From the NCBI GenBank assembly GCA_003645255.1, contig QNES01000011.1, forward strand, positions 1 through 48,067: a stretch of DNA of 48,067 nucleotides. The letters run 5' to 3'. Below, piece after piece: positions 1 through 48,067 of this stretch. Numbering within the stretch: the first letter of the stretch is position 1; every line of letters begins with the position of its first letter. The stretch is from Gammaproteobacteria bacterium. Lineage in GTDB: Bacteria > Pseudomonadota > Gammaproteobacteria > Beggiatoales > Beggiatoaceae. The translations under genes were made by a program, and so were the position numbers. The notes below the pieces were generated by a model that saw only the letters and a list, made by a program, of their open reading frames with translations, searched no databases and was not told where the DNA came from.

Positions 1-90
1 AATACTGAAGAACTTTATCAAGCTCTAGCAGATGCTTTAGAAACAATTACTCCTGATGATGCACAAAACTGCTTTCAACATTGCCTCTAA
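1..90 (+). CDS. IS630-type transposase C-terminal fragment (partial)
   Basis: The frame is open from the first base of the window to a TAA at 88-90. It ends in DDAQNCFQHCL, which resembles the last helix of IS630-family DDE transposases, typically ending in an FxHCxY-like motif. The same frame stays open after this stop to a second TAA at 121-123 (NCTLCKREPL). The TAA may therefore replace a Tyr codon, which would make this a slightly shortened or dead copy. The catalytic DDE residues would lie outside the window. Family assignment rests on about 29 residues and is tentative. Confidence 0.45.
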   Translation, partial: NTEELYQALADALETITPDDAQNCFQHCL

Positions 91-116
91 AATTGTACTT
101 TATGCAAACGGGAACC

Positions 117-154
117 GCTATAACATCAAAAACTTGATAGTCGAGTATTATAGC
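117..154. repeat. Inverted repeat after the transposase fragment
   Basis: GCTATAA at 117-123 is inverted as TTATAGC at 148-154. The block contains ATAACATCAAAAACTTGA, which recurs exactly at about 38688 and 38912 upstream of petA. It could be the end of the insertion sequence or an independent repeat. The stretch from 91 to 231 has no convincing gene. Confidence 0.35.
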
Positions 155-231
155 ATTATTTTCTGGGTATATTATTTTTTTGGAGTTACCTAATGAGATT
201 GAAGCGCGAATGCTTTGACTCATACTCTTTT

Positions 232-1755
232 TTACCAAAAAGTCTTCTGTTCAAAAAAAGTTTGACAAGCGCTGTCTAAGCTAGTCAGGTAAGTTATGTG
301 TTGATGGGCATACCAACCATTTATAAAATGTCGAGCGGAGGCATTTTCATCTAATCCAGCTTGGTTGAGCAAATCAGTTGCCACATTCACATCATTGAGG
401 ACCCCTAGTTCATCTTGCAAATGTGATAAGTTTTTGGCATAAGGGCGAACAGCTTTATGTGGATAAAGTTCAGCAAAAAAGCGGGTACCATAAGCCATTT
501 CTTTGACAAAAATACGCAACTCATGACGTTGCTCAGTGTTAAGTTGGGCGAAGTTTTGACCCTGTTGACAGATTCGCTGATAATGCGATTCGAGCTTTTG
601 ACTGGCAAAAAGCATAACTGGGCTATCCAGACGCTGTAAGCTTTTTGTACCTAATTTCCGCCGCCAGCTTTGTTGCATCAGCCATTGACTAAGTGATAAC
701 AACAAACGACTATAATCAGGTGAACGCATGGCTTGACGCACCGTGATATACGCCCGTTCCTGAAAGTCTGCTACCCGTGTTTGTAAATCTTCGAGCAACT
801 GGTGCGAAAGAGAAAGAGGGCTGGATTGTGCTTGCATGTTTTGCAAATTCAGCGCAAATACATCCCAATCTCGTGCCACACCTAACACATCAGTCATCCA
901 TTTCACATCCTTGTATAACTTAGCATAAGTTTTTTTAGGAATCAATGACTTATAGAAACTAAGACAAGAACGCAAACGGCGCAAAGCCACGCGCATTTGA
1001 TGAACACCCTCAATATCTTCACCATACAAAACCATTTCTTCATTAGCTTGTAGATGTTCAAGACAATGCCAGATAATATGAATAAAAGCTTGATCGGCTG
1101 TCATATCAGGATTTAAATTAACGCTCCCAGCTTTCTGGAATTGAAGAGAGTTAGTTTGATACAGGGCATAGCCCCGTGCCGCCTTGCTCTTATTCTCAAT
1201 CGTGAGTGGCAAAGTTTTTTGTAAAGTCAATGCGACTTTATAAAGAACATTTGGCGAACCCGCTTTGAGTTCTAATTCCACTTCATTTAGGGGAATACTA
1301 GCGGTTTTGGTTTTAATTTCCCCCTGATCAAGAGCCACTTCAATTTTGCTTCCATCGTTTAGGCTAAGGTCCCAGGTGGTTCGTGTAAAATCAGTGGTAA
1401 ACAGGGCTTCTATCTTTTTACGATTTTTCTTACTGCTACACCAAGCAGGTAAAGCCCCTTTTGGAAATTGACTATAGTCGGGAGTATTACCGCTTATCTC
1501 CATTTCCCATTCTTGGCGTTGATGCAACCCCCCTAAAACAGTTCCAGCCGTTTTCATAGTTTGCAGCCGTTTATCACCAATACGGCGCACTCGCAATCCA
1601 ACCCCATGCTGCAATAAATCATGGTTTGGCGTATCAAAATAAGTATTGTATAAATGTTGAGTGGTATGGCTTGCCGATTGTAACATTGGGTGCTGTATCA
1701 GCTTATTAGCCTTTTTTGGGGGTAATGATAATTTTAATTCAGTTTCAATAGACAT
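232..1755 (-). CDS. ygiF: CYTH-CHAD protein, inorganic triphosphatase (YgiF-like)
   Basis: This 507-residue protein begins MSIETELKL, the ExExK signature (E4, E6, K8) of the CYTH triphosphate-tunnel fold. Alternating charged strand residues run through about residue 200. A CHAD domain follows from about 222 to the end, with HQMRVALRRLRS at 252-263 as its basic helix; CHAD domains are known to bind polyphosphate. The same two-domain order occurs in E. coli YgiF (433 residues), a cytoplasmic inorganic triphosphatase. The frame is open further upstream, but ATG at 1755 was chosen because the signature starts immediately after it; ATG at 1767 is possible. The stop is TAA at 232-234. Together with the DHH phosphoesterase at 46102, it hints at phosphate-polymer metabolism, which is inference. 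Confidence 0.85.
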   Translation of the reverse strand: MSIETELKLSLPPKKANKLIQHPMLQSASHTTQHLYNTYFDTPNHDLLQHGVGLRVRRIGDKRLQTMKTAGTVLGGLHQRQEWEMEISGNTPDYSQFPKGALPAWCSSKKNRKKIEALFTTDFTRTTWDLSLNDGSKIEVALDQGEIKTKTASIPLNEVELELKAGSPNVLYKVALTLQKTLPLTIENKSKAARGYALYQTNSLQFQKAGSVNLNPDMTADQAFIHIIWHCLEHLQANEEMVLYGEDIEGVHQMRVALRRLRSCLSFYKSLIPKKTYAKLYKDVKWMTDVLGVARDWDVFALNLQNMQAQSSPLSLSHQLLEDLQTRVADFQERAYITVRQAMRSPDYSRLLLSLSQWLMQQSWRRKLGTKSLQRLDSPVMLFASQKLESHYQRICQQGQNFAQLNTEQRHELRIFVKEMAYGTRFFAELYPHKAVRPYAKNLSHLQDELGVLNDVNVATDLLNQAGLDENASARHFINGWYAHQHITYLTSLDSACQTFFEQKTFW

Positions 1756-1940
1756 AAGAACGCTCATCAGTGAAGAAAATAGGTTGCCCTTAGAAATTTT
1801 TGCCAAAAATAGTATTTTTAATTTGTTAGAATTCGTGTCGGAAAGTTGCCGTTGCACAAAAAGACTTGCACACCCTACATAACATGCCATATTTAAGCCA
1901 TTTAAAGTATAAAAGAAACCAAGTTTTTTCAAATGTGTAC

Positions 1941-4403
1941 CTACATACCATTCTCTTGAATCCGATTACCAGCACTCGTATGATCCTCAACAGCCATAAA
2001 AGTCTGATCCACGATACGATTGGCCTGGACAATGTTGCCTGTCGTGTGGGGTAATAGATGCACCCCTGCATAATGTGATCCCAAAATGTCATTTTCAATA
2101 ATGCGATTATAACAACTGGGAAAATCACTTTGATCAGGATGTTGACGCACTGCAACCCCAATAAGAACACCAAAAAAATGAAATTTATCGTTCACTCCGC
2201 GATTATTGTTAGCAATGAGATTGTGCGCCACTGTGCAGCCATAGACAGAACGCACAAATTTAACCCCATCTCCCCAATTGCCCTCAATACAATTATTTTC
2301 AATCCGAGAATAAGCGGCGTTATCAAGGCTAATCCCCGGCAACTTGGCTTTAGAAGTGCCATCAGGCATCAAGCCCATTGTTTCGACAAAATCTTGAGTC
2401 AATTCAGCTTCATGTTGTAAACCACGTCGCCCATTATTGTAGATATGACAATTTTGCACTTGGCAACCCCAAGAGCCATTATCGATAGTAATCCCTTCAC
2501 AATCATTATCGGCAATAATACAATTAAGCACGCGCAAATAACCAACCCCATCGGTGGTGATGCCCACTTTACGATTGCGGCGAAATGAACAATTGATTAA
2601 TGTATTGCGATAGGGCGCGGGATCCTCAGGCGCAAATGGACCAAAATTGCCAATGATTTCAGCGGTATAATGTATTTGTGCTTGGAAATCTAACGGATCG
2701 ATCTCTGGTGGTAATTTTAAGTCCGTCAGGAAAACACCAGCTTGTTGGCAATGTTCCGCGATACAAGCTTGCAACAAGCTTTCCCGCACATCGCGTACCA
2801 TCATAAAACCGACTAAACCAGCCTCATAAACAGCGCATTGCTCCAACCGCGCCCGGTAAACCCCATCTGAAAATAGAAAACCAACAGCGCGAGGTGCAAA
2901 AATTTCGACATGAGAAAATAAAATATCGCTCGCTCTCGTCGCAAAAATGGCCGCACAAAACTTATGGGCACCTTGGTGACGAATCCTTACATTTTCTACC
3001 CGTACCCGATTGTCACCTTGAATCATTAAGCCAAAATCAATCTCCTTGAAAACTAACTCTGTTTTCCCTAATACGCCAACGAGGTGCACACCAGTACGGA
3101 GTTTCAACGTTTCTGTCAACTCAATACGACCTGCCGGCAAATATACTTCACCTCCGTTTTCTGGTAAAGCCGCCATTTCGGCAAATAGACGGCTCGCATT
3201 AAAATCGTCTGGCGGAATCACGCGCACGGCTACCTCATCAGCCGCAGTTTGTGGCATGAAATCGTTTGCTGGCTGAATCTCCACTTGTGCGGCAAGACGC
3301 ATCCGCTCGAAAAGTGCCCATTCAATTTGGATAGATTGGGGATTGAATTGAGATTCAGGTGACTGTGGCATGGATTTAGGTTTGAAAATCCCAGCTTCTA
3401 GCTCAATTGTGAACGTATGCAACGGTTTGTCAGCCGAAATATCTAACAAAATATCACGTTTGGCAGTGTAACCTTTTGCTGAAATATCAATAAGATACCT
3501 GTTAGGTAAATAGTGATCGAGATAAACATTGCCATCTTCACCGGTTATTCGCTGTTCTCCACACCGTTGCGGACAAATAAACTCTGCCCCCGAAATGGGT
3601 TTGCCGCTCTGGGCATCAACAACAGTAATGATAACTTGAAATTTCTCAGTAGAGGGCAGCGTAGGATGAGTTTTTGAAAACAACGGTATTCGTTTCAGGT
3701 GTTTGCGGGAACCGATTTTTACCTTGTCGCCTAAGGAAAGTTTTGCCTGAATAGGTTTATCGCTTTTCTTGCGAAGGATTGCAATGCCAAATCCATCCCT
3801 TGTTTGCATTTCAATCAATTCGATCTGCTGCGGGATCACTTCACTCGCATTAAAATGATCAATCAGTGCGCGGGGGCCATCAACATCACACATTGAGGGG
3901 TAAATATCATGCAGGATTAAGTATCCACCTACCCGAACGTCGTTATAATAGGTATTAAAATCAGCGAAAACCCCCTTGATCGAATGATCACCGTCAATAT
4001 AAAGCAGATCAATCTGGTTTTGAATTTGATCAGCTATTTGGGAATACACTTGGGTGGAATAACCCTTGATATAGGTAATGATGTCTTCCACCCCGGCCAT
4101 TTTTCGGTAATATTCTGCGATTTCCTGACGATTTTGCATACCTTTACCTGCATCCACTTCCCAATCGAATGCATCAATCGAAATAATTTTACCAAAGCCA
4201 AGTTCTTTCAAGGCTTGGGCAAAATGAAGCGTTGAAAAACCGATAAAGCAGCCGATTTCCACCACCAATAAAGGACGCAACATTTTGGTTAAACTATAAT
4301 AGGTATTTGCTACATCAATGTTGACGGAAGCGGGATGAGAACAAGGCAGGTTATCAACTTCCTTAATCACTTCCGTTAGATAAAGATGATCTTTTTCACT
4401 CAT
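1941..4403 (-). CDS. Class I methyltransferase / CNA-B-like domain / parallel beta-helix fusion
   Basis: An 820-residue protein with three parts. Residues 1-215 look like a class I SAM methyltransferase (Methyltransf_24 type): VVEIGCFIGFS at 47-57 is motif I, IDAFD at 76-80 the acidic loop, and IDGDHSIKG at 136-144 followed by GGYLILHD the late motifs. Residues about 255-336 form a CNA-B/carboxypeptidase-regulatory-like beta-sandwich (VVDAQSGKPISGAEF). From about 400 to 815 there is a right-handed parallel beta-helix with recurring N-x-I and N-N-x-I turns, as in NosD/pectate-lyase-like proteins. No signal peptide is visible, so the methyltransferase starts in the cytoplasm. The beta-helix part is clearly related to the protein at 5241-6932: both have DG(T/S), AKLP, ISLDNAA, GDG(V/I)K and FHFFGVL(I/L)G in order. 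Substrate unknown; surface-glycan modification is a guess. Confidence 0.8.
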   Translation of the reverse strand: MSEKDHLYLTEVIKEVDNLPCSHPASVNIDVANTYYSLTKMLRPLLVVEIGCFIGFSTLHFAQALKELGFGKIISIDAFDWEVDAGKGMQNRQEIAEYYRKMAGVEDIITYIKGYSTQVYSQIADQIQNQIDLLYIDGDHSIKGVFADFNTYYNDVRVGGYLILHDIYPSMCDVDGPRALIDHFNASEVIPQQIELIEMQTRDGFGIAILRKKSDKPIQAKLSLGDKVKIGSRKHLKRIPLFSKTHPTLPSTEKFQVIITVVDAQSGKPISGAEFICPQRCGEQRITGEDGNVYLDHYLPNRYLIDISAKGYTAKRDILLDISADKPLHTFTIELEAGIFKPKSMPQSPESQFNPQSIQIEWALFERMRLAAQVEIQPANDFMPQTAADEVAVRVIPPDDFNASRLFAEMAALPENGGEVYLPAGRIELTETLKLRTGVHLVGVLGKTELVFKEIDFGLMIQGDNRVRVENVRIRHQGAHKFCAAIFATRASDILFSHVEIFAPRAVGFLFSDGVYRARLEQCAVYEAGLVGFMMVRDVRESLLQACIAEHCQQAGVFLTDLKLPPEIDPLDFQAQIHYTAEIIGNFGPFAPEDPAPYRNTLINCSFRRNRKVGITTDGVGYLRVLNCIIADNDCEGITIDNGSWGCQVQNCHIYNNGRRGLQHEAELTQDFVETMGLMPDGTSKAKLPGISLDNAAYSRIENNCIEGNWGDGVKFVRSVYGCTVAHNLIANNNRGVNDKFHFFGVLIGVAVRQHPDQSDFPSCYNRIIENDILGSHYAGVHLLPHTTGNIVQANRIVDQTFMAVEDHTSAGNRIQENGM

Positions 4404-4842
4404 GCTAATTTCCTTTTCAAAAAAATCCGATTTTTTAGAAAAATTTTTATTTTGTCAACTTTTCTGGCTAACTATAACTACTCAGGGCAATCACAAGGGT
4501 GTGCAGCCTACGTATAAATATTTTCGGAACGAAGCATAAGAATATTGTTGTAGGGGCAAGACTGACTGGTTGCTCTGAGTACTTAAAAAAATAGAATTTT
4601 ATAAATGTTAAAAGATTATAGATTCATGTAGTGGCGAATTTTTGTGTTCGCCCTTTGTGAAACGTTGAACATCTAAGTAGGTACACATAAATATTTTAAC
4701 ATTTTTGTTTTCTTCTAAAGCACTCATTATTAACGGATTTATAAAAATAGAAATTGTTTTATGCTAAAGCATTGATTATTAACGAATTTTTATAATAGAA
4801 AATGTTAAAAGACTTTTGTGGACCTACTTATATACTTATAAT
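4404..4842. other. Intergenic region with small repeats
   Basis: No gene is supported here. The stretch holds a GGGTGTGCAGCCTACG repeat near 4497 (its reverse complement is near 28191), a TAGGGGCA stem-loop at 4548-4580, a GCGAA/TTCGC stem-loop near 4630-4660 and the inverted-repeat element at 4674-4830. All belong to repeat families seen elsewhere in the window. Confidence 0.7.
4674..4830. repeat. MITE-like element, 157 bp, 32-bp terminal inverted repeats
   Basis: The left end (4674-4705) begins TAAGTAGGTACACATAAA. The right end (4799-4830), read on the other strand, begins TAAGTAGGTCCACAAAAG. The two ends agree at 28 of 32 positions. Between them lie two tandem 48-bp units (about 4706-4753 and 4754-4801), each containing CTAAAGCA, ATTATTAACG and ATAGAAA. 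It has no coding capacity. A related end is found at 32541-32572, also 28 of 32 identical to the right end. No clear target duplication is visible. Confidence 0.65.
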
Positions 4843-5043
4843 TCACCGCATCCATATTGACTGCAAATGGGCAAATTGGTCAAAACCATAAAAACGCGCC
4901 ATACGGATATGGCTGTTTTCGGACCATTCTGTGGAATTAAGCACCCCATCTATTGTGGGAGTTCCGTAGGGGATTATGTTATCAGCTTGTGTTAGACTCG
5001 CTGAAAGACATAAAACCGCCCCTACCCATTTTGCGGTTTTCAT
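4843..5043 (-). pseudogene. Truncated secreted protein, CBM9/DOMON-like start
   Basis: A 66-codon frame encodes a signal peptide (MKTAKWVGAVLCLSASLTQA) followed by GTPTIDGVLNSTEWSEN, the characteristic opening of family 9 carbohydrate-binding-like (DOMON-type) domains. Such domains normally need about 170 residues or more. Here the frame stops about 30 residues into the domain, and no continuation is seen in the other frames. The break lies 13 bp from the MITE-like element at 4674-4830, suggesting that insertion or a related rearrangement removed the rest. It could still be expressed as a small secreted peptide, but the remnant explanation is simpler. Confidence 0.55.
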
Positions 5044-5240
5044 TTAATTAAGACTCCTTTTTAAGTAAAAGTTATTTAACAATAGTGCCATTAATTATTT
5101 TAAAATAAGTTGACTTCAATTGCAACTGGAAAAATAGTTAAAACTTGATGTTTAAGTTAGCATTTGTTAACATAATTTATTTCGCACGATCAAAAATCCG
5201 TTTGTTTCGATAATCCGTTGTACTCTCAAAATATATAAGC

Positions 5241-6932
5241 ATGAACTTTAAACGATATAATGTTATTTGGTTGTTAATAGCGACATGGTGTAGCAGCATT
5301 CAAACAGTGTATGCAGAAAGCCTACTTCAACAATATCATATGCCGCCTTTGGAAAGGGCGGCGAATACTGATCCGGCTAAGATATTACTAGATAATGCAA
5401 GAGCATTAAAACGAGCCCAAGCTGTTTCGATACCTTTTACAGCGATAGAAGATCCCAAAACCTATCAAAACAACTTGCGGGATGACATTCAAGCTGGTTT
5501 GCCAAGTTGGGCAAAAAATACTCCCCATGTTGACTTTAGTGGAAATAAAATCAGCGAACTCAATAAATTATTGCAAAGCTTATCGGGTCAACACCGTGTG
5601 AGTTTGCAAGGACAAACGATAATGGCTGATGAAGTTTTATTGCTGCCCTCAGAAATATTACTATTAGGTAATAATGCCACGTTAACGGCTCCTACCGTTC
5701 AAAATCCTGCCACTGTGCTAATAGCCGCTAATAGTGGCAAGAGTGGAATGATTGATTTTGCGATTGAAACGACAGGGCTTGGTATTATGATTGCGGGAGC
5801 GCAAGGGGTGATAATGCGTAACCTGCGTTTTCTTAACAGTGGACGCGCTATTGCGATTTTGAATAATAGTCGCTTTATTGAAATCGAACAGGTGCAAATT
5901 AACCAACCGCAGCAAGGCGGCATTTTAATCCAAGGCAATGTCTCATACGTTTGGTTGCATGATTCAGATATTCGCAATGGACAACGAGCAGATAATGGCG
6001 GTGCTGGGCTGCTGATCAGCGATGCTTTGGCAAAAAAAGACTTTGAAAACAGTACCTTAGCAGATTCACTTACAGAACCCTTATGGCCGATTCACCCGGC
6101 GCCGCATGCATTGTTGATTGAAAACAATACCTTCAGCGGACATAGAACCCAGGGATTGTATATTGACGGTGGCTATGGTTTGGTCATTCAGCATAATCAA
6201 ATCATGCATAATGACAAAGAAGGTATGTGCTTAGATTTTGGCGCTGTCAATAATATTGTGATGGAAAACGTTTTTGAAGGCAATGGCCATCGTGCTCGCC
6301 AAACGGATGATGATCTTCGCGATGATTTGGTTCTTGGATTTGGTCGCCTAGCGGATGGCTCTGCGGTCGCAAAATTACCGGCGATTTCCCTGGATAATGC
6401 CGCCCAAAACCTATTGCTCTGGAATATTGTGCGAGACAGTGCCGGCGACGGGATTAAAATTGTGCGGACTGGCATACGTAACTTGATTATGTTTAACACC
6501 TTGATGGATAACAATCAGGGTACTAACAGTCGCTTTCATTTTTTTGGAGTATTATTAGGCAGTGCTGGCTTAGAAGCGGAAATTGACTCTGGCAACCATC
6601 CACTTGATTTTCTACCTCCCATCGAAAATATCGTCGCTGGGAACCTAATCTATGGTGCCCATTGGGCTGGTATTTTACTAGATCGTGAAGCTGCCTTTAA
6701 TGATATTTACGATAATATGATACGCCATTATCAGCATTTACCCATTGAATCTGCCAGTAGCCGTTTTAATAGTATTGTTGGTAATAGTTGGCAAACTGCT
6801 CATCCTAAGTCTTGGAAAGAACAGTTAATGTCGCTTTTAACTAATTGGAAGGTATGGCTGTTCGCGTTGGTGATAATAGTGGCAATAATGGGATTATTGA
6901 TCTTGCTCTTAAAATGGCGGGGCAAAAATTGA
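5241..6932 (+). CDS. Secreted right-handed beta-helix protein with C-terminal membrane anchor
   Basis: The 563-residue protein has a signal peptide (residues 1-26, ending VYAES). A parallel beta-helix runs from about 100 to 520, with repeated short strands ending in Asn-rich turns (IENNTF, IQHNQI, NIVMENVF). A single transmembrane helix lies at about 536-557, followed by a short basic tail (KWRGKN). The topology suggests the helix domain sits in the periplasm, tethered to the inner membrane. It is paralogous to the C-terminal half of the protein at 1941-4403. Families with this fold act on or bind polysaccharides; catalytic residues cannot be assigned by eye, so no enzyme name is given. Its own upstream region lies between it and the divergent truncated gene at 4843. 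Confidence 0.75.
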   Translation: MNFKRYNVIWLLIATWCSSIQTVYAESLLQQYHMPPLERAANTDPAKILLDNARALKRAQAVSIPFTAIEDPKTYQNNLRDDIQAGLPSWAKNTPHVDFSGNKISELNKLLQSLSGQHRVSLQGQTIMADEVLLLPSEILLLGNNATLTAPTVQNPATVLIAANSGKSGMIDFAIETTGLGIMIAGAQGVIMRNLRFLNSGRAIAILNNSRFIEIEQVQINQPQQGGILIQGNVSYVWLHDSDIRNGQRADNGGAGLLISDALAKKDFENSTLADSLTEPLWPIHPAPHALLIENNTFSGHRTQGLYIDGGYGLVIQHNQIMHNDKEGMCLDFGAVNNIVMENVFEGNGHRARQTDDDLRDDLVLGFGRLADGSAVAKLPAISLDNAAQNLLLWNIVRDSAGDGIKIVRTGIRNLIMFNTLMDNNQGTNSRFHFFGVLLGSAGLEAEIDSGNHPLDFLPPIENIVAGNLIYGAHWAGILLDREAAFNDIYDNMIRHYQHLPIESASSRFNSIVGNSWQTAHPKSWKEQLMSLLTNWKVWLFALVIIVAIMGLLILLLKWRGKN

Positions 6933-6942
6933 TACCAGTTCA

Positions 6943-6974
6943 AGAAATCCGATTTTTTCAAAAATCGGATTTTT
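6943..6974. terminator. Palindrome AAATCCGATTTTT family, likely terminator
   Basis: AAATCCGATTTTTTC is followed by AAAAATCGGATTT, a near-perfect hairpin ending in a T run, just after the beta-helix gene. The same palindrome recurs at 8716, 22011, 26085 and 45128, with base-changed versions at 21329 and 34736. It can act as a terminator in both directions. Confidence 0.55.
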
Positions 6975-7029
6975 ACTGATTCTAATTAGGCAACTATTTT
7001 AAAAGTTTCAAGGTGTGAAAGGTGACAAA

Positions 7030-7380
7030 ATGAAAGAAAGTACTCGTTATTTAAAAATGGTTCAATGGTCCGAAGAAGATGCTTGTTACATTGGAACTTG
7101 CCCGGGGTTAATGTTAGGTGGTGTGCATGGAGATAATGAGATTGACGTTTATGTTGAATTGTGCGAAGCCATTGAAGAATGTATACGAATCTATCAAGAA
7201 GATGGAGACACTTTACCAGAAGCTACTGCGAAACCTTATTCCGGTCAATTTAACCTTGATGTGGGTTGTGAATTACATAAAGCACTTTCTATTGCTGCCC
7301 TACAAGTAAACGAAAGTTTAGAGTACTTTTGTATCAATAAACTCAAACAATATACCCATCTTCATAATGTATCATTTTGA
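7030..7380 (+). CDS. HicB-family antitoxin-like protein, solitary
   Basis: This 116-residue protein has the HicB fold: an N-terminal half with TRYLKMVQWSEEDACYIGTCPGL and GVHGDN followed by a helix (YVELCEAIEECIRIY), then a C-terminal ribbon-helix-helix-like segment (LHKALSIAALQVNESLEYFCINKL). HicB proteins normally neutralise the HicA mRNA interferase and bind the operator of their own operon. No HicA-like double-stranded-RNA-binding ORF is visible on either side, so this is an orphan antitoxin or a regulator. ATG at 7030 was chosen over GTG at 7015 because AAAGGTG lies at good spacing before it. Confidence 0.75.
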   Translation: MKESTRYLKMVQWSEEDACYIGTCPGLMLGGVHGDNEIDVYVELCEAIEECIRIYQEDGDTLPEATAKPYSGQFNLDVGCELHKALSIAALQVNESLEYFCINKLKQYTHLHNVSF

Positions 7381-7440
7381 GGCAAGACGGGGTTTACAAG
7401 CTAGCCATGTTGGGTGGGAAAACTCCTTTCATGAATTAAT

Positions 7441-7473
7441 AAACCTGATAGGTTTTTAAAACCTGTCAGGTTT
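7441..7473. repeat. Nested palindrome AAACCTGACAGG family
   Basis: AAACCTGATAGGTTTTT and AAAACCTGTCAGGTTT form an inverted repeat whose halves are themselves near-palindromic (CCTGACAGG). Other copies lie at 31117-31149 and 46051-46083, with a half copy near 18910. This one separates convergent genes and may terminate both. Confidence 0.6.
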
Positions 7474-7509
7474 GGCTTGTAACTGTCAGAAGTTATTAAA
7501 ACCTCATTT

Positions 7510-8358
7510 CTAGGTTCTAATACCAAAACTTTGGTTAAAAGCATTCTCTGGAATAGCAGATACGCCCGTCAATTCGTAGATCAACTTATAGCGTTTCCAA
7601 GCATCTTTACGTCGCCCCATTTCCAACAGTATGTTTGCGCCTGTTTTAAGTGCCCTAATATGAACCTTCATTAATTTAGCATTCTCAAAATCGTGTGGTT
7701 CTTGATAGATATCAAATGCTTGACTAAAGTACCTTGAAGCCTGTTTAGATCGACGCTTGTTATATAAAACAATACCTATTTGTTCAAACAATTTGGCACG
7801 ATCAATATCAAATCGAAAATTATTTGCGATGGCTGGCTGATTATAAATGGCTAATGCCTTTTCAAATTGACTGAAAGTCATTTGTATAAAACCGCGTTTA
7901 TATGCATTAAGCGCGGATCTTTCAAAAAGTTTGGCTCGTTTAACCGCCGGTTTTATCTGATACTTGATAATCAAAAATTTGTAAGCGAACAATCCAAAGA
8001 AAACGGTGATGAGTGCCACTTCCTCAAGTATGATTGCGCTTGGATAAAAAATAAATAAGAAACTGGTACAAAGCAAAATAATGAAAGCTTCGCCATAAAT
8101 TATTGGCTTGACTTCATTAAAACAAAATTCCTCTACTTTAGTTAATAGCCATGTTAAGAGATGTTGTAGGGATAAAATGTGCACTATTTTTGTCAAGAAC
8201 TTGATAGGGTTGATAAAAAGTTCTGGAATCTCTAATAACAATTTCAGACACAACATGGGAAAATTGAGAAAGTATCTCGTAAAAATAAATACGCATAAGA
8301 CAAGCATTGCAAATGAAAGTAGCAATAAAGGAAACAGTGCTAAAATTTGGTGAGACAT
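7510..8358 (-). CDS. Membrane protein with TPR-like C-terminal domain
   Basis: The 282-residue protein begins with a long hydrophobic segment (about residues 5-30). A further pair of membrane spans (about 88-130) surrounds the stretch AFIILLCTSFLFIFYP. The last 140 residues are soluble helices with TPR-like spacing (SALNAYKRGFIQMTFSQFEKALAIY, RAKLFEQIGIVLYNKRRSKQASRYFSQAFDIY, ANILLEMGRRKDAWKRY). The likely role is a membrane-bound scaffold facing the cytoplasm; the partner is unknown. It is a single-gene unit with repeat-rich intergenic DNA on both sides. Confidence 0.6.
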   Translation of the reverse strand: MSHQILALFPLLLLSFAMLVLCVFIFTRYFLNFPMLCLKLLLEIPELFINPIKFLTKIVHILSLQHLLTWLLTKVEEFCFNEVKPIIYGEAFIILLCTSFLFIFYPSAIILEEVALITVFFGLFAYKFLIIKYQIKPAVKRAKLFERSALNAYKRGFIQMTFSQFEKALAIYNQPAIANNFRFDIDRAKLFEQIGIVLYNKRRSKQASRYFSQAFDIYQEPHDFENAKLMKVHIRALKTGANILLEMGRRKDAWKRYKLIYELTGVSAIPENAFNQSFGIRT

Positions 8359-8660
8359 GATATGGTACCCCTACGTTTATTTGTAATAATAAATGATAAG
8401 CATAAGGCGTGCCAATTTTTATGTTATTGATTTTAAAGAATAAAATTGAAATTGTTCTAAAAAAAAGGTGTTTATTTTCAGCAGGTAGGGTAACGGGGGG
8501 AACTTTCAATTAGTCATATTGTTATGGTATTGATTTTAAAGTAGAAAATATAACAAAATCTGAAATAGAGTGCTATACTGAATTATTTTAAGGACCATTT
8601 ATCGCTTATTTTTGACAGTTCAGTTATTGCTATCTTCTTGATTTTCCGAAATATTTTAAA

Positions 8661-8705
8661 AAAAAGTGCTGATTTTCAGCACCTGCTGATTTTCAGCACT
8701 TTTTA
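8661..8705. repeat. Compound hairpin, GCTGATTTTCAGC units
   Basis: AAAAAGTGCTGA at the left pairs with TCAGCACTTTTT at the right. Inside, GTGCTGATTTTCAGCAC is a hairpin by itself and GCTGATTTTCAGCAC is repeated. It is A-rich before and T-rich after, so it could terminate transcription in either direction. Confidence 0.5.
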
Positions 8706-8715
8706 ACAGGCTAAA

Positions 8716-8744
8716 AAATCCGATTTTTTGAAAAAATCGGATTT
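8716..8744. terminator. AAATCCGATTTTT palindrome, likely terminator
   Basis: A perfect hairpin (AAATCCGATTTTTT, one-base loop, then its complement) lies 15 bp past the stop codon of the minus-strand gene at 8760. It is well placed to end that transcript. Confidence 0.6.
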
Positions 8745-8759
8745 CTAACCGGCTATCAA

Positions 8760-9743
8760 TTAAATTTCACTTTTCCAAACTTCTTCAAGATCAGCATCCA
8801 CAAACATATCTGGTGTGATAACCAAACGCTTTTTTAAAAAAACACGCTGAGGTTCTGCTTCAATCCCATAATTCCAGCAAAGGCTTTTCGTCATAAAATA
8901 GACTAACTCCGTGCAACGAGTGGCATAAAAATTATCCATCCCAAAATCATAGTCATGAGATGTGCTGAGTTCCTTGATGGCAACTCGATAGAGAATTTTG
9001 AAAATTTTGTCAAATTCAATCACTTTACCCTGGGCAATATATTGGGCAATGTTTTTTTCAGCTTTGACTAAAGCAGCCAGTGTCGCATCAGGTTTAGCCG
9101 GTTTTTCTGGCGTAGACACTTCATTTTCCGGATTTTCCGGTTCAGGCTCTTTTTTATCTTCTTTCTTGCGAAAATTGAAAATTTGTTTTAAAGAAGCCAT
9201 CAATTTTTTTGGTTTTTCCGTTTCAACGACTTCTTTAACGACTTCTGACTCTTCAGAAGTCTCATCGGGTTGAGTGGGATTGTCAAAATACGCGGATAAA
9301 ATCTCGGGAACTTGTTGATTGTTAAGGGATTTTAGCTTTCGAGGAAAACGCAAGATTGCCAAACCATCACAACGGCAAAAATCGAGCAAGTCTTCAAGCA
9401 ATACTTGTTTTCCAGTCGTGTGAATCACCCTCTGTTTGCCTGGATTAAATTGATTGGGATGCTCAATGTTAGCAAATTGTCGGAGATGAGCTTCGCTAAC
9501 TTCACCCAGATAAAAACCCACATGCTTGAAAGTACCAGGGATAAAATAACTATTCAAGTAATGATTAAAAGAACGAACTAAAATATCACCTGGTTTAACC
9601 AGATTTATCACTTCCCGAGTGTGATGACCCTTAATAGCAAAACTGCGTGGACGATAAACCATGAACCAGGGCCATTTAAATAACTTAATATCGCCCAACA
9701 CCGTCAATAATTTTTCTGAAGAATCTTTTTTATGAGTTTGCAT
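8760..9743 (-). CDS. YiiX/YaeF-like permuted papain-fold amidase
   Basis: The order of motifs matches the circularly permuted NlpC/P60 (papain-like) families. An early PGDILVRSF precedes TFKHVGFYLG, with the likely catalytic His at about 74; the Cys comes late in ATRCTELVYF at about 277. Between them, residues about 160-230 are a charged insert rich in Glu, Pro and Lys, probably disordered. Members hydrolyse amide or thioester bonds in cell-wall or lipid substrates; the substrate here is unknown. No signal peptide is evident, although the N-terminus has an aromatic patch (FKWPWFMVYRP). ATG at 9743 was preferred to TTG at 9749. Confidence 0.7.
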   Translation of the reverse strand: MQTHKKDSSEKLLTVLGDIKLFKWPWFMVYRPRSFAIKGHHTREVINLVKPGDILVRSFNHYLNSYFIPGTFKHVGFYLGEVSEAHLRQFANIEHPNQFNPGKQRVIHTTGKQVLLEDLLDFCRCDGLAILRFPRKLKSLNNQQVPEILSAYFDNPTQPDETSEESEVVKEVVETEKPKKLMASLKQIFNFRKKEDKKEPEPENPENEVSTPEKPAKPDATLAALVKAEKNIAQYIAQGKVIEFDKIFKILYRVAIKELSTSHDYDFGMDNFYATRCTELVYFMTKSLCWNYGIEAEPQRVFLKKRLVITPDMFVDADLEEVWKSEI

Positions 9744-9818
9744 GATCAATAATAGTCAAAATCTGAAAAATGGGATATAAAACATGAGTTGACTTCAAAA
9801 TAAGTATACTGCTAACAA

Positions 9819-10970
9819 TTAGAGCATTTTCTGACGTTCAAATACGGGTAAAGTAAAATAAAAGAGACAGCCGCCATTTAGCTGGCTTTCTACTCCCGCC
9901 TCTCCGCCTAGCCTTTCAACTATGCGCTGTACAATAGATAAACCCAGTCCATGTCCTTCAATTGACGTTTTATGAAGCCGTGTGAAGGGTGTGAATAGTT
10001 TAGCCATTGCCTCTTGGCTTAAACCTTCACCATTATCGCGTATCCAAAAACGTATTAACTTTTCATTTGGGGTGGCACCGAGTTCTAAACGGGGAGGTTG
10101 CCCCCCATATTTTAAACCATTGCTCAAATAATTGACCCAAATTTCTTCTACCCAGGGGGCATAGCCCATAACAATTGGCCAATTATCAGATATGATCATT
10201 TCACCCTGATATTCCTTAAACATAGTAGCCAAACGCTGTTGTACTTGATAAACAATATCCCCCATATTTAAGGGCATTAATTCAATTTCTTGTTTTGAGA
10301 CACTTCCCAATAGTAACAGCGCATTCACAATGCCTATCATTTTTTGGCTAGAATTAAAAATATGTTGCAGACATTTATGTTCTTCCGTATTCGTGCTGCT
10401 AAAAGATTCTTCCAGTAAGAAATCAGACATCGTCATCATGCATCCCAATGGATTTTTTAAATCATGGGCTACTGTGTGGGAAAATGCATCTAGTTCTGCA
10501 TTTTTAGCTTCTAATTCCGCATTTTTAGTTTTTAATTCTGTATTTTTAATTTCTAATTCCGTATTTTGGACTATGAGTTGTTTTTGTAAATGGCAAATAG
10601 TCAGGTGGATATTAACCCGTGCCAAGACTTCTTCCTGCTTAAAAGGTTTAGTGATGTAATCTACAGCACCTAATTCAAGCCCTTTAACTTTATCAATCGT
10701 TTCTGATAAAGCTGTCATAAAAATAATGGGAATCTCTTGAGTCTTAGTATTAGCTTTAAGGCGTTTACATGTTTCAAAGCCATCAATACCAGGCGGCATC
10801 ATAATATCTAACAAAATTAAATCTGGGCATTCATATTCAATTAATTCAATAGCCGTTTCTCCATCTCGTGCGACTAATACTTCAAAATTATTAGCATCTA
10901 AAAAATGGAACAGTGCACTAATGTTTTCAGGAATATCATCTACAATTAAAATACTTGAAAATTTTTGCAT
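9819..10970 (-). CDS. Receiver-histidine kinase protein (REC-coiled coil-HisKA-HATPase)
   Basis: A receiver domain at residues 5-120 carries D11/D12, phospho-acceptor D55 in LILLDIMMPP, and K108 in ITKPF. A coiled coil at about 130-163 is built from four near-identical seven-residue units (NTELEIK, NTELKTK, NAELEAK, NAELDAF). A HisKA domain with HDLKNPL follows (H169), then a HATPase domain with LSNGLKYG, DNGEGLS and GHGLGLSIV. No membrane span, so it is cytoplasmic and probably receives phosphate or contact from another kinase. The adjacent upstream gene is a membrane hybrid kinase on the same strand, and only ten bases, inside a TAACTGA array, separate the two. A shared phosphorelay is likely but not shown. 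Confidence 0.9.
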   Translation of the reverse strand: MQKFSSILIVDDIPENISALFHFLDANNFEVLVARDGETAIELIEYECPDLILLDIMMPPGIDGFETCKRLKANTKTQEIPIIFMTALSETIDKVKGLELGAVDYITKPFKQEEVLARVNIHLTICHLQKQLIVQNTELEIKNTELKTKNAELEAKNAELDAFSHTVAHDLKNPLGCMMTMSDFLLEESFSSTNTEEHKCLQHIFNSSQKMIGIVNALLLLGSVSKQEIELMPLNMGDIVYQVQQRLATMFKEYQGEMIISDNWPIVMGYAPWVEEIWVNYLSNGLKYGGQPPRLELGATPNEKLIRFWIRDNGEGLSQEAMAKLFTPFTRLHKTSIEGHGLGLSIVQRIVERLGGEAGVESQLNGGCLFYFTLPVFERQKML

Positions 10971-10972
10971 AA

Positions 10973-10993
10973 TCAGTTATCAGTTATCAGTTA
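10973..10993 (-). repeat. TAACTGA x3, between the two kinase genes
   Basis: Three exact TAACTGA units read on the coding (minus) strand, ending three bases before the ATG of the downstream kinase. The stop codon of the upstream kinase (TGA, 10980-10982) lies inside the second unit, and its last codons (ATA ACT GAT AAC) are made of repeat sequence. Confidence 0.85.
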
Positions 10994-13481
10994 TCAATTT
11001 TTTAAGTTTAGACATTTCAAAATTTTTAGCCAATTTTTTCACCTTCTGAGCAAAGGCAGATAATTTAGCATCTTGCTGCTCTAATTGTTCTACATTTTCA
11101 ATAATTTTTTTAATGTTACCAGTCATTATCAATTTAAATAGAACCAGCGCCTGCTCTGATGAAGGAGCTACATAAGGTATTTGTGCTTCTTCTTCATGAA
11201 CCGAAAGTGACAACATTTCAGGTTTTTCATACACCCACTCTAATGGCAAATACTTTTGCAACAAATCAAGTAAAATTTCCGTGCGAATAGGTTTAGCAAT
11301 GAACTCATTACACCCCGCTTTTAAACACTTATGTTGATGGTGTTCAAACACATTAGCGGAATCAGCAATGACAATAATATCTTTTAACTGAGCAGATTCC
11401 CGAATTTTTTGGGTTAATTCAAAACCATCCATGATTGGCATCACCAAATCCGTAATAATCATATCAGGATAATGCTCTAAAGCTAAATTTAAAGCCTCTT
11501 TTCCATTATTGGCTTCTAAAAGATGAAAACCCAAATCTTTCAATAAATTAACTAAAAAAGCACGATTTTGCCATTGATCATCAACTACTAACAACGTAAA
11601 CGGTGAATTTTTCGGCGTAAAAAAGACTTCACGTTTTTGATTTAAATACTCACGATCAACTTCTTTATAGCCAATAATCGTGGCTTGCTGGGTACGCTTA
11701 ATATTGACTGCACCCTGCACTTCTGGTAGCGGTATCTCAAACCAAAAAATGCTACCGATCCCCACGAAACTTTCTATTTGCAACGGTCCACCCATCATTT
11801 CTACTAACTGCTTACTAATCGGTAATCCTAAACCGGTACCCTCCACCTGTTTACTTTGATCACCAATTTGTTGAAATGGTAAAAAAATAGCCTCTAATTT
11901 ATCGGCAGGAATACCCATACCGGTATCTTCCACCTCAAAACGAATTTTTCCATCATAATAAATGATTTTTAAAATCACACTGCCTTTATCAGTAAATTTG
12001 ATAGCATTGCTCAATAAATTTAACAAAACCTGCCGTAATCTCTTTTCATCAGTATGGACGATAACGGGTAACTGATATAATATTTCATATATAAATTGGA
12101 TGCTTTTTTGATCAGCCTGCATTTTCATTATGTCAGCAATATCTTGCAAAAAGTCAGGTAATTGAAAATCAACCGGATTAATTTCTAATTTACCAGCTTC
12201 AATTTTGGACAAATCTAAAATATCATTAATTAACGTCAATAAATGCTCGCTACTGCGGTGAATAATATCGATGCCTTCTTTCTGCTTATCCGTCAATGTT
12301 TTATCACGATTTAAAATTTGTGTATAACCTAAAACCGCATTGAGCGGTGTACGTAACTCATGGCTCATATTAGCCAAAAATGCACTTTTTGCATGATTGG
12401 CTACCTCAGCCGCTTTTTGGGTTTCCTCAGCGGATATTTTAGCTTGTTGTAATTTAGTTTCAGCCCGTTTACGTTCCGTAATATCTCGAACAATAGCAAC
12501 AAAAAAGGATTCCTCTTTATCTAAATGATTTTCCCTCTTTAAAAAAATGGAATTAAGTGGAATTGAAATATACTGAAAAAAAGTCTCTACCTGAATTAAC
12601 GTGGTATTTTTATGTTGATATATCGTTTCAAGCGTCACGGAAGGCTGCGAACTTTTTAATAAAGGTGTCAAACACTCACGAGTCTGTTTTTCAGTTTGAT
12701 AGGGATTGATGTCTAACACCGTCATCTGTAAAAGCTCTTTTTGACTATAACCCAGCTGATTAATAGCCCCCTGGTTAGCATAAAAAATGTGCAAAGTGTG
12801 TGCATTAAACATCAACACGCAATCCAATGTCATATCCAAGGTTTTTTTAAACTTATTCAGAACAATATTAGTCGCTTCTAATTGCTCTTCGGTCTTTTTG
12901 CGTTCAGTAATGTCCATCACAATGCCTTGATAGTGAGTGATAGTGCCATCTTGTGCCCGCCTAACCCAAGTATGATCATCAATCCAACGCACCTCACCCC
13001 TTTTAGTCATAATGCGATATTCCTGAGTAAAATCCCTTACCCCCGCTTGACTATACTTAGTCACCTCAAGAAGCACACGATTTAAGTCATCCGGATGAAT
13101 GATACTCGCAAATAGCACACGTCCACTTTGAAAATCATCACAACTATATCCAAACTGTTCAACATTACTCGACACAAATTCAACTGGCCAATTTTCTGAT
13201 GTTTGCCATAAAAAAGTGACCACGGGACTATGATTAACAATCTGTTCTAATTCTTTTAAAGTCGCAAAGGATTCCTGTAATTGCTTTGCCATCCGATTAA
13301 CCATCGCCTCACCAATCAGAATAGCTATCAAAATGCCTAATATAAACAAAAAAATAGCTATTGTGATGTGAGCAAAATACCCTATCAATCCCCCTAACAA
13401 CAATTGGGTAATAAAAAGAATAATGATGACCGTTTTCAAAGAAAACTTACCTGACAATTTGGATATTGATTGAAGTAACAT
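10980..13481 (-). CDS. Membrane hybrid sensor histidine kinase (TM-PAS-PAS-HisKA-HATPase-REC)
   Basis: 833 residues. Two hydrophobic helices at about 17-62 anchor the protein, with almost no periplasmic loop. Two PAS/PAC modules follow at about 80-195 (ending IVMDITERKK) and 205-340 (ending IVRDITERKR). A coiled linker leads to HisKA with the H-box ANMSHELRTPLNAVLG, and HATPase motifs NLLSNAIKF, DTGMGIP and GTGLGLPIS. A receiver at about 633-745 has LLVVDD, phospho-acceptor Asp in IITDLVMPIMDG and Lys in IAKPI. A 60-residue helical tail has no HPt-type His motif. Signals are probably sensed through the PAS domains inside the cell. The downstream REC-kinase is the obvious partner. Confidence 0.93.
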   Translation of the reverse strand: MLLQSISKLSGKFSLKTVIIILFITQLLLGGLIGYFAHITIAIFLFILGILIAILIGEAMVNRMAKQLQESFATLKELEQIVNHSPVVTFLWQTSENWPVEFVSSNVEQFGYSCDDFQSGRVLFASIIHPDDLNRVLLEVTKYSQAGVRDFTQEYRIMTKRGEVRWIDDHTWVRRAQDGTITHYQGIVMDITERKKTEEQLEATNIVLNKFKKTLDMTLDCVLMFNAHTLHIFYANQGAINQLGYSQKELLQMTVLDINPYQTEKQTRECLTPLLKSSQPSVTLETIYQHKNTTLIQVETFFQYISIPLNSIFLKRENHLDKEESFFVAIVRDITERKRAETKLQQAKISAEETQKAAEVANHAKSAFLANMSHELRTPLNAVLGYTQILNRDKTLTDKQKEGIDIIHRSSEHLLTLINDILDLSKIEAGKLEINPVDFQLPDFLQDIADIMKMQADQKSIQFIYEILYQLPVIVHTDEKRLRQVLLNLLSNAIKFTDKGSVILKIIYYDGKIRFEVEDTGMGIPADKLEAIFLPFQQIGDQSKQVEGTGLGLPISKQLVEMMGGPLQIESFVGIGSIFWFEIPLPEVQGAVNIKRTQQATIIGYKEVDREYLNQKREVFFTPKNSPFTLLVVDDQWQNRAFLVNLLKDLGFHLLEANNGKEALNLALEHYPDMIITDLVMPIMDGFELTQKIRESAQLKDIIVIADSANVFEHHQHKCLKAGCNEFIAKPIRTEILLDLLQKYLPLEWVYEKPEMLSLSVHEEEAQIPYVAPSSEQALVLFKLIMTGNIKKIIENVEQLEQQDAKLSAFAQKVKKLAKNFEMSKLKKLITDN

Positions 13482-13556
13482 AGATTTTTTTAATTGTGAA
13501 ACTTTGTTCCGAAGTCATTGTGAATTGTGAACTGGGAATTATACTTTGCCATTAAG

Positions 13557-13652
13557 TTTTTATGTAGGGTGGGCAAGGGGTTTTTTTGCCCACCGCTTCT
13601 TCTCGTTTGTGCTGGTGGGCAGCAAAAACACGCTGCCCACCCTACATAAAAA
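13557..13652. repeat. 96-bp nested palindrome with 19-bp perfect ends
   Basis: TTTTTATGTAGGGTGGGCA at 13557-13575 is exactly inverted at 13634-13652. The interior contains a second inverted pair (TTGCCCACCG / GTGGGCAGC). It lies between the hybrid kinase promoter region and the mtnP stop, in a stretch without genes, and resembles a short MITE or REP-like unit. Confidence 0.7.
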
Positions 13653-13682
13653 TTCAAATTGTGCCCGTTCCAATTCCCCCAT

Positions 13683-14435
13683 TCACAATTCCCCATTCAC
13701 TGAATCAATCACTATCGCCAACAAACGACGAACATTTTCAATACTTTGTTTCAAATTCGCTCTAATTTCGTCCATGGTAATCAGTGTACTGCTTCGTCCA
13801 GCGGCAGGATTAGCCACAATAGCACAAGTCGCATAGCAAAGTTCTAATTCACGCGCTAAAGCCGCTTCTGGCATGCCCGTCATACCCACAATATCACATC
13901 CATCTCTTTCCATACGATTAATTTCTGCTACCGTTTCCAAACGGGGTCCCTGCGTCGCACCATAAACACCTTGAGAATGTACCTTAAAATCAACTTGCGT
14001 AGCCGCTTTCAAGAATTGGCTACGCAAGTTTTCACAATAAGGGTGAGTAAAATCAATATGAGTCACCTCGCTCAAATCTTCAGCAAAAAAAGTCTGTTCG
14101 CGTGACCAGGTATAATCAATCAACTGATGAGGAATCACCAAATCCCTCGTCAACATATCCGGATGAATACTACCAACCGCCGCAATAGCAATCACCGTTT
14201 TGACACCTAATTCTTTCAAAGCCCATATATTAGCACGATAATTAATTTTATGTGGTGGGATAGTATGCTGTGCTCCGTGCCGCGCTAGAAAAACCAAGGA
14301 TTTTCCCTGATAAATACCTTCAATAATGGGACTAGACGTTTCACCATAAGGCGTATGCACTTCATGTTGATGACTTATCTCTAAACCCTCAAAATCCGTC
14401 AATCCAGTACCACCAATAATAGCTAATTTAATCAT
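13683..14435 (-). CDS. mtnP: S-methyl-5'-thioinosine / thioadenosine phosphorylase
   Basis: The 250-residue protein is a PNP/MTAP-family nucleoside phosphorylase: IGGTGL at residues 8-13, the phosphate-site motif ARHGAQHTIPPH, GVYGATQGPRLETVAEI and VGMTGMPEAALAREL. It cleaves the nucleoside by-product of polyamine synthesis to release the purine base and methylthioribose-1-phosphate. The base-binding segment reads NPAAG rather than the Asp-containing loop of adenine-specific MTAPs. This fits a 6-oxopurine (thioinosine) enzyme as known in Pseudomonas, but specificity is inferred. The start at 14435 follows a TAACTGA array. It appears to be a single-gene unit. Confidence 0.88.
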   Translation of the reverse strand: MIKLAIIGGTGLTDFEGLEISHQHEVHTPYGETSSPIIEGIYQGKSLVFLARHGAQHTIPPHKINYRANIWALKELGVKTVIAIAAVGSIHPDMLTRDLVIPHQLIDYTWSREQTFFAEDLSEVTHIDFTHPYCENLRSQFLKAATQVDFKVHSQGVYGATQGPRLETVAEINRMERDGCDIVGMTGMPEAALARELELCYATCAIVANPAAGRSSTLITMDEIRANLKQSIENVRRLLAIVIDSVNGEL

Positions 14436-14437
14436 AT

Positions 14438-14460
14438 TCAGTTATCAGTTATCAATTATC
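14438..14460 (-). repeat. TAACTGA array upstream of the phosphorylase gene
   Basis: Two exact TAACTGA units (14438-14451) plus the variant TAATTGA, on the coding strand, ending two bases before the ATG at 14435. Confidence 0.8.
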
Positions 14461-14629
14461 AAAAGAATCAAAACAGGTAAACCGGTTTCAACTCGATAGG
14501 GGTTAAATGTGAATAGCCACAGGTTCCACCTGTGGTAACTATATGATTTAAAAAAAATTTCTCAATCCTTAATTCGCATTATAAATATAAAATTTGAAAT
14601 GATGGTGTAATAAATGCAAAATATAATGC

Positions 14630-14658
14630 TTGACATTCTATTTTCATTTTGGTATCAT
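14630..14658 (+). promoter_or_regulatory. Strong sigma70-type promoter with a long leader
   Basis: TTGACA (14630-14635), a 17-bp spacer and TATCAT (14653-14658). The first start codon downstream is at 14804, giving an untranslated leader of about 135-140 nt. The leader contains a near-repeat (CATAATAGACTCCATAATAATGGACT split in two) and a pyrimidine-rich tract before a weak ribosome site. The same box pair with similar spacing occurs at 22381-22409. Confidence 0.6.
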
Positions 14659-14803
14659 ATTCACCAGCCTGAGAACTAAATGGGTTTCGTAATGGTCTGC
14701 CTACCATAATAGACTCCATAATAATGGACTGCAATACGAAATTATACCTGTTCACCTGTCTTGGGCTTCCTTTCTTTTTTTTCCCTCTGTGCGGTAATTA
14801 TCA

Positions 14804-16394
14804 ATGAATAATACCTCTACCCTTATTAACCAACTGATTAATGGCAACGCACAGCTTTCAAACGAGCAACATGATCAACTCTTAACCGAAGATCGGCTGA
14901 TTTATGCCGCATTATTACGTTTGCCCCATTTATTGCCGGAAACGGCGATGGCAATTATCCAACGATTATTGGCGGTGACAGAGATTGCTCCTGGACAGCG
15001 TGTGTCAGAAAAGCAACGAAAACAAGAAGATAGCTTAATCACTGAAATTTTGCCACATTTACCGGTATTAAATGTTTTACAGGGCTTTTTAAGCTTGGTA
15101 GAACGACGAGTGAATAATCAGCGTACTTCCAGTTGGATGCGTGCCTACATTTACAAAAAAGTCAATTTCGTTTGCTTCAAGCTTATCTCGCAGCACGTCA
15201 AACGATTAAAGCGGGTATGGGCTTACCTCTGAAAGTTTTACGCGGGATTCGGGCGACTTTTCATCCTGACACCTCTATACGTAGCCTCCGCTACTTGGCT
15301 CGCCGGGACAAAATTAAACGTGATGTCACTGAAGAACTTGAAACAGTCGATGAATCGCTTGTTGGACAAATTCGTCACGCTTATCGTACTAACCATACTG
15401 CCCAGCTTGCGCCTTTAAATCTAGCCATTGTTGCCAACGCAGATTTATTGTTAGAACGAGAGTGCGGTACGGCAGTGCGTTGGGAACATTTAGAAATGAT
15501 TCCGCTATTTAAAGGTCCTGGGATACCAGGGCAATTTGCACCGCCAGAAAATGCGCTACGCCTCGCTAAAGTCACGGATTATGGCGAAATGGTTTTAGAA
15601 AATCGGCACAAATTACCCACCATTGTGCCACTGCACTTAGGCTATTTTCAAAATGCGGCGCAAAATCATGCGATGTGTGTTTCCGCCATCTTGGAACCAA
15701 AAGAATCCAGAGAATTTAAAGATGCCTGTTGTATTCAAGAAGCGCAGGGCGGTTATATTCACGGAGCCGATGAGCGTTTTATTATTTTGCCTCAACCACT
15801 ACGTGATAAGGCACTGGCTTTGCGAGGTGTGAAAGATTATGCTAAATTGTGGGATGATATTAGTCGTTTTAATCATCAACTTGGATTAAAACAGCGTGGG
15901 CATTTAGATGAATTAAAGCGTGCTTATCAGCCAGCATTATTAGAAACGGTTTATCATAGGGTGAACCCTACCCTGAGCAAACAGGAGCCCTATTTTTGTG
16001 CAACAATACGATCATGGGAATCGAATTGGCACCCGATCCCGCATTTTGGGCAGATTTACATACGCCGTTGTTGATGTACTGTTATGCGCCCTTACGATTA
16101 CTAAATCATGTCAAAGGGACTTCACCTTGGAGCGGAGAATCATTGTCGATAGCTCATCTTGAACATTTGGATGATTTACAATCACGTTGGCTCACATTAA
16201 AAGATCATCGCCAAAATAGAGTAAATCAATTCAGGGATGAATTACGAACTTTACCCATCATTTATAAACAAATCGAAGAACAACAAGCTCAAAATACATT
16301 ACTGACTATTGAGACAAAAGAATTTACAGGGCAAATGGTTTTACAAAAAGATAAACCGGTTTATGTTTCCTTGTCTCGAAAAAATGATGTTTAA
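14804..16394 (+). pseudogene. ARPP-1-like (DUF6569) protein, two frameshifts
   Basis: Three overlapping frames encode successive parts of one protein of about 528 residues. Frame one covers 14804 to about 15130, frame two to about 15997, frame three to 16394. The second part has GYFQNAAQNHAM, ACCIQEAQGGYIHG and KLWDDISRFNHQLGL; the third starts IMGIELAPDPAFW. This order matches the ARPP-1 family (AxQN, CVExGRW, VWDEIxR, GxVVGLELF), known from proteins linked to ADP-ribosylglycohydrolase contexts; its biochemical role is not known. Each break is repaired by one extra base. The first lies somewhere between 15122 and 15165 (one C at 15128-15129 restores RTSQLDACLHLQ). The second is one T in the run at 15993-15997. 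It is either a recent pseudogene or an assembly error. Confidence 0.65.
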
Positions 16395-17049
16395 GTTTGT
16401 TTTAGAGATATTCAGGCAACTGTCCCTTATTTCTTTCGCGCATGCAATGAGGTGAGTTTTCGTGGTAAAATTTATGAGCATTATTTGAAGAAGCATTTGT
16501 TGTAGGCTTGCTGATTCTGACAATAAATAATAGGGGAAAAAATATGGGTGCTTTATTAACACTGAATCTGGTTTATTAGATGCTAAACCTTCTCCGCAAG
16601 AGATGGCTTTTGATCCGGTATATGAAAAATTTGTCATGCCTTATTATCAAGCCGAGAAAAAAGCACGTCAAGCCGCTGAAGAAAAGATTAAGCATCTTGA
16701 AGCTGAAAAGGAGAAAAATGAAAGGGATACGCCCTAAAGCCGAAAAAAAATTAGCACAAGTTAATCAATTAAAACAAAAAATGCTGGAAGCATTTTAATC
16801 GAGGAAAATTACGCAGCTTTAACACGCGATTGGGTTTTTTCATGGAAAATCAAGCCAATAATCCAGCATTATTTGCCAAAAGTCTTTCTGATATTGCCGA
16901 AAAAATTTGTGATAATGAAATTGGCACTTTTTAAGGAGCTTTTGAATATCTTGAATCATAAAACTTTTACCAATTTGCATCCAAATCAGCGTCATTTGAT
17001 TGTAGGGGCAATCCCTTGTGGTTGCCCTTTTGGGTAATGGCGAGTTGCC
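16395..17049 (+). pseudogene. Decayed gene remnants, origin not recognised
   Basis: No intact gene spans this 650-bp stretch. From about 16543, adding one T after GCTTT would give MGAFINTESGLLD, continuing into a Glu/Lys-rich coiled-coil tail (YQAEKKARQAAEEKIKHL). The frame then breaks near 16735 and resumes as KAEKKLAQVNQLKQ to a stop at 16798. A further open piece at 16842-16937 encodes MENQANNPALFAKSLSDIAE and then stops. The pieces look like one or two broken genes. A TAGGGGCA stem-loop at 17001-17032 and a MITE end at 17039-17049 follow. Confidence 0.4.
17039..17049. repeat. Relic end GGCAACTCGCC abutting a stop codon
   Basis: On the minus strand the TAA stop of the membrane-protein gene (17052-17050) is followed directly by GGCAACTCGCC. 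This is the same end sequence as the intact 136-bp element at 35630-35765, which is also flanked by TAA. No matching second end is visible here, so it is a relic or a solo end. Confidence 0.45.
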
Positions 17050-17793
17050 TTACAACCCACCATTTTTTCTACGATTCCTTTTGTTATTTAAAACATCCAA
17101 CCAATGTTCCACAAAAAAACTTTTTTCAGGGGTTAATAGCGTATCCGATACTCCAATAATGGGGCGCAGTGTCGTCGTCATTTGCAACATGGTTAAAATC
17201 AGTATCGTGCACCATACTTTGATGATATAGCTGTCTTTACGGCTATCCATTTGTGTCAAACCCATGACGATATAGCGCAACCCAAAAAAAATACTGATAG
17301 CCCAAATCGAAATATGAATAAAGCCCATAAAGGCGACTGTCTTAATAGAGAACGTGAAAATAAAAGCCACCGGTGCAAAACCTACCAGTAATATGGAAGT
17401 CAACGTTAATCCCCCAAATAGCACCGATAAAGTTTGGCTTGGCGTGATGTTGGCACCACTTAAGCAGCCAAAAATATAGAGGCTGGGGTAACAAAGCAAG
17501 GCGGATAATGCAGCACCGCCAACAATTTTGATTGGGGCTGCAAACCATTGCACATTGCCAGAGAAGCTACCCACAATCAGTCCATAAATCGCATGGCATA
17601 AGAAAAAAATCCCCAGTAGAATAAAGAGCGTTTTTTTAACTTGCCCTGATTTAATCTGTTTCACCACGGATTCAGGTGATTTTAACAGCGCGTCCACGAT
17701 TTGCATGGGAGTTGCCGATTCAGGTAAGTGATACGACTCTTTTGTGCCATCGTCTTTTAGGAAGTTGCTTGATGTGTGAATATCAATTGTCAT
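17050..17793 (-). CDS. Multi-pass membrane protein (Yip1-like), paralog A
   Basis: The 247-residue protein has a soluble N-terminal arm with the segment PMQIVDALLKSPESVVKQI. About five membrane helices follow between residues 53 and 205, then a C-terminal segment (LRPIIGVSDTLLTPEKSFFVEHWLDVL). It aligns along its length with the next gene upstream: YG(L/T) in the first helix, the loop LSGANITPSQ vs LLGAKISFRQ, the GFAPVAFIF / GAFTPLALFL helix, and LRP(I/F)(I/F)G at the end. Related proteins are sometimes annotated as Yip1-like or WH2-containing, without an established function. 63 bp separate it from its paralog, so the two are probably co-transcribed. Confidence 0.6.
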   Translation of the reverse strand: MTIDIHTSSNFLKDDGTKESYHLPESATPMQIVDALLKSPESVVKQIKSGQVKKTLFILLGIFFLCHAIYGLIVGSFSGNVQWFAAPIKIVGGAALSALLCYPSLYIFGCLSGANITPSQTLSVLFGGLTLTSILLVGFAPVAFIFTFSIKTVAFMGFIHISIWAISIFFGLRYIVMGLTQMDSRKDSYIIKVWCTILILTMLQMTTTLRPIIGVSDTLLTPEKSFFVEHWLDVLNNKRNRRKNGGL

Positions 17794-17856
17794 GGTTGTA
17801 CTCCTGTTTCGTTTTATACAAAGCCCAAAGCGTAAGCGTAGGACTCCGAACTAATG

Positions 17857-18561
17857 TTAAAAAAGCAAGCATTTTAGTCTGAAAAATACGGTTTCGTAAA
17901 AGCTGCCGTTAAAGGGATCGTCTCGTAGGAAACGTACTTCAAGGTGTGGGGTGCCAAAAAACGGACGTAAATTCCAAGAAAGTTGGCAACCGAGAAACAT
18001 GTTGACACCGAGCCAAGTCAATAGAATTTGTTTAGCCTTTAAACGGTTAGCACAAATATATTCAAGCAGTGTGAACAAATGAATGTTGCCAATAATGCCA
18101 GCGAAGGCAATTAGTATGACATGTAAAATAAGTACAAGGGCATGTGCTTTATTGGCTAAAGCTGTTCCCATCGGGGGTAAGTTGTAGAGTAAAAACAGTG
18201 CCAGTGGGGTAAACGCACCCAGAATAATGGCAATCAGTGTGAAGCTCATAATGACTGCCAGAAAACTTTGTCGAAAGCTGATTTTAGCACCTAATAGTTG
18301 GGCTAACATACCATTAATAATGGCATTACCCAGCGTTGTTAAAATAATGAGCAGCGGAAACTTTATGGCGACATAAAAACTTTGTAACGGTGCCCGCCAC
18401 AAACCTATTGAAGTTCCATAGAGACTACTCCCCAAAATAAGCCAAATCAGACAAGACTGAATTTTTTCTTTATCTTTATCAAGCCAAGTGGCTAAAACGC
18501 GAGGATCTGCACGACAAAGTCGCACTAAATCCGCCCATAATTGTTGAAAATAATCAGTCAT
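17857..18561 (-). CDS. Multi-pass membrane protein (Yip1-like), paralog B
   Basis: The 234-residue paralog of the gene at 17050. Its N-terminal arm reads LWADLVRLCRADPRVLATWL. Five to six hydrophobic helices follow, then LRPFFGTPHLEVRFLRDDPFNGSFYETVF near the end. Conservation of the arm, the helices and the C-terminal LRPFFG block in both copies suggests two subunits of one membrane complex arising from tandem duplication. Start ATG at 18561. A run of three hairpins lies upstream. No enzymatic motif is visible. Confidence 0.6.
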   Translation of the reverse strand: MTDYFQQLWADLVRLCRADPRVLATWLDKDKEKIQSCLIWLILGSSLYGTSIGLWRAPLQSFYVAIKFPLLIILTTLGNAIINGMLAQLLGAKISFRQSFLAVIMSFTLIAIILGAFTPLALFLLYNLPPMGTALANKAHALVLILHVILIAFAGIIGNIHLFTLLEYICANRLKAKQILLTWLGVNMFLGCQLSWNLRPFFGTPHLEVRFLRDDPFNGSFYETVFFRLKCLLF

Positions 18562-18940
18562 TTTTAGCTCTCTTTTTTGGTAGTGCTGTAAAGGTAGTGA
18601 AAAGCTAAAACGACAGTAACTACAAGGATTGTATATAATAAGGGGTTAGATCGTGGTTGTACTTGGTGTTTAAACCCGGGGTGTTAAATCTGCACAAAAT
18701 GCCCTATCATTTTTCACCCCGATTAAGGCTATTCTATGCACATAAGTTCCAAACCGCATGGAAATCAATTTCCATGCTAAGAGCTAATGTCGGTTAAAAC
18801 CGACTTGAGTTCTTAGCCTTAGAATTGATTCTAAGGCGGATAGGAGCAAGCGTAGCAAGCGTAGGGTGGGTAGAGCGATAGCGAAACCCACTATTAATCC
18901 CAAAAAAATGTTTTAAAAACCTGTCAGTTTTTTTCTGAAA
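18562..18940. other. Intergenic region with hairpin cluster
   Basis: No gene is supported. It contains the three-hairpin unit at 18756-18836, a GTAGGGTGGG repeat near 18860 with a GAGCGATAGCGAAACCCA tail, and a half copy of the AAACCTGTCAGG palindrome near 18910. Its two neighbours are both on the minus strand. Confidence 0.6.
18756..18836. repeat. Three consecutive hairpins
   Basis: GCATGGAAAT-CA-ATTTCCATGC at 18756-18777 is a perfect hairpin. CTAAGAGCT...AGTTCTTAG (about 18777-18816) encloses GTCGGTTAAAACCGAC. CCTTAGAAT-TG-ATTCTAAGG at 18817-18836 is a third perfect hairpin, followed by CGGA. Degenerate relatives of the last unit occur near 27256 and at 35586-35605. Confidence 0.7.
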
Positions 18941-19819
18941 TCAATCGTTAGCCTGGGTTTTAGTCGGCAAATGTAACAATTTATCAGTTTGGCTAATAGG
19001 TAATTGATATTGCACACCTTTTTCTTTTTGCCCTAGCACAAATATTTGTTGTGTTGACATAATCGTCAAGTGTAAGGTTTGTGCCTGGTCAAGCAAGCTA
19101 ATATCAATTTGCCCTTCGTCTGAGCTTTCAGTATAAGGTTCGACGTTAAAAGCCTGCAGTTGTTGCCAATTATCGATAAAGGTGTTGAGCGCATCTTGAC
19201 TTGTATCAATTTCATCCGGCGATAGGGTTGTTGAAGTGAAACTCCATTGCCCTTCTTTTAATACTATTGAATAGTCAGGCATTTTTAGCGCGGTTATTTT
19301 GGGATTATTTCCCAAGGGCGACAGACTCACAAATGCTAATGCATTACCATTTAAGGATTGATAAACGGTGTCAGCAAGCAGGTAAACCTTTTGCTTGATT
19401 AACGCATAACGTTGCCCATCATTCATGGGCGAGCGATCCCCAAATGCGATAGTCAACTGGTTAAATTTCACCGTTGCCAGAGGTTCATCCAAACTCAATT
19501 CAGCCAAATTCAATTCAGCCATTTCTAATGACTTATACTGACGCGCCGACAACATTTCTAATAGGCGATTAATACGAATATGATTGCCAGGCAAATGGTA
19601 AGGCATAGTCATTTGCCAAATGTCATGCTGTTTTTTCAGCAATGAAATAAGCGGCGCATCTTTTCGTTCAATACGGATACTTAGAACCCTATTAGCTTCT
19701 AAATCCGTTAATTTAGGTAATTCAACCGATTTTTCCTTTTCTAAGGTATAAAAAACCGATACCGTTAAAAGGAGTGCAACCCCTAACAAGATAAAAATAA
19801 GCAACCAACGTTGTCGCAT
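18941..19819 (-). CDS. DUF4340-like membrane-anchored protein
   Basis: The 292-residue protein begins MRQRWLLIFILLGVALLL, a single N-terminal membrane helix. A mainly beta-strand periplasmic part follows (VLSIRIERKDAPLISLLKKQ, IWQMTMPYHLP, the RINRLLEMLSARQYKSLE helix, and paired YALIKQKVYLLADTVYQSL). This is the layout of DUF4340 proteins, which usually sit next to GldG-like ABC-transporter auxiliary proteins. ATG at 19819 was chosen because it overlaps the upstream stop (TAATG) and is preceded by GGAGGAAAG; longer frames upstream lack support. It is translationally coupled to the GldG-like gene. Confidence 0.8.
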   Translation of the reverse strand: MRQRWLLIFILLGVALLLTVSVFYTLEKEKSVELPKLTDLEANRVLSIRIERKDAPLISLLKKQHDIWQMTMPYHLPGNHIRINRLLEMLSARQYKSLEMAELNLAELSLDEPLATVKFNQLTIAFGDRSPMNDGQRYALIKQKVYLLADTVYQSLNGNALAFVSLSPLGNNPKITALKMPDYSIVLKEGQWSFTSTTLSPDEIDTSQDALNTFIDNWQQLQAFNVEPYTESSDEGQIDISLLDQAQTLHLTIMSTQQIFVLGQKEKGVQYQLPISQTDKLLHLPTKTQAND

Positions 19820-21294
19820 TATGCTTTCCTCCTTTTTAGCCAAATAGATATACCGGTTATAATTAAACCCAGCGGCAAAATAAATAAAAAGAATATACCT
19901 AACCAAATCACGACATTAGCAGACAGCTCTAAATCCAAATCAATAGCAGTTTTGCTTGGAATATCAATCAGCGTATCATCGGCTGCTAGCCAATTCATCA
20001 TGTTTAAAGCTAATTCCAAATTGCCAGCGTACCCTATAAACGCATTGGAAAGAAAATCACCTTCGCCCACAATAATCACCCGTTGTTCTTCATAGACATC
20101 ATCATGAATATCTTCCTCAATATCTTCCTCCGTGTCGTGAACATCCGCGTGAACCGCTTTTTCAACCTCTTCAACTGCCTCTTCTTCATTATCCATTTCA
20201 GAATCGTCCATTAGTGGTTTATCTCGGCTCAAGGCAAAAGCAATATCCAATGGTCCATTAATATCGGTTTCTTCGTTAAATTCAACCGTTTCTTCTTTCC
20301 CTGTTTCTGACCACACTTGGGGGTTAGTCGTGAGCAAAGCTGTTGTTTCCCAGCCTTCATCTTCTGGCGGTTCTACAATTAAGCCACTTGCGTAGGGAAA
20401 TAATGTGATTAATTCGCCAGATGTTGATGTAACGGGATGCGCACCATAACCGTCGGTAGTAATAGAAACCACTGCCGGATTATTAACCCCTAACAATTGA
20501 CTAATGGGATCAACTATCATCCCTGGTTGTACCGTTAAACCCAATTTTGTCGCAATGGGTTCCAAACCTTGCAAAGACGTAGTGGGGTCAATTAACCATA
20601 GTAAATGCCCCCCTTGATCAAGATAATGTGCGATCAAGGTGATTTCGCCAGGCAATAGATCATTTCGCGGACTCGCAATGACCAACACATCAGCATCATC
20701 AAGAATCCAGGCATTTTTTCCGACATTCAGAACTTGTACTTGAACACCGCTATTTTTTAACGCATCTGCCCATTCACTTAAATCGTGATTTTTGAAATGA
20801 GTTGGACTACGTTCACCATGCCCTTCTAAAAAAACCGCAAGACGGGCGGGACGCATTAGTCGCTGTAAAGCAGAAGTTAAAGCTTGCTCGGATAAAAACC
20901 CCAGATGTTCGGTCCTATCCTGGTAATGAACCAGAACTTCTCCTTCGCCCTGAATACCTTGTTGACGTACTTCATCAGGTGCATAAACGGGATCGACAAA
21001 GCGCAGATTGATATTATCTGCCTGTCGTTGATAACGCGCTATTAATTCACTAAGAGCAACTCGCACCTCATTATTTTTACCCACATAGGCGGTGATTTTA
21101 ATGGGTTGTGTGAGTTCAGCCAATACTTTATGGCTCGCTTGTGACAAGGTATGCCGATTATTAGCAGTCCAATCTGCTTGTATTTCATAATGAGTGCTTA
21201 ACCAGGCGATTAAACTGATTATCGTAATTAATAACACCATAAAAATGGTGTTTTGCAAACTAGCTTGTAAATGAGTACGCTTTGTGACTTGCAT
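19819..21294 (-). CDS. GldG-like ABC-transport auxiliary protein
   Basis: 491 residues. A membrane helix at about 17-36 is followed by SQASHKVLAELTQPIKITAYVG and a large extracytoplasmic domain with LAVFLEGHGERSP, DADVLVIASPRNDL and YLDQGGHLLWLIDP, characteristic of the GldG/ABC-type uncharacterised transport family. An acidic insert (about residues 350-400, runs of Glu and Asp) precedes VIIVGEGDFLSN. A second membrane helix closes the protein (about 462-485). Such proteins normally follow a GldA-like ATPase and a GldF-like permease; neither is present upstream here, where a heptamer array and a palindrome lie instead. Transport role is inferred from the family. Confidence 0.85.
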   Translation of the reverse strand: MQVTKRTHLQASLQNTIFMVLLITIISLIAWLSTHYEIQADWTANNRHTLSQASHKVLAELTQPIKITAYVGKNNEVRVALSELIARYQRQADNINLRFVDPVYAPDEVRQQGIQGEGEVLVHYQDRTEHLGFLSEQALTSALQRLMRPARLAVFLEGHGERSPTHFKNHDLSEWADALKNSGVQVQVLNVGKNAWILDDADVLVIASPRNDLLPGEITLIAHYLDQGGHLLWLIDPTTSLQGLEPIATKLGLTVQPGMIVDPISQLLGVNNPAVVSITTDGYGAHPVTSTSGELITLFPYASGLIVEPPEDEGWETTALLTTNPQVWSETGKEETVEFNEETDINGPLDIAFALSRDKPLMDDSEMDNEEEAVEEVEKAVHADVHDTEEDIEEDIHDDVYEEQRVIIVGEGDFLSNAFIGYAGNLELALNMMNWLAADDTLIDIPSKTAIDLDLELSANVVIWLGIFFLFILPLGLIITGISIWLKRRKA

Positions 21295-21300
21295 TTTTAG

Positions 21301-21328
21301 TGGTTAACGGTTAATGGTTAATAGTTTA
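21301..21328 (-). repeat. TAACCAT-type heptamer array (4 units)
   Basis: Four seven-base units (plus strand TGGTTAA, CGGTTAA, TGGTTAA, TAGTTTA). On the coding strand they read TTAACCA, ending six bases before the ATG at 21294. Confidence 0.75.
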
Positions 21329-21360
21329 GAAATACGATTTTTGGCAAAAATCGTATTTCT
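21329..21360. repeat. AGAAATACGATTTTT palindrome
   Basis: AGAAATACGATTTTT, a short loop and its exact complement. It is a base-changed member of the AAATCCGATTTTT family: the change CCG to ACG is matched on the other arm, so the stem is preserved. Compensatory change supports selection on, or recent copying of, the hairpin. Confidence 0.7.
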
Positions 21361-21502
21361 TGAAGTTGTACCTACTTAATATATCATAACTTATCCAAAA
21401 AATATGTTATACTCAATCGTATTTTTATCAATTATTGTGAAAATGTTGATCTGTATAGAATGAATTTTCTAAAGTATCAAGTACGCTCAGTATAGGTTAA
21501 AC

Positions 21503-21658
21503 ATGATGGCTCATTTGATAAATTCAGAAATGGCATTATTGGGAGTGGATTCTGGTTATTTAATTGTCATGATGGCTGAAAATTATTTACCACTTCCTAG
21601 CCTACCGGAAAGAAAAAAAATAGCTGCAATGTTTTCAAAAATATGGAGAGCTTCTTAA
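21503..21658 (+). CDS. Small protein, 51 residues, coupled to AlkD-like gene
   Basis: The frame opens with MMAHLINSEMALLGVDSG and ends in KKIAAMFSKIWRAS. Its TAA overlaps the ATG of the AlkD-like gene (TAATG). A weak AGGTT precedes the start. The coupling and open frame favour a real gene, but the sequence is not recognised and it is short enough to occur by chance. A -10-like TATACT at 21408 lies about 90 bp upstream without a clear -35. Confidence 0.35.
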   Translation: MMAHLINSEMALLGVDSGYLIVMMAENYLPLPSLPERKKIAAMFSKIWRAS

Positions 21659-22010
21659 TGAAGCGTATAGTTACCCATTTAATTAAACTCCAACAAGAAC
21701 TCCAACAACTCGCTAATCCAAAACAAAAAGAAATTTTACAGCGTTTCTTTAAAACAGGTGTAGGCGAATATGGGGAAGGCGATGTTTTTTTGGGTATAAA
21801 AGTACCCGTGCAACGAAAAGTCGCCAAAAAATATCAAACGCTGCTATCACTAGTCGATATAGAAACACTGCTAAAAAGCAAAATTCACGAATACCGGTTC
21901 ACTGCCTCATTCTTCTTGAACATTGTTATCAAAAAGCTGATGATAAAAAAACCTTCTTCAATTTTTATATTCACAATGCACAATATATTAATAATTGGGA
22001 TTTAGTCGAT
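21658..22010 (+). pseudogene. DNA alkylation repair protein (AlkD-like), frameshifted and truncated
   Basis: The start reads QELQQLANPKQKEILQRFFKTG, then GEYGEGDVFLGIKVPVQRKVAKKY, LLKSKIHEYRFTA: the N-terminal HEAT-like part of AlkD-family glycosylases, which excise alkylated bases. After 21905 the expected sequence continues in another frame (LILLEHCYQKADDKKTFFNFYIHNAQYINNWDLVD). One extra C at 21905-21906 restores the frame. Homology then stops exactly at 22010, where the AAATCCGATTTTT palindrome begins; about half the usual length (roughly 220-240 residues) is missing. The start at 21658 is preceded by GGAGAG at good spacing. The protein is almost certainly non-functional as read. Confidence 0.8.
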
Positions 22011-22043
22011 AGAAATCCGATTTTTTTGAAAAATCGGATTTCT
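22011..22043. repeat. AGAAATCCGATTTTT palindrome at gene truncation point
   Basis: AGAAATCCGATTTTTT with a short loop and its complement. The left edge coincides with the last base of the AlkD-like homology (22010). Confidence 0.8.
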
Positions 22044-22086
22044 GATTCAGTTATTCCTAACTATAGACATTGTTGAAAAAAAAATC

Positions 22087-22305
22087 ATGAATCTTACCAA
22101 ACTGAAATCTTATTTGATTCTAAATAAAAGGGCAGCCCTGATTGATCTGGCTCACCATCTTGATGCGACACCTGATGCCGTAAAGGGCATGTTGGAACAT
22201 TGGATACGTAAGGGCAAAGTGCGTCACCTTGAAGGGAGTGCTTGTAATAAAGGATGCTGTCAGTGCGATCCTGCCGGTTTGGAAATTTACGAATGGATAG
22301 CCTGA
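22087..22305 (+). CDS. feoC: FeoC-like iron-sulfur regulator
   Basis: The 72-residue protein has a winged-helix fold (LNKRAALIDLAHHLDATPDAVKGMLEHWIRKGKVRHLEG). It ends in the Cys cluster CNKGCCQC, with Cys at 53, 57, 58 and 60, as in FeoC proteins. FeoC normally accompanies the FeoAB ferrous-iron transporter, and its cluster is thought to report oxygen or iron state. Here feoA and feoB are absent; the gene lies just before a Fur-controlled siderophore porin gene. No good ribosome site is visible before ATG 22087. Confidence 0.85.
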   Translation: MNLTKLKSYLILNKRAALIDLAHHLDATPDAVKGMLEHWIRKGKVRHLEGSACNKGCCQCDPAGLEIYEWIA

Positions 22306-22380
22306 CAGTACAACGGATTAACTTTAAACCTCTCAGAATTGTAGCCCACCTTTAAAAATACCCATTTTTATTTAAAAAAC

Positions 22381-22409
22381 TTGACTTCGTAAATGATAAT
22401 AATTATCAT
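22381..22409 (+). promoter_or_regulatory. Promoter of the siderophore porin gene
   Basis: TTGACT (22381-22386), a 17-bp spacer and TATCAT (22404-22409). The spacer and -10 are covered by the first Fur box, so bound Fur would block RNA polymerase. Confidence 0.65.
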
Positions 22410-22410
22410 T
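22392..22410. promoter_or_regulatory. Fur box 1 (perfect palindrome)
   Basis: AATGATAATAATTATCATT is a perfect 9-1-9 palindrome matching the Fur consensus (GATAATGATAATCATTATC type). It overlaps the promoter of the porin gene at 22485. It predicts repression when iron is plentiful. Confidence 0.88.
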
Positions 22411-22419
22411 TGTTTGGCA

Positions 22420-22438
22420 TATAATAATAATTATCATT
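22420..22438. promoter_or_regulatory. Fur box 2
   Basis: TATAATAATAATTATCATT: the right half is identical to box 1 and the left half matches at seven of nine positions. The centres are 28 bp apart, about two and a half to three helical turns, which would allow two Fur dimers on neighbouring sites. It also contains a TATAAT at 22420-22425. Confidence 0.75.
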
Positions 22439-22484
22439 TGCTATTTATTTGAATCAATCATTTTCATCAATTTAGGAGACAACA

Positions 22485-23525
22485 TTGAAAATAAAATCTA
22501 TTGTGATTGCAGCAAGTCTTATCAGCTCAGTCAATACCCATTTATTAGCGGCTGAAGAATGGCCCACCGGTGTCACCGTCACTGGCTTAGTTCAAATCGA
22601 AGCTCGTTATAACCAAGACTATGATGAGGTAGATGCCAGTGATTTTATAGTAGATGAACTGGGAGTAGGGATTGAAGCTCAGGTACACAAATGGGCTACG
22701 GCTCAAATTGTCTTTCTTTATGAAGAAGGAGCGACACCGCTAGAAATAGATGAAGCGATTATTACGCTCGGTAATTTGGAGGCTTCGCCTGTGTACTTGT
22801 CAACAGGGCAACTGTATGTCCCGTTTGGCAATTTTGAAAGCAATATGATCTCCGATCCGCTTACTTTAGAGCTGGCTGAAGCACGGGAAAAAGCCCTCCA
22901 ATTAGGTTTTGAAGCAGGGGGAGCTTATGGTTCAATCTATGGCTTCAACGGTTCAACTCAAGATGATGCGAGAGATACGATTGATCACTACGGTGCTCAA
23001 ATCGGTTTTGCAATGGAAACCGGTCCTGCTAGTTTCGACCTGGGTATTGGCTACATCAGTGACATCAGTGATTCCGATGGTTTAACGGATGCACTGGGGG
23101 GAGAAGATAATGTACCTTACCTGGTGGATTATGATTATGTAAATGGTTTAGCTGCACATCTTATCGTCAATGCTGCCGGCGTGAACTTGATAGGGGAATA
23201 CGTGATGGCCTTAGACACATTTAAAATGGACCATCTTGCCTTTAATGGTAACGGTGCAGAGCCGAAAGCCTGGAATGTTGAACTGGGCTATACCTTTAAG
23301 CTGGCGAACAAAGAAATGACTTTTGCGCTTGGCTATCAAGGGACTGAAGAAGCTCTTGCTTTGGGATTACCTGAAACACGCTATTTAGGTGGTTTATCAA
23401 TGGGCATTTTTCAAAATACGACGCTTTCCTTAGAATATGCCTTTGATGAAGATTACGCTCAAAGCGAGGGCGGAACAGGTGAAGACGCTACCCAGGTTAT
23501 TTTGCAATTAGCGGTTGAGTTTTAA
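22485..23525 (+). CDS. lbtU: LbtU-family siderophore porin
   Basis: 346 residues with a signal peptide (1-22, ending LLAAE). Alternating beta strands and acidic loops follow, and a terminal Phe (QLAVEF) is typical of outer-membrane barrels. GVTVTGLVQIEARYN, VYLSTGQLYVPFGNFESNMISDPLTLELAE and EAREKALQLGFEAGG resemble the LbtU family, whose founder takes up legiobactin in Legionella without TonB. The TTG start at 22485 has AGGAG six bases before it. Two Fur boxes lie upstream, matching an iron-uptake role. A cognate siderophore system is not in this window. Confidence 0.82.
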   Translation: MKIKSIVIAASLISSVNTHLLAAEEWPTGVTVTGLVQIEARYNQDYDEVDASDFIVDELGVGIEAQVHKWATAQIVFLYEEGATPLEIDEAIITLGNLEASPVYLSTGQLYVPFGNFESNMISDPLTLELAEAREKALQLGFEAGGAYGSIYGFNGSTQDDARDTIDHYGAQIGFAMETGPASFDLGIGYISDISDSDGLTDALGGEDNVPYLVDYDYVNGLAAHLIVNAAGVNLIGEYVMALDTFKMDHLAFNGNGAEPKAWNVELGYTFKLANKEMTFALGYQGTEEALALGLPETRYLGGLSMGIFQNTTLSLEYAFDEDYAQSEGGTGEDATQVILQLAVEF

Positions 23526-23629
23526 AAAAATTTAAAAAATTTCACTTTCCCCCTTGATTTCTAACTTTTTTATCTGATAAACTGCAATGGTGTTTTATGC
23601 AAGTAAAAATCACCAATTAAGGAGAATCA

Positions 23630-24856
23630 ATGAAATTTTCAAAAATTAGCCTCACTGCCGCAGGTATTTTATTCGGGATCAGCGGTCCCGTTGCCTCGGA
23701 CAACGGTGAAGGTTTTAAACTCTTTTCCGATGCACTGCTTTATGCACAATTCCGCCCTCGTTATGAGTATGCGGATATAGATGGGGGAACTGATGCCGCG
23801 AGCGCATTGACTAACAGAACCGTTTTAGGTGCCAAATTTGCCAATTTTGCTTCCACAAAGGGTCTTAATATGACCCTTGAGGCAACCAACGTGAGTCATT
23901 TTGGTGTTCTGGATGATTATAAACCAGAACAAAGTGACTATGATGTCATTATGGACCCGACGCAGACGCGGATGACGCAAGCCCATTTTACTTATAGCCA
24001 GGCCGGTACGACTGTCGTAGCTGGTCGAAAAATGTTCACTTTTGACAATCAACGGTTTATTGGTCATGTTGGTTGGAGACAGATGCCACAAACTTTTGAT
24101 TTGTTGTTAGTGACTAACAACAGTGTTAAAAACCTGAATCTCGCGGCTGCTTATGTCAAAAGAGTCAACAAGATAACGGAGAATGGTAAACTGGATACCA
24201 ATTCGGTTCTACTTAATGCTTCCTACACCGTTGCACCTGCCTTAAAATTGACGGGTTATGGCTATATGCTGGCTTCCATTCATGATACCATTGGTATAAG
24301 AGCAACCGGCGGTCAAAAATTTTCCGGTGCTAAACTCAGTTATGAAGCTGAATACGCCCTTCAAGACAAACCCTCCTTTGAAGAAGAAACGATGGGTGAT
24401 ATCAAACCCGATCAAGAAGCACAGTATTATAAATTGGGCGTAAAAGCCAATTATAATGGCATAGTTTTAGGTGCCGCTTATGAGGTGCTTGGCGAAAAAG
24501 AAGGAGATGGAGGGGGGGCTTTTTCAACGCCCTTAGCAACCCTTCATGCCATGAACGGTTTTGCCGATAGATTCCTAAAAACACCGGTGAAGGGATTGGT
24601 CGATACCAATTTCACTTTGGGATACGTCAATAAACAGGTTGGGAAAGTCCTGGCTTTTTATCACATCTTTGAAAGTGACGATGGGGGTGATGATTACGGC
24701 AGTGAACTTGATCTCGTTTACGTCCCACCTAAGCTAAATAAGAACCTGGGCATGATGGCCAAGGTTGCCTATTATATGGAAGGTGATGATGCAGGTACCC
24801 CAGTAGGCGATACGACTAAATTTTGGCTCATGTTGGATTATAAGTTTGGTTTTTAG
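23630..24856 (+). CDS. Outer-membrane porin, alginate-export-like barrel
   Basis: 408 residues with a signal peptide (1-23) and strands throughout, ending in Phe (LDYKFGF). YAQFRPRYEYADIDGG, ALTNRTVLGAKF, the DPTQTRMTQAHFTYS block, VVAGRKMFTFDNQRFIGHVGWRQ and MPQTFD match the alginate-export/porin family (PF13372 type), which forms monomeric outer-membrane channels. The substrate is not predictable. AAGGAGAA precedes the ATG. It lies 104 bp after lbtU with no clear terminator between, so read-through from the Fur promoter is possible. Confidence 0.8.
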   Translation: MKFSKISLTAAGILFGISGPVASDNGEGFKLFSDALLYAQFRPRYEYADIDGGTDAASALTNRTVLGAKFANFASTKGLNMTLEATNVSHFGVLDDYKPEQSDYDVIMDPTQTRMTQAHFTYSQAGTTVVAGRKMFTFDNQRFIGHVGWRQMPQTFDLLLVTNNSVKNLNLAAAYVKRVNKITENGKLDTNSVLLNASYTVAPALKLTGYGYMLASIHDTIGIRATGGQKFSGAKLSYEAEYALQDKPSFEEETMGDIKPDQEAQYYKLGVKANYNGIVLGAAYEVLGEKEGDGGGAFSTPLATLHAMNGFADRFLKTPVKGLVDTNFTLGYVNKQVGKVLAFYHIFESDDGGDDYGSELDLVYVPPKLNKNLGMMAKVAYYMEGDDAGTPVGDTTKFWLMLDYKFGF

Positions 24857-24888
24857 TTGAAATCCGGGCGAATGAATACTTATGATTT

Positions 24889-24919
24889 TGTAGGGGCAGA
24901 CCTGCGTGTCTGCCCTTAC
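24889..24919. repeat. TGTAGGGGCA stem-loop family
   Basis: TGTAGGGGCAGAC, a short loop and GTCTGCCCTTAC form a stem after the porin gene. Related stem-loops lie at 4548, 17001, 43682, 46004 and 47072. It could serve as a terminator, though no T run follows directly. Confidence 0.55.
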
Positions 24920-25029
24920 TTTAGGTGCTTAATTTTAAAACGCTTAATTTCTGTCCATTGACACAAGTTTTATTTTACACATAAAATACCTATTACATTC
25001 AATAGGCATTATGACAAGAAGGAAAAAAG

Positions 25030-25284
25030 ATGACAATTTCAAAATTCAATTTCGCGGCGGCTTGCCTTTTACTTGGAACAAGTGGCTTACTGATTTCTTG
25101 CGGCGGTGGAACAGCCGTTGTTTCCGACTCCACGAGCAAACCCAGTGCTGTAACGGCAGGCTGTATTGTAGATGAGCTAGAAGATTCTAAAATTCATCCA
25201 TCCACGAGTCCTGATAAAGCCCGTAAAGAAGGATCAGAAGAACTTCAGGAAGAATATGCAGATTGTATTGCTGTGCCTAACTAA
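25030..25284 (+). CDS. Small lipoprotein
   Basis: 84 residues. A lipoprotein signal ends in the lipobox LLISC (Cys about 24), followed by GGG and a short, Ser/Thr- and Glu-rich mature part with two more Cys (AGCIVDELED, EYADCIAV), which could form a disulfide. No family recognised. It lies 32 bp before the rhodanese lipoprotein gene, probably in the same operon. Confidence 0.65.
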   Translation: MTISKFNFAAACLLLGTSGLLISCGGGTAVVSDSTSKPSAVTAGCIVDELEDSKIHPSTSPDKARKEGSEELQEEYADCIAVPN

Positions 25285-25316
25285 AGTAACAACTTACCGA
25301 AAGGAGTTTAGTCACA

Positions 25317-25844
25317 ATGAAAGTCATGCACCAATTTTTTCAAATCGTTATTGTTCTAATTATTTTTAGTACGTTCATCGGCTGTGCAATTTCACCAACT
25401 GCCGATTTACCTGACAAAAAGAAGACGCAATTAGAGCTTTATCTAACTAGCAGCAAAGCAGTTGACTTACTCAAAAAGGACAGTAAGAACATCTTATTGG
25501 TTGATACTCGCACCCGAGCTGAACTTGTTAAAGGGGGTATGCCTGCCCAAGTGGATGCTCACATTCCTTATGTATACAGAGGCGATAATAAAAAAGCGGC
25601 TATCAACAAGAATTTTGCCAACGATATTGATGAGCAACTTAAGGAAAATGGTTTAAACAAACAAAATACCATTATCCTAATATGTCGTAACGGTAATCGG
25701 AGTGCTGGTGCAACCAATAAATTAGCCTTGGTGGGCTATAAAACGGTATACAGCGTAGTAGATGGCACTAAAGGGTGGGAAAAAAATAATTTGCCTTGGA
25801 TTGACAAAGTTGATGAAGGGAAATTGTATTCTTCTGAGCCCTAA
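25317..25844 (+). CDS. Rhodanese-domain lipoprotein
   Basis: 175 residues. Lipobox FIGC (Cys23) anchors it to a membrane; a single rhodanese domain follows: LLVDTRTRAEL at 60-70 and the active-site loop CRNGNRS with Cys123. Rhodaneses move sulfane sulfur or handle cysteine persulfides; a periplasmic lipidated version fits a sulfur-oxidising lifestyle, which is inference. GGAG precedes the start. It is followed by an excellent intrinsic terminator at 25878. Confidence 0.88.
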   Translation: MKVMHQFFQIVIVLIIFSTFIGCAISPTADLPDKKKTQLELYLTSSKAVDLLKKDSKNILLVDTRTRAELVKGGMPAQVDAHIPYVYRGDNKKAAINKNFANDIDEQLKENGLNKQNTIILICRNGNRSAGATNKLALVGYKTVYSVVDGTKGWEKNNLPWIDKVDEGKLYSSEP

Positions 25845-25877
25845 TTTATATAGCGAAGAATTAAGATAGTCACTCAC

Positions 25878-25907
25878 AAAAAAAGCCCCCTGAACAGGGG
25901 CTTTTTT
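25878..25907 (+). terminator. Rho-independent terminator
   Basis: AAAAAAGCCCCCTGAACAGG continues as GGCTTTTTT: an AGCCCC/GGGGCT stem with a short loop and a T run, 35 bp after the rhodanese gene. The A run on the left could make it bidirectional. Confidence 0.88.
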
Positions 25908-25945
25908 CATGAGTAGGTACCCAAATTAAGTAGCCTTAAAATTGA

Positions 25946-26019
25946 TCGGGGTGAGAGGATTTGAACCTCCGACCCTTGCCTCCCGAAGGCAATGCTCTAC
26001 CAGGCTGAGCCACACCCCG
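25946..26019 (-). tRNA. tRNA-Pro (anticodon CGG)
   Basis: On the minus strand: acceptor CGGGGTG pairs with CACCCCG; the D arm is GCTC/GAGC; the anticodon stem TTGCC/GGCAA encloses TTCGGGA with anticodon CGG; the T arm is GGAGG-TTCAAAT-CCTCT; the discriminator base is A. CCA is not encoded. It reads Pro CCG codons. Confidence 0.95.
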
Positions 26020-26084
26020 TTTTTATTAATGCTTAATTATCACATTCTAAATGATATTTTAGAAAATGTCAAGCTTTTTTCAGT

Positions 26085-26117
26085 AGAAATCAGATTTTTT
26101 TCAAAAATCGGATTTCT
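26085..26117. repeat. AGAAATCCGATTTTT palindrome (one mismatch)
   Basis: AGAAATCAGATTTTTTT with loop and AAAAATCGGATTTCT; one arm carries an A for C change. It lies 45 bp beyond the 3' end of ispB and may terminate it. Confidence 0.6.
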
Positions 26118-26162
26118 TTTTTCGCTTTTCACCATTTTTCACAAATTCACCAACGAGCGTAA

Positions 26163-27134
26163 CTAGTAAGTGCGAACAATCGAAAATTTTGCAAGCGCAT
26201 ACAAAGCATCAGCATAAGGCGAACTCGGTAAATCCGTCAATGCCGACATTGCCATACCCGCTTCTTTTTGAGCCACGTTTTTAGTATATTCAATCGCACC
26301 CGTTGATACAATTGCTTTAATCACATCACCAATAAATTCTTTTCCCCCTTTTGAAATCGCCTCATGTAGTACCTGCTGTTGAGCCGATGTTCCTTGCTTG
26401 AGCGCGTAAATCAATGGCAAAGTGGGTTTACCTTCCGCTAAATCATCTCCCACATTTTTACCCATTTCTTCAGCAGTTGCACTATAGTCTAACACATCAT
26501 CAATCAACTGAAAAGCAGTACCCAAGTGCATCCCATACGCTGCCATTGCTTGTTCATATTCACTTGATTGCTTACTAATAACGGCTCCTAATTGTGTCGC
26601 AGCCTCAAATAATTTTGCCGTTTTAGAACGTATAACTTGCAAATAATCTGCTTCAGTCGTATTAGGCTCATGGCAATTAAGTAATTGTAACACCTCTCCC
26701 TGTGCAATGATATTAGTGGCATCCGATAGAATTTCCATCACGCGCATACTTTTGACTTCAACCATCATTTGAAAAGCCCGCGAATACAAAAAATCTCCCA
26801 CCAGCACGCTGGCTTCATTACCCCAGACACTATTAGCCGTTTCCTGCCCGCGCCGCAATTGTGAAGCATCAACCACATCATCATGTAGCAAAGTGGCAGT
26901 ATGAATAAACTCAATAACAGCCGCTAAATTGATCAAATGCGTTCCCTGAAAACCAAAAGCACGGGCACTTAACAACAATAACATCGGGCGTAAGCGTTTA
27001 CCGCCACTATTAATAATGTAATGCCCTATTTGGTTAACTAATGCAACATCAGAATGTAAACGTTTCCGAATCAAAGCATCAACAGCTTGCATATCGGGAT
27101 TAATGAGCGTTTGAATAGCAGCAATATCCATCAT
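26163..27134 (-). CDS. ispB: Octaprenyl diphosphate synthase
   Basis: 323 residues of a trans-polyprenyl synthase. GGKRLRP at 44-50, the first Asp-rich motif LLHDDVVDAS (D85, D86, D89) followed by RRG, and the second motif LIDDVLDYS with GKNVGDDLAEGKPTLPL. It extends farnesyl diphosphate to the long side chain of ubiquinone. Length and motifs fit IspB; exact chain length cannot be read. tRNA-Pro lies downstream. A TAACCAT heptamer array precedes the start. Confidence 0.92.
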   Translation of the reverse strand: MMDIAAIQTLINPDMQAVDALIRKRLHSDVALVNQIGHYIINSGGKRLRPMLLLLSARAFGFQGTHLINLAAVIEFIHTATLLHDDVVDASQLRRGQETANSVWGNEASVLVGDFLYSRAFQMMVEVKSMRVMEILSDATNIIAQGEVLQLLNCHEPNTTEADYLQVIRSKTAKLFEAATQLGAVISKQSSEYEQAMAAYGMHLGTAFQLIDDVLDYSATAEEMGKNVGDDLAEGKPTLPLIYALKQGTSAQQQVLHEAISKGGKEFIGDVIKAIVSTGAIEYTKNVAQKEAGMAMSALTDLPSSPYADALYALAKFSIVRTY

Positions 27135-27143
27135 TTTTCTAAA

Positions 27144-27178
27144 TGGTTAATGGTTAATGGTTAATAGTTAATGATTAA
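27144..27178 (-). repeat. TAACCAT heptamer array upstream of ispB (5 units)
   Basis: TGGTTAA three times, TAGTTAA and TGATTAA on the plus strand. They read TTAACCA on the coding strand and end nine bases before the ATG. Confidence 0.8.
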
Positions 27179-27308
27179 TTGTAACTACTTAGGTATTAAA
27201 AATTTTAAACCTTAATAGAGGCTCTTGCAAAACGGTTTTTAACCTTAGCTTTTAGCCTTAGAATTTATTTTAAAGCAATAATTTCGCCTGAGCCTCAGTA
27301 GTTAATCA

Positions 27309-27749
27309 TTAATCATTAGCAAATTCAGCCAGTATTAAATTTTTATACTGTTTTTCTAAGACTTGAGAAGCCTTAATAGCAGCAATCACTTGATCCTGCG
27401 TTTCTTCATTAACGAATCCCCTTATTCGCTGCCTATCAGTTTGTACTTGAGTCACAATGTCATTCAAAGTCAAAGCCGTATAAACCTCTCGACAATCAAT
27501 GTAAGAATCATGTGCCAAAAAGTAATGTTGACTGGCTTTTAATGAAACTTGACTTGATTTTAAATAAGCTCGACTCTTTATATAAGGGTGTATTTTAGAA
27601 TTTACCATCAAAAGTAATGGATGTGGATAAGTGCCCACCAAAAGTAAATGTTTATTTTTGGGTGGTGTTGTAAATTGGCAAAATAACCTAAAAAGTTGCC
27701 AGGGCAAAATATTCTCCCGAATAAATCTCTCTTGTCGTTTTTTCGTCAT
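27309..27749 (-). CDS. Hypothetical protein, possibly PemK/MazF-like
   Basis: 146 residues, basic N-terminus, no signal peptide. KHLLLVGTYPHPLLLMVNSKIHPYI, a strand-rich middle and HDSYIDCREV recall proteins loosely grouped with PemK/MazF-type toxins, which share an IDC-like block after a strand. The C-terminal third is helical (VQTDRQRIRGFV, AAIKASQVLEKQYKNLILAEF). No antitoxin gene is adjacent; the nearest candidate is the Panacea protein 640 bp upstream. The toxin assignment is weak. Confidence 0.45.
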   Translation of the reverse strand: MTKKRQERFIRENILPWQLFRLFCQFTTPPKNKHLLLVGTYPHPLLLMVNSKIHPYIKSRAYLKSSQVSLKASQHYFLAHDSYIDCREVYTALTLNDIVTQVQTDRQRIRGFVNEETQDQVIAAIKASQVLEKQYKNLILAEFAND

Positions 27750-28387
27750 AAAAAAACCTCATCAAAAAAAATAAACCTTAAAAAAAATAAACCTTAAAAA
27801 AAATTAAGCAAAAAAAAAGCTGCAAGTTTTTTCTATAAATAGAACAAACACTCGCAGCTGGTTTGGAAATCTAAGATTAAATTAAGCCATGCCAATATTT
27901 ATAAGGCAATATTTTTTATAACAATAATAAATCCTTTAACCAAATGAATAGCACTTATTAAGCCTATGTATTACACTTAGACAATCTTAAACGAAAACGA
28001 GTATTAAAAAAAAACACACTTTATAAAAAGTTATAATAAAAAGTGAATCTTATGCTTAATACTTTATTTAGACTATTTTTAAACATTTGTCAATAAACCT
28101 TGATAAATTCAATCAAAAAAATAAATGACTTAGGCAACTCGTAAAAATAAAGGCTATCCAAAAATCTTAAGCTACAGTTATCGAGGATTTGTAGGCTGCA
28201 CACCCTTGTGGTTGCCCAGCCTTTGAAAATCCGAAAACTTGATAACTCAAAATATAAATAATAAATCACCACTATTTTAATTTCTTTGGGCAAAAGATAG
28301 AATTATCAAGTACCTTTAAAATGGCTAATTTTATTTAAGACTAATTAAATTGATAGATAGATTTCAGGGGAGTAAGGGAGGAATATA
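27750..28387. other. Very AT-rich intergenic region, 638 bp
   Basis: No gene is supported. It has two and a half copies of AAAAAAAATAAACCTT (27764-27805). A hairpin AGCTGC...GCAGCT lies at 27818-27859, with TTCTAT/ATAGAA inside. A GGCAACTCG relic end is at 28132 and a GTAGGCTGCACACCC repeat near 28191. A 67-codon frame at 28090-28293 crosses these repeats and is not believed. Confidence 0.6.
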
Positions 28388-28918
28388 TTATTCAGGGTAA
28401 GGTTCAAGCAAATAATCAAGTAAATAATCAGTATTCAGAACAGCTACGATTTGTTCAATGTCAATATAATCATTTTCGTCTGTTGTTTGCCAAGCTTGAT
28501 CGTGACTTAAATCCGTCAACTGACTAAATGATAAAAGCCCGTATTGTTTGATGGCATGATTCAAGCATTCTAAATCAGATTCACTGAAACAATCCTCACG
28601 AGCTTCGCGGAGCGGTTTCACCAAAAATTTATCAACCACAACAAAGGCTTGTTTTGCAGCGTTGATATCAGCTAAAGGAGCAAAACCATCGTCACGCACT
28701 GTCTTCAAAATATCATAAGTACCGCTGGGAACCGGACCATGCTTCATAGCCACATAACTGTCACCGCAAATAAAACGTCCATATTTTTCCAAATGGTTCT
28801 TATCAGCAAAATACATAACTTTAGAAATACGATGGAATGTAGGTTCCTCAACGTTTTGTCCAATGTACAAAATGGCTTCTACAGATTTTTCTACTTTAAA
28901 TACAAAGGGATGTTTCAT
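28388..28918 (-). CDS. Panacea (DUF4065, SocA-like) domain protein
   Basis: 176 residues. KVEKSVEAILYIGQNV, TFHRISKVMYFADKNHLEKYGRF, GDSYVAMKHGPVPSGTYDIL and the C-terminal FSQLTDLSHDQAWQ match the Panacea/SocA fold, known as an antitoxin domain paired with diverse toxins and as a protease adaptor in Caulobacter. No small partner gene overlaps it on either side. It is therefore orphan, distantly paired, or an adaptor. It lies downstream of the two ATPase genes, on the same strand. Confidence 0.8.
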   Translation of the reverse strand: MKHPFVFKVEKSVEAILYIGQNVEEPTFHRISKVMYFADKNHLEKYGRFICGDSYVAMKHGPVPSGTYDILKTVRDDGFAPLADINAAKQAFVVVDKFLVKPLREAREDCFSESDLECLNHAIKQYGLLSFSQLTDLSHDQAWQTTDENDYIDIEQIVAVLNTDYLLDYLLEPYPE

Positions 28919-29116
28919 AATTTGCTGCCCTTTTGGTGTTGGATTTGTGAGTGACGAGGTTGAATTTTCAAATCGAAAAAAAAAAATGGCTTAACCACAT
29001 TGATACTGATTCCTGTCATAATTTTTTTATTATAACTTTTGCATATTATATCCTTTTTTTATGTTTGTTACAAAAAAATTGACTCTGTTTTTTCAAAAGC
29101 TAGAACGACAATCAAG

Positions 29117-31066
29117 TTATAGCTCAATAAACCATCTTCGTATAAATTCTACTTGAAAGCGATAACCAGTCGAAGTTAATTCAATTAATTCACGTTTTAA
29201 CAAATTTGATAAGGAGCCTTCAAGTTCGTCTGAAGGGCATTCTTTAGCTAATGTTACCTCATCCAGAACAGAATCTAAACTTGATTTCATTGCTATAAGA
29301 TGCAATATTTGTTCCTCCAATGATGAAGTTTTTGTGATATGAATAAAATAATTTTTACCACTTTCCAAAGCATTAGGAACTGCAAATTCAACATCTTCTA
29401 ATTGTACAACATTTCTATTTAAATGTGGTTGTTGGTTTTTTAAAAATACAATTTCTTTGCACAACAATTGTATCAAAGCCGGGTGGCAATGAGTGATGGT
29501 TAAAATACGCTGTGTGGCATCATGCGTATAACGAAGTGAAAAATGGTTTACGGTTTGTTCAATAAGTTGTATTGCTTCACTTTCCTGTAAATAAGTCAGC
29601 TTGACCGTTTCAACATTAATTAAATAGTTAGCCCAATGGGGAAAAGCATCCAAGTGATAAGCCCCTGCAATCAATATTTTAAAATGTGGGCGATGTTGAA
29701 TGATATGACGAAACATCCCCAATACTAAATTTCTATCTAAACGCCTTTTTTCAAAAACATGTTCTAAAGCTTCAAATTCATCAAAAGTGAGTAGCCAAAC
29801 ACGATCTTCTGCACACGCCTCAACACAATCCAGCCATTCATCAAATTCAGTAAATGGATCATTCTGTAAAGTATTTCGCTTAAGGATGGGTAATTCTAAT
29901 TGTCGAGTTTTACTCGCTGACCGTATAATTGCACGGCTGATAGTATATAAAAAGCCACTATAATCGCTAGCTGATGAAACAGGTCCCTGAAAATCAATAA
30001 ATAAAGGTATATAATTATCGGGTAATAAATCTTTTAAAAAAATCAAAAGCGAAGTTTTTCCCATGCGCCGTTGTCCATAAAGTAAAATAGGAGGACTACG
30101 TTGCGCCTGTAATAATAATTCAATACGGTTGCTGACATTAGTGCGCCCAACAAAAAGACATTTATTTTGTAGCGTAAGGGGAACACCTGTAATATAAGGC
30201 ATCTCAATTTTTTTATCTGCAATAACATCAGGCTCCTGTAGCCACCATCTATGTGAGAAACCAAAAGCCAATGCCATTAAACTAGATAAAAGTATGGAAC
30301 TATCAGGGTGTCGCCCGATAAAAAAAGCCACATAAATCCCCCCACTTCCTAACAAACCTGCGACAATGCCAGCCATTAAATTCCTGGCTAAATATTGCAC
30401 TAAGAGAAAAGGCAAGGCAAATAATAGCGCAAATAATAAACCATTTGAAATGCCACCCATCATCGGATTGTACTGCCCATTGGTCATAATGATAATGAGA
30501 GTTAATACTAAAACTATACTACCTGCCCAAAACCAACGACTTTTTAGGATGGGTTCTCTGGATAATTCTGATGCTAAACTGAGTAAAACACTACAAGCTA
30601 GACTGAAACCCAATATCCCTGATGAAATAGCGGCTTTGTACCATTCTGCTTCATCCATTCCAAAGGATAAACCAATCAACAAACTACTTATTATACTTGC
30701 AACAAAGCCAAAAGCAACAGAGACTGTAATACCACAAGTTAAACCACCAATGAAACCTAAAAAGATTGCATAAATGACACCCCTAACGATTAAAGTCAAA
30801 TCTTCACTGAGCCACCATAGCCACAATCCCACAAAAATTCCCGTCAGAATCGGTCCAACGACATATATTAATCCTAATAAACGTCGTAAAATAGGATGCC
30901 GCCAATGTTTCAGGCTCAGTTTAGATAATGCAAAATCGGGTGGCAAATCAGGATCAATATGGGCGACTGTTGCTTGCCAAGCAGACGGGCGGAAAACTAG
31001 CCAAAAAAGCAGTTGAAAGGTAGCTAAAAATGAATTGCGATAAAGAAAAGTTGTCGTTGAATACAT
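29117..31066 (-). CDS. Membrane STAND/AAA ATPase
   Basis: 649 residues. Residues about 1-280 hold up to nine hydrophobic helices. Then comes a P-loop domain: NKCLFVGRTNVSNRIELLL, Walker A YGQRRMGKTSLL, Walker B VWLLTFDEFEALE, and a sensor-like ILIAGAY. A winged-helix-like end (LLKRELIELTSTGYRFQVEFIRRWF) follows. This order, with a YGQRRMGKTS-type loop, is typical of the ORC/STAND group of regulatory ATPases. The C-terminal half resembles the soluble ATPase encoded next upstream, so the two may act together. The input signal and output are unknown; anchoring suggests response to a membrane event. Confidence 0.75.
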   Translation of the reverse strand: MYSTTTFLYRNSFLATFQLLFWLVFRPSAWQATVAHIDPDLPPDFALSKLSLKHWRHPILRRLLGLIYVVGPILTGIFVGLWLWWLSEDLTLIVRGVIYAIFLGFIGGLTCGITVSVAFGFVASIISSLLIGLSFGMDEAEWYKAAISSGILGFSLACSVLLSLASELSREPILKSRWFWAGSIVLVLTLIIIMTNGQYNPMMGGISNGLLFALLFALPFLLVQYLARNLMAGIVAGLLGSGGIYVAFFIGRHPDSSILLSSLMALAFGFSHRWWLQEPDVIADKKIEMPYITGVPLTLQNKCLFVGRTNVSNRIELLLQAQRSPPILLYGQRRMGKTSLLIFLKDLLPDNYIPLFIDFQGPVSSASDYSGFLYTISRAIIRSASKTRQLELPILKRNTLQNDPFTEFDEWLDCVEACAEDRVWLLTFDEFEALEHVFEKRRLDRNLVLGMFRHIIQHRPHFKILIAGAYHLDAFPHWANYLINVETVKLTYLQESEAIQLIEQTVNHFSLRYTHDATQRILTITHCHPALIQLLCKEIVFLKNQQPHLNRNVVQLEDVEFAVPNALESGKNYFIHITKTSSLEEQILHLIAMKSSLDSVLDEVTLAKECPSDELEGSLSNLLKRELIELTSTGYRFQVEFIRRWFIEL

Positions 31067-31116
31067 ACATTTTGCCCTGAAATTTTTCTTAAAAAATGCG
31101 TTTTTTTATAAACGAC

Positions 31117-31149
31117 AAACCTGACAGGTTTTAAAAACCTGTCAGGTTT
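31117..31149. repeat. AAACCTGACAGGTTTT nested palindrome
   Basis: AAACCTGACAGGTTTT followed by AAAACCTGTCAGGTTT, a perfect inverted repeat, between the two ATPase genes. It could terminate the upstream one. Confidence 0.75.
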
Positions 31150-31169
31150 AAAACTCAAACGATTAGCCC

Positions 31170-32270
31170 TCAAGCAGAATCAGAAGCCCACAGATACTGA
31201 TAACGTTTAGTCTTTTCCAAACCAACTTTTTTCCAATCGTGACGATCATCGCTTTCAAGTTGTGTTTTATAAAGTTCTTGGAGTAAGACAGGCCAATAGT
31301 GGCTCTGTTGCAAGATCCATCCTGCATCCTTTTTGGGAAGTGAGGTACGTTGTAAAAATGTACGTCCTTCTTTTTCTGTCAAAGGGCCTAGCTTGACTTC
31401 ATCAAATACGTTATAAATAGGTGAAGATTTATCCTGAGCGATTGCCAGTTCTTCCAACTGAGTACAGGAATAACGGGAAGCGACACAAAATCCCAATTTT
31501 TCAACGTGACTACCCAGATAACGCATATTATTCCAAAAGGCGTCATCCAACTCTGATGATTGTATGCCACTTTCAATATTATCCATCATAATCACGGCGG
31601 GTTTTTTGAGGTCATCTTCAAGCTTCGTCGTGAAGTTAATCAAATCACAATCTGACGTGTCTAATTTCAATTCATCAAGTATATAAGGCAACAGTGTGTC
31701 CAATTGCTGCATTCGCACATTGTCAAAGTCCACAAACACCCAGTCGTATTTTTGTTTGAACTGAGTCGTATTTTGCATCATATAGTTAAGCAATGAGGTT
31801 TTACCGCTTCGTTTTGGTCCCACAATGGCAACATGTTCAAGGGGGATTTTTTTCCAAACACTAAAAATCCTGTCAACTAACGCTCTACGCCCAAAAAACT
31901 GACGTGGGTTACTAATAGGACGTGTCGTAATGGGAGTAAGTGGCGAATTTTCATCATCCTGCGATTCTTCATGAACCTCAAAACTGGCAGCATTATCATC
32001 TGTAACGTATTCTTGTTGAGAATCAAGTATCAATTTGGCTTTTGGATCAGGCCATCCCGAGGAAGTAAAAAATTCGTTACGTTCTACCGGGTTTAAGTTA
32101 AATGCATCAGCACATTCTATGATCGTATCATATTTAGGGGATCTGATTCCGCCTTTTCGCCAGCGAAAAATAGTTTCTCGCTTCACATGAAGTCGATGGG
32201 CGAGCGTACTATCAGTAAAACGCTCGCGCTTCATGTATTTTATAACCAAATTAGCAAATTCGTTGTTCAT
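31170..32270 (-). CDS. HTH-domain STAND/AAA ATPase
   Basis: 366 residues. An XRE-like helix-turn-helix at about 1-65 (FTDSTLAHRLHVKRETIFRWRKGG) is followed by an acidic linker and a P-loop domain: FFGRRALVDRIFSVW, Walker A GPKRSGKTSLL, Walker B PAVIMMDNIES. A C-terminal helical part has FLQRTSLPKKDAGWILQQS. It is probably a DNA-binding ATPase switch. ATG at 32270 was chosen (GAGGA six bases upstream); a TTG at 32282 also opens the frame. It is encoded just after the Hsp70 operon on the same strand, separated by 360 bp of repeats. Confidence 0.75.
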   Translation of the reverse strand: MNNEFANLVIKYMKRERFTDSTLAHRLHVKRETIFRWRKGGIRSPKYDTIIECADAFNLNPVERNEFFTSSGWPDPKAKLILDSQQEYVTDDNAASFEVHEESQDDENSPLTPITTRPISNPRQFFGRRALVDRIFSVWKKIPLEHVAIVGPKRSGKTSLLNYMMQNTTQFKQKYDWVFVDFDNVRMQQLDTLLPYILDELKLDTSDCDLINFTTKLEDDLKKPAVIMMDNIESGIQSSELDDAFWNNMRYLGSHVEKLGFCVASRYSCTQLEELAIAQDKSSPIYNVFDEVKLGPLTEKEGRTFLQRTSLPKKDAGWILQQSHYWPVLLQELYKTQLESDDRHDWKKVGLEKTKRYQYLWASDSA

Positions 32271-32631
32271 TTTATTCCTCAATCATTTTTCAGACATTAT
32301 CAGGAATTGGGTAAAATCCGATAAGGCATTGAACAAAAATAATCTTATAGATTATCAAGAAAATCATTTCACAAGGGCTGATTATTTGCCCTTTAAGTTA
32401 TTAGGTAACTGTTTAGGTGGACAAGAAAACCCATTGCCCCCCAAACAAAATGTTAATAAATTTTTGCGTACATACCTATAATATTATCGTTGACAAACAA
32501 TTTCAAGTCGTTTTAATACTCAACAATCATCAAACCGTATTAAGTCGGTCTACAAAAGTTTATTAACATTTTAGGTAGGGTGGTTTCGAGGTTTTAGTTT
32601 TTCTTCAAAAAACTCAAACCTCGTCACCTAC
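32271..32631. other. Intergenic region with MITE ends and a long hairpin
   Basis: No gene is supported. Two copies of the 32-bp MITE end face away from each other: an AAAATGTTAATAAA... end at about 32448-32479 and TAAGTCGGTCTACAAAAGTT... at 32541-32572. A long hairpin at about 32572-32632 pairs CGAGGTTTTAGTTTTT with AAAAAACTCAAACCTCG and lies directly after the zinc-ribbon gene stop, where it could terminate the chaperone operon. Confidence 0.6.
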
Positions 32632-32883
32632 TTAATATAAGCACCTATGTCGTATAAAATCTCGCAATGCCAACGCAAACGGGTCATGTTTTAACTGAAG
32701 AGACTGTTCTACAGTCCTAACAGCATCACCTTCGTTTTCCGCACCTAATTGCATAATAGATTGATAACATAGATTTTTAGCAATATGTTCAATGCGTAGA
32801 GGCTGTGATAAATCGGTGTTGCAACGGGGGCAGTCAGTTCTGTCTAACTTAAGACGCGCTTTACATATAGGACAACGTTCCAT
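32632..32883 (-). CDS. Small zinc-ribbon protein of the Hsp70 operon
   Basis: 83 residues. MERCPICKARLKLDRTDCPRC gives a four-Cys zinc ribbon (C4, C7, C18, C21). A helical part follows (YQSIMQLGAENEGDAVRTVEQSL, HDPFALALRDFIRHR) that may be one TPR-like hairpin pair. The ATG overlaps the TGA of the Hsp70 gene (TGATG) with GGAG seven bases before, so the two are translationally coupled; GTG at 32886 is the alternative. Canonical DnaJ carries zinc ribbons and the J-like protein here has none, so this could supply that function in trans. That is speculation. Confidence 0.75.
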   Translation of the reverse strand: MERCPICKARLKLDRTDCPRCNTDLSQPLRIEHIAKNLCYQSIMQLGAENEGDAVRTVEQSLQLKHDPFALALRDFIRHRCLY

Positions 32884-34637
32884 CACAACTCCAAATAGTA
32901 AAGAATATCAGACAACTGCTCCATTGGGGCCGAAAGTGCCTCAAATTCTTTTTGAGTAATTGCATCATTGATAACCTCAACCACATCCACGATATCTTCT
33001 CGATCTTCTGGAGAAGCATCTTCTAACATGCGTTCCGCTTTTTCGACTAGCGCACGGGCTTGTACAACCAGATGGTGAGTTTCGGCTTTTTTATTAACCA
33101 CAATGGCACCCTCACCCCCTTCACCAAATATTTCTTTAATGCGATCCTTGGCTGCAGCCATTTCATCTTCTTCAAAGCGCGATATAGCATTATCAATGAC
33201 GATAGTTCTTTCTAAACCTGTCTTTTTTTCCTTCGCCGACACATGTAAAATGCCATTTAAGTCGAGTTCCAATTTCAGAAGAATGGGATTCCCTTGGGGT
33301 GCTTGATTTAGCCCTTCTACCATAAACTCACCAATTTGGATATTGTTAAGGGCATCAGACTCTTCACCTTGAAAAATTCGTACTTCCACGGCTTCTTGAT
33401 TATCCATAACAGTATAAAATACTTCCGTTTTGGACAAGGGCAAAGAACTGTTTTTATGGATAATAGGAACATACATATAGGGATACATTTCCCCATGAAG
33501 GTCCCCCAGGGCACTGGTACCATAAGTATAAGGCGTGATATCCACTAAAACCGCAGAAGCGGTTAAATCTGTACCGGCAATCATCGCGGCTTGAATGGCA
33601 GCACCTGTCGCAACACACAGATCAGGGTCTACTGATATACGAGGTTGTTTCCGAAATTCTTCTTTTAAGCGTTTACTCACCAATGGGGTGCGTGTACTAC
33701 CCCCAACCAGTAACACTTCATCAATATCAGATGCTGTGAGATTCGCACCGTTGAGGGCGATATGTATAGCTTCCAAAGTCTCGTCAATGTAGTCTGCGAT
33801 CATATCTTCATATTCATCTCTGGATAATTCTAAGGAGAGATGAATAGGCGTTCCGTCTTGTTCGTCTAAGTATTCCTCCTCAATAGTCACAAAGGGTTGG
33901 TCAGACAAGCTCTGTTTTGCAACTTCAGCAGCCCGGTTAATACGTGCCATTACCTGACGCGATTGCTGAATATCTATACCCGATTTACCTTGGAGATGTT
34001 CGACGATATGATCAATGATTTTTTGGTCAAAGTCATCCCCTCCTAATTTATTATTACCGTGACTGGCAACAACTTCGACGACATCATCTTCAATATTGAC
34101 AACGGACACATCAAAAGTACCACCGCCCAAGTCATAAACTAAAATGCGTTTATGTGCCTTTTGTTCAGCTTCGTAAGAAAGTGCTGCCGCCGTAGGCTCA
34201 TTGATCATTCTAACCACTTCTAAACCCGCAATTTCGCCCGCTTCGCGTGTTGCCTGACGCTGTGCGTCTGAAAAATAGGCAGGTACGGTGATAACCGCTT
34301 TATGTACGGGGTGATTTAAATAAGCCTCAGCAATGCTTTTTAGATGCTTTAATATAATCGCTGAAATTTCTTGTGGTGTGTAGGCTTGTTCAGCCATTTC
34401 TACCTTAATTTCTTCTCCCATGCGGCGTTTAATGGACTTGACAGTGCGTTCTGGATAGAGCACATATTGGTTTTTGGCCGGTTCACCTACCAAAATGTCA
34501 TTATTTTCACCAACACCTACAAAGGATGGTAAAATTTTTCGCCCTGCATCTTCAATAACGACTATTTTTCCATCTTTTATAATAGCGATTTCGGAATTGG
34601 TCGTCCCTAAATCAATACCAACAATTATTTCACTCAT
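32883..34637 (-). CDS. Hsp70 (DnaK-like) chaperone, specialised paralog
   Basis: 584 residues with all ATPase-domain signatures intact: GIDLGTTNS at 7-15, VITVPAYFSDAQRQATREAG, INEPTAAALSYE, LVYDLGGGTFDVSV and VLLVGGSTRTPLV. A substrate-binding domain follows (QGNPILLKLELDLNGILHVSAKEK). It is shorter than DnaK (about 638), with a reduced lid ending ALSAPMEQLSDILYYLEL and no Gly-rich tail. It is encoded with its own GrpE-like factor, a degenerate J-like protein and a TPR protein, so it is probably not the housekeeping dnaK. Its start is preceded by nine TAACAAT heptamers. Confidence 0.92.
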   Translation of the reverse strand: MSEIIVGIDLGTTNSEIAIIKDGKIVVIEDAGRKILPSFVGVGENNDILVGEPAKNQYVLYPERTVKSIKRRMGEEIKVEMAEQAYTPQEISAIILKHLKSIAEAYLNHPVHKAVITVPAYFSDAQRQATREAGEIAGLEVVRMINEPTAAALSYEAEQKAHKRILVYDLGGGTFDVSVVNIEDDVVEVVASHGNNKLGGDDFDQKIIDHIVEHLQGKSGIDIQQSRQVMARINRAAEVAKQSLSDQPFVTIEEEYLDEQDGTPIHLSLELSRDEYEDMIADYIDETLEAIHIALNGANLTASDIDEVLLVGGSTRTPLVSKRLKEEFRKQPRISVDPDLCVATGAAIQAAMIAGTDLTASAVLVDITPYTYGTSALGDLHGEMYPYMYVPIIHKNSSLPLSKTEVFYTVMDNQEAVEVRIFQGEESDALNNIQIGEFMVEGLNQAPQGNPILLKLELDLNGILHVSAKEKKTGLERTIVIDNAISRFEEDEMAAAKDRIKEIFGEGGEGAIVVNKKAETHHLVVQARALVEKAERMLEDASPEDREDIVDVVEVINDAITQKEFEALSAPMEQLSDILYYLEL

Positions 34638-34641
34638 ATCT

Positions 34642-34704
34642 TGGTTAATTGTTAATTGTTAATTGTTAATTGTTAATTGCTAATTGTTAATTGTTAATGC
34701 TTAA
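34642..34704 (-). repeat. TAACAAT heptamer array, 9 units, upstream of Hsp70 gene
   Basis: Nine consecutive seven-base units (TGGTTAA, TTGTTAA repeated with one TTGCTAA, ending TGCTTAA). The coding strand reads TTAACAA repeated, ending four bases before the ATG at 34637. It is the longest array in the window. Confidence 0.88.
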
Positions 34705-34735
34705 ATGATTTTTATAAACTAATATACCTGTTTAA

Positions 34736-34770
34736 AAAAAATACTATTTTTTTTAAAAAATAGTATTTTT
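34736..34770. repeat. AAATACTATTTTTT palindrome
   Basis: A variant of the AAATCCGATTTTT hairpin with a fully changed core (ACTAT paired with ATAGT), between the grpE-like and Hsp70 genes. It may attenuate transcription between them. Confidence 0.6.
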
Positions 34771-34850
34771 AACACGCTAATCATTAATCATTGAACATTA
34801 ACCATTAAGCATTTAGGAATGCGGATTTATTAAATCCTGAATCCTAAGCA

Positions 34851-35495
34851 TTAAGAAGTAATTTTATTAACTTTTACTTCAGCCGGACGGAGTATCTCAT
34901 TTTCCCACATAAACCCTTTGCGTAGCTCACCGGTCACAATTCCGTTTCCAATATGCGGCTGCGAATCAATTTCAACTGCTTGCATACAGTGGGGATCAAG
35001 TGTTTGGTTGAGTACTTCCAAAGGACGTACCCGATAACGGGCTAACAATTGATCTAACCGTCGTAGTGTCATCGCTTGTCCATCCTGCAAACCCTGAATC
35101 AAGCGGTTCTCCCGTTTACAAAAATATCTCCAGGATGAGGGAGTATAGTTTTTAAGGGTTTTCATACCAGCCTCTAGGCGATCATAAACTTCTAAAAATG
35201 CGAGCAATAGGGAACGCGTGAGCTCATTGATTTTATGACGTTGTTCACTGCGGCAATGCTCTAATTCAAGGCGAGATTGCTCATAACTAGATTGTACGGT
35301 ATCAAAAGTGGCTTTGAACATATCCAGGGCATTTTTGACTTGACGCGATTCCAGTTTAACTTCATTACGTAAAGCCGCCAATTCAGTAAACAAGGAAAAT
35401 AGATCGGCTTGTTGAGGTTCCCCGTTGATTTGATAAGTTTCTAAGTATTCGCGGAATTGCTCTATCAGTTTTTCTTTGGTGGAGTCATCCATCAT
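34851..35495 (-). CDS. GrpE-like nucleotide exchange factor
   Basis: 214 residues. A long N-terminal coiled coil (about 40-110, LRNEVKLESRQVKNALDMFK to YEQSRLELEHCRSE) leads to a helical middle (AFLEVYDRLEAGMKTLKNY). A beta wing closes the protein: LDPHCMQAVEIDSQPHIGNG, then GELRKGFMWENEILRPAEVKV, the GrpE C-terminal signature. GrpE releases ADP from Hsp70. It lacks the usual acidic N-terminal run and is otherwise of normal length. ATG 35495 overlaps the end of a TAACCAT heptamer array; the next codon is also ATG. Confidence 0.9.
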   Translation of the reverse strand: MMDDSTKEKLIEQFREYLETYQINGEPQQADLFSLFTELAALRNEVKLESRQVKNALDMFKATFDTVQSSYEQSRLELEHCRSEQRHKINELTRSLLLAFLEVYDRLEAGMKTLKNYTPSSWRYFCKRENRLIQGLQDGQAMTLRRLDQLLARYRVRPLEVLNQTLDPHCMQAVEIDSQPHIGNGIVTGELRKGFMWENEILRPAEVKVNKITS

Positions 35496-35536
35496 GGTTA
35501 ATGGTTAATTGTTAATTGTTGTATTGTTAATGGTTA
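35495..35536 (-). repeat. TAACCAT/TAACAAT heptamers reaching into the grpE-like ATG
   Basis: TGGTTAA twice and TTGTTAA once in register, then two imperfect units. On the coding strand the last unit reads TTAACCA, whose final A is the A of the ATG. Confidence 0.75.
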
Positions 35537-35564
35537 TTTAGTTTTAGCGTGTTAGAAATACGGT

Positions 35565-35605
35565 GAGCATTTTGCAAAATGCTCGCCTTAAAATTTATTC
35601 TGAGG
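35565..35605. repeat. Hairpin pair (GAGCATTTTGC / CCTTAAAATT units)
   Basis: GAGCATTTTGCAAAATGCTC at 35565-35584 is a perfect palindrome. It is directly followed by CCTTAAAATTTATTCTGAGG, a relative of the third hairpin at 18817-18836. Confidence 0.6.
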
Positions 35606-35629
35606 CGGAAAATTTTTGCCCGTTCTTAA

Positions 35630-35765
35630 GGCAACTCGCAAAAAAAAATAGACATTAGACTAATTTAATGTAATTCATTGATTTATCTAAAATTATTTTT
35701 AAAAATAATTAAATCAAGCTGTAAAATTAAATCGGTACAATGTCTATTATTATTTGCGAGTTGCC
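35630..35765. repeat. MITE-like element, 136 bp, flanked by TAA
   Basis: The left end GGCAACTCGC plus an A run and TAGACATT (35630-35656) is inverted at 35739-35765; 25 of 27 positions match. TAA precedes the left end (35627-35629) and follows the right end (35766-35768), consistent with a three-base target duplication. The interior is AT-rich and non-coding. Its right edge lies inside the stop codon of the J-like gene. Relic ends occur at 17039 and 28132. Confidence 0.75.
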
Positions 35766-36067
35766 TAACCATTATTTAAACTTTGGTTCAAAGCCTGAAT
35801 CAGTACTTCCTTCGGTGGACGTTGTGGTTTACCTATTTGCAGTCCACGTCCCAATAAAGTGCTGAAACTCGGAACCTCGTGGTGAAACAATTGATATTTC
35901 AAACGTTGCTGTCGATTCATGATCGCTTCAAAGGCGGCGCGAATACGCTGGAATTGCTCTGGTGCTCGCTCCGGCGGATATTGCCGCACTTTTTGTAAAT
36001 AGGCTTTTTTTATAGCCTTATCGCTGGCATCTTCATTGATATCAAGAATATCAAAAGGCGTTTTCAT
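35765..36067 (-). CDS. Degenerate J-domain protein (HPD replaced by PPE)
   Basis: 100 residues. FDILDINEDASDKAIKKAYL is a clear J-domain helix I-II start, and FQRIRAAFEAIMNRQQRLKY matches helix III. The loop between them reads QYPPER where J proteins have (K)YHPDR: His and Asp of the HPD triad, needed to stimulate Hsp70 ATPase, are Pro and Glu. The protein is thus a J-like protein, perhaps recruiting Hsp70 without activating it in the usual way. No zinc or substrate domain follows. Its ATG overlaps the TPR gene stop by four bases (ATGA). The stop codon TAG borders the MITE at 35630-35765. Confidence 0.82.
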   Translation of the reverse strand: MKTPFDILDINEDASDKAIKKAYLQKVRQYPPERAPEQFQRIRAAFEAIMNRQQRLKYQLFHHEVPSFSTLLGRGLQIGKPQRPPKEVLIQALNQSLNNG

Positions 36068-38520
36068 CGTTTTTTCCGTTCCTTATCAAGTTTAGATGAA
36101 CGGGGAAGGGGTACATCAAAATCTGGTAGATCTAATCCCATTTCTTCCAAGCGTTCCATAAATTTTCTAAGTTCATTGGGGGAAAGCCGGTTCTTATCTA
36201 ATATAGCTTCTATAGCATTCAATTCATTAGCATCATCATCAAAATCATCCCCATCAAAAGGATTTAAAAAAGGCGGCAGACTTTGCTCGAATTGATTTAA
36301 AAATCCTATAATCATCGTTGATGTGCGTTTATCACCATTGGCTTCTGCTTTTTCTGCCGCATTTTTAAGACGTTCTATATCCTGCATAGATACTTGATAA
36401 ATATTAGCATTGGCTTTACCATAGACTTGGTAGTAAAAAAAGCTTGGGTGACCAGGCCAACGTTTTAATGCACGATCAGCACATTGTTTTAGTAATGGCT
36501 GGTGTGCCACATTTTTCAGAGATTGACATAAGCTCAGTATTTCTTCTTGAGAAAATTTCAGTTTCATCGCCCGAAGAAGTGGCTCTTTCACTTGCTCCAC
36601 AGCTTCCTTTAAAAAAGTAATACCCTCCTTAGTATAGGTATTGATCGAATTGACCAATTCTAACACTTCATGCCGAGTAGGTAAAGGTGTACGTTTATTT
36701 TGTGGAAACAGCAAGGGTAAAATCTCAGTCGTTTCCAGAGCCTGACTTTTACTTTCCACGATGACCCGAAATTGTCCTATAATACCACCACCCGCCAGTT
36801 GCACTCCTTCTTGAAGTAATTCAAGGGATTTGGGATTTGGCACAACAGATTTTGGATTGCTCCCATTTTGACACTGTGCTTCTAGCAAACCCGGTTGTAT
36901 TCTTTTTTTTGCCTGTCGCTTTTTAGGTTTGATAAATCCTGAAGCTTGTAATTCCAATAAGCCTTGATTAATTTGCACTACGCCACTACGCTGATTGCTC
37001 CTTTCAAATTGTGTGGCTTGCTCTAATTCTTTACGTGCATTAATATATTTACCAAATTGGATTAATTTACGGGCATGGGATAGATGCGAAAATTTAGCCA
37101 TTTGCCGCGCCTTAACATTAATTGGATCGACTTTTAGCAATTTTTTCGCTAAAGATGCCGCTTTTTTAAAAGCTTTTTTGCTGGTTGCAGCTTCCATGGC
37201 TAAAAATAATACCTCACTGTCCAAAGGAAATTGTTTAATAGCCGCATCGATCCATTTTTGATAATTCTTTTTATCGTTTTGGTGTTGATACCATTGAATT
37301 AATTTTAAATAACTGGGTTTATCGTCCGGCTCTAGTGCTAGGCTTTCTGTGAGAACCGCCGGCACATCATCATCATCTGTATCTCCTCGTTTTTCAATCA
37401 TTTCAACAATATGACGCAAAATGAAGGCGATTTTCTGGGCAGTGTCAGATTCTATCCTGGTCTTAAGATTTTCGGCACAAGAACGCCAGTATCTTTCAGC
37501 GGTATAAGATTGTCCCTTTTGTTCATAGTTCAAAGCGATAATACGATTTTTTTCATAAGCCGATAATGTTCCAAATATTCTTTCATAAAATTTGATTCCA
37601 GCAGGGTAACTGGGCAATAAAGCCATACAAAATTGACGACTATAGTCTTCACCAAAAATCAGACGATTTGCAATCACCACTTCCATTAGTGCTTTGTGGC
37701 TATCTCGTTTAGCGGCTATTTGCAACATGGAGATCACTTTCATTCGTTCTTTATCCCACCCTTTCAGATGGGCTATGAATGAAACTTCGTGATGCTCTAG
37801 TTTAGATAGTCCTTCTAATAATATTTCTTCAGATTCCCCTGCTAGTTGTATCAATTGGGCAAAGTAAGCATACGGTGAATCCTTATGCACTTTTTTCAAT
37901 AACACATTGGCTCCATTAGGATCGGAATGAATAATTAATAGTGCATTTAAAATGGTACGAAGATCCCGGTAGGGCGAACGGAATGGAATTTGTTTAAGAA
38001 ATTCCAGGGTAGTGGTATCTTCTTCACGATAATAAGCATCCAGTGCCGCTTTAATGAGCGTATAATGTTTAAGTAAAGCCGCATCCGCAGGGAGAATATC
38101 CAGCAAATTTTGAGATTTGACCAGTAGTAAAGCACCAATATGAGCCCACAAGGGCCATGTCACATCATCTGGTAAAGACTCAGCAGATTCCATTAATAAA
38201 TGAGTCGCATTGATATGGTGACCGGCTTTGATGAGCCAGTGGATATATTGATCAAAACATGCTTTATCTGTACATAAATTTGCCCTGTTTTCCCACAATA
38301 CCACCGCCTCTTTATACATGCCTTTGTTTGCCAAAGCGATGGCACGTAACAGGTAGGCTTTTGCTAGTGCAGCTTGCCATGATGAGCGTGGTTGTTTTTT
38401 TAGTAATTGTTTATAAATTTCTATCGCTTCTTTATGACGGCCCTTTGCTAATAAATCTGCTGCCTTAGTTTCTAATATTCCAATAGGTTGGTTTGGGAAG
38501 TGTTTTTTCTTTTTACGCAT
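36064..38520 (-). CDS. Large TPR protein of the Hsp70 operon
   Basis: 818 residues, almost entirely helical. TPR-like pairs are clear at the N-terminus (AADLLAKGRHKEAIEIYKQLL, AYLLRAIALANKGMYKEAVVLW) and in the middle (ESLALEPDDKPSYLKLIQWY, AASLAKKLLKVDPINVKARQ, SHARKLIQFGKYINARKELEQA). A basic start (MRKKKKHF) and an acidic stretch near the end (FDGDDFDDDANELNAIEAIL) frame the protein. No signal peptide, so it is cytoplasmic. As first gene of the operon, overlapping the J-like gene, it may be the client-recognition or scaffold subunit of the chaperone. Confidence 0.75.
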   Translation of the reverse strand: MRKKKKHFPNQPIGILETKAADLLAKGRHKEAIEIYKQLLKKQPRSSWQAALAKAYLLRAIALANKGMYKEAVVLWENRANLCTDKACFDQYIHWLIKAGHHINATHLLMESAESLPDDVTWPLWAHIGALLLVKSQNLLDILPADAALLKHYTLIKAALDAYYREEDTTTLEFLKQIPFRSPYRDLRTILNALLIIHSDPNGANVLLKKVHKDSPYAYFAQLIQLAGESEEILLEGLSKLEHHEVSFIAHLKGWDKERMKVISMLQIAAKRDSHKALMEVVIANRLIFGEDYSRQFCMALLPSYPAGIKFYERIFGTLSAYEKNRIIALNYEQKGQSYTAERYWRSCAENLKTRIESDTAQKIAFILRHIVEMIEKRGDTDDDDVPAVLTESLALEPDDKPSYLKLIQWYQHQNDKKNYQKWIDAAIKQFPLDSEVLFLAMEAATSKKAFKKAASLAKKLLKVDPINVKARQMAKFSHLSHARKLIQFGKYINARKELEQATQFERSNQRSGVVQINQGLLELQASGFIKPKKRQAKKRIQPGLLEAQCQNGSNPKSVVPNPKSLELLQEGVQLAGGGIIGQFRVIVESKSQALETTEILPLLFPQNKRTPLPTRHEVLELVNSINTYTKEGITFLKEAVEQVKEPLLRAMKLKFSQEEILSLCQSLKNVAHQPLLKQCADRALKRWPGHPSFFYYQVYGKANANIYQVSMQDIERLKNAAEKAEANGDKRTSTMIIGFLNQFEQSLPPFLNPFDGDDFDDDANELNAIEAILDKNRLSPNELRKFMERLEEMGLDLPDFDVPLPRSSKLDKERKKR

Positions 38521-39447
38521 TGCTATTGTTAGATCATCTGCTAGGGCAAAGGAAACTAAATAACTTTAAAACTCAATGTTCACGTTTTTTTGTTCCCCTT
38601 GCGAAAGTAGGGGATGAATAAGCATTATAAAATTTAGGGTTTAAAAACTTGAAGCTCAAGTTAAATAAAAATCAATGCAAAGGCAAATAACATCAAAAAC
38701 TTGAACATCAAATATTGATAATTACTTAAAAATTGAAATATCGGTTATAATACTATAATTACATAAGATTGTACAATTATGAATTTAGAATTGACATAAA
38801 TTTTGATAAATCCTTAATTTAAAAAGAAACATAATTTAGGTTCTAAAAACTAAATAACTTTGAAAATCAATGGGTTGTATATTTCAAGGCTCAAAATCCT
38901 CGCTAAGTCAAATAACATCAAAAACTTGAACATCCAGTTTATTCCCAACATTCAAAACATCTAAAAATACATTTGTTGACAAAAAGGATATACTAATTTG
39001 AAATGCTTGAAGCTGTATACTATTTTTTAATAGTCATTCTGATGGCATTTTAGATTTTCGCAAAATTGATGTACACAAGGTATTATTGATATTATTGGAA
39101 TTTTAGTATTGTAGTCTCTATGTTATAGTATAAATCGTAATAAAAAAGGAACTGCATCCATATCAATTTAATATAAAATATTATTCTTACATCAAAAATA
39201 ATTGTTTAAAAAAATTAAAAAAAGGATTTTATAATTTATACTAAGTTAAGCACGGTTCGAGATTTGAATTTTTTCTTGAGGCTAAAAAACAGTTTATTTG
39301 AAAAAGTCCCTTTTCCCCGTGTTGACTTCCTTGCATTTCTTTTGTAAAAAGAAACGATGAAAACTTAGATAAGAATAGATGGCATTTGAGAATCAAAATT
39401 TTTATCTAAAACATTAACTACTCTATATAAAGGAGAACATAACTTAG
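38521..39447. other. 927-bp intergenic region between divergent operons
   Basis: No gene is supported. It must hold promoters for the TPR-Hsp70 genes (minus) and petABC (plus). Two modules are repeated in the same order: AAACTAAATAACTTT...CAATG (38553-38578 and 38847-38872), and CAAATAACATCAAAAACTTG plus AACATC (about 38684 and 38909). A TTGACA at about 38792 and a TTGACT near 39323 are possible -35 boxes, without convincing -10 partners. Confidence 0.6.
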
Positions 39448-40098
39448 ATGAGTACCACAGGTGTGACCAATGTAGAAACTAAAAATATGACTGAAGCTAT
39501 TGATGATAAAAGTAAACGCCGGTTTTTAGTGGCGGCAACAACGGTTGTGGGTGCAGTCGGAGTAGGCTTTGCGGCTGTGCCTTTTGTCATGTCCTTACGA
39601 CCGAGCGCTAAAACTCAAGCTGCCGGTGCCCCGGTTGAAGTTGATATTAGTAAGATGGAAGCGGGTCAATTAATAATTGTAGAATGGCGCGGTAAACCGG
39701 TTTGGGTCGTTAGGCGCACGGAAAAACATTTGGCCGATTTACCCACTTTAAATGCCAAATTGAGTGATCCAGATTCAAATGTCATAAGCCAGCAACCGGG
39801 CTATGCTCAAAATCCGGCTCGTTCTATTAAGCCTGAATATTTGGTAGTAATAGGCATTTGTACACATTTAGGCTGTTCGCCAACTTATGTCAAAACGGAT
39901 GATCCGGCCGGTGCTGATATTGACGATGATTGGAAAGGCGGCTTTTTTTGTCCCTGTCATGGTTCTAAATTTGATTTAGCCGGGCGGGTGTATCAAGGTC
40001 TACCCGCTCCAACTAATCTGGTTGTCCCACCTTACACTTACCTTAGCGATACTCGTATTTTGGTAGGTGTTGATAGTTCAGAAGGAGGAGTGGCTTAA
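39448..40098 (+). CDS. petA: Ubiquinol-cytochrome c reductase, Rieske iron-sulfur subunit
   Basis: 216 residues. A twin-arginine-type membrane anchor (KSKRRFLVAATTVVGAVGVG) at 22-40 is followed by the Rieske fold with CTHLGC (138-143) and CPCHGS (168-173), the 2Fe-2S ligands. It takes electrons from ubiquinol in the bc1 complex and passes them to cytochrome c1. AAGGAGAA lies 14 bases before the ATG, a rather long spacing; ATG at 39487 is an alternative without a better site. The stop overlaps petB (TAATG). Confidence 0.96.
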   Translation: MSTTGVTNVETKNMTEAIDDKSKRRFLVAATTVVGAVGVGFAAVPFVMSLRPSAKTQAAGAPVEVDISKMEAGQLIIVEWRGKPVWVVRRTEKHLADLPTLNAKLSDPDSNVISQQPGYAQNPARSIKPEYLVVIGICTHLGCSPTYVKTDDPAGADIDDDWKGGFFCPCHGSKFDLAGRVYQGLPAPTNLVVPPYTYLSDTRILVGVDSSEGGVA

Positions 40099-41324
40099 TG
40101 AACAAAATGCTTACTGCTAGTTTGGAATGGGTTGATACCCGTTTTCCTTTAACCAAGATGTGGAATGAACATCTCGCACAATATTATGCGCCAAAGAATT
40201 TTAATGTGTGGTATTACTTTGGCTCATTGGCTTTAGTGCTGTTGGTATTGCAAATTATCACCGGTATTTTTCTAGCGGTGAATTATAAGCCTGATGCCGG
40301 TTTAGCATTTGCTTCAGTCGAATACATCATGCGTGATGTTGATTATGGCTGGTTGATTCGTTATATGCACTCAACTGGGGCTTCGTTCTTTTTTATCGTT
40401 GTCTATTTGCATATGTTCAGGGCCTTGCTGTATGGTTCCTATAAAAAACCGCGTGAACTCTTGTGGATTATCGGGATGTTCATTTATATGTGCTTGATGG
40501 CGGAGTCTTTCTTTGGCTATTTATTACCGTGGGGACAGATGTCTTTTTGGGGAGCGCAGGTGATTATATCCCTATTCGGAGCCATTCCTTATGTTGGTGA
40601 AGACTTGGCAGTGTGGGTTCGCGGTGATTATGTTATTGGAGACGCGACTTTAAACCGTTTCTTTGTTTATCATGTGGTTTTAGTGCCAATGCTTTTACTC
40701 GTTTTAGCGGTGGTACATATTATTGCCTTACATGAAGTGGGTTCTAATAATCCTGATGGTATTGAAATCAAGAAGAACAAGGATCCAAAAACGGGCATTC
40801 CTTTAGATGGTATTCCGTTTCATCCTTATTATACGGTTAAAGATATTGTCGGTGTAACAGTGTTTGCGATTATCTTTTGCGCTGTGATATTCTACGCGCC
40901 TGAAATGGGAGGTTATTTCCTTGAACATAATAACTTTTTCCCCGCTGATCCCATGAAAACACCTGAACACATTTCACCATCGTGGTATTTTACCCCGTTT
41001 TATGCTATTTTGCGTGCCGTACCTGATAAATTTCTTGGCGTGATAGCGATGGGTGGTTCTATTGTGGTTTTATTTTTCTTGCCTTGGCTAGATCGGAGTC
41101 CGGTCAAGTCTATTCGTTATAAAGGCTGGATTTTTAAATTGGCTTTAAGCTTGTTCGTCGTGAGCTTTTTTGGACTGGCTTACTTAGGTATGCAAGCTCC
41201 TACGCCAATGAAGACTCTCTTTGCACAGATATTTACCATTATCTACTTTGCATTTTTCTTGTTAATGCCTTGGTATTCTAAAATAGATAAAACCAAGCCT
41301 GTACCAGAGAGGGTGACCGACTAA
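40098..41324 (+). CDS. petB: Cytochrome b of the bc1 complex
   Basis: 408 residues, about eight membrane helices. Haem-ligand histidines lie in RYMHSTGASFFFIVVYLHMFR (split here for b-type haems) and in YHVVLVPMLLLVLAVVHIIALHEVG; SNNPDGIEI follows. The quinol-site motif PEW-equivalent occurs near TPEHISPSWYF, reading P-S-W where mitochondria have P-E-W, as in many bacteria. It catalyses quinol oxidation and reduction across the inner membrane. Start and stop each overlap the neighbouring genes by one base, so the three subunits are translationally coupled. Confidence 0.96.
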   Translation: MNKMLTASLEWVDTRFPLTKMWNEHLAQYYAPKNFNVWYYFGSLALVLLVLQIITGIFLAVNYKPDAGLAFASVEYIMRDVDYGWLIRYMHSTGASFFFIVVYLHMFRALLYGSYKKPRELLWIIGMFIYMCLMAESFFGYLLPWGQMSFWGAQVIISLFGAIPYVGEDLAVWVRGDYVIGDATLNRFFVYHVVLVPMLLLVLAVVHIIALHEVGSNNPDGIEIKKNKDPKTGIPLDGIPFHPYYTVKDIVGVTVFAIIFCAVIFYAPEMGGYFLEHNNFFPADPMKTPEHISPSWYFTPFYAILRAVPDKFLGVIAMGGSIVVLFFLPWLDRSPVKSIRYKGWIFKLALSLFVVSFFGLAYLGMQAPTPMKTLFAQIFTIIYFAFFLLMPWYSKIDKTKPVPERVTD

Positions 41325-42058
41325 TGAAACGATTAATTTTTGCTTTGACCTGGTTATTACCAACGATGGCTTTTGCCTCAAGTGGTGTTGAACTGCAACA
41401 GGCGAACAATGACATCACTGATCAAGCTTCATTGCAAACAGGTGCGAAACTGTTTGTGAACTATTGTATGGGCTGTCATTCTTTGCAATATGCTCGTTTT
41501 CAGCGAATTGGCAAGGATTTAGGTTTGACGGATGATGACTTAAAAGAACACCTTATGTTTGGTGCTGAAAAAGTCGGTGAAACCATAACCATTGCTATGG
41601 ATCAAGATGACGCGGAAAGATGGTTTGGTGTCACACCGCCTGACTTGAGTGTGATTGCCCGTGCGCGTGGCACTGATTGGCTGTATACCTATATGCTGAG
41701 TTTTTACTTAGATCCATCACGTCCAATGGGCGTTAATAACCTGGTATTTAAGGATGTGGGTATGCCGCACGTTTTATGGGAGCAGCAAGGTTGGCAAAAA
41801 GCGGTTCACAAAAGCGAAACCGATGCTCAAGGACATTCCCATGAGGTGATAGAACTGGAATTAGTCAATCCAGCTGATAAGGAAAAAGCTGAACAGTATG
41901 AAAAGGATATGCGTAATTTAGTCAATTTCCTTGAATACATTGGTGAACCAGCTAAACTGGAACGACATAGTTTGGGTTGGAAGGTATTGTTATTCCTGTT
42001 TATTTTCTTGGGATTTAGCGTTGCTCTGAAGAAAGAATATTGGCGGGATATCCATTGA
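41324..42058 (+). CDS. petC: Cytochrome c1 of the bc1 complex
   Basis: 244 residues. The signal peptide ends AFASS (about residue 19). Haem-binding CMGCH lies at 48-52, with a likely Met ligand in the region GMPHVLWE. A C-terminal anchor helix (WKVLLFLFIFLGFSVALKK) is followed by a short tail. It passes electrons from the Rieske protein to soluble cytochrome c. Last gene of the petABC unit. Confidence 0.95.
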   Translation: MKRLIFALTWLLPTMAFASSGVELQQANNDITDQASLQTGAKLFVNYCMGCHSLQYARFQRIGKDLGLTDDDLKEHLMFGAEKVGETITIAMDQDDAERWFGVTPPDLSVIARARGTDWLYTYMLSFYLDPSRPMGVNNLVFKDVGMPHVLWEQQGWQKAVHKSETDAQGHSHEVIELELVNPADKEKAEQYEKDMRNLVNFLEYIGEPAKLERHSLGWKVLLFLFIFLGFSVALKKEYWRDIH

Positions 42059-42059
42059 T

Positions 42060-42080
42060 TCGGTTATCAGTTATCAGTTA
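42060..42080 (-). repeat. TAACTGA x2 plus variant after petC, minus orientation
   Basis: TCGGTTA and TCAGTTA twice on the plus strand, the reverse complement of TAACTGA. These units can pair with the plus-oriented array at 42160-42236, giving a long stem around the hairpin at 42128. Confidence 0.75.
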
Positions 42081-42127
42081 ATTGCGGCGTAAATAAGTAC
42101 TTGTACAAGGTTGCTCAAGTATTTTAG

Positions 42128-42153
42128 AAACCCAGTTTTTAAAAACTGGGTTT
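42128..42153 (+). terminator. AAACCCAGTTTTT hairpin with T run
   Basis: AAACCCAGTTTTT and AAAAACTGGGTTT are perfectly complementary, followed by further T bases. It is 70 bp after petC and probably terminates petABC. Confidence 0.7.
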
Positions 42154-42159
42154 TTAGAA

Positions 42160-42236
42160 TAACTGATAACTGATAACTGATAATTGGTAACGGATAACTG
42201 ATCACTGATAACTACGGATAACTACGGATAACTGAT
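42160..42236 (+). repeat. TAACTGA array running into the sspA start codon
   Basis: Exact TAACTGA at 42160-42166, 42167-42173, 42174-42180, 42195-42201 and 42229-42235, with variants (TAATTGG, TAACGGA, TCACTGA) and two GGATAACTAC units between. The A at 42235 is both the last base of the last unit and the A of the sspA ATG. No Shine-Dalgarno sequence is present. Confidence 0.88.
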
Positions 42237-42834
42237 GACGCTTTATTCAGACGGTATTTGCCCGGCAGATCATTGTGTGCGTTTAGTATTGGCAGAAAAA
42301 GGCATTCATTTCGATTATCAAATTACTGATCCCCAAAAACGACAAAAAATTTTACCACATGCAAATCCTTATAATGATATGCTTACCTTTGTGGATCATG
42401 AAGTCATTTTGTATGAAACACAAATTATTATAGAGTATTTAGATGAACGTTTTCCCCATCCGCCTTTAATGCAGGCTATTCCCGTCTCTCGTGCTAACAA
42501 TCGCCTGTGTCGTTATCGTATTCAACGTGATTTATATAGCCATGTTGAGGTATTACAACGGGGCTGCAACAAAAGAAAGGCGGCAACTGCTCGACGAAAA
42601 ATGCGGGAAAATTTGACTGCTTTAGCCCCTATCTTTGCACAAAAAAATTATTTTATGTCAGATGAATACTCACTGATGGATTGTTATATTGGGCCCTTAT
42701 TGTGGCGGCTGCCAATATTTAAGGTTGAATTGCCCCGGCAAGCAAAACCTTTGCTCACTTACGCCAACCGTTTATTCAATCGCGAGGCTTTTCAAAGCAG
42801 TTTAACTAAAATTGAACGGGAGATGCGTACATGA
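42235..42834 (+). CDS. sspA: Stringent starvation protein A, GST-like
   Basis: 199 residues. A thioredoxin-like N-terminal domain (MTLYSDGICPADHCVRLVLAEKG...) continues with the ILYETQIIIEYLDERFPHPPL motif; a helical C-terminal GST domain has YFMSDEYSLMDCYIGPLLWRL. SspA binds RNA polymerase and alters transcription under starvation or acid stress; it has no known GST activity. The gene order petABC-sspAB is conserved in gammaproteobacteria. The start codon is fused to the TAACTGA array and there is no normal ribosome site. Confidence 0.92.
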   Translation: MTLYSDGICPADHCVRLVLAEKGIHFDYQITDPQKRQKILPHANPYNDMLTFVDHEVILYETQIIIEYLDERFPHPPLMQAIPVSRANNRLCRYRIQRDLYSHVEVLQRGCNKRKAATARRKMRENLTALAPIFAQKNYFMSDEYSLMDCYIGPLLWRLPIFKVELPRQAKPLLTYANRLFNREAFQSSLTKIEREMRT

Positions 42835-43241
42835 TTTCAATGCGCCCCTATTTGTTGCGGGCTTTGTATGATTGGATTGTTGATAATGGATTAACTCCTC
42901 ATCTATTAGTGAATGCTGAACACGAACAGGTGGAAGTGCCTAACCAATATATCGAAAATGGTCAAATTATTTTAAATATTTCACAATCCGCCGTACAGAG
43001 TTTAAACTTAGATAATGATTGGGTTACTTTTACAGCCAGATTTTCTGGGCAACCCTTTTCTGTATTTGTCCCCGTTGTTGCGGTGTTAGCGATTTATGCT
43101 AAAGAAAATGGTAAGGGGATGTTTTTTCAAGCGGAAGACTCTGATGGGGAAAATGTGCCACTTCCAGGGCAGCCGTTACCTCCCCCGTCTCCTAAAAAAC
43201 CCCCTCGCCGTTCTAAACCCATACTTAGACGGGTGAAATAG
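42831..43241 (+). CDS. sspB: ClpXP specificity-enhancing factor SspB
   Basis: 136 residues. MISMRPYLLRALYDWIVDNGLTPHLLV (a contiguous N-terminal block), QIILNISQSAVQSL and FSVFVPVVAVLAIYAKENG match SspB, which tethers ssrA-tagged proteins to ClpXP. The tail is Pro- and basic-rich (PLPPPSPKKPPRR...), ending KPILRRVK, the ClpX-docking peptide type. The start overlaps sspA by four bases. The 3' end overlaps the convergent DUF3301 gene by 17 bp. Confidence 0.93.
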   Translation: MISMRPYLLRALYDWIVDNGLTPHLLVNAEHEQVEVPNQYIENGQIILNISQSAVQSLNLDNDWVTFTARFSGQPFSVFVPVVAVLAIYAKENGKGMFFQAEDSDGENVPLPGQPLPPPSPKKPPRRSKPILRRVK

Positions 43242-43551
43242 TTCTTTGCACATAGCCTGGCATCTCTAACATTTCCAAGGAGATGCCACGCATAATCAGG
43301 GTTCCTTGCCGCCTGTTATAACCGCCATCAGAAAATTCAAATTGGTAAACTCTTTGCAAACTTAATCTACCACGATGATTGCGCTTTAAACGGAGCCGTA
43401 CTAAAGCAAGCGTGTCATCTAATAATTGTAGCTGTAATTGGGCACACATTTGTTTAGCGAAAGATTTCGCTATTTCTTGACATTGCAGCGTATCATACCA
43501 AAACCAGGCTCCAAATCCGAGTATAGCGAGCAAAGTAATTTTTTCTATCAT
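43225..43551 (-). CDS. DUF3301 membrane-anchored protein
   Basis: 108 residues. A short N-terminal hydrophobic helix (ITLLAILGFGAWFWYDTL) is followed by AKQMCAQLQLQLLDDTLALVRLRLKRN and VYQFEFSDGGYNRRQGTLIMRG, the DUF3301 pattern common in gammaproteobacteria. Function unknown. It is convergent with sspB and overlaps it by 17 bp. Confidence 0.82.
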   Translation of the reverse strand: MIEKITLLAILGFGAWFWYDTLQCQEIAKSFAKQMCAQLQLQLLDDTLALVRLRLKRNHRGRLSLQRVYQFEFSDGGYNRRQGTLIMRGISLEMLEMPGYVQRTISPV

Positions 43552-43681
43552 AATAATTGGGGATTGAGTATTGGGAGTGACTAATTATATAATGATTAGA
43601 CTTATGATGTGTGTCCATCAGATTGTGAAAATTTAAAATGCTTTAAAGAAATAATATCGTTTTTTAGATAAATAGTTTCAT

Positions 43682-43711
43682 AAGGGCGATAACAAAAGTC
43701 CGCCCCTACAT
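43682..43711. repeat. GGGGCGGA stem-loop repeat
   Basis: AAGGGCGATAACAAAAGTCCGCCCCTACAT is a member of the TGTAGGGGC stem-loop family, in the 190-bp gap before the phytase gene. The stem is imperfect. Confidence 0.4.
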
Positions 43712-43743
43712 CTCATAATTCACAATTAGAAAGTTTTATTAAT

Positions 43744-45111
43744 ATGAAAATTTTTTTAATATTCAGTTTAGTCATTATCCTGATTGGCAATGCTGTTGAG
43801 GGTGAAGTGGGTATTTTTTTACCTGAAGTCGTTGTTATACCTGAAAACTCAACCTTTTCCGTCAAACTTCGTCAGGTGGAAAATGATGAATTTATTGTTG
43901 AACCTGACAGTATGACAGCCATTAAAAGTTCCATAACGAACTATAATCTAGATACAAAAAGTCTTTATATTCCCTCTATCTCCATAGGAGATCAGCACTA
44001 CAATCAAGTACAATTGGAATTGGTAACGCCTATTACTAATCCCTTTCGTTTTCGCCTGGTATCTATGGAAATTGACAAGAATATCTTAAAAAATGTGTCA
44101 GCAACCTTGGAAACTAAACCTGTACGAGTAAGTGGTGATGCGGCAGATGATCCGGCTATTTGGATTCATCCTATTGATCCAAGTCAAAGTCTGATTATCG
44201 GAACCCAAAAAAAGGGCGGGCTGGCAGTTTATGATTTGGCTGGTCAAGAAATTCAGTATTTGCCTCATGGTCATTTCAACAATGTTGATCTTCGTTACTA
44301 TTTTCCTTTACAAGATAAAAAGTTTGCTATAGTCGCTGCGAGTAATCGTACTAACGATAGTATTGCCATTTATAAAGTCAACCCAGTGACTGGCAGTTTA
44401 GAAGATATTGCAGCCCATACTCTTTTTGTGGGGCTTAAAGATATCACTTATGGTCTGTGTATGTACCATAGTCTTTCATCTGACAAATACTATGTGTTTA
44501 TCAATGATAAAGGCGGTGCAGTTGAACAATGGGAAATCTTTGATAATGGTAATGGACTGGTTGATGCAAGCTTAGTGCGCCGCTTTCGAGTTGATTCAAT
44601 TGTTGAGGGATGTGTGGCAGATGACGTGCTTGGTCATTTTTATCTGGGGGAAGAAAAGGTGGGTATTTGGAAATTCAATGCTGAACCGGATGGTGGTAAT
44701 AAGGGATATCTTATTGATACCACTCGTAAAGGAAACCTGACTCCAGAAGTTGAGGGCTTGACTATTTATTATTTGAGTGAAACCGAAGGTTATCTAATCG
44801 CTTCTAATCAGGGTAATAATACTTTCACGGTTTACAATCGTACTGGTGATAATGAATATTTGGGTAAATTTCGTATTATTGCTAATAAAGTATTAGGCAT
44901 TGATGCGGTTGAAGAAACTGATGGTATTGATGTGATCAATATGCCATTGGGTGAAGCCTTTCCTTATGGTGTTTTTATTGTTCAAGATGGCAAAAATGTT
45001 GATCCGGTTGAAAATCAAAACTTTAAATTGGTGCCGTGGGAAAAGATTGCTGATGCTTTAGGATTGAAAAAGGAAAGTTCGTATCATCTAAGAGGCAAGG
45101 GACAACGCTGA
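43744..45111 (+). CDS. Secreted beta-propeller phytase
   Basis: 455 residues. A signal peptide (1-20) leads to an N-terminal beta-rich module (about 25-110, with LYIPSISIGDQHYNQVQLEL) of a type common in filamentous sulfur bacteria. A beta-propeller phytase domain begins at about 125: DDPAIWIHP (135-143), GTQKKGGLAVYDLAG, HFNNVDLRY, EGCVADDVLGHFYLGEE and EVEGLTIYY are the Ca- and phosphate-site blocks of 3-phytases. It would release phosphate from inositol hexakisphosphate outside the cytoplasm. No Pho box was recognised upstream. Confidence 0.88.
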   Translation: MKIFLIFSLVIILIGNAVEGEVGIFLPEVVVIPENSTFSVKLRQVENDEFIVEPDSMTAIKSSITNYNLDTKSLYIPSISIGDQHYNQVQLELVTPITNPFRFRLVSMEIDKNILKNVSATLETKPVRVSGDAADDPAIWIHPIDPSQSLIIGTQKKGGLAVYDLAGQEIQYLPHGHFNNVDLRYYFPLQDKKFAIVAASNRTNDSIAIYKVNPVTGSLEDIAAHTLFVGLKDITYGLCMYHSLSSDKYYVFINDKGGAVEQWEIFDNGNGLVDASLVRRFRVDSIVEGCVADDVLGHFYLGEEKVGIWKFNAEPDGGNKGYLIDTTRKGNLTPEVEGLTIYYLSETEGYLIASNQGNNTFTVYNRTGDNEYLGKFRIIANKVLGIDAVEETDGIDVINMPLGEAFPYGVFIVQDGKNVDPVENQNFKLVPWEKIADALGLKKESSYHLRGKGQR

Positions 45112-45127
45112 AAATAATATAATGAGT

Positions 45128-45160
45128 AGAAATCCGATTTTTGGAAAAAATCGGATTTCT
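45128..45160. terminator. AGAAATCCGATTTTT palindrome between convergent genes
   Basis: A perfect AGAAATCCGATTTTT hairpin with its complement between the phytase stop and the convergent hydrolase stop. It could terminate both transcripts. Confidence 0.7.
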
Positions 45161-45181
45161 TGAAATAAGACGAGATAAACA

Positions 45182-45976
45182 CTATTTTTTGAATTTTAAC
45201 AGCTTGGCTAGTAAAGAATTCAATAATGAACCATCTGTAGTTTGCAAACTATGTGTACCTACGCTAGTCACTGTCATCGCCATGCCGCGCAATGCTGGCA
45301 CATCGTTCATATCTTGACTATAGGGGGCTACCCATTGATCACCTTTCACTCTAACAATAGAGACATAGAAGGCTTTTGGATGAGGTTGGCGATTGAGCCA
45401 AAATAATAAAGTCGCCGGCGACTCTCTTGTTAAATCCCTATAAAGCCCCTTACTACGATTAATCGTATTTAAGCCAAGAAAAGGGGCTACCCAACTGAAA
45501 GGGCTATTACTTAATCCCGTTCCCAATTCTGCTTTATCTGTTCCTAAATGAGGACTCGCAATTGTTATCAGTCCTTGTATTGGGATGCCACTGACTACCA
45601 TTACCAAACGTGCCACTACACCACCAGCCGAATGCCCAACTAAAATCAATGAATTATTGGGATGTCTGGTTCGTAAATGTCTCAAATAAAAATCTAGCCG
45701 TTGCGCCTGTACACCTAATGGTGCTTCTGACGGTAGTGTGACAGTATAAATGTAACGTTCAAGGGGAGTGGGTACGATTCTGCTTGGTTCAGGTGCATTG
45801 GGAGATAAATGGCCAGCATTGCTCCAACCGGCTGGTTGTAAAGCCTGTACAATTCCACTAGATTGCCAAGCACTCCCATCACTTAAATAACCATGAATGA
45901 GAACTAATGTATGCCCTGCGTAGCTAGGCAAACTCAATAGCGAAATCAATAATAAGGTTAATATTTGCTTTAACAT
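45182..45976 (-). CDS. Secreted alpha/beta hydrolase (lipase/esterase-like)
   Basis: 264 residues. A signal peptide (1-20, ending PSYAG) leads directly into LVLIHGYLSDGSAW, the oxyanion loop. The nucleophile elbow GHSAGG has Ser116; a later Asp and His (DVPALRG, SVGTHSLQTTDG) may complete the triad. The nearest known group is PGAP1/lipase-like hydrolases, which cleave esters or release lipid-linked proteins. Substrate unknown. Confidence 0.85.
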   Translation of the reverse strand: MLKQILTLLLISLLSLPSYAGHTLVLIHGYLSDGSAWQSSGIVQALQPAGWSNAGHLSPNAPEPSRIVPTPLERYIYTVTLPSEAPLGVQAQRLDFYLRHLRTRHPNNSLILVGHSAGGVVARLVMVVSGIPIQGLITIASPHLGTDKAELGTGLSNSPFSWVAPFLGLNTINRSKGLYRDLTRESPATLLFWLNRQPHPKAFYVSIVRVKGDQWVAPYSQDMNDVPALRGMAMTVTSVGTHSLQTTDGSLLNSLLAKLLKFKK

Positions 45977-46003
45977 ATTCTTTGTTCCTTGAATTAACTA
46001 TTC

Positions 46004-46031
46004 AGGGCAACCATAAAGGATTGCCCCTACA
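46004..46031. repeat. TGTAGGGGCAAT stem-loop
   Basis: AGGGCAACC...GGATTGCCCCTACA, a member of the TGTAGGGGC family in reverse orientation, upstream of the hydrolase start. Confidence 0.5.
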
Positions 46032-46050
46032 CTGCTGTGTGTTCAGCTTT

Positions 46051-46083
46051 AAACCTGACAGGTTTTGGAAACCTGTCAGGTTT
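46051..46083. repeat. AAACCTGACAGGTTTT nested palindrome
   Basis: AAACCTGACAGGTTTT-GG-AAACCTGTCAGGTTT, nearly perfect, beyond the 3' end of the DHH gene. Probable terminator. Confidence 0.7.
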
Positions 46084-46101
46084 GATTCACCAAATAATTT
46101 A

Positions 46102-47034
46102 TTATTCTTCATTAATTATCTGGATAATTTCTTGCAAGATTAGGTTAGCTTGCTCATTGGGAATTTGGCAGGTACCTGCCTTTTCATGACCACCGCCACC
46201 GTATTTCAACATCAATTCACCAATATTGACTTTAGATGAGCGGTCAATAATTGATTTACCTACCGCCAGTACGGTATTTTGTTTTTGCAAACCCCACAAA
46301 ATATGAATGGAAATATTACACTCTGGATACAGCGCGTAAATAACAAAGCGATTACTGGTCAAAATTTCTTCTTCTTGACGTAAATCCAATATGACCACTT
46401 TCTTATAGATTTTAGAACACTTTTCAATCTGTGCTAATGATTTTTTTTGGTGTTCAATATACAAGTTCACACGTTCTTTGACATCCGGCAATTCTAAAAT
46501 TTCCTCAATGCTGTGTTTTTTACAATAACTAATTAACACCATCATCAATTCATAATTGGAAATGCGAAATTGTTTAAAACGCCCTAAGCCACTACGGGGA
46601 TCCATAATATAATTGAGTAGTACCCAACCTTTTGGAAATAGGATTTCTTCCCGGCTAAATTGAGCGGAATCCGCCTTATCTACCGCTAGAATCATTTCTT
46701 CACTGATATTCGGAAAAGTTTTTTTACCCCCGTAATAATTATAAACCACACGAGCGGCAGACGGTGCGTCGGGCTCAATAATATGATTATCCGGACGTTG
46801 CCCAGCAATTCTTATGGTTTCACTTAGATGATGGTCAAAAACAAGATAGGCTTCTGGCACATAAGGCAAATTGGTTGTAATATCATTAGCGTTAATTTCA
46901 ATTTTACCATCTTGCATATCTTTGGGATGGACAAACTTAATTTTATCAATTAAGTTAAGTTCCCTTAATAATACGGCACAAATTAAACCGTCAAAATCAC
47001 TTCGTGTTACCAAGCGATATTTTTTTTTGGGCAT
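46102..47034 (-). CDS. DHH-family phosphoesterase (exopolyphosphatase-like)
   Basis: 310 residues. TRSDFDGLICAVLL is the first metal motif (D13, D15), FDHHLSE carries the DHH motif, DKADSA the next Asp, and the DHHA1 end reads LKYGGGGHEKAGTCQI. This architecture (manganese-dependent, cytoplasmic) is shared by exopolyphosphatases, oligoribonucleases and cyclic-dinucleotide hydrolases; the substrate cannot be decided. No CBS or GGDEF domain is present. Confidence 0.85.
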   Translation of the reverse strand: MPKKKYRLVTRSDFDGLICAVLLRELNLIDKIKFVHPKDMQDGKIEINANDITTNLPYVPEAYLVFDHHLSETIRIAGQRPDNHIIEPDAPSAARVVYNYYGGKKTFPNISEEMILAVDKADSAQFSREEILFPKGWVLLNYIMDPRSGLGRFKQFRISNYELMMVLISYCKKHSIEEILELPDVKERVNLYIEHQKKSLAQIEKCSKIYKKVVILDLRQEEEILTSNRFVIYALYPECNISIHILWGLQKQNTVLAVGKSIIDRSSKVNIGELMLKYGGGGHEKAGTCQIPNEQANLILQEIIQIINEE

Positions 47035-47071
47035 ACTTGTTTACTCCAAAAATGAATTATTTTATTGTTAG

Positions 47072-47105
47072 TTACAAGGGCAGACACGTCGGTCTGCCCT
47101 TACAA
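47072..47105. repeat. AAGGGCAGAC stem-loop
   Basis: TTACAAGGGCAGACAC...GTCTGCCCTTACAA, a member of the TGTAGGGGC family with a nearly perfect stem, in the gap between mltD and the DHH gene. It could terminate mltD. Confidence 0.6.
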
Positions 47106-47147
47106 CTTTCGTCCATTATAATCAAAAAAATGATAGATACTTAATAA

Positions 47148-48067
47148 TTATAGTTGCGAAACTGAATCTCCGACTATCAAATGTTGACCAATACGAAGAG
47201 ACTTACCTTCAAGTTGGTTCCATTGACGGAGCGAAGTCACCGTTATGCCATAACGTTCGGCAATTCTCCATAAACTATCGCCTTTGCGAACTTGATGTTT
47301 TTGAGGATTGGCAGCAGCAGATAGAAGGTTAGTTTTCACTGAGGGTTGAGGTGCCAATTGAAAATGGCCTTTTTCCAATACCTCTACTTTGGTTAACATT
47401 AAATGCGTTGGTATTTTAGCGAGACGCTGCTTAAAGCGGCTAACTTTATGAATAGGAAGAATAATATAATGCGGTCCCATCGGTGCGGTCGCATCACGTC
47501 TATAACCTGGGTTTAAGCGTTTCAGTGCTGTAGGTGATATTCCTGCTAATCTGGCTACTAAAGATAAATTGATTTGTTGTCCAATATTTACCTGTTTCAA
47601 GTAGGGATAATTAGCAATGGGTTGCAACTTAATACCATATTCTTTAGGATTCGCCACAATGGTTGAGACTGCCAGCAATTTAGGTACGTATTTGCGTGTT
47701 TCCTTAGGTAAATCTAGTGACCAAAAATCAGTCGGTTTTTCGAGTGCCCGATTTTTCTTAATGGCTTTCCTTAAATTACCAGGTCCATAGTTATAGGCTG
47801 CCAGCGCAATTAACCAATCTTCATCAAAAGACCTGTGTAGCTTTTGTAAGTAATCTAATGCTGCCCTGGTTGAACTTATGATGTCACGTCGCCCATCGTA
47901 CCATTTATTTTGTACGAGTCCATAATATTTTCCAGTGGCAGGTACAAATTGCCATAAGCCAGCCGCGCTTTTATGTGATAGTGCCATTGGTTTGTAAGCA
48001 CTTTCAATGGCGGGTAATAAAGCGATTTCTAAAGGCATCCCCCTTTTTTCAATTTCTTCAACAATAT
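47148..48067 (-). CDS. mltD: Membrane-bound lytic transglycosylase D, C-terminal part
   Basis: The frame continues past the window edge: upstream of the internal Met it reads IVEEIEKRG. PLEIALLPAIESAY carries the catalytic Glu of family 1 lytic transglycosylases, followed by SAAGLWQFVPATGKYYGL and ALAAYNYGPGNL. The MltD-specific linker (LAGISPTALKRLNPGYRRD) precedes one C-terminal LysM domain (VRKGDSLWRIAERYGITVTSL). It cuts peptidoglycan in the periplasm. Signal peptide and first part lie beyond 48067. E. coli MltD has two LysM repeats; only one is evident here. Confidence 0.93.
   Translation of the reverse strand, partial: IVEEIEKRGMPLEIALLPAIESAYKPMALSHKSAAGLWQFVPATGKYYGLVQNKWYDGRRDIISSTRAALDYLQKLHRSFDEDWLIALAAYNYGPGNLRKAIKKNRALEKPTDFWSLDLPKETRKYVPKLLAVSTIVANPKEYGIKLQPIANYPYLKQVNIGQQINLSLVARLAGISPTALKRLNPGYRRDATAPMGPHYIILPIHKVSRFKQRLAKIPTHLMLTKVEVLEKGHFQLAPQPSVKTNLLSAAANPQKHQVRKGDSLWRIAERYGITVTSLRQWNQLEGKSLRIGQHLIVGDSVSQL

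Follow-up and report, generated by a model that had tools for sequence, protein, structure and literature searches.

Carbohydrate-active beta-helices of the kind considered here are mostly exported enzymes or phage tailspikes, and those closest to our locus, the A-modules of AlgE4 and AlgE6, AlgG and the alginate epimerase/lyase 8ja4, are right-handed beta-helices that resemble the helix described below over most of the domain. The AlgE/AlgG mannuronan C5-epimerases carry a DPH motif, which we take to be catalytic. NosD, a periplasmic copper protein, is likewise built on a beta-helix. For the other half of the protein the closest described enzymes are SafC and MeT1 (6g7d, 6g80), the latter a mycobacterial methylmannose 1-O-methyltransferase; their chains have no space for an Ig domain or a helix, since they are only about 213-233 residues long. 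MeT1 is described as methylating precursors of the mycobacterial methylmannose polysaccharide (PMC9883506). Finally, in WbdD-type terminators of ABC-exported glycans a methyltransferase is tied to a long rod, and both WbdD and coiled-coil rulers have been described (PMC3482155; PMC11231755).

Here we describe a gene that joins a predicted methyltransferase to a predicted beta-helix. It lies in a window of 48,067 nucleotides, the whole stretch of DNA that was analysed, from a draft genome of the Beggiatoaceae (contig QNES01000011.1). Within a limited literature collection no work joining Beggiatoaceae with a beta-helix was found, nor, among the titles listed, any on such a fusion. In what follows G numbers denote genomes, C numbers contigs of the window's genome and L numbers loci; proteins in which the methyltransferase is followed by an Ig-like domain are called MT-Ig.

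Domain organisation of the fused protein

The reading frame of the fused gene starts with ATG and has zero internal stops, and AAGGA, a plausible ribosome site, lies 8 bases upstream of the start (Table 1). That a methyltransferase, a middle domain and a beta-helix are combined in a single protein, as a first-pass annotation of the sequence had claimed, is borne out by the frame, by Pfam and by an AlphaFold2 model. Pfam places Methyltransf_24 at residues 48-167 (E 1.4e-20, 74.6 bits against a cut-off of 26.3), and finds Beta_helix (E 4.7e-24) and NosD (1.1e-11), both above cut-off. The middle domain matches CarboxypepD_reg with an E-value of 7.8e-4 and 20.2 bits, which is below the cut-off of 32.3; its earlier label as CNA-B-like therefore stands as a fold class only and not as a family.

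Table 1. Features of the window around the fused gene
Feature	Position	Strand	Basis
CYTH-CHAD protein, directly downstream of the fused gene; true start probably nearer 1760	232..1932	-	ORF, Pfam
Fused gene: methyltransferase, Ig-like domain, beta-helix; 820 aa	1941..4403	-	ORF, Pfam, AlphaFold2
Right-handed parallel beta-helix, residues 389-820, AlgE/AlgG-like fold	1944..3239	-	Pfam, model, fold search
Conserved insert between helix rungs, residues about 660-697, KLPxISLDNA signature	2313..2426	-	alignment, model
Fusion joint, residues 337/338; DNA homology to the G002 helix gene begins at window codon 338, which is G002 codon 13	3390..3395	-	DNA alignment
Ig-like domain, residues 256-337, CarboxypepD_reg-like below cut-off	3393..3638	-	Pfam, model, alignment
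Basic amphipathic linker, residues 213-255, possible membrane contact, mostly low pLDDT	3639..3767	-	model, amphipathic score
SAM-dependent O-methyltransferase, residues 1-212 (Methyltransf_24)	3768..4403	-	profile, fold, motifs
Exported helix-family member, 563 aa; its first 25 codons an apparent signal peptide, with a membrane helix near the C-terminus (about 6843-6914)	5241..6932	+	both by eye

Structure prediction, which had been suggested as a check on the continuity of the protein, gave three folded blocks within the 820-residue chain, namely a methyltransferase fold, a beta-sandwich (256-335) and a beta-helix that begins at about 389; the stretches between them, 225-253 and 340-388, were modelled with low confidence. 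The model was built on an alignment of 25 rows and has a mean pLDDT of 79.3; the individual domains are sound as predicted, and because pTM is 0.57 their relative placement is not fixed by the model. The protein is a novel domain combination built from known fold families. Its N-terminus, MSEKDHLYLTEVIKEVD, has no hydrophobic leader that is visible by eye, in agreement with the earlier statement that a signal peptide is missing.

The methyltransferase half

The N-terminal half has the marks of Methyltransf_24 and of cation-dependent O-methyltransferases, with a profile score above cut-off, SAM motif I (VVEIGCFIG at 47) and the H and HD positions, found in DGDH at 137-140 and HD at 165-166, all of which we take to be SAM-binding and catalytic-metal sites. 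Indeed H140 and HD165-166 align with residues 144 and 169-170 of MeT1 (6g7d), and SafC and MeT1 are the nearest fold and sequence neighbours (Foldseek). The predicted fold is that of a SafC/MeT1/COMT-like O-methyltransferase, and whilst MeT1 and SafC resemble it in fold, sequence and the H/HD positions they are only 21-23% identical to it. It would seem probable that this half is a sugar-methylating enzyme.

The enzyme is not retained in all relatives. In the methyltransferase of the Ca. Marithrix locus (L033) roughly the first 124 residues are missing, and SAM motif I with them, while H140 is replaced by Y and D166 by K, and because the methyltransferase core is lost the fusion in that organism cannot depend on methylation. 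Taken together with losses in G004, described below, this speaks against methylation being essential.

Basic amphipathic stretches were scored in 6/6 MT-Ig linkers tested and at 3/3 N-termini of standalone helices, and are absent from the fusion linker of the window protein; the score is unspecific, 38 of 803 segments of the fused protein passing it, some of them within the beta-helix. The fusion may use one shared membrane contact.

The beta-helix half

The predicted helix matches AlgE6 (Z 37.5, rmsd 1.7, 323 aligned) and AlgE4 (Z 37.1) best, with the alginate epimerase/lyase 8ja4 and the Sf6 tailspike as the next matches and RbmB lyase and NosD (Z 31.8) lower down; AlgG scores 28.8. The AlgE-type helices are, however, only 12-19% identical to that of the window, which has its own KLPxISLDNA insert and a leaderless, fused form. 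Furthermore the DPH motif is absent from the fused protein and from 17 further helix ORFs that were checked, two of which are near-identical and from one genome and one of which is cut by the end of its locus; it is also absent from the exported neighbour, from the L081 helix and from the partial L034 and L041 helices. As the motif is missing, an identity of the window helix as an AlgE-type C5-epimerase was rejected.

When a sequence profile of the helix family was compared with solved structures the best match was GH110 (7jwf, E 9.5e-7), followed by AlgE4 (0.0045), but single stretches of the GH110 match are weak (best i-Evalue 0.026) and the best of them spans only profile positions 123-216. 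An identity as NosD was also rejected, as the helix scores 22.9 bits against an NCBIfam NosD cut-off of 300; NosD does share the beta-helix and the Pfam NosD match, and the scan of 30 window ORFs named no nos partner genes.

What is invariant in the helix family is a set of residues that includes D694, N695, K715, R718, D760 and H777 (17-18 aligned rows). The predicted fold suggests a helix of a polysaccharide-binding or polysaccharide-modifying type. The first-pass annotation had proposed the helix as a binding platform, and this may be too weak a description, because epimerases and lyases of polysaccharides head the fold matches and the polar set is invariant, yet the fold lists of both the fused helix and the exported neighbour also contain non-enzymes, such as NosD, the adhesin PfbA and phage appendages.

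The exported neighbour is encoded divergently, 837 bases away from the fused gene, and its fold list resembles that of the fused helix (AlgE4 Z 32.7). Ten relatives of this exported type from the family were compared, and within the family the type adjoins a propeller-like gene in L042 and GT2 genes in L046. The apparent signal peptides of such helix relatives, and the adhesin in the fold list, would fit a reading in which the fused protein is itself an exported surface adhesin or enzyme with a vestigial methyltransferase domain. We think this very unlikely, as no leader was seen in the fused or standalone helix proteins of the subfamily to which the fused gene belongs and the SAM motif is intact in the window copy.

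Distribution among genomes

The fused protein has matches at 1e-10 in 18 of 42 genomes of the family, mostly through the exported-type helix. The combination of a methyltransferase with a helix in one chain is rare, the intact form being seen in the window's own genome only (1/42 family genomes), and the domain order is as unusual as had been supposed. In a survey of the class at 1e-15, 2/369 genomes gave a match, namely G026 and that of the window itself. An origin from a phage or plasmid was rejected: no plasmid records match the fused protein at 1e-8, and the phage matches are weak, confined to the methyltransferase part and come from one Synechococcus phage (two records).

All seven MT-Ig genomes that were found also have a helix of this family. 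The helix is fused in G000, G028 and G409 (with a frameshift in the last), adjacent in G408 and on another contig in G411, and G410 and G412 have only a divergent helix with 31% identity. The helix also occurs without an intact MT-Ig, in G002, G004 and Methylobacter (G407).

Origin of the fusion

The two halves are separate genes in a Desulfobacteraceae MAG (L032), where an MT-Ig of 345 aa and a helix of 539 aa are same-strand neighbours separated by a stop codon and 61 bases. The same-genus genome G002 has a standalone helix that is 79% identical to that of the window, and MT-Ig was not found in that genome. At the end of MT-Ig the L037 protein terminates in LEAK, the window protein reads LEAG and that of L038 reads LEAKQADA. 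Given where homology to the G002 gene starts, and given the LEAK end in L037, the window gene looks like an MT-Ig tail joined to the 13th codon of a helix gene, and the form of the joint, as read from the alignments, is that of a deletion-type fusion. The idea that an ancestral methyltransferase linker gave rise to the opening 24 codons of the helix gene in G002 was unsupported, as the local alignment score of 33 (mean of shuffled sequences 25.7) was reached by 12 of 300 shuffles and the best match was the joint itself.

In Ca. Marithrix (L033) the genes are fused in frame with two Ig copies, and the joint there drops a longer N-terminal part of the helix. A third case, L034 from a MAG labelled Flavobacteriaceae, has a methyltransferase, then four Ig copies and the helix, and is interrupted by a frameshift, so that the copies between the two halves number one in the window, two in L033 and four in L034. 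The L034 helix falls within the Marithrix group in the helix tree; its contig, JADGEA010000248.1, carries a Marithrix-like glycan locus and is probably a binning contaminant.

Separate genes with an intervening stop had been named in the first-pass annotation as a sign that assembly error had joined two neighbours. Such genes were found in L032, but they point to evolutionary fusion and not to misassembly, because the joint falls where one gene naturally ends and just within the 5' end of the other, and there is a second in-frame fusion in Marithrix. An assembly or binning artefact might be entertained for a draft genome of 313 contigs whose two halves exist as separate genes elsewhere; with a joint that is in frame and at natural gene ends, GC3 that is similar on both sides of it (methyltransferase 0.387, Ig 0.341, helix 0.381) and a fused relative in another genus, we hold it to be very improbable. 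A genuine fusion of two genes is what the window gene appears to be.

It would appear that fusion probably occurred twice, because the window and Marithrix joints differ and the G002 helix is unfused; a single fusion with later fission in G002 is a possible alternative, and two fusions are the simpler reading. In the helix tree, where 4 of 8 inner branches are starred, neither the fork of the window with G002 (86/96) nor that of Marithrix (93/99) is among them, and support is moderate. With 1 of 6 inner branches starred, the MT-Ig tree has too little resolution to give a date for the fusion.

Decay is also seen at this kind of locus. What remains in G004 is the start of a propeller-like gene, half an Ig domain and an interrupted helix; the helix gene (L041 10389-12125), split by an insertion that carries resolvase and OrfB_IS605/TnpB-like genes and preceded by upstream deletions, has the appearance of a decaying locus. 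Decay of this sort, by deletion and IS605/IS607-type insertion, would be in keeping with a chance fusion of little function, in which the domains were joined by deletion and each acts alone, as would the loss of the Marithrix methyltransferase core and the single family genome with an intact form. We consider this unlikely, given the adjacency of the genes in L032, what are probably two separate fusions, and the intact motifs of the window copy.

Genes for glycan synthesis around the relatives

Eight MT-Ig loci were counted (the window and L032-L038). A propeller-like gene is beside MT-Ig in six of them, the exceptions being the window and L035, and GT2 genes are present in four (L032, L033, L037 and L038), three of which also have Glf, a UDP-galactopyranose mutase. 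Outside the family, a GT2 gene follows the standalone helix gene directly in five of five genomes (L031, L032, L081, L084 and L091), overlapping it or within 42 bases of it; the GT2 identity comes from Pfam for four of these genomes and from reading by eye for L091, whose gene nearly duplicates that of L084. G002 does not have the order of helix followed by GT2. The MT-Ig of L035 is by ABC-transport genes, that of L036 has a propeller-like gene on one side and otherwise general genes, and L034 is a short contig. With many relatives among genes for glycan synthesis, the polymer-related role proposed at first pass is supported.

The window itself is different, as no glycan cluster was found around the fused gene in the 30 of 44 ORFs scanned. 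On other contigs its genome has a GT2 pair (C50), Glf (C4) and one Wzt_C match (C30). The C50 pair is 55% and 48% identical to the GT2s of L031 and L032, and C289 holds the best match (48% over residues 18-382) to the GT2 found directly after the helix. The Glf gene (L054:9706-10836) has none of the glycosyltransferases of the reference set nearby.

A propeller-like gene was not found in the window's genome. Beside MT-Ig or the helix elsewhere there is a secreted, possibly propeller-like family (L032:4010-5842, L033:4118-5974, L036:2543-4414, L037:3408-5339 and L042:2380-4986). Pfam at 0.01 gave nothing for the proteins of L032, L033 and L037, NCBIfam gave nothing for those of L032 and L042, and the L042 protein has a weak BNR_4 match, below cut-off; the propeller fold is putative.

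Two further features of the window were seen. A pair of adjacent genes at 29117-32282 (-) match ATPase_2/AAA weakly and resemble STAND-like NTPases, an HTH domain being present in one of them, and short dispersed repeats in window 1-8000 are common to two same-genus genomes (L039, L040).

In L037 (G410) a Wzt carrying a Wzt_C domain is in the same cluster as MT-Ig, which raises the question of chain-end capping. The methyltransferase would place a terminal methyl on a finished chain, with the Ig repeats and helix as a spacer or ruler that replaces the coiled coil of WbdD, and only capped chains would be exported, by a Wzt that carries a sugar-binding domain at its C-terminus, a proposal that we would regard as improbable. 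The Wzt_C match in the window's genome and the variable number of Ig copies would be consistent with capping, but that Wzt_C gene sits on another contig, and in Marithrix the methyltransferase core is lost and the helix kept. Membership of the WbdD type, an enzyme joined to a coiled-coil ruler, was rejected as the rod of the window protein is an Ig domain and a beta-helix, with no kinase match and no long helix or coiled coil in the model. A bolder variant, a capping-and-measuring machine in which the methyltransferase rides on a variable Ig stack, the AlgE-fold helix holds or epimerises a lipid-linked chain as it grows, the beta-solenoid sets its length and the exported twin finishes the product in the periplasm, seems to us quite unlikely.

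Proposed role in glycan tailoring

The explanation that we favour, and think reasonably probable, is a two-module glycan-tailoring protein at the cytoplasmic face of the membrane, fused from two genes of one surface-polysaccharide pathway. From gene context and fold we infer that the methyltransferase would methylate a sugar in a growing lipid-linked chain, which perhaps contains galactofuranose, and that the groove of the helix would hold the same chain and perhaps modify it, by epimerase-, lyase- or hydrolase-like chemistry with a catalytic set other than that of AlgE. Fusion would keep both steps together, the two modules sharing one membrane-contact segment, and in the periplasm the exported neighbour may have this glycan, or one related to it, as its target. 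Against this stand the neighbourhood of the fused gene in the window, which is not a glycan cluster, and the non-glycan contexts of L035 and L036. Where the first-pass annotation had allowed for either a cytoplasmic or a leaderless surface enzyme, the cytoplasmic face of the membrane is now favoured and a surface enzyme appears less likely.

There are hints, then, that the two halves act together inside the cell. A leaderless helix family that precedes GT2 genes, and a methyltransferase that has probably been fused to it twice, suggest that a beta-helix may handle polymer during its intracellular synthesis, and as the fusion names the partner of the helix this idea becomes testable.
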